Shown here: piece after piece, positions 1-42,348 of the stretch
Numbering within the stretch: the first letter of the stretch is position 1
Layout of the letters: each line of letters opens with the position of its first letter
Assembly: GCA_019241425.1 (NCBI GenBank)
Contig: JAFAXA010000010.1
Location: 1 to 42,348 of the forward strand
Reading direction: 5' to 3'
Source: Acetobacteraceae bacterium
GTDB lineage: Bacteria; Pseudomonadota; Alphaproteobacteria; Acetobacterales; Acetobacteraceae
DNA length: 42,348 bases
Made by a program: the position numbers and the translations under genes
Notes under the pieces: model-generated
Told to the model about the DNA's origin: nothing
What the model saw: the letters and a program-made list of their open reading frames with translations, nothing else
Databases searched by the model: none

Positions 1-367
1 GACGGTACTACAAACGTTGCGCACGAGCGGAATCGGCGGTATCGCGGCGAGGTCTCAAAACCGATGCGTGCAAGATGGGACCTGGCCGTTACCGATCCGC
101 GCACAACAGAGCGTCGCGAACCGGCAAGGCAGCGCCGCAAAAACATCCCGCACTGCGACATGGAAAGCGCTGCGCGCGCCCGCCGAATACAGGCGCGCCA
201 GGGTAGCTGAGCAACTGGCGCGTTAACTAGACATACCGGTCAGTCCGTTTGCGCGGAAACAGAAATGCGCCCTCGACAGCCTCCGATCATTCCCAACATG
301 CCGATCATGCCTGCGGCGGGGCTGCACTGCTCGCCTCACAACGCAAGCGGTCAGGGGGAATGCTTCG
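1..367. other. Left-edge non-coding stretch
   Basis: No convincing gene is seen here. Short open frames on both strands are Arg/Ala-rich and resemble no family I know. The last bases before the downstream gene contain a GGGGGAA purine run that serves as its ribosome binding site. The 3' part of an upstream transcription unit or its promoter could lie here, but nothing specific can be supported. Confidence 0.4.
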
Positions 368-1306
368 ATGTTCGACGCACTGAAAGTCTTGGGCTCGATC
401 GCCGAAAGCCAGTCCGCGTCATCCGCCGGCAACCGGTTCGGGTCGGCGGTTCAGCAAGGCGCGGGTGGCGGCATACTCGGGCAAGTGTTGGGGCAGGTAT
501 TTGGCGGCGGCCCAGCCAGCGGCGGCGCGGCGGCCGGTGGCGCGGCCGGGCGTTCCGGCGGCGGGTTCGACAGCCTGCTTGGAAGCCTGATGAACAGCGG
601 CACCCCCGCTTCGGGCGGCGCCCCCGCATCGGGCGGGCTTGGGCCCGTGCTCGGCGCCTTTGTGGAAATGGCGCGTCGGGCTGCGGCGTCCCCGACCGGG
701 GAAATCCAGCGCAACAACCCGGTCGCCGCCGGCGGACTGGGCGGGCTCGCGGGCGCGCTGCTGGGCGGCGGCCGGGGCGCGCTCGGCGGTGGGCTGCTGG
801 CGGTTCTCGGCAGCCTCGCGGTTTCCGTGCTGCAAGCGCAGGGGTCCGCCTCGGCGGCGGGCCAGCAGACCGCCGGAAGAACGGCAGGCCCCGGCCCAGG
901 CGCGCCCGTCGGCATCGCCTCGGCCGCCGCGTTGCCGCAGAGCCCGGCCGGCCTGCAACAGCGGGCGACCCTGATCCTGCGGGCGATGATCCAGGCCGCG
1001 AAAGCCGATGGGGTCGTCGATCAGCAGGAACTGGGGCGGATCATGGGCGAGATCGGCATGCATGGTCATGATGACGAGGCGCGGGACTTCGTCGCCGCCG
1101 AAATCCGCCGCCCCCTCGATATCGGCAGCCTCGTTCGCGACGTCTCGACGCCCCAGGAAGCGATCGAGGTCTACGCCGCATCGATCCTCGCCATCGACGT
1201 GGATACCAAGGCGGAGCAGGACTACCTCGTCCGGCTCGCGGCGGCGCTGCAACTGCCCGCGCCGGTGATGGCGCGGGTGAACGCGGCGCTGAACGTGCCG
1301 GTCTGA
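368..1306 (+). CDS. DUF533 / TerB-like (YebE-type) protein
   Basis: A 312-residue protein with two parts. Residues 1 to about 200 are very rich in Gly, Ala and Ser (repeated GGG/GGA runs) and include a hydrophobic glycine-rich stretch around 120-160 that could be a membrane segment. The C-terminal part (about 200-310) is a helical acidic domain of the DUF533/TerB type, with a conserved-looking AMIQAAKADGVVDQQEL stretch; in TerB-like folds such acidic loops can bind metal. The family includes E. coli YebE, an inner-membrane protein of unknown role that is induced by envelope stress. The ATG follows a purine-rich GGGGGAA site. The gene stands alone and converges on a small minus-strand gene. 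The family call is good; the function is unknown. Confidence 0.75.
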   Translation: MFDALKVLGSIAESQSASSAGNRFGSAVQQGAGGGILGQVLGQVFGGGPASGGAAAGGAAGRSGGGFDSLLGSLMNSGTPASGGAPASGGLGPVLGAFVEMARRAAASPTGEIQRNNPVAAGGLGGLAGALLGGGRGALGGGLLAVLGSLAVSVLQAQGSASAAGQQTAGRTAGPGPGAPVGIASAAALPQSPAGLQQRATLILRAMIQAAKADGVVDQQELGRIMGEIGMHGHDDEARDFVAAEIRRPLDIGSLVRDVSTPQEAIEVYAASILAIDVDTKAEQDYLVRLAAALQLPAPVMARVNAALNVPV

Positions 1307-1339
1307 GGCGCGAAGCCGGGAAGCTACCCGGATGCGGCG

Positions 1340-1582
1340 CTAAGAGGGGGAGGGCTGCTGCCGGGCGCCGAGTTCGTGAAGAACGCGCGATCCCGCTTCC
1401 CAGGCGGCGCGTGGCGTCCGGTAGTGCTCGGCCGAGCGCCGAACCCGCCGGTCGGTTTCGTCGTCCCTTATTTCCCAGCCGTACGGGCGCGGCCCGGCCT
1501 GGGCCAGTGTCACGGACAGGCGATAGCGGGAAAAGCCGCGAATGAGCGCCGGCGCAACCGGCGATGCGTGCGATGAACTCAA
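1340..1582 (-). CDS. Small hypothetical protein (80 aa)
   Basis: An 80-residue polar protein with a core reading GWEIRDDETDRRVRRS, then HYRTPRAAWEAG. That pattern is typical of short conserved alphaproteobacterial proteins of unknown function, with a small beta strand pair followed by a helix. The proposed start is TTG at the high end, because a TAGGA Shine-Dalgarno-like sequence lies five bases upstream; no ATG fits. There is no signal peptide or membrane segment. It converges on the DUF533 gene and lies just past the 3' end of tRNA-Thr. I do not recognise a function. The composition looks coding rather than like an antisense shadow, but the gene is short. Confidence 0.55.
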   Translation of the reverse strand: MSSSHASPVAPALIRGFSRYRLSVTLAQAGPRPYGWEIRDDETDRRVRRSAEHYRTPRAAWEAGSRVLHELGARQQPSPS

Positions 1583-1653
1583 GCTGTTCCTACCGGGTCC
1601 GCGAATGAGCCACGAACATAGGCGGCAAAAAGGGGATAGGCCATTGATCTTTC

Positions 1654-1728
1654 TGGTGCCGACACTCGGATTTGAACCGAGGACCTACCGATTACGAATC
1701 AGTTGCTCTACCACTGAGCTATGTCGGC
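1654..1728 (-). tRNA. tRNA-Thr (anticodon CGT)
   Basis: Read on the minus strand this folds as a complete cloverleaf. The acceptor stem pairs GCCGACA with TGTCGGC, the D arm contains AGCTCAGTGGTAGAGC, and the anticodon stem ACTGA/TCGGT closes a TTCGTAA loop. The T arm contains GGTTCAAATCC, with discriminator A and an encoded CCA at 1654-1656. The anticodon complement is at 1694-1696, giving CGT, which reads the threonine codon ACG. Confidence 0.95.
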
Positions 1729-1823
1729 CCTGGGGTGGGGTGAAGGTCGCGGCGATATACCCAAGCCGGACGGGGCGTGCAACAACCGCCGTGCCCAAAC
1801 CCGCCGGAACGACGGATTGTGCC

Positions 1824-2657
1824 ATGGCCTTCCTCAGCGAGCCCGAGCCGGTCCGCGACCGCGCCGAACCCGTGCTCACCGGCGTCCGCCGCATCGTCGC
1901 CGCCAATTCGGGGCCGATGACCTATCATGGCACCAACACCTACCTGATCGACACCGCCGGCGGGACAATCGTGCTCGATCCCGGCCCCGATCTGCCGGAC
2001 CACGTCGCCGCGATCGTCGGTGCCGCGCCGCGGGTGATCGCGATCCTCGTCAGCCATCGCCACCCGGACCATTTCGGCGCCGCCGCCGCCCTCCGCGGGG
2101 CAACCGGCGCGCCGATCGCCGCCTATCCGGCGTCCGGCCCCGGTGACGTGCTGACGCCCGACCTCCCCCTTGCGGAAGGGCAGAGCTTCGGCCCCATCCT
2201 GCCGCTCCACACGCCGGGGCACGCAGCCGACCACCTCTGCTTCGCCTACCGGACCTCGGACGGCGAACGGGTGCTGTTCAGCGGCGATCACGTGATGTCG
2301 TGGTCGAGCAGCGTCGTCAGCCCGCCGGGCGGCAATATGCGGGCCTATTTCGCGAGCCTCGAACGGCTGCTCGGCCGCGACGACACCCTCTATCTGCCCG
2401 GCCACGGCCCGAAGCTGCCCGATCCGCACCACCTCGTGCGCGATCTGCTCGCCCACCGGCGGGCGCGGGAGGCGGCGATCGCCGCCCGGCTCGGCGACGG
2501 CGCGGCCGATACCGCGACCCTGACCGACGCCCTCTACGCGAAGCAGCACCCGACCCTGCGGCGGGCCGCCGAGCGCAACGTGCTCGCCCATTTGCGCAAG
2601 CTGGAGGAAGAAGGCCGGGTCGCGCAGCTCGGCGCCAAGTGGAAACTCGCGGGCTGA
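1824..2657 (+). CDS. MBL-fold metallo-hydrolase (LACTB2-like)
   Basis: A 277-residue metallo-beta-lactamase-fold hydrolase. The zinc-binding HxHxDH motif is visible as HRHPDH at residues 78-83. Further ligand positions follow in HTPGHAADH, SGDHVM and PGHGP. After the catalytic domain there is a C-terminal helical segment (about 200-277) with a winged-helix-like ending, as in LACTB2-type proteins. This group includes RNA endonucleases and small-molecule esterases, so the substrate cannot be fixed. The frame is open further upstream, but that part overlaps tRNA-Thr; the ATG at 1824 begins the conserved region. A short GC hairpin just after the stop has no U tract. Confidence 0.85.
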   Translation: MAFLSEPEPVRDRAEPVLTGVRRIVAANSGPMTYHGTNTYLIDTAGGTIVLDPGPDLPDHVAAIVGAAPRVIAILVSHRHPDHFGAAAALRGATGAPIAAYPASGPGDVLTPDLPLAEGQSFGPILPLHTPGHAADHLCFAYRTSDGERVLFSGDHVMSWSSSVVSPPGGNMRAYFASLERLLGRDDTLYLPGHGPKLPDPHHLVRDLLAHRRAREAAIAARLGDGAADTATLTDALYAKQHPTLRRAAERNVLAHLRKLEEEGRVAQLGAKWKLAG

Positions 2658-2702
2658 ACGGCCCGGAGGGCCTTGACGCGTACCCGCCGTTGGCCCATCT
2701 CC

Positions 2703-2734
2703 CGGTAATCAGGACCAACCCAGTACAGTTACCG
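2703..2734. promoter_or_regulatory. Candidate operator upstream of the SUF operon
   Basis: An inverted repeat, CGGTAA at 2703-2708 and TTACCG at 2729-2734, lies between the MBL gene and the rrf2 start, 20 to 52 bases before the ATG. It sits where an autoregulated Rrf2-family repressor would be expected to bind. The arms are only six bases and the spacing is 20, so it may be chance. A TTGACG hexamer at 2673 is a possible -35 element, but no good -10 box was found. Confidence 0.25.
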
Positions 2735-2754
2735 CGCCAAGGGGTGCGCGACCG

Positions 2755-3228
2755 ATGTTGAAATTGTCGCGAATGACCGACTACGCCGTGGTCGTGCTGG
2801 CCCGCCTGTCGGCCGAGGACGAGGTGCAAACCTCGCCGAGCGTCGCTTCATCCACCGGCATCCCCGAGCCGACCGTCGCCAAGGTGCTGAAGACGCTGGC
2901 GGCGGCCGGCCTCGTCACGTCGTTCCGCGGCGCGCGCGGCGGCTACCGCTTGTCAAGGCCCTTGTCGGCGATGCCGGTTGCCGACGTCATCACCGCGATC
3001 GACGGGCCGATCGCCCTCACCGCGTGCGTCGATGGCGCGACCGGCGGCTGCGAGTGCCAGGAACTCTGCTGCATGCGCGGTCGCTGGAACGGAGTGAACG
3101 AGGCGATCCGCCGCGCGCTCGGCGCCATCACGCTCGCCGATATGCAGAAAGACGGGCGCCTCATGCCGCCACCGCTGCATGGCGCCGCCGGCGCCACGCC
3201 CCAGATCCACGTGCCCGCAGCCGAATAG
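2755..3228 (+). CDS. Rrf2-family SUF operon regulator
   Basis: A 157-residue Rrf2/IscR-family transcription factor of the SUF-regulator type. Residues 1-70 form the winged helix (LSRMTDYAVVVLARL, then a recognition helix around PEPTVAKVLKTL and the wing GARGGYRLS). Cysteines follow at residues 91, 99, 101, 105 and 106, where IscR-type proteins bind a [2Fe-2S] cluster. The spacing differs from the C-x5-C-x5-C of IscR. Its stop is nine bases before sufB, so it is the first gene of the operon. By family analogy it senses Fe-S status and represses the operon. Confidence 0.9.
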   Translation: MLKLSRMTDYAVVVLARLSAEDEVQTSPSVASSTGIPEPTVAKVLKTLAAAGLVTSFRGARGGYRLSRPLSAMPVADVITAIDGPIALTACVDGATGGCECQELCCMRGRWNGVNEAIRRALGAITLADMQKDGRLMPPPLHGAAGATPQIHVPAAE

Positions 3229-3237
3229 GACATTCGA

Positions 3238-4725
<1,488 letters not shown>

Positions 4726-4741
4726 GGGAAGAAACGCAACG

Positions 4742-5488
4742 ATGCTCGAAATCCGCAATTTGTCGGCGTCCGTCGACGGCGCCGCGATCCTGAACGGGAT
4801 CGACCTCGCCGTGCCGCGCGGCGAGGTGCACGCCATCATGGGGCCGAACGGCTCCGGCAAGTCGACGCTCTCCTATGTTCTGTCGGGCCGCGAGGACTAC
4901 GAAGTGACCGGCGGCACGGTGCTGTTCGAAGGCCGGGATCTGCTGGCGATGGAGCCGGAGGCGCGCGCCGCCGCCGGCCTGTTCCTCGCCTTCCAGTATC
5001 CGGTGGAACTACCCGGCGTCGGCAACGCCAATTTCATGCGCACCGCCTTGAACGCGGTGCGGCGCGCGCGCGGCGAGGAGGAGCTGGACGCGGTGCAGTT
5101 CCTGAAGATCGCCCGCGCCGCCGTGAAGCAGCTCGCGATGCCGGACGACATGCTGAAGCGCAACGTCAATGTCGGCTTCTCGGGTGGCGAGAAAAAGCGC
5201 AACGAGATGCTGCAAATGGCGATCCTGAAGCCGAAGCTCGCGATTTTGGACGAAACCGATAGCGGCCTCGACATCGACGCGCTGAAAATCGTGGCCGAAG
5301 GCGTGAACGCGCAGCGCGGCCCGGACTTCACGGCGCTCGTCATCACCCACTACCAGCGGCTGCTCGATCATATCGTTCCCGACCGCGTGCACGTGCTGGC
5401 GAACGGCCGCATCGTGCGCTCCGGCGGCCCGGAACTGGCGCACGAGCTCGAGGCGCGGGGCTATGCCGGCTTCGCGGACGCGGCGTGA
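4742..5488 (+). CDS. sufC: Fe-S assembly ATPase SufC
   Basis: A 248-residue ABC-type ATPase that powers conformational change of the SufBC2D complex; it is cytosolic and not a transporter. Walker A is GPNGSGKST at residues 34-42. The SufC-specific ABC signature FSGGEKKRNEMLQ and Walker B LAILDETDSGLD follow, with an H-loop in ITHYQRLLD. The start is 16 bases after sufB behind an AAGGGAAG site. The final TGA overlaps the sufD start codon (GTGA), implying translational coupling. Confidence 0.97.
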   Translation: MLEIRNLSASVDGAAILNGIDLAVPRGEVHAIMGPNGSGKSTLSYVLSGREDYEVTGGTVLFEGRDLLAMEPEARAAAGLFLAFQYPVELPGVGNANFMRTALNAVRRARGEEELDAVQFLKIARAAVKQLAMPDDMLKRNVNVGFSGGEKKRNEMLQMAILKPKLAILDETDSGLDIDALKIVAEGVNAQRGPDFTALVITHYQRLLDHIVPDRVHVLANGRIVRSGGPELAHELEARGYAGFADAA

Positions 5489-6750
5489 ACGCGGTGCAGG
5501 CAGCCGGGGCCGCGTCGTTTCTCGGGCGCTTCGAAGGGTTGCGGGAACGCCTGCCGGGCGACCGCGAGATCCGCGACCGCGCCGCCGCCGCGTTCCGTGC
5601 CGGCGGCTTTCCGACCGTTCGCGACGAGGCGTGGAAATACACGAGTCTCCGCCCGGTAACGGAGGCGTCGTTCTACGAGCCGCTGCTTTCGGTCGCCGAC
5701 GGCGGCGACCTGCTCGCCGAGCTGCCGGTGCTGGACGGCCCACGCCTCGTGTTCCTCGACGGACGATTTCGTCCGCAACTATCCGTGCTGCCGGAGAATA
5801 TCGAGGTCGGGACGTTCGCGGAAACGGCGGTGTTCGGCAGGCTGGCGCGGCCAGACCGCGATCCGCTGGTGGCGCTCAACACCATGCTGACGGAGGACGG
5901 CGCGGTGATCGGCGTGCCGGATGGCGTCGATGCCGGGCTGTTGCAACTGGTCAGCATCGCGACCGACGTGCCGGGCCGCGCGGTTGCCTTTCATCCGCGC
6001 CACTGCATCCGGCTCGGGCGCGGTGCACGGCTGATGCTGCTCGAAATGTCCGGCGGCGGCGGCACCTATCTGCACAATCCGGTGACGGAAGCGTATGTCG
6101 CCGACGGCGCCGTGCTGGTGCATGTGCGGTTGCAGGACGAATCCCGCACCGCTTACCATCTCTCGACGCTGTATGCCGAGGTGGCGCGCGGCGGCACCTA
6201 TGACAGCTTCAATCTGAACCTCGGCGCCCGCGTCGCCCGCACGGAGGTCCATGCGCGGCTCAAGGGCGAACGGTCGGCGACCCATCTGAACGGCGCGCAG
6301 ATGCTCGGCGGCACCCAGCACGGCGATTTCACCACGATCGTCTCGCACGACGCGCCATCCTGCGCGTCGCGCCAGACGGTCAAGAACGTGCTGTCGGGCC
6401 GGGCGCGCGGCGTGTTCCAGGGCAAGATCGAGGTCGCGCGCGCGGCGCAGAAGACCGACGGCTACCAGATGAACCAGGCGCTGTTGCTGTCGCCGGAAGC
6501 CGAGATCGACAGCAAGCCGCAGCTCGAAATCTACGCCGACGACGTGAAGTGCAGCCACGGCGCGACCGTCGGCGAACTCGACGCCGAGCAGCTCTTCTAT
6601 CTGCGTAGCCGGGGCATCCCGGAAGCGGAGGCGCGGTCCATCCTCGTGCGCGCCTTTCTGACGGAGGCGCTCGACGCGATCGGCGACGACACGGTGCGCG
6701 CATCGCTCGACCGCGCCGTCGATGCGTGGTGGGGGAAGCAGGCCGCATGA
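5485..6750 (+). CDS. sufD: Fe-S assembly protein SufD
   Basis: A 421-residue SufD, the SufB paralogue that forms the heterodimeric beta-helix scaffold with it. Recognisable parts are RDEAWKYTSLRP near the N terminus, the QKTDGYQMNQALLLSPEAEI stretch and KCSHGATVGELDAEQLFYLRSRGI, with a histidine in the position used for cluster binding at the SufB-SufD interface. It starts with GTG inside the sufC stop (GTGA), and its own TGA overlaps the sufS ATG (ATGA). The N-terminal third is more diverged than the core, as is usual in this family. Confidence 0.95.
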   Translation: MNAVQAAGAASFLGRFEGLRERLPGDREIRDRAAAAFRAGGFPTVRDEAWKYTSLRPVTEASFYEPLLSVADGGDLLAELPVLDGPRLVFLDGRFRPQLSVLPENIEVGTFAETAVFGRLARPDRDPLVALNTMLTEDGAVIGVPDGVDAGLLQLVSIATDVPGRAVAFHPRHCIRLGRGARLMLLEMSGGGGTYLHNPVTEAYVADGAVLVHVRLQDESRTAYHLSTLYAEVARGGTYDSFNLNLGARVARTEVHARLKGERSATHLNGAQMLGGTQHGDFTTIVSHDAPSCASRQTVKNVLSGRARGVFQGKIEVARAAQKTDGYQMNQALLLSPEAEIDSKPQLEIYADDVKCSHGATVGELDAEQLFYLRSRGIPEAEARSILVRAFLTEALDAIGDDTVRASLDRAVDAWWGKQAA

Positions 6751-7997
6751 ACGTCGCACTCCGTCCGGCCGCGCCCGCCTTCGATGTGGAGCGGGTCCGC
6801 GCCGAGTTCCCAATCCTCGGACAGCTTGTGCGCGGCAAAAAGCTCGTGTTTCTCGACAGCGCCGCCTCGGCCCAAAAACCGCGCGCCGTCATCGACGCCT
6901 TCCGCGACGCGATGGAAACGCAATACGCCAACGTCCATCGCGGCCTGCATTGGATGAGCGAGCGCACCACCGACGCCTATGAGGGCACCCGCGACGTCGT
7001 CGCCGGGCTGATCAACGCCCGCGATCGCACCGAAATCGTGTTCGTGCGCAACAGCACGGAAGGCATCAACCTCGTCGCCAACAGCTACGGACGCGGCGTG
7101 ATGCAGCCGGGCGCGGCGGTCGTCATCAGCGAAATGGAGCACCATTCCAATCTGGTGCCCTGGCAGATGCTGCGCGACGCGCACGGCATCGAGCTCCGGA
7201 TCGTGCCGGTGACCGATACCGGCGAACTCGACATGGCGGCGTTCGAGGCGCTGCTGGCGGACGGCCGCGTCGGGCTGGTCGCGATCACCCATATGTCGAA
7301 CGTGCTCGGCACCTACACGCCCGCCCAACGCATCATGGCGCTTGCCCACGCCCATGGTGCAAAAGTGCTGCTCGACGGCTCGCAGGCCGTGGTGCACCGG
7401 CGCGTCGACGTGCAGGCGCTCGGCTGCGATTTCTACGTCTTCACCGGGCACAAGCTGTACGGCCCCACCGGCATCGGCGTGCTGTGGGCGAAGTCCGAAC
7501 TGCTCGACCGGATGCCGCCCTGGATGGGCGGCGGCGACATGATCTCCTCCGTCACCTGGGAGCGTTCCACCTGGGCGAACGTGCCGCATAAATTCGAGGC
7601 CGGAACGCCGGCGATCCTGGAATCGGTCGCGCTCGCCGCCGCGATCCGGTTCGTGCAGGGGATCGGCTACGACGCCATCGCCGCGCATGAAGCGTCGCTG
7701 ACCGCGCACGCGCTCGACCGCCTCGCGCACGTCGAAGGCGTGCGCGTTCTCGGCACGGCGCCCGATCGCGGCGGCGTCGTCTCCTTCACGCTCGCCAATG
7801 CACATGCGCACGATGTCGCGACCCTGCTCGACCGGGAGGGCATCGCCGTGCGCGCCGGCAATCATTGCGCGGAGCCGCTGATGCGGCGCTTCGGCGTCGA
7901 CAGCACGGCGCGGGCGAGCTTCGGCGTCTACACGACTCACGCCGAGATCGACGCGCTCGCCGACACGCTCGATCGCGTGCGGAGTTTCTTCGCTTGA
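6747..7997 (+). CDS. sufS: Cysteine desulfurase SufS
   Basis: A 416-residue class-V aminotransferase-fold, PLP-dependent cysteine desulfurase (group II) that provides sulfur as a persulfide. The PLP-binding lysine is K236 in TGHKLYGPTG, and the catalytic cysteine is C374 in RAGNHCAEPL, close to the positions in E. coli SufS. The ATG at 6747 overlaps the sufD stop; a GTG seven codons upstream is in frame but less likely. The gene ends in TGATG, giving a one-base overlap with sufU. The sulfur acceptor is probably the adjacent SufU, as no sufE is present here. Confidence 0.96.
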   Translation: MNVALRPAAPAFDVERVRAEFPILGQLVRGKKLVFLDSAASAQKPRAVIDAFRDAMETQYANVHRGLHWMSERTTDAYEGTRDVVAGLINARDRTEIVFVRNSTEGINLVANSYGRGVMQPGAAVVISEMEHHSNLVPWQMLRDAHGIELRIVPVTDTGELDMAAFEALLADGRVGLVAITHMSNVLGTYTPAQRIMALAHAHGAKVLLDGSQAVVHRRVDVQALGCDFYVFTGHKLYGPTGIGVLWAKSELLDRMPPWMGGGDMISSVTWERSTWANVPHKFEAGTPAILESVALAAAIRFVQGIGYDAIAAHEASLTAHALDRLAHVEGVRVLGTAPDRGGVVSFTLANAHAHDVATLLDREGIAVRAGNHCAEPLMRRFGVDSTARASFGVYTTHAEIDALADTLDRVRSFFA

Positions 7998-8467
7998 TGT
8001 TCGACGACGTGCGCGATCTCTATCAGGAGGTCATCCTCGACCACGGCCAGCGCCCCCGCCACGCGCGCCGGCTCGCCTGCTACGACGCGACCGCCGCCGG
8101 CGACAATCCGATGTGCGGCGACCGGGTCCGCGTCTGGCTCCGCTACGCGCCGGACGGCTCGGTCGCCGAAGCGGCGTTCGAGGGCCGGGGTTGCGCCATC
8201 AGCATCGCATCGGCCGATCTGATGGCCGAGACGATCCGCGGCCGCACGCAAGCCGAGATCCGCCGGCTGTTCGCGGGATTCCGCGCGACCCTCGGCAGCG
8301 GCGATCCGGCGCCGCAGCCGGAGCCGGCCGACCGGGACGCGCTGGAGCGGCTACTGCCCTTGGGCGGCGTGCGCGAATACCCGTCCCGCGTAAAATGCGC
8401 GACCCTCGCCTGGCACGCCGTCCTGGCGGCGCTCGAAGGCGATGCGGAGGAGACAAGCCATGAATGA
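7997..8467 (+). CDS. sufU: SufU-type sulfur acceptor / IscU-like protein
   Basis: A 156-residue IscU-fold protein of the SufU subgroup. Three conserved cysteines are visible: C40 (NPMCGD), C66 (GRGCAIS) and C134 (VKCATL). They match the zinc and sulfur-transfer cysteines of Bacillus SufU. The insert between the second and third cysteines (about 90-130), absent from IscU, is also present. It would take persulfide from SufS through a zinc-dependent exchange. It starts one base before the end of sufS and overlaps sufT by eight bases. Confidence 0.92.
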   Translation: MFDDVRDLYQEVILDHGQRPRHARRLACYDATAAGDNPMCGDRVRVWLRYAPDGSVAEAAFEGRGCAISIASADLMAETIRGRTQAEIRRLFAGFRATLGSGDPAPQPEPADRDALERLLPLGGVREYPSRVKCATLAWHAVLAALEGDAEETSHE

Positions 8468-8828
8468 CGTCTCCGAACAGGCGGACGGGCGCGCCGCCTG
8501 GACACCGGACGGCGAAGCGGTGCCGGTGCCGTCGCATGACGCGGTGCTCGGCGCGATCGCGACCGTCTATGACCCCGAAATCCCGGTCAACATCTACGAA
8601 CTCGGCCTGATCTACGCGGTCGAGATCGAGGAGGACGGCCGGGTGAAGGTCGAGATGACCCTGACCGCCCCCGCCTGCCCGAGCGCGCAGGAACTGCCGG
8701 AGCAGGTGCAGGCGGCGGTTCTGCTGCTGCCGGGCGTCACTTCCTGCGAGGTCGAAACGGTCTGGGATCCGCCCTGGGATCCGAGCCGCATGACCGAGGA
8801 AGCCCGGCTGCAATTGAATATGTTCTGA
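8460..8828 (+). CDS. sufT: SUF system maturation protein SufT (DUF59/MIP18)
   Basis: A 122-residue DUF59-family protein. The hallmark region is visible: a YDPEIPVNIYELGLIY stretch near residue 40, and MTLTAPACPSAQELP around 70, with the family cysteine. SufT proteins help maturation or delivery of Fe-S clusters under high demand; the exact mechanism is not settled. The ATG at 8460 overlaps the last codons of sufU, and the strong overlap indicates co-translation. sufA follows 23 bases later. Confidence 0.93.
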   Translation: MNDVSEQADGRAAWTPDGEAVPVPSHDAVLGAIATVYDPEIPVNIYELGLIYAVEIEEDGRVKVEMTLTAPACPSAQELPEQVQAAVLLLPGVTSCEVETVWDPPWDPSRMTEEARLQLNMF

Positions 8829-8851
8829 CCCATCACGATTTCGGATCCGCC

Positions 8852-9220
8852 ATGAGCACGACCACCGCCCCGCCGAAACCCGCCCGCGCCCTGCCGCCGC
8901 TGATGTCGCTGACCGATGCGGCGGCCGACCGGCTGCGCCAGCTTTATGCAGGGGGGCAGGAAGGCAAGCTGCTGCGCGTAGGCGTCCGCACCAAGGGCTG
9001 TTCCGGCATGTCCTACGACATGAGCTGGGTCGGCGAAGCGGGGCCGGGGGACGAGGTAGTGCGGGACAAGGGAATGACGGTGCTCGTCGACCGCAAGGCG
9101 TCGCTGTTCCTGATCGGGACGGTGATGGACTACGCCGTCGCCGATCTCTCGGCGGGGTTCGTCTTCCTGAACCCGAACGAAAAGGGGCGGTGTGGCTGCG
9201 GAGAGAGCTTCCACGTCTGA
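8852..9220 (+). CDS. sufA: A-type Fe-S carrier SufA (HesB/IscA family)
   Basis: A 122-residue A-type carrier protein that accepts clusters from SufBCD and passes them to apoproteins. The three invariant cysteines are present: C50 in KGCSGMSYDM, and C114 and C116 in GRCGCGESF. The N-terminal 20 residues form a Pro/Ala-rich extension. It is the last gene of the SUF operon; about 100 bases without a clear terminator separate it from a small lipoprotein gene. Confidence 0.94.
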   Translation: MSTTTAPPKPARALPPLMSLTDAAADRLRQLYAGGQEGKLLRVGVRTKGCSGMSYDMSWVGEAGPGDEVVRDKGMTVLVDRKASLFLIGTVMDYAVADLSAGFVFLNPNEKGRCGCGESFHV

Positions 9221-9324
9221 TCGCAGGGCGGGGTCTTGCGCTCCGGACGTCGGGGTGGCGTAAACGGCGCGGATGCCGGTTTCAGCGGCGTCGCAACGTC
9301 CATACCCGTGGAGATAGCGCCCTC

Positions 9325-9477
9325 ATGCGAAAACTGCTCTCGATCGCCCTGACGCTCGTCATGCTCGCCGGAACGGCGGCGATGTTGAGCGCATGCAACA
9401 CGACCGCCGGGGCCGGCCAAGACATCTCGAACACCGGCCAGGCCCTCAAGAACGCGGCCGACAAGAACAAGCCCTGA
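9325..9477 (+). CDS. Entericidin-like small lipoprotein
   Basis: A 50-residue precursor. It begins MRKLL with a hydrophobic stretch and a lipobox ending LSAC (cysteine at residue 27), followed by NTTAGAGQDISNTGQALKNA, the typical core of EcnA/EcnB entericidin lipoproteins. The mature peptide would be about 24 residues, lipid-anchored and helix-forming. Entericidins are small envelope lipoproteins proposed to act as a toxin/antidote pair in E. coli; only one copy is here, and many alphaproteobacteria have such single genes. The ATG at 9325 was chosen because it starts the signal peptide. Confidence 0.82.
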   Translation: MRKLLSIALTLVMLAGTAAMLSACNTTAGAGQDISNTGQALKNAADKNKP

Positions 9478-9485
9478 CCGCTTGC

Positions 9486-9525
9486 GTCCCTCCTTCCCGA
9501 CCGCCTGCGGAACGGGGGGAGGGAC
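9486..9525. terminator. Hairpin terminator between convergent genes
   Basis: The left arm GTCCCTCCTTCCC (9486-9498) and right arm GGGGGGAGGGAC (9514-9525) form a long GC-rich stem around a 15-base loop, immediately after the entericidin stop and just beyond the stop of the convergent minus-strand gene. There is no T tract on either side. Its position makes a bidirectional transcription end the simplest reading. Confidence 0.6.
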
Positions 9526-9529
9526 CCGG

Positions 9530-9751
9530 CTAGATGAGGCGCACCACCGCGCCCAACGAGGACATGACGCTCACGAGCACGTCCACGAGGCTGGACAGGC
9601 CGTGGGACGCAACTTCGCGGAGCGATCCGTCGCCGAAGGTGAGCAGCGCCACCAGCGCGAGGGTGATCAGGGCCGAGCCGCCGTAAAGGCCAACGAGACC
9701 CGCTCCCCGGACGATCGCGCCGGGACTGGCCAAGGCTTGGGTGTTATTCAT
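9530..9751 (-). CDS. Small hypothetical membrane protein (73 aa)
   Basis: A 73-residue protein beginning MNNTQALASPG, followed by a hydrophobic segment (about residues 20-43, LVGLYGGSALITLALVALLTF) and a second, more amphipathic one at the C terminus (SSLVDVLVSVMSSLGAVV). It is probably a one- or two-span inner-membrane protein. An in-frame start further out exists at 9892, but it would overlap the HAD gene; the internal ATG matches where the hydrophobic pattern begins. No strong ribosome binding site is seen. No family recognised. It is the last gene of the minus-strand group containing the HAD phosphatase and acyltransferase. Confidence 0.5.
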   Translation of the reverse strand: MNNTQALASPGAIVRGAGLVGLYGGSALITLALVALLTFGDGSLREVASHGLSSLVDVLVSVMSSLGAVVRLI

Positions 9752-9836
9752 GTTCGCAATGTCGGGCCAAGCGAGCCCGCTTGCGACGCATATCTCCTCG
9801 GCGCTGCCCTGCGAAAAGACCCTGACTCGGCCGGTG

Positions 9837-10511
9837 TCAGCGGCGCCCGCCGACCTCGTCGAGATGCCGCAGCATGTCGGCCGGGTCCTCATAGACCCGC
9901 GCCGCGCCTGCCCGCTCTAATTCGTCCGCCCCGTAGCCGCCGGACAGCAAGCCGACGCCCAGCGCCCGGCACCTTCTTGCGGCCAGCATGTCCCAGACGC
10001 TGTCGCCGACCACGACGGCGTGCTCGATCTTCGCGCCGAGGCGGTGGGCGGCGGTCAAGAACAGATCCGGGTCCGGCTTGGCGTATTTCACCTGGTCGCG
10101 GGTGACGACGACGTTTTGTTCCGGATTGACGCCGAGCGGCTTGAGATTGGCGGCGGCCGTTTCCATGCGGCCGCTGGTCGCGATCGCCCACGGAATGCCG
10201 TTGCCGGTCAGGCATTCGAGCAGCGCGCGGGCGCCCGGCAGCGGCCGGATCTGGTGAGCGTGGCGATTATAGGCGGCGGCGTGGCGCTGCCGCAGCCGTT
10301 CCACGTTCTCGGGGCTGATCGCGAGCCCGGTCTCGCGCAGCAACTGGTTCGTGAACAGGCCGCCGCTCATGCCGATCTTGCGGTGGATACGCCAGACGGA
10401 CAGTTCGATCCCTTCCTCGTCGAGCGCGTCCCGCCAGGCGAGCACGTGCTGGTAGACGCTGTCGACCAGCGTGCCGTCGAGATCGAACAGGAACACCGTC
10501 TTGATGCGCAT
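9837..10511 (-). CDS. HAD-superfamily phosphatase (PGM/Gph-like)
   Basis: A 224-residue HAD hydrolase. Motif I is FDLDGTLVD with nucleophile D10 and D12, and is followed by a helical cap of the subfamily I type (about residues 15-85). Motif II is IATSGRM, motif III the lysine in KYAKPDPD, and motif IV VVGDSVWDMLAA. The arrangement is that of phosphoglycolate phosphatase and beta-phosphoglucomutase-like enzymes, which hydrolyse small phosphorylated metabolites. The substrate cannot be told. The ATG at 10511 has a GGAGG site five bases upstream and is preferred over another ATG seven codons earlier. Confidence 0.88.
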   Translation of the reverse strand: MRIKTVFLFDLDGTLVDSVYQHVLAWRDALDEEGIELSVWRIHRKIGMSGGLFTNQLLRETGLAISPENVERLRQRHAAAYNRHAHQIRPLPGARALLECLTGNGIPWAIATSGRMETAAANLKPLGVNPEQNVVVTRDQVKYAKPDPDLFLTAAHRLGAKIEHAVVVGDSVWDMLAARRCRALGVGLLSGGYGADELERAGAARVYEDPADMLRHLDEVGGRR

Positions 10512-10597
10512 GGGAGCCTCCGTGTGTGGCATGGAGGTTCAATCCACCACCCGGAAACCGGTTGCATTGGGTCCTGGTTCCGGCGCGCATTCGCCTC

Positions 10598-11884
10598 TCA
10601 GCGCCGAGCGCCTCCCGGGACCGGCAATTGCTCGCTCTCCCCACGCGCGGCGCTTCGCTTCAGCATCTCCGTGACGTAGCGACCGAGCTTGATTCCAGGC
10701 CGCTCGACCAGGGTATGGGCGACGCATGCCGCCAGCACCAGCAACACCGTCGCCGCGAGGGCAAGGCTCCAATAGGCGAGCGGAGACGCCAGCGCCGCTT
10801 CCTTCAATGAAGCGGGCCGGAAGACCGCGGCGAGGAACAGGCCTTGCAACAGGTAGATGCCGTAACTGATATCGCCGAGCCTGCGGGCGGCCCGGCTCAC
10901 CAGCAGCCCGAACAGAGTGCTCCCTGATACGATCAGGTGAAACGCCGTCGCCAGCAGCACGACCGAGGTTACCGAGTACGGGTGATCCGGTATGGAGACC
11001 GCCAGGGCGATCAGCAGCACCACCAGCGCCGATGCGACCGCGTCGGGAAGTCCGAGGCCTTTTCGTTTCGCTTGCATGGATGCGGCGGCCATCCCGGACG
11101 CGAACAGCGCGACGCAGACGAGCCAATCGTGCTGATCGAGCGGAGCGAAATGCGCCGCGACGAGGCAGACCGGAACTCCGGAGGCGGCGAAGGCGAGATG
11201 CCACCGTCGGCGCGCGGCCAATGCGAGCACCGGCAAGCTGGCATAGAAGAACCACTCGAATTGCAACGACCAGGTCACGCCGGCAAGAAGCGAAAAGGTC
11301 TGCGCGTACCCGTTCACGTCCGGCTCCCGGCTATCGACGCCGAGCGAGAGCCAGGATGCGAGCTGAGCCGCGAGTTGGCGGGGTGCAACTTCAAGGGTAG
11401 GCCAGGTCAGGCAGAACACGATCAGCAACATGGCGCCGACAGCCACGAGATAGAGCGGCCCGATTCGGAACAGGCGGCCGGCATACAGCGAGAACCAGTC
11501 CGGGCGGCCGCGCGTTCGCAACAGCCGTCCCCAAAACAGGTAACCCGTGATCATGAAAAACAACGAAACGCCCGTGGCCCCGAGCAGCGAATAAACGCGG
11601 GACGGCGGAAACGTCCAACGTTCAGCCAGCATGTAGTTGTGATAGATCCCAACGTGGTGAAAGACGACGGCGAGCGCCAGGAATCCGCGCAACCCGTCGA
11701 GTGTGGCGACGCGAGGCGTCCGATCACTCGGCGGCGGGTCCGCGCCTGCGAGTAGCGGCGAGCGCGCCAGAACCAGCAATATTCCGACGCACACGAAGAG
11801 CGGCCAGACGGAGTGGAAGGCGAGGTTCAGACCCACCGCGCCAGCCCAACGACTCGTTTGTACATGTGTGCCCTCCGCGAGCAC
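10598..11884 (-). CDS. Acyltransferase-3 family membrane protein
   Basis: A 428-residue polytopic inner-membrane protein of the acyltransferase-3 (OafA/YrhL-type) family, which O-acylates sugars of O-antigen, exopolysaccharide or lipids using cytosolic acyl-CoA. After one N-terminal membrane segment (about 12-40) comes the family start TLDGLRGFLALAVVFHHVG, with the conserved Arg and the His pair. GVSLFFMITGYLFWGR and the later WSLQFEWFFYASLP motif also fit. About ten hydrophobic segments follow. The proposed start is GTG. It lies next to a glycosyltransferase block on the other strand, so modification of that glycan is a reasonable inference, not shown. Confidence 0.85.
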   Translation of the reverse strand: MLAEGTHVQTSRWAGAVGLNLAFHSVWPLFVCVGILLVLARSPLLAGADPPPSDRTPRVATLDGLRGFLALAVVFHHVGIYHNYMLAERWTFPPSRVYSLLGATGVSLFFMITGYLFWGRLLRTRGRPDWFSLYAGRLFRIGPLYLVAVGAMLLIVFCLTWPTLEVAPRQLAAQLASWLSLGVDSREPDVNGYAQTFSLLAGVTWSLQFEWFFYASLPVLALAARRRWHLAFAASGVPVCLVAAHFAPLDQHDWLVCVALFASGMAAASMQAKRKGLGLPDAVASALVVLLIALAVSIPDHPYSVTSVVLLATAFHLIVSGSTLFGLLVSRAARRLGDISYGIYLLQGLFLAAVFRPASLKEAALASPLAYWSLALAATVLLVLAACVAHTLVERPGIKLGRYVTEMLKRSAARGESEQLPVPGGARR

Positions 11885-12571
11885 CCTACGAATAGCCCTC
11901 GGCGGGAGAAACTCTAATGATTGCAGCCGATTCGCAATGCGTCTTTGCGTGGCACTTTAGCAACGGGAGGAGGGGAGGCGGTGCAGCCGGCCAAAACCGT
12001 CCCGGTGGAAGCCGTCGGGTAACCGCCCGTGTAAAACGGGGCTCGGCATTGAAACGCTTGCCGATTGATAGGGGCTCACCTCAACCGCTGAGATCACGGC
12101 GTCAGGACCGATCTACGTGAGGCTGAATACGTTCCCCCCGCCGGTCGGCGCGATGCGCGAACCAGCGACTCACACACCGTAATCGAACACGGGCGGCGAG
12201 CCATTTCCGTACGAAGAACGGGTCGCCTCTGTGCCGCGTAGCACCACCTGCGAGACGGGATCTCTCGTAATGGCTGCATTCACAGCCGATGCTGCGCCAA
12301 GATTCAATTCTTGCCAGATTACCCCGGCGCCGATCGCGCCGATGATCCGATCGGCTGAAACGTTACTGCCTCCTCTGGCATGGTTAAAGGCATACAGGCA
12401 CTCTGGCACGTTTCAACTATAACGTTCTCTCCGTTCGCGTTTGTCTCCCAAAGCGAGAGAATGCCACCACGCTGCTTTCGCTTAGTGAGGCGCGCTTGAC
12501 ACGCGTCTTGAGCGCTGACACACGGCGTGGCCTGCTCAAACATCGCCTTTCATGCTTGTCTGGAGATCGCA
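11885..12571. other. Long divergent intergenic region
   Basis: About 690 bases between the acyltransferase (minus) and the large glycosyltransferase (plus). GC content is visibly lower than in the neighbours. It must hold promoters for both directions, but no clear -35/-10 pair stands out. The right end contains TGGAG, six bases before the ATG at 12572, the ribosome binding site that fixes that start. One candidate small minus-strand frame is listed separately. No tRNA, insertion sequence or repeat array was seen. Confidence 0.5.
12170..12409 (-). CDS. Candidate small hypothetical protein
   Basis: A frame of 79 codons whose product is unlike the Arg-rich shadows elsewhere. It contains a hydrophobic Gly-rich stretch, IIGAIGAGVIWQELNLGAAS, followed by a polar C terminus ending in FDYGV. 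The only in-frame start is GTG at the high end. A near-perfect AGGAGG lies inside the frame, seven bases before the codons for VSADRI, but the codon there is GTT, not a usable start. It could be a small membrane-active peptide, a remnant of a broken gene, or chance. No family recognised. Confidence 0.25.
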   Translation of the reverse strand: MPECLYAFNHARGGSNVSADRIIGAIGAGVIWQELNLGAASAVNAAITRDPVSQVVLRGTEATRSSYGNGSPPVFDYGV

Positions 12572-15500
12572 ATGCCGGGAGCTGTGCCGGTCGTCGATGC
12601 GCACGGCAATCGATCCGCGTTCCAGTTCCCGACGCCGGCGGCGCCGATGCCCTTTACGGGAGAGCGCTACGTAAGCGGCCTCGTGGGAGACATCCAGAAC
12701 GAGCACTACCATCGCTATCTCTTCGCGCTGAGGTATGCCGAGGGACGTGACGTCTTGGACGTTGCGAGTGGCGAGGGCTTCGGGAGTTCCCTACTCGGGC
12801 AGGTAGCGCGCAGCGTCGTCGGCGTCGACCTAGACGCTTCTGCGGTCCGGTTCGCCAACGAAAACTATCTCAGCGAACGTGTGTCGTTCCGTCGAGGCGA
12901 CGCCGTCGCCCTCCCGATCGCGGATCACTCGGTCGACGTCGTGGTCTCATTCGAAACTATCGAGCATCTTGAGGATCATGAGGCGTTCCTGGCGGAAATG
13001 CGCCGTGTGCTGCGGCCCGGCGGCGTACTCGTCATCTCCTCGCCCGACCGACGTGTCTACACAGAAGAGGCCTCGCAGAAGAACCCGTTCCACGTTCACG
13101 AACTTGGGCGCCGCGAATTCCTGGATCTCCTCCGTGTCCACTTCGCCGAGGTCGCGCTCCTTGAACAGCGGAGCATGGCCGGCTCCGTCATCATGCGCGC
13201 CCCCGAGACCGGCAGCGAGGGCGGCGTTGAAGGCTTCTGCACGCGCGATGGCACGCTATTCGAGCGCGCCGCATCCATTCCCGACTGCCCGTACCTCGTC
13301 GCGGTGGCGTCCGACGCTTCGCTGCCAATCGTACCGCACAGCGCAATGTACTCGCCCCGCCAGATATGGCATTTGGAGGAGCGGCGGCAGCGCGCGGAGC
13401 AGCGCGCCGACGAGGCAGCGGGCGAGACAGCGCGGCTGTCGCGAGAACTGGACGCGGCCACGGCCGCGCGTGAACGCCGCAGCATCGAGGCCTCCCGGTT
13501 GTTGGAAACGCTGCAATGGGCCACCGCAGAGGGTGAACGCCGCGCCACCGAGGCCGCCCGGCTACTCGAAGAGCTGGCGCGCACCGAGGCCGAGCGGAAC
13601 GTGCGCGGACAAGAGCTCGAGCGCTCCAGGGCCGAGAGCGACCATCGAGGCACCAAGATTGTGCAGATGGCAAAGGAACTCGCGCTGGCACGGCACAAAA
13701 CGGAGGAGGCCGAGTTCCGCGTCCGGGAAAGCGAGGCCGCGCTCCGCCGGGTGTTGCAGAGCACGACGTGGCGCGTTTCGCGACCATTACGGACCATACT
13801 TGCCCGGCTACCGAGAGTGGCCAGACTGGGCCGCCGTTCGCTGCGGCTGGCGAAGTGGACGCTCTCGGGTCGCCTGGTCGAGGAGCTCCGTGGCCGCAGC
13901 CGACGTTTGGCCGAGTGGCGGGAAGCCGGGGAGCTGGAGCGGGTCGGAAGAATCAACAGCGCTTGGTATCTCAAGAGCAACGCGGACGTTCGCGCGGCCG
14001 GTTTCAACGCTGCCTGGCACTACGTGGTGCACGGACGGGCCGAGGGGCGGCTCCCGCATCCCCCGGCACCAGAAGGGAGTTCTCTATCCATTGCCGCTGC
14101 TCCCGCGCCGGCGCGGCCGGCCGAGAAGACGGTCGATGGAAAATGGGAGTGGGGGCGGTACGAAGCGACGGTGCGAAGCATCGCCGCGGATCGCGCGCGC
14201 TGCCTCGCCCAACTCAGAGTGGCACCCGGGCCGCCCATGATCGAGCTCGCGCATGCCGACCTCCCCAAGACGGCCAAGGACCTCGTTTTCCCGCATGCGG
14301 CGGAACCGGTGGTAAGCATCGTCGTCCCGGTGTTCAATAATTTCCGCTTGACACTCGAGTGCCTGCTTTCGATCCGACGATACACCGATGCTGCGGAGAC
14401 GCCCTATGAAGTAATCCTTGCGGACGATGCCTCGACGGACGCATCGGCTGAGATGCTGCCGCAAATCGGGAACACCGTTTACATTCGGAACGAGTCCAAC
14501 CTCGGATTTCTCATGAACTGCAACAGGGCGGCCTCTGCAGCCCAGGGCGAGTTCGTGCTGTTTCTAAACAATGACGTGCAGGTGACAGAGGGCTGGCTTT
14601 CGCCGCTCCTCGACGCCTTCCGTGCCAACGCCGCTGTTGGCGCGGTCGGCCCGCGAATCGTGTACCCGAGCGGCCGCCTTCAAGAAGCCGGAGCCCTCCT
14701 CAACCCGGATTGCAGCAGCGAACTGATCGGCCTGGACGACGACCCCGCACTGCCCCGCTACGGCTTCCCCCGCCGCGTGGACTACTGCTCCGGCGCATGC
14801 CTGATGTTGCGGCGGGATGTTTTTATCGACCTCGGCGGGTTCGACGAGGCATTCCGGCCCGCATACTGCGAGGATCTGGATCTGTGCCTTCGGCTGCGGC
14901 GAAACGGCCTTGAGACGTGGTATGTGCCCGCGTCCACAGTTCTGCATCATCTTAGCAGTACGTCGGACTCGCTCGACCGCAATTACAAGCTGCGTCACAT
15001 CGTTGTTAACCGGCAAAAACTGGCCGAGCGATGGCAGTCTGAGGTGGACGCAATCAATCGCATCCGGCTCTTTGCCTTCTACCTTCCCCAGTTTCACGCG
15101 ATCCCTGAGAACGACAGATGGTGGGGCAAGGGTTTTACGGAGTGGACGAACGTCGCGCGGGCGCGGCCGCAATTCGCTGGTCACGTTCAGCCCCGTATTC
15201 CCGCCGATCTTGGCTTCTACGATATTCGGCGACCGGGTGTCCTTGAAGAGCAGGCAGCACTGGCGCGCCGTTACGGGATCGAGGGATTCTGTTTCTATTA
15301 TTACTGGTTCGGTGGGAAGCGGCTCCTCGATGCGCCGCTGGAGGCAATGCTCGCCTCGGGCTCGCCCGACCTACCCTTTCTACTCTGCTGGGCAAACGAA
15401 AATTGGACTCGCCGCTGGGACGGTCTCGAATCCGAGGTGCTGATCGGCCAAGCGCACTCCGACGAGGACGACGCGGCGGTGATTCGCGACCTCATGCGCT

Positions 15501-16138
15501 ACTTCCGCGACGCGCGCTACGCGCGTGTGGATGGGCGGCCGATCCTGCTCGTTTACCGTGTCACGCTGTTCCCAGACTTTGCACGCACGGCGCAGATTTG
15601 GCGGGAGGCGTGCCGACGCGATGGCATTGGGGAGCTATACATCGCCATGGTGGCGTCCTTTGAGGCTTCGGGGGAGCCGACGGCGCCCGCCGCCTTCGCC
15701 TGTGACGCGGTGGTGCAATTCGTACCGCACGGGCACGCGGTGCCGAAGGAGTTGCCGACCGAGGCGCTGGAGCCGGGCTCCAGCGGCGCGGTGTACGACT
15801 ACGAGGCCTCAGTGCTTTCCTTCCTACGCCGCCCGCCGCCGGCCGGACCGTTCTTCCCCTCGGTGATGCCGGGCTGGGACAATACCCCCCGCCGGATGGC
15901 GGACTTCACGGCATTCGACGGTGCAACGCCCGGCGCGTTTCAGGCATGGCTCGAGGCGGCGATTCGCCTCAGCCGCGAGCACAACAGCGGCGACGAGCGT
16001 CTTGTCTTTATCAACGCCTGGAACGAATGGGCCGAAGGCGCCTACCTGGAACCCGACCGATATCTCGGGCACGCCAACCTCGAGGCCGTGCGAAACGCGC
16101 TGGTCGCGCACGCGACCCGCGCCGAATCGTCGGCATGA
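12572..16138 (+). CDS. Methyltransferase-GT2-WbsX multidomain glycan enzyme
   Basis: An 1188-residue multidomain protein. Residues about 25-210 are a class I SAM methyltransferase (motif I VLDVASGEGFG at 61-71; ETIEHLEDHEAFL later). About 255-400 is a charged coiled coil rich in Arg, Glu and Ala. Around 463-500 is a YLKSNADVRAAG...HYVVHGRAEGR motif common in glycan enzymes. About 580-800 is a family 2 glycosyltransferase (VSIVVPVFNNF, LADDAS, FLNNDV, CEDLDLCLRLR). About 830-1180 is a WbsX/GH99-like domain (FYLPQFHAIPENDRWWGKGF, WANENWTRRW, INAWNEWAEGAYLEPD). It probably builds and methylates a surface polysaccharide at the membrane. An in-frame ATG 15 codons upstream exists; this start has a TGGAG site. 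The next gene overlaps by four bases. Confidence 0.88.
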   Translation: MPGAVPVVDAHGNRSAFQFPTPAAPMPFTGERYVSGLVGDIQNEHYHRYLFALRYAEGRDVLDVASGEGFGSSLLGQVARSVVGVDLDASAVRFANENYLSERVSFRRGDAVALPIADHSVDVVVSFETIEHLEDHEAFLAEMRRVLRPGGVLVISSPDRRVYTEEASQKNPFHVHELGRREFLDLLRVHFAEVALLEQRSMAGSVIMRAPETGSEGGVEGFCTRDGTLFERAASIPDCPYLVAVASDASLPIVPHSAMYSPRQIWHLEERRQRAEQRADEAAGETARLSRELDAATAARERRSIEASRLLETLQWATAEGERRATEAARLLEELARTEAERNVRGQELERSRAESDHRGTKIVQMAKELALARHKTEEAEFRVRESEAALRRVLQSTTWRVSRPLRTILARLPRVARLGRRSLRLAKWTLSGRLVEELRGRSRRLAEWREAGELERVGRINSAWYLKSNADVRAAGFNAAWHYVVHGRAEGRLPHPPAPEGSSLSIAAAPAPARPAEKTVDGKWEWGRYEATVRSIAADRARCLAQLRVAPGPPMIELAHADLPKTAKDLVFPHAAEPVVSIVVPVFNNFRLTLECLLSIRRYTDAAETPYEVILADDASTDASAEMLPQIGNTVYIRNESNLGFLMNCNRAASAAQGEFVLFLNNDVQVTEGWLSPLLDAFRANAAVGAVGPRIVYPSGRLQEAGALLNPDCSSELIGLDDDPALPRYGFPRRVDYCSGACLMLRRDVFIDLGGFDEAFRPAYCEDLDLCLRLRRNGLETWYVPASTVLHHLSSTSDSLDRNYKLRHIVVNRQKLAERWQSEVDAINRIRLFAFYLPQFHAIPENDRWWGKGFTEWTNVARARPQFAGHVQPRIPADLGFYDIRRPGVLEEQAALARRYGIEGFCFYYYWFGGKRLLDAPLEAMLASGSPDLPFLLCWANENWTRRWDGLESEVLIGQAHSDEDDAAVIRDLMRYFRDARYARVDGRPILLVYRVTLFPDFARTAQIWREACRRDGIGELYIAMVASFEASGEPTAPAAFACDAVVQFVPHGHAVPKELPTEALEPGSSGAVYDYEASVLSFLRRPPPAGPFFPSVMPGWDNTPRRMADFTAFDGATPGAFQAWLEAAIRLSREHNSGDERLVFINAWNEWAEGAYLEPDRYLGHANLEAVRNALVAHATRAESSA

Positions 16139-18219
16139 CGGAAACGGTCTCCGGGTCGGCACCGATCACCGTCGTCGGCCATCCTTTCGCGCCGATTGGA
16201 ATGGGCGAGGTGCTGCGCTCCGTCGTTCGCTCTCTGCGCGCGGCCCATGTTCCCGTCGTCGTCCTCGACGTGTTCGGCTCGACGAACGCTGACCCGGGCC
16301 TGAGAGCCGAATTTGAGCCGATCCTCGCTGAACGCGTGGGGGCTGGGGCGAGCATCTTTTGTATCAATGGCGACGAGATCGAGCCGATTCTCGCCCATCT
16401 CGGCGCGCGCGCCGGATGCGGCCGGCGAATCGTCTGTCCGATGTGGGAACTGTCGCAATATCCCGATGCCTGGGCGCGGCATCTGGAACGCTTTGACGAG
16501 GTCTGGGCCGGCTCCGCGTTTATCCGGGACGCTCTCGGCGCGAGCGTGCGCGTCCCCGTGCAACACCTGCCGCTCGCGGTGCAACCGTCACCGCCGCCGC
16601 CGCTTGGGCGCCGCGCCTTCGGCATCCCGGAAGCCGCCTTCGCTTTTCTCACTTTCTTCGACCTGACCTCCTATATCGAGCGAAAGAACCCACACGCCGC
16701 CCTGGAGGCCTTCCGCCGCGCGCTCGCGAGCCGCCCGGATTTGGAATTGTGCTTCGTTGCTAAAATGAACAGCGGCAGCGCCCGGGCGGACGACCGCGAG
16801 CGCTTCCTCGAATACGCGCGCTCCATCGGCGATCGGCTTGTGCTACTCGACCGGACCATGCCTGATGCGGAGGTAAAGGCGCTCCATCTTTGCTCCGACG
16901 CCTTTGTTTCTCTGCACCGTAGCGAGGGCTACGGCCTCGGGTTGGCGGAAGCCATGTTTTTTGGGCGTCCGGCGATCGGGACCGCGTATGGCGGTAATGT
17001 CGATTTCATGACGCCGGATACGTCCATCCTGCTCGACCACACGCTCGTGCCGGTCGCGGAAGGCGCATACCCCCACGGGGCCGGGCAGGTCTGGGCCGAA
17101 GCGGACGTGGAGCAGGCCGCCGCTTCAATGGTCCGCCTGGCCGACAATCCGGTGGCCGGGCGCGACCTCGGCGCCTCCGCCAGCCGCCGAATGCGCACCT
17201 ATTTCAGCCATCGCGCGGCAGGCCTTCGCTACGCCGCGCAGATTGCCGCGACGCGCGACGAACCCGCGGTCAGGCAAGCGGGAGCGCTGGTGAGTGGTGC
17301 ATCCCGGGCGGACCGGGAGCGGTCGTTCGTGTACGCCCATAGTCGGCTGGCGGTGGCCGCCGCCGAAATTGTCGCTGCCCGGCACGGAAACATTGAGGAC
17401 GTTCTCGCCCCCCTCCGCGGCATGTCGCTCGACGAGTTCGGCTCCCTGCTCATCGGCATGCCCGACATGGAATTCCCGGGGCTTTCCCGGGTGCTGCCGG
17501 CGATGGCCGACGCCGAGATCCAGCGGGACTGGACTGGAAATGCCGGGATCCCGCTGCTTCGGCAGACACTCGGCTTTGTGCGCAGCGTTGCGCTGCGGTC
17601 GGCGGAAATCACTGGGAAGCCGCTCACGGGCCGCCGCATTCTTGACTTCGGCTGCGGCTATGGGCGGATCCTGCGCTTGATGTACTACTTCACGCCACCG
17701 GATCGCACCTTCGGCGTGGATCCGTGGGATCGTTCCATCGAGATTTGCACTGCCGCCCGCCTGCCCAGCCATTTGGCTGTGTCCGACTATCTGCCGCGCA
17801 GCCTGCCCGTTGGCGACAGGCGGTTCGGTCTAATCTACGCCTTCTCCGTTTTGACGCACACCTCCGAGCGAGCGACGCGACAGGCTCTCAGCGTCTTGCG
17901 GCACTACGTCGAGCCGGACGGTTTGCTGGCCCTGACAATCCGCCCGCGGGAGTACTGGGAACAGCTCGCGGATTTCGGCCGTGCGGTGGACGCTCGCCGC
18001 ATGCTCGCGGACCATGACGCCAAGGGCTTCGCCTTTGCGCCGCACGACCGTCCCGCAATCGAGGGCGACGTGACCTACGGCGACACTTCGATCACTCTTG
18101 ATTGGCTCGTGGCGAACGCGGCGGGGTGGCGCGTCGCGGGCTACGATCACAGCCTCGAGGACCCGCTTCAGGTGATCGCTTATCTGACCCCCGCATCGGC
18201 CGTGAGTGCCAAGCCGTGA
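16135..18219 (+). CDS. GT4 glycosyltransferase fused to a SAM methyltransferase
   Basis: A 694-residue two-domain protein. Residues about 1-380 form a GT-B fold, family 4 glycosyltransferase: an N-terminal PFAPIGMGEVLRS loop, FDLTSYIERKNPHAALEAF, and the C-terminal E-x7-E nucleotide-sugar motif in EGYGLGLAEAMFFG. Residues about 480-690 form a class I methyltransferase with motif I ILDFGCGYGRILR. A helical linker of about 80 residues joins them. Its ATG overlaps the upstream stop (ATGA), so the two proteins are co-translated. It likely transfers a sugar and methylates the same glycan. There is no membrane segment, so the cytosolic face is expected. Confidence 0.85.
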   Translation: MTETVSGSAPITVVGHPFAPIGMGEVLRSVVRSLRAAHVPVVVLDVFGSTNADPGLRAEFEPILAERVGAGASIFCINGDEIEPILAHLGARAGCGRRIVCPMWELSQYPDAWARHLERFDEVWAGSAFIRDALGASVRVPVQHLPLAVQPSPPPPLGRRAFGIPEAAFAFLTFFDLTSYIERKNPHAALEAFRRALASRPDLELCFVAKMNSGSARADDRERFLEYARSIGDRLVLLDRTMPDAEVKALHLCSDAFVSLHRSEGYGLGLAEAMFFGRPAIGTAYGGNVDFMTPDTSILLDHTLVPVAEGAYPHGAGQVWAEADVEQAAASMVRLADNPVAGRDLGASASRRMRTYFSHRAAGLRYAAQIAATRDEPAVRQAGALVSGASRADRERSFVYAHSRLAVAAAEIVAARHGNIEDVLAPLRGMSLDEFGSLLIGMPDMEFPGLSRVLPAMADAEIQRDWTGNAGIPLLRQTLGFVRSVALRSAEITGKPLTGRRILDFGCGYGRILRLMYYFTPPDRTFGVDPWDRSIEICTAARLPSHLAVSDYLPRSLPVGDRRFGLIYAFSVLTHTSERATRQALSVLRHYVEPDGLLALTIRPREYWEQLADFGRAVDARRMLADHDAKGFAFAPHDRPAIEGDVTYGDTSITLDWLVANAAGWRVAGYDHSLEDPLQVIAYLTPASAVSAKP

Positions 18220-18553
18220 CGGTCGCCCACGTGCGGCCGACAACAGCCCTGGTGTGAGGCATTGTTATATTGCATCCACTAGGCTGGTCGGCTCGGTTAC
18301 AACAAAAACGTCACCGGGGCTCGGCCGTTGCGGCACTGGGTAGGCCGTACTCGGATAGAACTACGCCGGGGTACCGGAGTAGACGGTCACGTTGCGTTTG
18401 CCTATTTGATTTTGACGGCCGTATGATGCTACCGCGTTACAATGCGTGGCAATACGCGCGTGCCGTTGCCCGCGGGTTTTCTGACGGTCGTCGATCAGGC
18501 TCGCGGGGTGTTCCCTGCCATCCTGGAGGTGACGCCTCTTGGGGGAGAGACCC
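18220..18553. other. Intergenic region before the SABATH gene
   Basis: About 330 bases of lower GC content separate the GT4 fusion from the SABATH gene, so a separate promoter is plausible. A weak sigma-70-like candidate is TTGACG at 18412-18417 with GTTACA 18 bases on. The right end holds GGGGGAGA a few bases before the ATG at 18554. Frames crossing this stretch are Arg-rich and not convincing. Confidence 0.4.
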
Positions 18554-19582
18554 ATGCTTGAACCCGTCATGGAAGGACGCGGCTTCTACAACCAGCATTC
18601 GGAGTTGCAGGCGCGCTCCGCGGCGGAAGCGGATGCGGTGCTGGATCGCGCGCTCGCCGCAGTCGCGATTCCGCCCGGACCGCTCACCATTGCGGATTTC
18701 GGTTCCTCGCAGGGCCACAATTCGCTGCGTCAAATGGCGCGCGCGCTGGACCGGCTCGCGGAGCGCAGCGCCGAGCGACGGGACGTCATGGTGGTCCATA
18801 CGGACCTGCCGCATAGCGATTTCACCTCGCTGTTCGTGATGCTCGAAACTGCGGCGGATAGTTACCGGCGGGGGCGGGACCACGTTTTTGCGTCCGCGAT
18901 CGGCCGTTCGTTCTACGAGCGGCTGCTGCCGGCGGAGAGCCTCACCTTCGGATGGTCGGCCTTCGCTCTCCACTGGATGAGCGCCCTGCCGCTCGCCTTA
19001 CGCAAGCACATCTGGCCGGTCGAAGCGGCGCCCGACGAGGCGAAGGCGCTCGCGGAGGTGTCGTCGGCGGATTGGCGAAACTTCCTCGCCCACCGCGCCG
19101 AAGAGATGGTCGTCGGCGGTCAACTCGTGCTGGTCATCGGTGCTCTGGACAAGAACGGCGCGACCGGCCTTGAGCCGATGATGGATCTGGCGAACGGCGT
19201 GTTGGCGGCGCTGGTCGCCGAAGGCAAGCTCGGCGCCGATGCGTATGCCGCCATGACCATTCCATCACGCCCGCGCACCGAGAATGAGTTTACCGCGCCG
19301 TTCGACAACGGCGAGCTGCCGACGCTCGCGCTCGCCGAGCTGATGATCGCGGAAACCCCGAACGCGGCGATGCTGCGCTGGCAACAGAGCGGCGACGCGG
19401 CGCTGTTTGCCGCCGACATCACCGGCTTCTTCATCGCCGCCTTCGGGCCGTCGCTGTTCGGCGACAACACCGCGTTGCGCGACCTGTTCACCAGCCGCTT
19501 CACGGCCGCCATCGCCCTGGCACCTGGGGAGATCGCCCGGCCTTTGGTCACGGCCACCCTGCGCATCGTTCGTGGTGCATGA
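18554..19582 (+). CDS. SABATH-type carboxyl methyltransferase
   Basis: A 342-residue protein that matches the SABATH (Methyltransf_7) family, best known for plant salicylate, jasmonate and indole-acetate carboxyl methyltransferases. In order: FYNQHSELQ with S16 and Q19; IADFGSSQGHNSL with D48; HTDLPHSDFTSLF with D84; RSFYERLLP with S119 and F120; ALHWMSALP with H140 and W141; and FLAHRAEEMVVGGQLVL. These cover the SAM-binding residues and the Gln/Trp pair that holds the substrate carboxylate in the plant enzymes. It should methylate a small carboxylic acid or an acidic glycan part; the substrate is unknown. GGGGGAGA precedes the ATG. A GTG/TTG further out is less likely. The stop overlaps the exostosin gene (ATGA). 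Confidence 0.85.
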   Translation: MLEPVMEGRGFYNQHSELQARSAAEADAVLDRALAAVAIPPGPLTIADFGSSQGHNSLRQMARALDRLAERSAERRDVMVVHTDLPHSDFTSLFVMLETAADSYRRGRDHVFASAIGRSFYERLLPAESLTFGWSAFALHWMSALPLALRKHIWPVEAAPDEAKALAEVSSADWRNFLAHRAEEMVVGGQLVLVIGALDKNGATGLEPMMDLANGVLAALVAEGKLGADAYAAMTIPSRPRTENEFTAPFDNGELPTLALAELMIAETPNAAMLRWQQSGDAALFAADITGFFIAAFGPSLFGDNTALRDLFTSRFTAAIALAPGEIARPLVTATLRIVRGA

Positions 19583-20577
19583 GGGGGGTGCGGCACACCC
19601 AAAGCGGCCATAGTCGCGAGAGGGTGTTCGTTACCGCGTATCGAAACGACGAAGCCGAAAAGGTCGCACAAAACCTACGCCGCCTGCACGGCGCCTCCAA
19701 TGGTCTGCACGAACTCGCTGCTGATCCGCAATCGGCGTCCATCATCATGATCGGCGGCATCGGCAACGAGATGCGGCAGCGTGATTATCTGCTCCAGACG
19801 CTGAATAACCGGCTCATCGACGCATTCGCACGAAAGTGCTTTACCTTTTCGTATCGCGATACACCGGTCGTGTTCAACCGGGGTGTTTACGAAAGTGCGA
19901 CAACGTCCCGCTGGGCGCCCGGCCGTTGTTCTGCCGGGACGTATGCCCTTTCGGGTCATTTCAACGGCAAGATCGGCGCCATGCCAGTCGCTGGAAAGTA
20001 CCTGCTCTTCAGCTTCATAGGACGGATATCTCACAAATGCCGGGCGCAGATCCTGACCCAGCAATACAACAGGCGCGATATCGTCCTGGAGGATACGTCA
20101 CAGTTTCACTATTGGACCGCCCCGGATCATGTCCGGGATGATCGCGAAAGCCACTTTGCTTCGGTCCTGAGCCGCTCCAAGTTTTGTCTCTGCCCTCGCG
20201 GTGTCGGAACCGGGAGCATCAGGCTTTTTGAGGCCATGCGCGCCGGCGTGGCTCCGGTAGTCATCGCCGATCGTTGGGTTCGGCCAATGGGAATTGCTTG
20301 GGATGAGTTCTCCATCTTCGTCGGGGAGAACGACCTCCGATCGCTTGAACGCAGGATCGTCGAACGCGAGCGCGATTTCGCGGCGATGGGAAACGCCGCG
20401 CGGCGCGCATGGGACGCGCATTTCTCCGAACCGGAACACTTCAACTACCTGGTCGACGTCTGCGTGACGATGATGCGCGAGCAACGCATCCCGGAATCGG
20501 CCTATTGGGCGAGCCGTCATCTGATTGCGTCGACCGCTGTCGCAACGAACCTTGGACGGCGTCTCCGCCGAGCATAG
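19579..20577 (+). CDS. Exostosin-family (GT47-like) glycosyltransferase
   Basis: A 332-residue protein with the exostosin/GT47 C-terminal half: LLFSFIGRISHK near 135-150, then FCLCPRGVGTGSIRLFEAMRAGVAPVVIAD, the typical donor-binding segment, and a downstream FSIFVGENDLRSL. The N-terminal half is less conserved. There is no membrane anchor, unlike the animal exostosins. It begins in the stop of the SABATH gene, so the two are translationally coupled and probably act on the same product. The sugar donor and acceptor are unknown. Confidence 0.82.
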   Translation: MRGVRHTQSGHSRERVFVTAYRNDEAEKVAQNLRRLHGASNGLHELAADPQSASIIMIGGIGNEMRQRDYLLQTLNNRLIDAFARKCFTFSYRDTPVVFNRGVYESATTSRWAPGRCSAGTYALSGHFNGKIGAMPVAGKYLLFSFIGRISHKCRAQILTQQYNRRDIVLEDTSQFHYWTAPDHVRDDRESHFASVLSRSKFCLCPRGVGTGSIRLFEAMRAGVAPVVIADRWVRPMGIAWDEFSIFVGENDLRSLERRIVERERDFAAMGNAARRAWDAHFSEPEHFNYLVDVCVTMMREQRIPESAYWASRHLIASTAVATNLGRRLRRA

Positions 20578-20681
20578 AAGCTCCCCAGGCTATCCAGCGG
20601 CGCACCGGTATTGCCTTCGATGGTAAAGAACCTGCCGACGCAAGGAAAGCTTGGCCGGAACGGGTGTGGTCGCGAGATGGG

Positions 20682-20757
<76 letters not shown>

Positions 20758-20878
20758 CCGGAAGGGAGCGGCCCTATACCAAGCACCGGCGCCCTTGGAA
20801 AGGCCGCGCCCGGGAGCTTGCGCCAGCTATGCGCCCGGTGTTTGCTGGACCCGCCGCAAACGCATAGACGGAGGCCGC

Positions 20879-21874
<996 letters not shown>

Positions 21875-23161
21875 GTGTCGGCAACGCTCCGCGCCGCTTC
21901 GCGCGACGCCCTGCTGTCGGCGCTGGTCGCGCTCGGTCTGTTCGGGCCGATGATCGGCCTGCTGACGGCGCCCGGTCCGACCGGCGGCCTGACCCTCGTT
22001 TCGCGCCCGGCGGCGGTGGCGATCGCGGTCAGCACGGTGTTCGCGGGCCGGCTGCTGCTCCTGCTCTGGCGGGCGCGACGCGGGCGGCGTGCCGCCTATG
22101 CGCAAAACCGCGCGCTCGCCGAATGGCTCAACCGCGCCGGCCGCTATGTCGGACCGGCGCTGCTCTTGGGCGCGCTGCTGCTGCCCTTGACGGGCGAACG
22201 CTATTATCTCGATCTCGGCGTGCTGGTCATGACGTATGTCATGCTCGGCTGGGGGCTCAACATCGTGGTCGGCCTCGCCGGCCTGCTCGATCTCGGCTAT
22301 GTCGCGTTCTACGCGGTGGGCGCCTATTCCTACGCCATCTTCTCGACCACGTTCGGCCTAGGCTTCTGGACCTGTCTGCCGATCGCCGGGCTGCTGGCGG
22401 CGCTTTGGGGCGTCATCCTCGGTTTTCCGGTGCTGCGGCTGCGTGGCGATTACCTTGCCATCGTAACGCTCGCCTTCGGCGAAATCATCCGCATCGTTCT
22501 CGTGAACTGGGTGTCGCTGACGAATGGGCCGAACGGCATCTCCGGCATTCCGCGTCCGACCCTGTTCGGGCTCACCTTCAATGCGGGCGGCGGCCCGGGA
22601 TCTTTCGCCGACTTCTTCGGCGTCACGCCGAGCATCACCCACCGCATCGCGTTCCTATATTACGTTATCCTCGGCCTGGCGCTGCTCACCAACTGGGTGA
22701 CGCTCCGATTGCGCAGGCAACCGCTCGGCCGCGCCTGGGAAGCGATGCGCGAGGATGAGATCGCCTGCCGCTCGCTCGGCATCAACATCACCCGCACCAA
22801 GCTGACGGCCTTCGCGACGGGCGCGCTGTTCGGCGGTTTCGCGGGCGCCTTCTTCGCAACCCGCCAGGCTTTCATCAGCCCGGAAAGTTTCACCTTCATC
22901 GAGAGCGCGATCGTGCTGGCCATCGTCGTGCTCGGCGGATTGGGCAGCCAGCTCGGCGTCGCACTGGCGGCACTCGTGATGATCGGCGGCGGCGAACTCT
23001 TTCGCAGCTTCGCCGAATACCGGATGCTGGCCTTCGGCCTCGCCCTCGTTGTCGTGATGGTGCTGCGGCCGCGCGGCCTCGTGTCCGGACGCACGCCGTC
23101 GGTCGCACTCGGCGCACGCCGGGAGATTTCGGCGGAACTGGTGGCCGAGGGCCGCGGGTGA
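21875..23161 (+). CDS. livM: Branched-chain amino acid ABC permease LivM
   Basis: A 428-residue LivM-type permease. The core (about 100-400) has the conserved YVMLGWGLNIVVGLAGLLDLGYVAFYAVGAY, the LRGDYLAIVTLAFGEIIRIV loop, EDEIACRSLGIN and VLGGLGSQLGV. An N-terminal extension of about 100 residues has two extra hydrophobic segments, as in other LivM proteins. It starts with GTG directly after the livH stop, and its TGA overlaps the livG GTG. It pairs with LivH to form the membrane channel of the importer. Confidence 0.93.
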   Translation: MSATLRAASRDALLSALVALGLFGPMIGLLTAPGPTGGLTLVSRPAAVAIAVSTVFAGRLLLLLWRARRGRRAAYAQNRALAEWLNRAGRYVGPALLLGALLLPLTGERYYLDLGVLVMTYVMLGWGLNIVVGLAGLLDLGYVAFYAVGAYSYAIFSTTFGLGFWTCLPIAGLLAALWGVILGFPVLRLRGDYLAIVTLAFGEIIRIVLVNWVSLTNGPNGISGIPRPTLFGLTFNAGGGPGSFADFFGVTPSITHRIAFLYYVILGLALLTNWVTLRLRRQPLGRAWEAMREDEIACRSLGINITRTKLTAFATGALFGGFAGAFFATRQAFISPESFTFIESAIVLAIVVLGGLGSQLGVALAALVMIGGGELFRSFAEYRMLAFGLALVVVMVLRPRGLVSGRTPSVALGARREISAELVAEGRG

Positions 23162-24024
23162 ACGCCGCCGCGGCGCTGCTCGCCGTCGCCGATCTGTCCA
23201 TGCGGTTCGGCGGCCTGCGCGCCGTGGACGCGCTCTCCTTCGAGGCGCGCCGGGGTGAAATCACCGCCGTCATCGGCCCGAACGGCGCCGGCAAGACGAC
23301 GGTGTTCAATTGCATCACCGGCTTTTATCGCCCGACCGCGGGCGCCCTGACGCTTCGGCACCCCGACGGCACAGTCTACGACCTCGAGCGCCTGCCCGGG
23401 TTCAAGATCGCGTCGCGCGCCCGCGTCGCGCGCACCTTCCAGAACATCCGGCTGTTCGCCGGCATGACCGTGCTCGAAAACCTGCTGGTCGCGCAGCACA
23501 ACGCGCTGATGCGCACCACCGGCTTCGGCATCGGCGCGGTGCTCGGCTTGTCGCGCTATCCGGCCGCCGAACGCGCCGCGATCGACAAGGCGCGCTTCTG
23601 GCTGGACGCGATCGGCCTGCTCGCGCGGGCCGACGACCCGGCGGGGGCGCTGCCCTACGGCGCGCAACGGCGGCTCGAGATCGCGCGCGCCATGTGCATC
23701 GACCCGGTGCTGCTCTGCCTGGACGAGCCGGCGGCCGGGCTCAACCCGCGCGAAACGGACGAACTGACCGGCCTCCTGCTCCGCATCCGCGACGGCGGCT
23801 GCACCCTGCTGCTGATCGAGCACGACATGGGCTTGGTGATGCGGGTGTCGGACCATATCGTCGTGCTCGACCACGGACGGAAGATCAGCGACGGCGATCC
23901 GGCCGCCGTGCGTGCCGACCCCGCCGTGGTCGCCGCCTATCTCGGCGAAGGCGACGAAGACGAGGCGGAGCCGGTCGCCGAGGGCATCGCCGCGCCGGAG
24001 ATCGCCGCCCCGGAGCTGCGATGA
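23158..24024 (+). CDS. livG: Branched-chain amino acid ABC ATPase LivG
   Basis: A 288-residue ABC ATPase of the LivG type. Walker A is GPNGAGKTT at residues 40-48, and the Q-loop follows in RTFQNIRLFAGMTVLENLLVAQHN, a LivG hallmark. The signature motif is diverged: where LSxGxQRRLEIARA is usual, this protein has LPYGAQRRLEIARAM, a known LivG form. Walker B is LLCLDEPAAGLNP and the H-loop is in LIEHDMGLVM. A short acidic, Glu/Ala-rich tail ends the protein. GTG start and both ends overlap neighbours. Confidence 0.94.
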   Translation: MNAAAALLAVADLSMRFGGLRAVDALSFEARRGEITAVIGPNGAGKTTVFNCITGFYRPTAGALTLRHPDGTVYDLERLPGFKIASRARVARTFQNIRLFAGMTVLENLLVAQHNALMRTTGFGIGAVLGLSRYPAAERAAIDKARFWLDAIGLLARADDPAGALPYGAQRRLEIARAMCIDPVLLCLDEPAAGLNPRETDELTGLLLRIRDGGCTLLLIEHDMGLVMRVSDHIVVLDHGRKISDGDPAAVRADPAVVAAYLGEGDEDEAEPVAEGIAAPEIAAPELR

Positions 24025-24743
24025 CCGCGCCCTTGCTGTCGCTCTCCGGCGTCACCGCTTTCTACGGCGCGATCCAGGCCCTCAAGGGCGTCGATCTGGA
24101 CGTGCGGGAAGGCGAGATCGTCACCCTGATCGGGGCCAACGGCGCCGGCAAATCGACCTTGATGATGACGATCTGCGGCAACCCGCGTGCCCGCAACGGT
24201 TGCATCCAGTACGACGGCGCGGAGATTACCGGCCTGCCGACGCACGACATCATGCGCATGCGGATCGCGCAGTCGCCGGAAGGACGGCGCGTGTTCCCGC
24301 GCATGTCGGTCTACGAAAACCTGCAAATGGGCGCGCAGGTCACCGGCGGCCGCGACTTCGCCGAATTGCTGGCGCAGGTCTACGCGCTGTTCCCGCGCTT
24401 GCAGGAGCGGGCCGGCCAGCGCGGTGGCACGCTGTCCGGGGGCGAGCAGCAGATGCTGGCGATCGGCCGCGCGCTGATGTCGCGGCCCCGCTTGTTGCTG
24501 CTGGACGAGCCGAGCCTCGGCCTCGCGCCGCTCGTCGTCCGGCACATCTTCGGGGCCATCCGCGCGCTCAATCGCGAAACCGGGCTGACCGTGCTGCTGG
24601 TGGAGCAGAACGCCTTCCAGGCCCTCCGGCTCGCGCACCGGGGCTATGTGCTGGTCAACGGCGCCATCACCATGGCGGGCAGCGGCGCCGAATTGCTGGG
24701 GCGCCCGGAGATCCGCGCCGCCTATCTCGAAGGCTCGCACTGA
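24021..24743 (+). CDS. livF: Branched-chain amino acid ABC ATPase LivF
   Basis: A 240-residue ABC ATPase of the LivF type. Walker A is GANGAGKST at 38-46; AQSPEGRRVFPRMSVYENLQMGA is the LivF hallmark; the signature motif is LSGGEQQMLAIGRALM, Walker B LLLDEPSLGLAP, and the H-loop LVEQNAFQAL. The ATG at 24021 overlaps the livG stop (ATGA). With LivG it forms the ATPase pair of the importer. Confidence 0.95.
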   Translation: MTAPLLSLSGVTAFYGAIQALKGVDLDVREGEIVTLIGANGAGKSTLMMTICGNPRARNGCIQYDGAEITGLPTHDIMRMRIAQSPEGRRVFPRMSVYENLQMGAQVTGGRDFAELLAQVYALFPRLQERAGQRGGTLSGGEQQMLAIGRALMSRPRLLLLDEPSLGLAPLVVRHIFGAIRALNRETGLTVLLVEQNAFQALRLAHRGYVLVNGAITMAGSGAELLGRPEIRAAYLEGSH

Positions 24744-24847
24744 GCGCCCGCCGGCGGCAATCCCGGCCTTCCGTCCGCCCCGCCTGCTTGGCTAGGCTGC
24801 GTTTCGTCCCGCGACTCGGAGGCGGCGCTCTTATCAGGAGATAGACG

Positions 24848-25957
24848 ATGCTTAGACGGATACTGCTCGGGGCAGCCGCCTCGTTTGCGCTGGCGGTCGG
24901 GTTCGGCGTGGCGGCGGCCGAGGCCCAGATTCAGATCGCCGTGGTCGGGCCGATGACCGGTCAGTACGCCGCCTTCGGCACCCAGATGCGGGAAGGCGCC
25001 GAACAGGCGGTTGCGGACATCAACAAGGCGGGCGGCGTGCTCGGGCAGCAACTCGTGCTGAACATCGGCGACGACGCCTGCGACCCGCGCCAGGCGGTCT
25101 CGGTTGCCAACGATATGGCGAGCAAGGGCGTGAAATTCGTCGCCGGACATTACTGCTCGGGCAGTTCGATCCCGGCGAGCAAGGTCTACACCGATGAGGG
25201 CCTGCTGCAAATTTCGCCCGCATCGACCAACCCGAAATACACGGACGAAGGCGCCTGGAATACTTTCCGCGTGTGCGGCCGCGACGATCAGCAGGGCGCG
25301 ATCGCCGGCAAGTATCTCGCCGACCACTTCAAGAACGAGAAGGTCGCGATCCTCAACGACAACTCGGCCTACGGCAAAGGCTTGGCCGACCAAACCAAGA
25401 AGGCCTTCGAGGCGGCGGGCGGCAAGGTCGCCATGGAAGCGGCGTACACGCCCGGCGAACGGGACTATTCGGCGCTGGTCAGCCGCCTGAAACAGGCGGG
25501 CGTCGCCGTCATTTATGTCGGTGGCTACCACACCGAATCCGGCCTGATCATCCGCCAGGCGAAGGAGCAGGGCATGAAGGCGACGCTGGTCGGCGGCGAC
25601 GCGCTGGTGACCAACGAGTTCTGGCAGATCGCGGGCGATGCCGGGAACGGCACGATGATGACCTTCCCGGCCGATCCGCGCCATCGCCCGAGCGCCGCGG
25701 CCGTGGTCAAGGAGTTCAAGGACAAGAACATCGACCCCGAGGGCTACGTTCTCTACACCTACGCCGCCGTGCAGATCTTCGCGGAAGCCGCCCAAAAGGC
25801 GGGCTCGGCCGATCCCAAGAAGGTTGCGGAGGTGATGAAATCATCCGGGCCGTGGCCGACCGTGCTCGGCCCGATCGGCTTCGACAAGAAGGGCGACATC
25901 ACCGCATCGGATTACGTGTTCTACGTCTGGAAGAACGGCAGCTACGCCGAGATGTAG
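24848..25957 (+). CDS. livK: Branched-chain amino acid periplasmic binding protein
   Basis: A 369-residue periplasmic solute-binding protein of the Leu/Ile/Val type. A signal peptide (residues 1 to about 27, ending AAAEAQ) is followed by IQIAVVGPMTGQYAAFG, the standard start of the mature LivJ/LivK fold. HYCSGSSIPASKVYTDEGLLQISPASTNP and NDNSAYGKGLADQ are typical ligand-pocket regions. An AGGAGA site precedes the ATG. It lies 104 bases after livF, so it may be made at a higher level from its own signal. Ligand specificity (Leu, Ile, Val or another amide or amino acid) cannot be read with certainty. Confidence 0.92.
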   Translation: MLRRILLGAAASFALAVGFGVAAAEAQIQIAVVGPMTGQYAAFGTQMREGAEQAVADINKAGGVLGQQLVLNIGDDACDPRQAVSVANDMASKGVKFVAGHYCSGSSIPASKVYTDEGLLQISPASTNPKYTDEGAWNTFRVCGRDDQQGAIAGKYLADHFKNEKVAILNDNSAYGKGLADQTKKAFEAAGGKVAMEAAYTPGERDYSALVSRLKQAGVAVIYVGGYHTESGLIIRQAKEQGMKATLVGGDALVTNEFWQIAGDAGNGTMMTFPADPRHRPSAAAVVKEFKDKNIDPEGYVLYTYAAVQIFAEAAQKAGSADPKKVAEVMKSSGPWPTVLGPIGFDKKGDITASDYVFYVWKNGSYAEM

Positions 25958-25979
25958 ACCCGGCGTTTCGAACGGTCGG

Positions 25980-26020
25980 ACGGAGCCGGGTGGCTGGAGG
26001 CTTCACGCACCCGGCTCCGT
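25980..26020. terminator. Perfect inverted repeat, bidirectional terminator
   Basis: ACGGAGCCGGGTG (25980-25992) and its exact complement CACCCGGCTCCGT (26008-26020) flank a 15-base loop. It is just after the livK stop, and its right arm encodes the last codons of the convergent patatin gene. A 13-base GC-rich perfect stem at a convergent gene end fits a shared terminator, though no T tract follows. Confidence 0.65.
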
Positions 26021-27133
26021 GATGTCCGTGCGCATGCGGGTCGTGATCTTCCCGCCCTCCATCCGATGCACGGCGGCGGCCAGGTAAGGAGGACGCTGCG
26101 CGCGCCACGGCGCCTGTTCGAGCGCCCGCGTCAGGTCCGCATAGCCGGCCGCTCGGCGTTCGGCGATGGAGGCGCGGGAGAATTCCACGTCGCTGTTGGG
26201 GACCTGATCGGTCCCCGGATGGTAGACGATGTGCACGAAGTCGATCGGATCGGCCGCTTGCGCGGCTCCGGCCGATGCGGCGCGCTGCGCGCGCAGCGAA
26301 TGCTGGAGGTCGATCTTGGCGGCCACGCCGTCGATGCTGCGTTCGGTGCGCGTCGCGTACTGAATCTGCTTCTGCCGCATCGTCACCTCATCGAGGGTCA
26401 GCGGCGCCGGTCCCGATTGGCTCCACAGATCGATGACGAAGGCGACGGTGTGGCCTTTCGGCTGGTCGTCATAGATCGCCTGTAGCGGCGTGTTGGACAC
26501 GCAGGCGCCGTCCCAATACTGCCGCCCGTCGATCGTCACTGGCGGAAAACCGGGCGGCAGCGAACCGCTGGCCATGACGTGCTCGGCGCCGAGCGTCCGC
26601 GCATCCTTGCCCTTGTTCGAGAAGAATAGGAGGTCGCCGCTTTCCACGTCGGTCGCGCCCAGGCTGATCCGCATCGCGCCGCTGTTGAGATGCGCGAAAT
26701 CGACCAGGGCGGCGAGGGTCGCGCGCACCGGCGTCGTGTCGAAGAAGCTGACGGCGGCCGGCGACCCCGGCGGCGCGAGGTTCGGGTTGACGTAGCGCGG
26801 CGTGAAAAACCCGGGCTGTCCGAAGAACACCGCTTCCCAGTAGCTGATCGTGTTGGCGAGCTTCGGCTCGACGTCGCGCACCCAGTCGAACACCGCGTCA
26901 GGGCGGGAGATCGCTTCCCAAAAGGCGGCGAGCTGCGCGATGCGGCGTTCGGGCGGGTTGCCGGCGATGATCGCGGCGTTGAAGGCGCCGATGGAAATGC
27001 CGGCAACCCAGTCCGGGGCGTACCCGGCGTCTCCCATCGCCTCGACCGCGCCCAGGTGATAGGCGCCGAGCGCGCCGCCGCCCTGCAGGATAAGCGCGAT
27101 CGTCGGCTTCGCAGCCTCGCCCTGTCCGCCCAT
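26003..27133 (-). CDS. Patatin-like phospholipase
   Basis: A 376-residue patatin-fold lipid acyl hydrolase. The oxyanion Gly-rich loop is LQGGGALGAYHLGAVEAM (from about residue 17). The nucleophile elbow is GISIG with S47, and the dyad aspartate is D208 in YWDGACVSNTPL, giving an intact Ser-Asp dyad. The C-terminal 90 residues belong to the DUF3734-type extension found in many bacterial patatin proteins. No signal peptide is evident, so it is probably cytosolic or peripherally membrane-bound. It faces livK across a shared hairpin and is divergent from the P450. The natural lipid substrate is unknown. Confidence 0.9.
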   Translation of the reverse strand: MGGQGEAAKPTIALILQGGGALGAYHLGAVEAMGDAGYAPDWVAGISIGAFNAAIIAGNPPERRIAQLAAFWEAISRPDAVFDWVRDVEPKLANTISYWEAVFFGQPGFFTPRYVNPNLAPPGSPAAVSFFDTTPVRATLAALVDFAHLNSGAMRISLGATDVESGDLLFFSNKGKDARTLGAEHVMASGSLPPGFPPVTIDGRQYWDGACVSNTPLQAIYDDQPKGHTVAFVIDLWSQSGPAPLTLDEVTMRQKQIQYATRTERSIDGVAAKIDLQHSLRAQRAASAGAAQAADPIDFVHIVYHPGTDQVPNSDVEFSRASIAERRAAGYADLTRALEQAPWRAQRPPYLAAAVHRMEGGKITTRMRTDITEPGA

Positions 27134-27458
27134 CGTCGCGCGCCCCCTCCGCTTCCGGAAAGTTACGCGGAATGGCCGGTCGCGCCAACCGGAGGCAGAA
27201 GCGAGCCTCAGCCGTCAAGCTTGGGCACGCGCAGGGGCTCGCAGCTTGCTTCCCGTCTCATTTAGTTGCCAACGGATGCACTATTGTCCGGCTTCGAGAC
27301 GATAACTGGCCGCGCCGTGGCTCTCCGCTTTGTGACCAACCAAGGGCGCGGAATTCGCCTTGCCGGCGCCCGCTCGCCCGCGGAAACGTAATGGTCCCGG
27401 CGCTTGCATTTCGTTTCGGTATGCGGGTAACTCTGCATACCGACCGGGATAACGATAA
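27134..27458. other. Divergent intergenic region, patatin / P450
   Basis: About 325 bases of mixed composition hold the promoters for the patatin gene on the left and the P450 on the right. Apart from the inverted repeat listed separately, no clear promoter hexamers, small genes or repeats were seen. Confidence 0.4.
27416..27443. promoter_or_regulatory. 9-bp perfect inverted repeat upstream of the P450
   Basis: TCGGTATGC (27416-27424) and GCATACCGA (27435-27443) are exact inverted copies separated by ten bases. The right arm ends 15 bases before the P450 GTG. The 28-base dyad has the size of a TetR- or LuxR-like operator. As RNA it would form a hairpin next to the ribosome binding region. 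No regulator gene is adjacent. Confidence 0.45.
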
Positions 27459-28691
27459 GTGGAAGGCTTCGTAGATCGGCTTGCGGATGTTTACACCCGC
27501 ACGCATCTCAAGAATCCTTACCGGACCTACCGTCTGTTGCGGCGCTTCGCACCCGTCTGGCGACTGCCGCCGGTGGCGCAATTGTTCTTTGAACAATATG
27601 AGTGGGTTCTGACCCGTTACGAAGACTGTGCGCTGGCGCTGCGCGACCCGCGTCTCCGCGCGCATGAGCCGGGCGAGATGTGTCAACGGTTCGGCCCGGC
27701 TTCGGCCGAACCGTGCGTGCAGGATTTTGCGAAGATTATCGCTCTCCAAAACCCGCCGCATCACACAAGGCTGCGCGGTTTGCTGCTCCGAGCCTTCACG
27801 AGCCGCCGGATGGAGGAGCTGCGTCACTTTGTGCAGGAAAAGGCCGATCAACTGCTAGACCGGGTGTCGGCGGCGGGACGGATGGACGCCATCGCCGATC
27901 TGGCTTTTCCCGTCGCGACCTTCGCCATCTGCCGCCTGATCGGCATCCCCGAGGAGGATCTCCCCCGATTCGCCGGTGGAACAATGAACAATTTGCTCCT
28001 GTTCGAACCGGCTCCCCTGACACGCAAGAAGCTGGCTCACGCCAATGAGGCTTTCGAAACCTCGGGCGGTTATTTCGAGGCGCTTTTGGAGACGCGGCGC
28101 CAGCTTCCGCAAGACGATCTGATAACGCAGCTTGTGCAGGCCGAGGGAGCGGGCCTGGTTTCGCGGGCCGACTTGCTCGCGAACATACGGTTCCTCTTTG
28201 TCGCGGGACATGAAACCGTTGTCGGCTTGATCGGCAACGGGCTGCTTGCTCTTCTCGGCCATCGCGAGCAATGGCAAGCGCTGCGCGCCGATCCAGCCCT
28301 GGTCGCGGGCGCGGTCGAGGAGATGCTCCGCTACGAGCCGCCGGTGCAGGCAGTACAACGTGTCGTCAGCGAGAAAGTGGAGCTGAACGGCACGACGTTA
28401 CGGCCGCGCGAAACCGTCGCGATCCTGATCGCTGCCGCGAGTCGCGACCCTTCCGTGTTCGAGCGTCCCGACCGGTTCGACATCCTGCGCGGCAATGTCC
28501 GATCGCTTTGCTTTGGCGGCGGCATTCATTTCTGCATCGGGGCGCAGCTCGCGCGACTGGAGGCGACGGTCGTGCTCGAAACGCTGTTGCGGCGCTTACC
28601 GAGCCTGCATGTCGCCCAATCCTACCGCCCCGACTGGCGCCCGAGCGTGTTCCTGCGCGGGCTCGGGAGCCTGCCTCTGGTCTGGCGATGA
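27459..28691 (+). CDS. Cytochrome P450
   Basis: A 410-residue soluble bacterial cytochrome P450. The C-helix region has PPHHTRLRGLLLRAFTSRRM, the I-helix FVAGHETVVGLIGNG with T253 for oxygen activation, and the K-helix ExxR in EEMLRYEPPVQ. The heme-binding loop is LCFGGGIHFCIGAQLARLE with the ligand C359. All functional motifs are intact. No ferredoxin or ferredoxin reductase is adjacent, so redox partners must lie elsewhere. GTG start with a weak ribosome binding site, downstream of the inverted repeat. The substrate is unknown; many relatives act on terpenes, fatty acids or polyketides. Confidence 0.94.
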   Translation: MEGFVDRLADVYTRTHLKNPYRTYRLLRRFAPVWRLPPVAQLFFEQYEWVLTRYEDCALALRDPRLRAHEPGEMCQRFGPASAEPCVQDFAKIIALQNPPHHTRLRGLLLRAFTSRRMEELRHFVQEKADQLLDRVSAAGRMDAIADLAFPVATFAICRLIGIPEEDLPRFAGGTMNNLLLFEPAPLTRKKLAHANEAFETSGGYFEALLETRRQLPQDDLITQLVQAEGAGLVSRADLLANIRFLFVAGHETVVGLIGNGLLALLGHREQWQALRADPALVAGAVEEMLRYEPPVQAVQRVVSEKVELNGTTLRPRETVAILIAAASRDPSVFERPDRFDILRGNVRSLCFGGGIHFCIGAQLARLEATVVLETLLRRLPSLHVAQSYRPDWRPSVFLRGLGSLPLVWR

Positions 28692-28783
28692 GCGCGCGGC
28701 CGGTGCGTCCGGACGCCGGATCCTCCGTGAGCAATGCGGAACAGGCTTTGCCTGCGCCGGGCCCGGGCTGACGGGCGCCGTAT

Positions 28784-31700
28784 ATGGCGTTGCGGATCTC
28801 CGGCGCGTCCGTACGCACACCGCTCCCCGCCTTTGTGCTGTTTGCGGTCTTGGTGGTGCTTGGCATTGCCGGGTTTCGCGCGTTGCCGATCACGCGGGCT
28901 CCCAACGTGGACATTCCGGTCGTCGCCGTCACGGTGACGCAGCCCGGAGCCGCGCCGCCGGAGCTTGAGGCGCAGATCACCAAGCGGATCGAAGATGCCG
29001 TCGCCGGCGTGCCGGGTGTGAAGCACATCAGGTCGAGCGTGACCGACGGCAGTTCCACCAGTTGGATCGAATTCCGCCTGGAGGTCGGCATCGACCGCGC
29101 CGTCAACGACGTCCGGGACGCGGTCGCCCGGGTGCGCGCCGACCTGCCGAGCGCGATCGACGAGCCGATCATCGAGCGCGTCGACGTCGTCGGGCAGAGC
29201 ATCCTGACCTTCGCCGCTTCGGCGCAGAGCCTGACGCTCGAACAGCTATCCTGGTTCGTGGACGACACGGTCACGCGCGCCCTGCAGGACGTCCCGGGCG
29301 TCGGCAAGGTGGAGCGGATCGGCGGCATGACCCGCGAGATCCGGGTGTCGCTCAACCCCGACCGGCTGTTCTCGCTCGGGATTACGGCGGGCGAGGTCAA
29401 TGCGCAGCTCCGGGCGACCAATCTGGATCTGGCCGGCGGTCGCGGCGAGGTCGCCGGGCAGGAGGAGAGCATCCGGACCCTGGCCAGCGCGCCCGATCTC
29501 GCCTCGCTGGCCTCCGCGTCCATCGTTCTGAGCGGTGGCCGCCAGGTCCGGCTCGACGATCTGGGCCACGTCACGGATGGCGGCGAAGAGCCGCGAACCT
29601 TCGCCCGGCTCGATGGCGAGCGCCCGGTGGTCGCCTTCGCCATCTACCGCGCCAAAGGCGCCAGCGACGTCACGGTGTCGCGGCTGGTGGCGCAGCGGCT
29701 CGCCGCGGTCTCCGCCGCCCACCCAGACGTTTCCTATACGGTGATCGACGACGGCGTCCGCGCCAGCCGCGGAACGTTCGACGCCGCGATCCGTACCCTC
29801 GCCGAGGGCGCCGCCTTCACGATCCTCGTCGTTTTCCTGTTCCTTCGCGACGTCCGCGCAACGTTCATCGCCGCTGTCGCGCTGCCGCTTTCGATCATCC
29901 CGGCTTTCGGGGCGATGTGGCTCATGGGGTTTTCCTTCAACTTCGTCAGCCTGCTGGCGGTCACGCTCGTAAGCGGCGTTCTGGTGGACGACGCGATCGT
30001 CGAAATCGAAAACATCGTCCGTCATATGCGGACCACCGGCGTGCATGCGTACCGGGCGGCGATCGAGGCCGCCGACGAGATCGGACCGGCGGTTGTCGCG
30101 ATCACGCTGACGATCTCCGCCGTCTTCGTGCCGGTGAGTTTCATGGGCGGCATTGCGGGCCAATACTTCAAGCAGTTCGGGCTGACCGTCGCTGCCGCCG
30201 CGATCGCCTCCCTGCTCGTCGCGCGGCTGATCACGCCGGTGATGGCGGCCTACCTTCTCCGTCCCGTGCGCCGCACCCGTAGGCTTCGGCCGCTGACCAT
30301 GCGGCTCTATCTCGGCGTATTGAAAGCGAGCCTGCAACATCGGCTTCTGGCGGTGCTCGCCGGGTTCCTCATGTTTGCCGTTTCCATCTGGTCGCTGAGC
30401 CTGCTGCCGATCGGTTTCATTCCGGCGGATGACAGCGCGCGGGCCGTCCTTTCGCTTGAGTTGCCGCCGGGATCGACCCTCGATGCGACCGCCGCCAAGA
30501 CCGACGCGGTGGCCCACGCATTCCGGGCCGTGCCGGAAGTGGTTTCGGTGTTTACGGTCGGCGGCAGAACGCCGAGCGGCGCCGATCCGGAGGTGAGGCG
30601 CGCCTCCATGGTCGTGACCCTGGCGCCGAAGGATCGTCGGTCGCGCACGCAGAAGGCGGTGGAAAGCGACTTGTCGCGCCTGCTCGCGGCGATCCCGGAT
30701 ACACGCGGATGGTTCATCAACGACCGGGACGATCGGGAACTTTCCGTGGCCGTGCTCGGCGACGATCCCCTCGCCCTCGATCGCGGGGCCGCCCGGCTCG
30801 AGAGCGCGATGCGGCGGACGCCGAAGCTCATGAACGTCGTCGCGAGCGGCGGCGCGCAACGGCGGGAAATCCATATCGTCCCACGCCGTGACCAGGCGGC
30901 ACGGCTCGGGGTGTCGGCCGCGACGATATCGGAGGCGGCACGGATTGCAACGTTGGGCGATGCCGAAGCCAACCTCGCCCGATTTCATTCCGGTGACCGG
31001 CTCGTTCCGGTCCGGGTAGAGGCCGACCGGACCCTTCGCGGGGATATGAACCTGATCGGCGCATTGCCGGTCGCAACCGCGACCGGGACGGAAATCGCGC
31101 TCTCGGCCGTCGCCGACATTTTCATGAGCCAGGGCCCGACATCGGTGGAGCGTTACGACCGGGTCCGGCAGATCGTCATCGGCGCCGACCTGACGGAAGG
31201 TCTGGCACTCGGTCAGGCGCTCGACGACATCAACGCGCTGCCCGAGGCAAGGGAGCTTCCCCCGGGCGTCAGGTTGCAAAGGGTCGGTGACGCCGAAATC
31301 ATGGACGAGGTGTTCGCGTCCCTCGGAAACGCGGTGAAGCTCGGATTGCTGATCGTGCTGGGGCTGCTGGTGCTGCTGTTCGGCAGCGTCTTGCAGCCAT
31401 TCACGATTTTGCTTTCCGTTCCGTTGTCGCTCGGCGGCGTCACGCTTGCCCTCGTGCTGACGGGAGAGCCGATCAGCCTGCCGGTTGCGATCGGCGTGCT
31501 GATGCTCATGGGCATCGTGACCAAGAACGCCATCATGATCGTCGACGCCGCTCACGAGGAGCGTGCGCGCGGCGCCGCTCGACTGGATGCCATTCTCGCG
31601 GCCGCCCACAAGCGGGCAAGGCCGATCGTCATGACGTCGATTGCGATGATTGCGGGCATGATACCGAGCGCGTTCGGCACCGGAGACGGCGGCGAGTTTC

Positions 31701-31900
31701 GTGCGCCGATGGCGACCAGCCTGATCGGCGGCCTGATCGTGTCGACCTTGCTGTCGCTGGTTTTCGTGCCGTCGCTCTACACCGTCATTGACGATTGCTC
31801 CCGCCTGCTGGCGCGCGTGCTGGGTCGTCTGTTGCTGTCGCGCAACACGCGTACCAGGTCCGAACTCACCGGCGAACTGGACCGCCACATCGCCGATTGA
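28784..31900 (+). CDS. RND-family efflux permease (AcrB/MdtB-like)
   Basis: A 1038-residue inner-membrane RND transporter with the usual two halves of six membrane segments and two large periplasmic loops. The proton-relay residues are present: the aspartate pair D402-D403 in GVLVDDAIVEIENIV and K914 in MGIVTKNAIMIVD, corresponding to D407, D408 and K940 of AcrB. It begins MALRISGASVRTPLPAFV, as HAE-type family members do. No membrane-fusion protein or outer-membrane channel gene is nearby, which is unusual, since adaptors normally sit just upstream. The gap to the P450 is 93 bases, so co-transcription is possible. Confidence 0.94.
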   Translation: MALRISGASVRTPLPAFVLFAVLVVLGIAGFRALPITRAPNVDIPVVAVTVTQPGAAPPELEAQITKRIEDAVAGVPGVKHIRSSVTDGSSTSWIEFRLEVGIDRAVNDVRDAVARVRADLPSAIDEPIIERVDVVGQSILTFAASAQSLTLEQLSWFVDDTVTRALQDVPGVGKVERIGGMTREIRVSLNPDRLFSLGITAGEVNAQLRATNLDLAGGRGEVAGQEESIRTLASAPDLASLASASIVLSGGRQVRLDDLGHVTDGGEEPRTFARLDGERPVVAFAIYRAKGASDVTVSRLVAQRLAAVSAAHPDVSYTVIDDGVRASRGTFDAAIRTLAEGAAFTILVVFLFLRDVRATFIAAVALPLSIIPAFGAMWLMGFSFNFVSLLAVTLVSGVLVDDAIVEIENIVRHMRTTGVHAYRAAIEAADEIGPAVVAITLTISAVFVPVSFMGGIAGQYFKQFGLTVAAAAIASLLVARLITPVMAAYLLRPVRRTRRLRPLTMRLYLGVLKASLQHRLLAVLAGFLMFAVSIWSLSLLPIGFIPADDSARAVLSLELPPGSTLDATAAKTDAVAHAFRAVPEVVSVFTVGGRTPSGADPEVRRASMVVTLAPKDRRSRTQKAVESDLSRLLAAIPDTRGWFINDRDDRELSVAVLGDDPLALDRGAARLESAMRRTPKLMNVVASGGAQRREIHIVPRRDQAARLGVSAATISEAARIATLGDAEANLARFHSGDRLVPVRVEADRTLRGDMNLIGALPVATATGTEIALSAVADIFMSQGPTSVERYDRVRQIVIGADLTEGLALGQALDDINALPEARELPPGVRLQRVGDAEIMDEVFASLGNAVKLGLLIVLGLLVLLFGSVLQPFTILLSVPLSLGGVTLALVLTGEPISLPVAIGVLMLMGIVTKNAIMIVDAAHEERARGAARLDAILAAAHKRARPIVMTSIAMIAGMIPSAFGTGDGGEFRAPMATSLIGGLIVSTLLSLVFVPSLYTVIDDCSRLLARVLGRLLLSRNTRTRSELTGELDRHIAD

Positions 31901-32233
31901 GGGGCGAACTCGATGCCCAGTCTGGCAACCGTCGGTTGATTCGTTTCGAGGAGCATATCCCGGCGCGACGCTTCTTAGGCCGGCGAAGTCCTTGCATTTG
32001 CAAGAGGTAGGCTGCCATTAAAGTTTCGTGTCACGTTAGGGACACTCTGGCGCGCATCTGCGCCGACCTCTGAGAATTACTACGGTGGTTTCGATCGGCT
32101 ACTTTTCAGGTCATGCAAAATAGTGTTCATACGCTGGACGACTCGGGGCGGGGAGCATTCACGGCCGCTCCGAGGCTAAGTTGCGATACATTATCTTGTA
32201 TTTTGACATAGAGACCAGCGTGCGCCAGCGGCG
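31901..32233. other. Intergenic region with three short hairpins
   Basis: About 330 AT-richer bases between the RND permease and the first oxidoreductase. Three short inverted repeats lie close together: CTTGCA/TGCAAG (31991-32004), GTGTC/GACAC (32028-32045) and GGCGC/GCGCC (32049-32064). They may mark the end of the RND transcript, but no T tract follows. The region from about 32180 to 32210 is AT-rich and could hold the promoter of the next gene. No gene was recognised. Confidence 0.4.
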
Positions 32234-33253
32234 ATGATGAGCGAAAGTCGGCCAAGAGGCAGCGGTTGGCGTTGGGGCATGGTCGGCACGTCGCGCATTG
32301 CCGGCGATTTCGCGCGTGCACTCGCGCGAGTCGATGGGTCTCGCTTGCAAGCGGTCGTTTCGAGAAACCCTGAAAATGCGAGGCGGTTCGCGGCGGAGCA
32401 CGGAGCGGTCAAGGCTCACCCCGACGTCGCTGCGTTGCTCTCCGATTCCGAGATCGATGTTGTCTACCTGGCGGCCCCGACGCACGCGCATCACCGGCTC
32501 GGCTTGGCGGTCGTGCAGGCCGGTAAGCATCTGCTGTGCGAGAAGCCTTTCACGGCAAGCGTCGGCGAGGCCGAGGAACTCGTGGCGGCCGCCCGCCGCA
32601 ACGGCGTTTTCTGCATGGAAGCGATGTGGCTGCGCTTCAACGCGGCGATCGAGCAATGCCGCGCTGATCTGAGTTCCGGCCGCCTCGGCCACGCATCGTC
32701 GATGACCGTCGAAGTCGGATACCTGAAAGACTTGACCAAGCTGGGAACGCCCGAGGCGGGACGCGGGGCCACCGCGGTTTTCGGGTGCTACGGCCTGAGC
32801 CTCGCTCTGTTCCTGTTCGGCGAGCCGCGAGAGGTGCGGGTCGCGGCGGCGCGGAATGCCGCCGGCGTCGACCTCGATGCCGCCTTCATCCTCGATTACG
32901 GACAGAAGCTCGTCACCGTTCTCGCGTCGGTGTCGGCGACGTTGTCGAACGAATTGCGGATCTTCGGCAGCGAAGCGCGCATCGTCGTTCCGGCGCCGTT
33001 CCTGGATGCGGAGCGGCGCATCATCATCCCGGACGGCTCGGGACGCGCCAAGCGCCTCCTGAACCTGGCGTACGAGCCCGTTCGGAAGCGGCTGCCGAAA
33101 GCCAAGGCTGCCGCCGGCAGCGGCCTGCGCGGTGAGATCGCCGAGGTGACCCGATGCCTCGATCAAGGTTTGAGCGAAAGTCCCGTGATGCCGCTCGGCG
33201 ATACGCTCGCCGTGCACGCTCTGATGCAGAAACTGAAACGCACGTCCGTCTGA
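32234..33253 (+). CDS. Gfo/Idh/MocA-family oxidoreductase
   Basis: A 339-residue NAD(P)-dependent dehydrogenase. The Rossmann loop is GMVGTSRIAGDF (residues 15-26), with the last Gly of the usual GxGxxG pattern replaced. The conserved Lys of the EKP motif is in LLCEKPFTAS. FCMEAMWLRFNAAI resembles the dihydrodiol dehydrogenase-like branch of the family. Residues 120-330 form the substrate-binding domain. The substrate is probably a sugar or cyclitol. A second family member follows 13 bases downstream, suggesting a two-step conversion. A second ATG one codon later is an equally possible start. Confidence 0.85.
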   Translation: MMSESRPRGSGWRWGMVGTSRIAGDFARALARVDGSRLQAVVSRNPENARRFAAEHGAVKAHPDVAALLSDSEIDVVYLAAPTHAHHRLGLAVVQAGKHLLCEKPFTASVGEAEELVAAARRNGVFCMEAMWLRFNAAIEQCRADLSSGRLGHASSMTVEVGYLKDLTKLGTPEAGRGATAVFGCYGLSLALFLFGEPREVRVAAARNAAGVDLDAAFILDYGQKLVTVLASVSATLSNELRIFGSEARIVVPAPFLDAERRIIIPDGSGRAKRLLNLAYEPVRKRLPKAKAAAGSGLRGEIAEVTRCLDQGLSESPVMPLGDTLAVHALMQKLKRTSV

Positions 33254-33266
33254 AAGGCGCACTCAA

Positions 33267-34442
33267 ATGCGAGTGGCTGTGATCGGCTGTGGCTATGTCG
33301 CGGATTACTACATCCGGAACATGGCGGGCCACCCCGATTTCGAGGTCGCGGGCGTTTACGACCGGAATGAAACCAGGCGCGACCGGTTCGCGCAGTATTT
33401 CTCTCTGCCCGCCTATCCGTCGCTCGACGCGGCGCTGGCGGATCCGGATGTTCAGCTCGTTTTTAACCTGACCAACCCGATCAGCCACTTCGCCGTTTCG
33501 GCGGCCGCCATCCGCGCCGGCAAGCACGTCTACACCGAAAAGCCTCTCGGAATGACGCTCGCCGAAGCGCGCGAATTGGTGGCATTGGCGGCGAGCCACG
33601 GGGTCAGGATCGGCGCGGCGCCGTGCAATGTGCTGAACGCGACATGCCGGGAGCTTGGGAAGGCGATCCGCACCGGGGTCATCGGTCGGGTCCGGCTCGT
33701 TTACGCCAATTACGACGACGGCATGATCGCGCCGAACCGCGCGCCTTGGAACTGGCGGTCCGGATCCGGGGCGCCGTGGCCGGCCGCAGATGAGTTTACG
33801 GTCGGCTGCACCTATGAGCATGCGGGATACGCGCTGGTTCCGCTGGCCGCTTTGTTCGGTCCGGCGCGCACGATCACGGCTTTCGCCTCGCTACAGGTTC
33901 CGGACAAGGGTATTCCGATCGAAAGCATGGCGCCGGATTTTTCCGTGGGCTGCATCGAATACGACAACGGCGTCGTCGCCCGGCTGACAGCCGGCCTGGT
34001 TGCCCCCGAAGACAAATCGCTGACCGTCGTCGGAGATCGCGGGAGTCTCGTTGTTCAGCATCTTCGCAACGATGCGCAAAAGATACTGATCAGCAGTCCC
34101 GAACCGACCGGGAGCCTCGCCGCCAAGGCAAGAAGGGGCGCGCTTCGCTTCGGCGTGCAGATCGCGGGTTGGCCGCACTACAAGACCTATTGCCGCCCGG
34201 TCCTTCCGCCCTCGGGCGTGGCGGGGCCCGACAAGCCCGTGGATTTTCTGCTCGGCCCACAGGACATGCTGGACGCCATCCGGACCGGGCGGCCGCACCG
34301 TCTGTCCGGCGAACTCGCCGTCCATATCGTCGAGATCGTCGAGGCGCTGCAACATCCGGAGCGGTTCGGCCATCGCCGAATCCTCGAAACGACATTCGAT
34401 TGGAGCGTTCTCAAGGACGAGCGCACGGAACTGGCCGCATAG
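33267..34442 (+). CDS. Gfo/Idh/MocA-family oxidoreductase
   Basis: A 391-residue protein of the same family. The nucleotide-binding loop VAVIGCGYVADYY (from residue 3) and the EKP motif in HVYTEKPLGMT with the catalytic-dyad Lys are present. The substrate domain includes APWNWRSGSGAPWPAADEF and CTYEHAGYALVPLAALFG; the HAGY segment holds the likely catalytic His region. It is only about 25 percent like its upstream neighbour by eye, so the two are not a recent duplication. Gene order suggests a common pathway for a sugar or inositol-like compound, possibly linked to nucleotide-sugar or glycan metabolism. The gene converges on hemA. Confidence 0.85.
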   Translation: MRVAVIGCGYVADYYIRNMAGHPDFEVAGVYDRNETRRDRFAQYFSLPAYPSLDAALADPDVQLVFNLTNPISHFAVSAAAIRAGKHVYTEKPLGMTLAEARELVALAASHGVRIGAAPCNVLNATCRELGKAIRTGVIGRVRLVYANYDDGMIAPNRAPWNWRSGSGAPWPAADEFTVGCTYEHAGYALVPLAALFGPARTITAFASLQVPDKGIPIESMAPDFSVGCIEYDNGVVARLTAGLVAPEDKSLTVVGDRGSLVVQHLRNDAQKILISSPEPTGSLAAKARRGALRFGVQIAGWPHYKTYCRPVLPPSGVAGPDKPVDFLLGPQDMLDAIRTGRPHRLSGELAVHIVEIVEALQHPERFGHRRILETTFDWSVLKDERTELAA

Positions 34443-34466
34443 GCGTCCGGCCAACCGGCTTCGCCG

Positions 34467-35684
34467 TCAGGCGGCGACGCGACGTTCCGGCTCGAGTACG
34501 ATTGTGAGCGCGTCGACGAGCCGGTCCATCATCGCGTCGGTGTGGAACGGGCAGGGTGTGATGCGCAACCGCTCTCCGCCACGCGGCACCGTCGGGTAGT
34601 TGATCGGCGTTGCGTACATCGCGAATTCGTCCAGCAGCCGCTGGCTGACGGCGCGGCAGCGCGCCGCCTCGCCGATATGCAGCGGCAGGATGTGGCTTTC
34701 GGAGTGCATCACCGGCAGCCCGGCCGCGAGGAGGCGCGCCTTCAGCGCCGCCGTGCGTTCGAACAGCTTGACCCGCAGATCCGGGTCGCGGCGAAGGTGC
34801 CGCACGCTCGCGAGCGCGGCGACCACGGTCGGCGGCGGTAGGGAGGTGGTGAAGATAAATCCCGGCGCGACCGAGCGGATATAGTCCACCACCTCGGCGT
34901 CGCCCGCGATATAGCCGCCATGACAGCCGAAGCCCTTCGCGAGCGTGCCCTCAATGATGTCGACGCAAGGCGCGACGCCGTCCCGTTCCGAAACGCCGCC
35001 GCCCTGCGGACCGTACAACCCGACCGCGTGCACCTCGTCGAGATACGTCATGGCGCCGAACCGCCCGGCCAGCTCGCAAATGCGGCCGATCGGCGCGATG
35101 TCGGCGTCCATCGAATAGACCGACTCGAAGGCGACCAGCTTCGGCGCGTCGGCGGGCGCCGCCGCCAGCAGCTCCCCGAGATGCGCGATGTCGTTGTGCC
35201 GGAAGATCTGCACAACGGCGCGCGAGCCCTTGATGCCCGCGATCATGGAGGCGTGGTTCTTCTCGTCCGAAAAGCAGATCCAGCGCCGGTCCGGCCCCTC
35301 CGGCGTGCTGTTGAGGATGGCGGCCAGCGCCGCCTGGTTCGACACGAAGCCCGACGTGAATAGCAGGCCAGCCTGCTTGCCGTGCAGGTCCGCGAGTTCG
35401 GCCTCCAATTCATGCACCTGCGGGCTGGTGCCGCCGATATTGCGGGTGCCGCCGGCGCCCGCGCCCATGCTGTGCGCCGCCTCCGCCGCAGCTTCGATCA
35501 CCGCCGCGCTCACGCCCATGCCGAGATAGTCGTTCGACGACCAGACTAGTACCTCCCGGCCGTCCGGGCGGCGGTAGAGCGGGAACCGGTCGGCCTGTTT
35601 CTGCAACGATGTGAACGTGCGGTAGCGGCCCTGGCGCTTGATGTCGTCGAGCGAGCGGCGGCAGAAATCGTGGAAACGGTGCAT
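34467..35684 (-). CDS. hemA: 5-aminolevulinate synthase (C4 pathway)
   Basis: A 405-residue PLP-dependent enzyme that condenses glycine with succinyl-CoA to make 5-aminolevulinate, the first step of tetrapyrrole synthesis in alphaproteobacteria. The family signature [14 protein letters not shown] is at 74-87. The cofactor aspartate region is [12 protein letters not shown] (H219), and the PLP lysine is K250 in GTLAKGFG, essentially at the K248 position of the Rhodobacter enzyme. YLGMG and NHASMI also fit. Its position outside any haem operon is common. The related 2-amino-3-ketobutyrate ligase is less likely given the signature. Confidence 0.95.
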
Positions 35685-35807
35685 GCGGACGCGCCCTAGG
35701 GAAACCGGCGGTTTTCAGGTACGACCGGGCAGCCGGGGTGGCAAGTGCGCCGCGTCACAGGTCCGGAGGTCACGCCCGATCATCCCGAGGTCAGGGCCGG
35801 CCCATAT

Positions 35808-36257
35808 TCAGCGCACATAAACGCGCACCTCGCGGGCGGTCGCCGCCGCGTCCGAACGGGCGCCGAGGCGAATGTCGCCGTCCGGCACGCCGAGGCGAAC
35901 CATCGTGCGCATCACCTCGGCCGCGTCGGCCAGCCCCGCTTGCGCGGCCTGGGCGATGCCCGGTGTGCCGCCATTCCCGGGCACAACGCTCACCACGTCG
36001 AAATCGACGGCGGCATCGCGTGACCGCGCCGCCTGGATCGCATAGCGGAGCGGCCCCTCATAGGACGGGTTCGGCACGTCATAGCGGATGGTCAGCAGCG
36101 GCGAGCGCCGGTCCGGCACGGCGGCGGCGTTCACCTGCTGCGCTTCGGGCGCCTCCGGGTCGGGCGCAAACGTCCGCTGGTCGATCAATGCGCAGCCGGC
36201 GAGGGCGAGGGCCGCGCCGAGCAAGACGGGAAAACGAGGCGGGCGTGCGGATCGCAT
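35808..36257 (-). CDS. Hypothetical lipoprotein (149 aa)
   Basis: A 149-residue precursor with signal peptide MRSARPPRFPVLLGAALALAG and lipobox LAGC (cysteine at residue 22). The mature part has a Pro/Ala/Glu-rich linker to about residue 45 and then a compact domain. It contains LTIRYDVPNPSYEGPLRYAI and ends with AAATAREVRVYVR, whose closing helix-strand pattern resembles that of OmpA-like or CpaD-like periplasmic domains. That resemblance is by eye only. No family is assigned. It follows the MFS gene on the same strand. The internal ATG was chosen because longer frames place the signal peptide inside. Confidence 0.7.
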   Translation of the reverse strand: MRSARPPRFPVLLGAALALAGCALIDQRTFAPDPEAPEAQQVNAAAVPDRRSPLLTIRYDVPNPSYEGPLRYAIQAARSRDAAVDFDVVSVVPGNGGTPGIAQAAQAGLADAAEVMRTMVRLGVPDGDIRLGARSDAAATAREVRVYVR

Positions 36258-36331
36258 CAGCCGGCAATAGCCGAACCGGGCGCGAGCGAAAAGCAGGCGG
36301 CTCGCTGGACGCACGCTCCGGGGGACAGAGA

Positions 36332-37561
36332 TCACTCGGCGGCGCGGGGCTGAGCTTGCGCCTGGGAGTGGCGCGCCTTCGCCAACAAAGCGAGCTGCGG
36401 CGACAGCGCGAGCATGAGCGGCAGTACTGCGAGCGCCGTCGCCGCAGCGGCGACCGTCGCCCAGGTCTGCCCCGCCGCGTCGCCGAGCCGCCCGTAGAGG
36501 ATGGGGGCGAGCGCACTGGATCCGAGGGTGCCGGAGTAGAACACCGCAAAGGCGCGCTCGACCGTCCCGGGTGCCACGAGCTCCGGCACCGTGCCGTAGA
36601 GCACGGAGGACGTGCCGTTGAGCATGACCCCGAGCACCGGCAGCAAAACGAGGCTCGGGACCAGCGGCAAGGCGAGGATGGCGAGGATCGCCGCCGCGGT
36701 GCCGGTCTCCGTCAGGACCACCGTCGCCAGCAGGCCGAAACGCGACCCGAGCCAACCGCAGGCGGCCTTGCCGCAGGCGCCGCCGATGAACACGAGCGAA
36801 AGTGCCAGGCCCACGGTCGTCAGCGATGCGCCCTTGGCCCCGAGCAGGAAGGGCAGGAACAGCAGAAAGCCCATCCGCGCCGCGCTATCCAGCACGCCGA
36901 TCGCGAACAGCAGCGCGAAGCCCCGGCCGCCGGCGGTCGCCGGTGCCCTCGATGCCGGCGGGTGGCGCGCGGCCGCGGTTTCGGCTGCCCGCGGCATCAA
37001 CCATTGCAGCAGCCCCGCCACCCCGGCCCCCAAGGCGCCCATGATCCAAAGCGCCGCCCGCCAGTCGAGCGCCGTCAGCAGCAAGGAGAGAGCGGGCGGC
37101 AGTGCCGCCTTGCCGAGATCGCCCGCGAAATTATAGGTGCCGAGCGGGCCGCGCGCCGCGTCTCCATACGCCCGCGAGACGGCGGCCGAGGCGAGCGGAT
37201 GCTGGGTGCTGCCGCCCGCACCGGCCAGCACGAGAGATGCGCAGAGCCCGGCCAAGCCGCCGGACAGGCCGGCGAGGGCGAAGCCGCCCGCGCTCAGCAG
37301 CGTGCCGAGCACGAGCACGGTGCGCACGCCGAAACGGCGGGCGAGCTGGCCGGAGGGCACCTGCAAGGCGGCGAGGGCGCCCACATAGACGGCGCGCAGG
37401 GCGGCCAGTGCGCCGTAGCCGAGCGCGAACTGCGCCTGCCAGACCGGCAGCAGGACGTAGATCATGTCGGTGAAGCCGTCATGCAGCGCGTGCGCGAGAC
37501 CGGCAAGCGCGAGGGTCCGGCGTGCGCGCGAGGTGGCTGTCTTCGCCAGGGTGGCGCTCAT
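36332..37561 (-). CDS. MFS transporter (Fsr-like)
   Basis: A 409-residue major-facilitator transporter with twelve predicted membrane segments. The N terminus reads LALAGLAHALHDGFTDMIYVLLPVW, the signature of the fosmidomycin-resistance (Fsr) branch, followed by VPSGQLARRFGVRTVLVLG in the loop after the second segment. Members export drugs or small metabolites by proton antiport; the substrate here is unknown. The ATG at 37561 begins this pattern; the open frame upstream is unlikely to be used. A LysR regulator is divergent 130 bases away and is the likely controller. Confidence 0.88.
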   Translation of the reverse strand: MSATLAKTATSRARRTLALAGLAHALHDGFTDMIYVLLPVWQAQFALGYGALAALRAVYVGALAALQVPSGQLARRFGVRTVLVLGTLLSAGGFALAGLSGGLAGLCASLVLAGAGGSTQHPLASAAVSRAYGDAARGPLGTYNFAGDLGKAALPPALSLLLTALDWRAALWIMGALGAGVAGLLQWLMPRAAETAAARHPPASRAPATAGGRGFALLFAIGVLDSAARMGFLLFLPFLLGAKGASLTTVGLALSLVFIGGACGKAACGWLGSRFGLLATVVLTETGTAAAILAILALPLVPSLVLLPVLGVMLNGTSSVLYGTVPELVAPGTVERAFAVFYSGTLGSSALAPILYGRLGDAAGQTWATVAAAATALAVLPLMLALSPQLALLAKARHSQAQAQPRAAE

Positions 37562-37690
37562 CCGCACATCCTCCGGCGAAGGAAGTATCGGGGAAGCGAA
37601 GCGAAAAATCTCACACCGGGCAGGATGAGCGCGTGATCGGCTGCACGCAATCGATGTATTCTGCACCGGCATGTCAGGAAAACTCACGTC
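37562..37690. promoter_or_regulatory. Divergent LysR / MFS promoter region
   Basis: A 129-base spacer between the divergent MFS and LysR genes, the usual place for a LysR-type operator. ATCG...CGAT arms with a 12-base gap near 37640-37655 are compatible with a weak T-N11-A style site, but they are short. No other signal is clear. Confidence 0.3.
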
Positions 37691-38620
37691 GTGAGCCGGA
37701 CACCTCGGCGGCGGCGGCTGTTGCCGCCGCTGAACGCGGTTCGCGCCTTCGAAGCCGCCGCCCGCCACGGCAGCCTGGTCCAGGCCGCCGCCGAACTCGG
37801 GGTGACGCATGGGGCGATCAGCCGCCAGGTTCACCTGCTGGAGGAATGGCTCGGGGCACCGGCGCTGTTTCGGCGCCTGAGCCGGGGCGTCGGGCTGACG
37901 CCGGATGGTGACGCGTTGCTGGCTGAATTCGGTCCGGCGCTCGACCGCATTGCGGCGGCGGCACGCCGGCATCGGGACCGAGGCGGCGAACCGGCCGCAA
38001 CCGTGCTGCGTGTGAATGCGCTGGCGACGTTCAGCCTCCGATGGCTACTGCCGCGCCTGCCCCGGTTCCGCGCCGAGCATCCCGGGATCGAGGTGCGGCT
38101 GACCACCTCCAACGAGCCCGTCGATGCGCTCGCGGAGGAGCACGACGTGGTTATCCGGGGCGGCCCGGATGTGTTCCACGGCTATGTCTCCTATCCGGTC
38201 GTCGCCGAGCGCCGCTTGCCCGTTTGCAGCCCCGCCATCCTGGAACGGAACGCGCTACAAACCGTCGCCGACCTCGAACACCACGCGCTGCTGCATGTCG
38301 CGACGATGCCGAGGCTGTGGCGCGACTGGCTGACGGAAGCGGGCCACGCCGGATTGCAGCCGTTGGCCGCGTTGACCCTCGATCACTTCTATCTCTCCAT
38401 CCAGGCGGCGATCGATGGTCTCGGCGTCGCCATGGGGCCGACGACCCTGGTGGGCGATGATCTCGCCGCCGGACGACTGGTGGCGCCGTTCCCCGCAATC
38501 AGCCTCCCCGCCCGCAGTTACTTCGCGTACCTGCCGGAACGCGATCCGATCGATCCGTCCGGCCAGATCTTCTGCGCGTGGCTGGCAAGCGTCTCCGAAC
38601 GGGCCGAGACGCGCCCCTGA
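37691..38620 (+). CDS. LysR-family transcriptional regulator (GcvA-like)
   Basis: A 309-residue LysR-type regulator. Residues about 10-70 are the winged-helix DNA-binding domain (LLPPLNAVRAFEAAARHGSLVQAAAELGVTHGAISRQVHLLEEWLG fold, helix-turn-helix at 28-50). Residues about 100-300 are the periplasmic-binding-like effector domain, with SLRWLLPRLPRFRAEHPGIEV typical of the GcvA subgroup. GTG start, with AGGA about ten bases upstream. It is divergent from the MFS exporter and probably activates it in response to a small ligand. Confidence 0.9.
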   Translation: MSRTPRRRRLLPPLNAVRAFEAAARHGSLVQAAAELGVTHGAISRQVHLLEEWLGAPALFRRLSRGVGLTPDGDALLAEFGPALDRIAAAARRHRDRGGEPAATVLRVNALATFSLRWLLPRLPRFRAEHPGIEVRLTTSNEPVDALAEEHDVVIRGGPDVFHGYVSYPVVAERRLPVCSPAILERNALQTVADLEHHALLHVATMPRLWRDWLTEAGHAGLQPLAALTLDHFYLSIQAAIDGLGVAMGPTTLVGDDLAAGRLVAPFPAISLPARSYFAYLPERDPIDPSGQIFCAWLASVSERAETRP

Positions 38621-38718
38621 ACGCAGCGGGCCCGGTGGGAGGGGCGTGGGCGTCGGCCCTTGCGACGGGTTGCTCCGAGCCGGCTTGACCCGTATAGGCC
38701 GAGACGACAGGAGACCCA

Positions 38719-40683
38719 ATGGCAGGGACGGCAGGGCTGACCGCCTCCGAGCCGGGTCTGGCGTCGCAAGCCGGTTCCGCCGCGCCGCCGGCCCATGATC
38801 AATGGCGGATGTCGGACGCAGTGCGCGCAACCGCGCTCGGGCTGGCCGGCCCTGAGGGCGCCGGGGTTTGCCCGTTGCTGCACATGGCCGAGGCGATCAC
38901 CGTTCTCTGGACCCGCTATCTCCGCTTCGATGCGGCGGATCCGCGCTGGCTGGACCGGGACCGCTTCGTCCTGTCCGCCGCGGGCGGCACGCCCTTGCTG
39001 CACGCGCTGCTGCACCTGACCGGCGACGGCCGGGATGCCGGGGCCCGCGCCGCCGCCGCCCCGGCCGGCAACGGGTTCGCCCTCGGGCGGGACGGCGCCG
39101 CCGAGCTTGCGGCGGGGCTTGCCGGGCAGGGCGTCGCGGCCGCCGTCGGCATGGCGTTGGCGGAGCGGATGCTCGCGGCCCGGTTCGGGCGCTCGCTCGT
39201 CGATCACCGGACATGGATCATCGCATCCGCAGGCGACCTCGCCGAAGGCGCGGGCCAGGAGGCGATCGCGCTCGCCGGCCATTACCGGCTGGACCGAATG
39301 ACGTGCCTGTTCGACGACGGACCGGATGACGGCGCCGCCGCATGGGCGATCGAGCAATTCCGCCGGCTGGCATCCGGCGGCTGGGCTGTGAAGCAGGTGG
39401 ACGGCGACGACCCGGCGCAGATCGCCGGCGCGTTGTCCTTCGCCATCCGCTCGAAGAAGCCGACCCTGATCGCCTGCCGCACCCGGCAATCGCCGCCCGG
39501 CGCCGCCCGGTCCGATGGCGGGGACCTCGCCGCGTTGCCGGAGCAGGAGGCCGAGCGCTGGCAACTCGCCGGGCGGCGCGGCGCCGCCGCCCGCCGGTCG
39601 TGGCTGAAGCGTTTGGCACGCCATCCAAGACGGCCCGAGTTCGAGCGGGTCATGGCGGGGCGCCTGCCGGAAACCTGGCAGGACGGGGTCGCCACGCTGA
39701 AAGCCGCATTCGCGCAATCGCAACAGGCCGTCGCCCCCAGCGAAGCGAGCGAACGGGTGATCGAAGCGTTCCTGCCGACGGTCACGGAACTCCTCGCCGG
39801 TGCCGTGCGGGGCGGCCAGGCCCGGGGCTTGGCCGAGGTCACGCCCGGGTCGTTCGGTGGCCGCTCCCTCGATTTCGGGTTCGGAAAACATGGCATGGCG
39901 GCCGCCCTCAGCGGGCTTGCCTCCCATGGCGGCCTGATCCCCTTCGCCCGATCGAGCGTGGTGGCGAGCGATTGGGTGCGCCCGGCGCTCCGTCTCGACG
40001 CCATGCTGGGGCAGCGGGTGATCCACCTGCTGACGCATGGCCCGGACGGCGGCGCCGGCGGTGGTCCGCCCTGGCCGGCCGAGCATCTGCCGAGCCTCAG
40101 GGCGATGCCCGGCCTGCTCGTGTTCCGGCCGGCGGATGCGGTCGAGACCGCCGAATGCTGGGAACTCGCCATGCGGCGCGGGGACGGCCCGAGCCTGCTC
40201 GTGCTGGCCGAGCAGAGCCTTCCCGCGCTGCGGGCGGAGGCGGCGGAAAACCGCTGCGCGCGCGGCGGCTACGTGCTCGCCGAAGCGGACGGCCCGCGCC
40301 ACGCCACCCTGATCGCGACCGGGCCGGAGGTCGCGGTCGCGATGGAAGCGCGGCACCTCCTGGCCGCCGGCCGGATCGCGGTCGCCGTTGTGTCGCTGCC
40401 CTGCTGGGAGTTGTTCGAGGTGCAGGATGCGGCGATCCGGGCGCAGGTGCTCGGCGCCGCCTTGCGGGTCGGCATCGAAGCCGGCAACGGGTTCGGATGG
40501 GATCGCTGGCTCGGCGAAGATGGGGTATTCATCGGCCATAGCGGCCGGGGAGCATCGGTCTACGCGCCTTGCGGCGACCGGCCACCGGACATCACTGCGG
40601 CCGAAGTGGCGGCGTCGGTGCGAAGGCGGCTCGGTGACTTGGGCTTCGAAACAGACCTGCCATTGGAGGGATCAACAGAATGA
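38719..40683 (+). CDS. Transketolase-like protein, predicted catalytically inactive
   Basis: A 654-residue protein alignable end to end with transketolase (E. coli TktA 663 aa): [37 protein letters not shown] and [11 protein letters not shown] are typical. By hand alignment (E. coli numbering) nearly all active-site residues are changed: H26 to G49, H66 to G89, D155 to A171, N185 to G201, R358 to S341, D381 to R364, S385 to A368, the ThDP-activating E411 to K390, F434 to S413, D469 to G448, H473 to W452, R520 to E498. H461 is kept (H440). The frame is intact, with an AGGAGA site, and couples to gap (ATGA). It occupies the normal tkt slot before gap and pgk. Homology is certain; loss of activity is inferred. 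Confidence 0.85.
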
Positions 40684-41693
40684 CCGTGAACGTCGCGATC
40701 AACGGCTTCGGCCGCATCGGCCGCCATATCCTGCGCGCCTTGGTCGAGTCCGGGCGGGACGACATCACGCCGGTGGCGATCAACGATCTCGGCAGCGTGG
40801 ACGCCAACGCCCATTTGTTTCGCTTCGACAGCGTTCATGGCCGGTTTCCAGGCGAGGTCGAGGTGTCGGGCGACAGCATCACCCTGAAAAGCCGGGGCCG
40901 CAGCTTCGGCCCGATCAAGGTGACGGCGGAGCGCGACCCGACCAAGCTGCCCTTCCAGGGCGTCGACGTCGCGATGGAGTGCACCGGTATTTTCACCAGC
41001 AAGGAAAAAGCGTCGGCGCTGCTCACGGCCGGCGCGCGCAAGGTGCTGGTCTCGGCCCCGGCCGACGGGGTGGACGCGACGATCGTCTTTGGCGTGAACC
41101 ACAAGACGATCACCAAGGACATGACGGTGATCTCCAACGCCTCCTGCACCACCAATTGCCTGGCGCCGATGGCGAAGGTGCTGCACGACCGCTTCGGCAT
41201 CCAGCGCGGCTACATGGTCACGATCCACGCCTATACCGGCGACCAGAACACGGTTGACACGCTGCACAAGGATCTGCACCGCGCGCGCGCCGCCGCGATG
41301 TCCACCATTCCGACCAGCACGGGGGCCGCGCGGGCGGTCGGGCTCGTCATGCCGGAGCTGAAAGGCAAGCTCGACGGCACGGCGATCCGCGTGCCGGTGC
41401 CAAACGTGTCGCTCGTTTCACTCGATGCCAATCTCGAGAAGCCGGCGACCAAGGAGGAGATCAACGAGGCCATGAAGGCCGCCGCCGAGGGCGAGATGCG
41501 CGGCATCCTCGACTACAACACGCACAAGCTGGTCAGCGTCGACTTCAATCACTCGCCCGCCTCCTGCACCTTCGATGCGACGCAGACGGCGGTGGTCGAT
41601 GGCGCGCTGGCGCGGGTGATGGGCTGGTACGACAACGAGTGGGGCTTCTCCAACCGCATGATCGATACCGCTGCCCTGTTCGGCAGCCTCTGA
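40680..41693 (+). CDS. gap: Glyceraldehyde-3-phosphate dehydrogenase
   Basis: A 337-residue type I GAPDH that converts glyceraldehyde 3-phosphate to 1,3-bisphosphoglycerate in glycolysis and the Calvin cycle. The Rossmann motif NGFGRIGR is at residues 8-15. The catalytic cysteine is C156 in [12 protein letters not shown] and the catalytic His is H183 in [15 protein letters not shown] after the second strand is typical of NAD-using enzymes. All functional residues are present. Its ATG overlaps the stop of the transketolase-like gene, and pgk follows 22 bases downstream, so the three form one operon. Confidence 0.97.
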
Positions 41694-41715
41694 TCGCGGC
41701 GGCGGAGCGCAAGCG

Positions 41716-42348
41716 ATGGCATTCCGGACGCTGGACGATGCCGACGTGGCGGGGCGGCGCGTGCTGCTCCGCGCCGACCTCAACGTGCCGGTGCGGGAGG
41801 GCCGGATCACCGACCTGACCCGCATCGAGCGCCTGTCTCCGACCATCCGCGAACTGGCCGGCAAGGGCGCGCGGGTGATCGTACTCAGCCATTTCGAACG
41901 GCCAAAGGGCAAGCGCGTGCCCGAGATGTCGCTGGCCCCGATGGCGGCGGCGCTCGGCAAGGTGCTCGGGCAGCAAGTGCAGTTCGTCGAGGATTGCATC
42001 GGTCCAGCCGCCGAGCAGGCGGTGGCGCGCCTTAAGGAAGGCGAGGTGCTGGTGCTGGAGAACACCCGCTACCACGCCGCCGAGGAGAAGAACGAAGCGG
42101 AGTTCGCCGCCGCCCTGGCGGGCCACGGCGACATCTATGTCAACGACGCCTTCTCGGCCGCGCATCGCGCCCACGCCAGCACCGAAGGCGTCGCGCGGCA
42201 TCTGCCCGCCCATGCCGGGCGCTTGATGCAGGCCGAACTGGAGGCGCTGGACGCGGCGCTCGGCACCCCGGTCCGGCCGGTGGCGGCGGTGGTCGGGGGC
42301 GCCAAGGTCTCGACCAAGCTTGATCTGCTCGGCAATCTGGTGCGCCGG
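41716..42348 (+). CDS. pgk: Phosphoglycerate kinase (partial, runs off the window)
   Basis: The first 211 residues of phosphoglycerate kinase; the 3' half lies outside the window. The N-terminal substrate site is visible in [12 protein letters not shown], the [16 protein letters not shown] region, [12 protein letters not shown] and [27 protein letters not shown], with a nucleotide-site lysine, lies near the end. In most enzymes the second motif reads SHxGRPKG; here the Gly is Glu, a small deviation. It catalyses ATP formation from 1,3-bisphosphoglycerate and follows gap in the same operon. Confidence 0.95.

Follow-up and report, generated by a model that had tools for sequence, protein, structure and literature searches.

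The locus analyzed here raises the question of whether a SABATH carboxyl methyltransferase, encoded directly beside a glycosyltransferase gene in an alphaproteobacterial glycan block, forms a functional unit with that neighbor, and whether it has the plant origin implied by the term "plant-like" in a sequence-only reading of the DNA. The window, meaning the whole stretch that was analyzed, comprises 42,348 nucleotides of an Acetobacteraceae bacterium. Two genes within it are central to the question:

18554..19582, plus strand: 342-aa carboxyl methyltransferase of the SABATH family (PF03492), SAM-dependent, in the FAMT-type bacterial clade (reading frame, Pfam, tree and structural model)
19579..20577, plus strand: exostosin-family GT47 glycosyltransferase, 332 aa, in ATGA overlap with the SABATH stop codon (Pfam; GC3 0.69)

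The segment 18554–19582 is a real gene of the SABATH family. Its reading frame runs uninterrupted from the ATG at 18554 to the TGA at 19582, and the same start codon is used in the 73% identical homolog L007 (MLEPVMQG...). A Pfam profile search matched PF03492 with an e-value of 2.7e-36 (125.9 bits, cut-off 29.8) and returned zero further families at an e-value of up to 1. With no family scoring better, the SABATH membership proposed from sequence stands. Other methyltransferase families were considered and rejected, as Pfam gave none and NCBIfam a single meaningless weak match.

In an alignment with the sequences of solved structures, S16, Q19, D48, D84, S119, F120 and W141 lie opposite S22, Q25, D57, D98, S129, F130 and W151 of the plant enzyme SAMT. 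All seven residues named earlier are hence at their expected positions and include the SAM-contact set (S16, D48, D84, S119, F120) as well as the carboxylate pair Q19 and W141. The enzyme looks intact and is likely active, and the earlier suggestion of activity gains support to this extent.

The nearest solved relative is the fatty-acid O-methyltransferase of Mycobacterium marinum (MmFAMT; PDB 5f2k, e-value 1.9e-52), with 38% identity. Profile searches favored FAMT (e-value 1.4e-126) over SAMT (e-value 1.2e-35). The AlphaFold model (pLDDT 93.5) is predicted to adopt the SABATH fold with a Rossmann core and a helical cap, and its top 13 structural matches were all SABATH proteins (Z 32–46). It superimposed on MmFAMT with a Z-score of 45.7 and 1.5 Å over 338 residues, compared with Z-scores of 32–38 for plant SABATHs (36.8 for plant SAMT) and below 20 for every other family listed. 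In a maximum-likelihood tree of 28 sequences, a small set with some long branches in which the plant sequences came from printed alignments and two lacked the C-terminal part, the protein fell inside a 10-member bacterial clade together with MmFAMT (support 100/98). A constraint placing it with three plant enzymes was rejected (AU p 3.8e-6). "Plant-like" therefore does not hold as a statement of origin, and plant ancestry via gene transfer was ruled out by the tree.

The alphaproteobacterial SABATHs in this tree belong mainly to two groups, this FAMT-type clade and a second clade in which a GGTS-like motif replaces NSL. Two further alphaproteobacterial sequences, L009 and L005, are very divergent and sit on long branches; L009 joined the plant enzymes only weakly, possibly as an artifact of its long branch.

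The contact with the glycosyltransferase gene is real, as the sequence-only reading had described it. The GT47 ATG at 19579 and the SABATH TGA at 19580–19582 share the ATGA at 19579–19582, and PF03016 matched the downstream reading frame with an e-value of 1.7e-20, in the C-terminal half only. The GT47 start codon was set by the reading frame alone, and the N-terminus is unsupported by homologs. Overlaps of 4 bp usually signify co-transcription, so some joint expression of both genes is likely. Together with the glycan genes upstream, this overlap would fit a glycan-modification pair, in which GT47 would attach an acidic sugar, uronic or otherwise, for the SABATH enzyme to methyl-esterify. There is also a biochemical parallel, since two solved plant SABATHs, the loganic and geniposidic acid methyltransferases, use glucosylated acids; both loganic acid and geniposidic acid are glucosides. 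To our knowledge, methyl-esterification of an acidic glycan is unrecorded for SABATH enzymes.

Genome surveys and base composition speak against such a pair. PF03016 was found by profile survey in none of 24 other SABATH-bearing genomes, a protein search located a distant GT47 relative in only two of 199 other genomes of the family, and neither of these two had a SABATH match. Measured in frame, GC3 was 0.83 for the SABATH gene and 0.69 for the GT47 gene, with 0.76–0.78 for other genes of the glycan block and approximately 0.85–0.88 for flanking core genes. The SABATH gene is thus host-like and the GT47 gene atypical, and the two look like pieces of different history.

The surroundings of the pair are as follows:

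12527..16138, plus strand: methyltransferase-GT2-WbsX multidomain protein, 1203 aa (Pfam)
15946..18219, plus strand: reading frame with GT4 and methyltransferase domains (Pfam; start uncertain)
18220..18553, plus strand: intergenic gap between the upstream glycan gene and the SABATH gene, with a weak sigma-70-like site at 18398–18427 (consensus match only)
20682..20757, minus strand: tRNA-Lys(CTT), bounding the block on the right, with the 3′ end directed toward the block

Because of the gap of about 334 bp between the end of the upstream glycan reading frame (18219) and the SABATH start, and the sigma-70-like site within it, the SABATH gene is not obviously co-transcribed with the upstream glycan genes. 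The GT4-methyltransferase reading frame overlaps the gene of the 1203-aa protein by about 190 bp, and its start is probably placed too early. The same probably applies to a metallo-beta-lactamase-fold reading frame at 1542–2657, whose Pfam domain begins only at residue 130 and whose 5′ part contains a tRNA-Thr(CGT) on the minus strand (1654–1728).

The region 10598–20682 constitutes a block of acyltransferase and glycan genes adjoining the 3′ end of tRNA-Lys(CTT). The arrangement of tRNA-Lys and liv genes is kept in three relatives, whose liv loci show 79–86% identity in livH (tblastn). Block genes were absent to the left of tRNA-Lys in L066 (a long sequence) and L067 (a short stretch), and the block was not present at the tRNA-Lys/liv site of the relative G018. 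The whole block therefore appears to be accessory in this genome. We looked for direct repeats that would indicate integration at tRNA-Lys and discarded the idea, as only chance-level 12-mers appeared; no integrase domain was detected among the block genes scanned with Pfam, and no att repeat was found.

SABATH genes are sparse in related bacteria. The family profile identified them in 13 of 385 genomes of the class, and a single-protein search in 11 of 200 genomes of the family and four of 398 of the phylum. The genome studied here carries two, the second at C46:14010-14987 (G000; L006, L033). This second protein has 56% identity to MmFAMT and 37% to the protein encoded at 18554–19582, and it keeps Q154 of MmFAMT. 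Its gene adjoins sugar ABC-transporter-like and Gfo/Idh/MocA genes.

Looking at the closest orthologs, we found 73% identity for L007 (from a MAG labeled Rhodovastum atsumiense), 71% for L008 (from a MAG labeled Xanthobacteraceae) and 53% for G509. Their genes lie beside, respectively, an Nramp transporter, a short-chain dehydrogenase with a GntR regulator, and a topoisomerase IB with glcDEF-like genes, of which glcE and glcF were assigned from sequence and gene order. No glycan genes were found next to these orthologs of 53–73% identity, and no partner gene common to the SABATH loci examined was seen. A homolog on a Novosphingobium plasmid overlaps the gene of a flavin-dependent oxidoreductase, not of a GT47. 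This homolog (L076:4977-6038; NZ_CP017077.1) is annotated as hypothetical, the overlapped gene encodes an LLM-class flavin oxidoreductase, and an aromatic ring-hydroxylating dioxygenase gene lies about 3 kb away. Plasmid carriage was considered and dropped, as just three distant plasmid matches of at most about 37% identity turned up.

The contact with GT47 is thus most likely a local accident and the pairing private to this genome among those surveyed. The orthologs of 71–73% identity, located outside glycan loci, have identical pocket residues, which weighs against the glycan-modification pair. F137, G196, M209, M210, F293 and A296 are the hydrophobic equivalents of the positions that form the SAMT pocket, an alignment-based mapping that is uncertain near residue 196. 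Across the ortholog clade, including members without GT47, they are constant or conservatively replaced in the alignment, a pattern that favors a hydrophobic free acid over a sugar acid as the substrate. The active site of loganic acid methyltransferase, in contrast, is mainly polar, unlike in other SABATHs (PMC10420828). We consider a pair that modifies an acidic sugar very unlikely, and a recent two-gene unit producing a methyl-esterified acidic glycan likewise very unlikely. The meaningful glycan link suggested by the sequence-only reading is accordingly not borne out; of its two suggestions, the separate small acid is to be preferred, and the methyl ester on an acidic sugar is not supported.

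The position of H140, where the alignment places the active-site Q154 of MmFAMT, deserves a closer look. The carboxylate clamp reads His-Trp-Gln in the ortholog group, as in plant enzymes, and Gln-Trp-Gln in the fatty-acid enzyme. In loganic acid methyltransferase, Q38, H162 and W163, the equivalents of Q19, H140 and W141, bind the carboxylate (PMC10420828). Given H140 in place of Q154 and only 38% identity to FAMT, something other than a fatty acid may be the substrate. The ortholog group might then be a distinct bacterial SABATH subfamily that uses its His-Trp-Gln clamp on an aromatic or other non-fatty acid. Consistent with this, the gene forms its own clade with L007, L008 and L021 (100/99), in which H140, G196, F293 and A296 are common to all four while the positions of FAMT Q154, M214 and A312 differ, and the genome has a separate FAMT-like paralog. 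However, histidine at this position is common among the aligned bacterial sequences and so probably ancestral rather than special, the pocket mapping carries the uncertainty near residue 196 already mentioned, and aromatic pathway genes are not conserved alongside SABATH. A distinct subfamily is therefore unlikely in our estimation.

We regard it as quite probable that the gene encodes a stand-alone, accessory bacterial SABATH of the FAMT type that methylates a small hydrophobic free acid, the overlap with GT47 being local and not the mark of a functional unit. In such an enzyme, SAM would be held in the Rossmann core and a small, largely hydrophobic free acid would be bound under the helical cap, its carboxylate gripped by Q19, H140 and W141. 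A carboxylate oxygen would attack the SAM methyl group, yielding a neutral methyl ester that is probably volatile or membrane-permeant. The substrate would be expected among medium-chain fatty or aromatic acids. One point against a FAMT-like role is that the second SABATH of this genome could already supply a fatty-acid activity.

The gene is mostly ordinary, as a structure and an activity are already on record for its bacterial family, and it leaves the understanding of the SABATH family unchanged. With it, one alphaproteobacterial genome gains a second, divergent SABATH, and the survey illustrates that these enzymes, sparse as they are, are spread through the class without a fixed partner. 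If the ortholog group does use a non-fatty acid, it could aid in picking bacterial enzymes for methyl ester production.

Among known systems, CysG and BelI are carboxyl methyltransferases as well, and the paper on them makes no mention of SABATH (PMC11427300). The neighboring GT47 belongs to the same family as a protein encoded on the Gloeothece plasmid NC_011738.1 (29% identity, 88% query coverage); it differs from the other bacterial GT47 proteins in its SABATH pairing, which was seen only in this window, no SABATH gene being found in either family genome that has a distant GT47 relative. With the plant SABATHs (SAMT, 1m6e; loganic acid methyltransferase, 6c8r; IAMT, 3b5i), the protein shares the Pfam family and the SAM residues, and with the latter two also the His-Trp-Gln carboxylate grip, but identity is only about 27%, the clade is separate by the AU test and the structural Z-scores stay at 32–38. 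The closest known system is MmFAMT (PDB 5f2k/5f2n/5f2o), which methylates C8–C12 fatty acids and 3-hydroxy acids (PMC9744835). Both share the family, a well-supported bacterial clade, the SAM residues, the glutamine and tryptophan of the clamp and a near-identical predicted fold (Z 45.7, 1.5–1.6 Å), but their identity is just 38%, and they differ in H140 for Q154 and in several further pocket positions. Judged by its sequence, the protein is a FAMT relative by clade that has H140 where MmFAMT has Q154.
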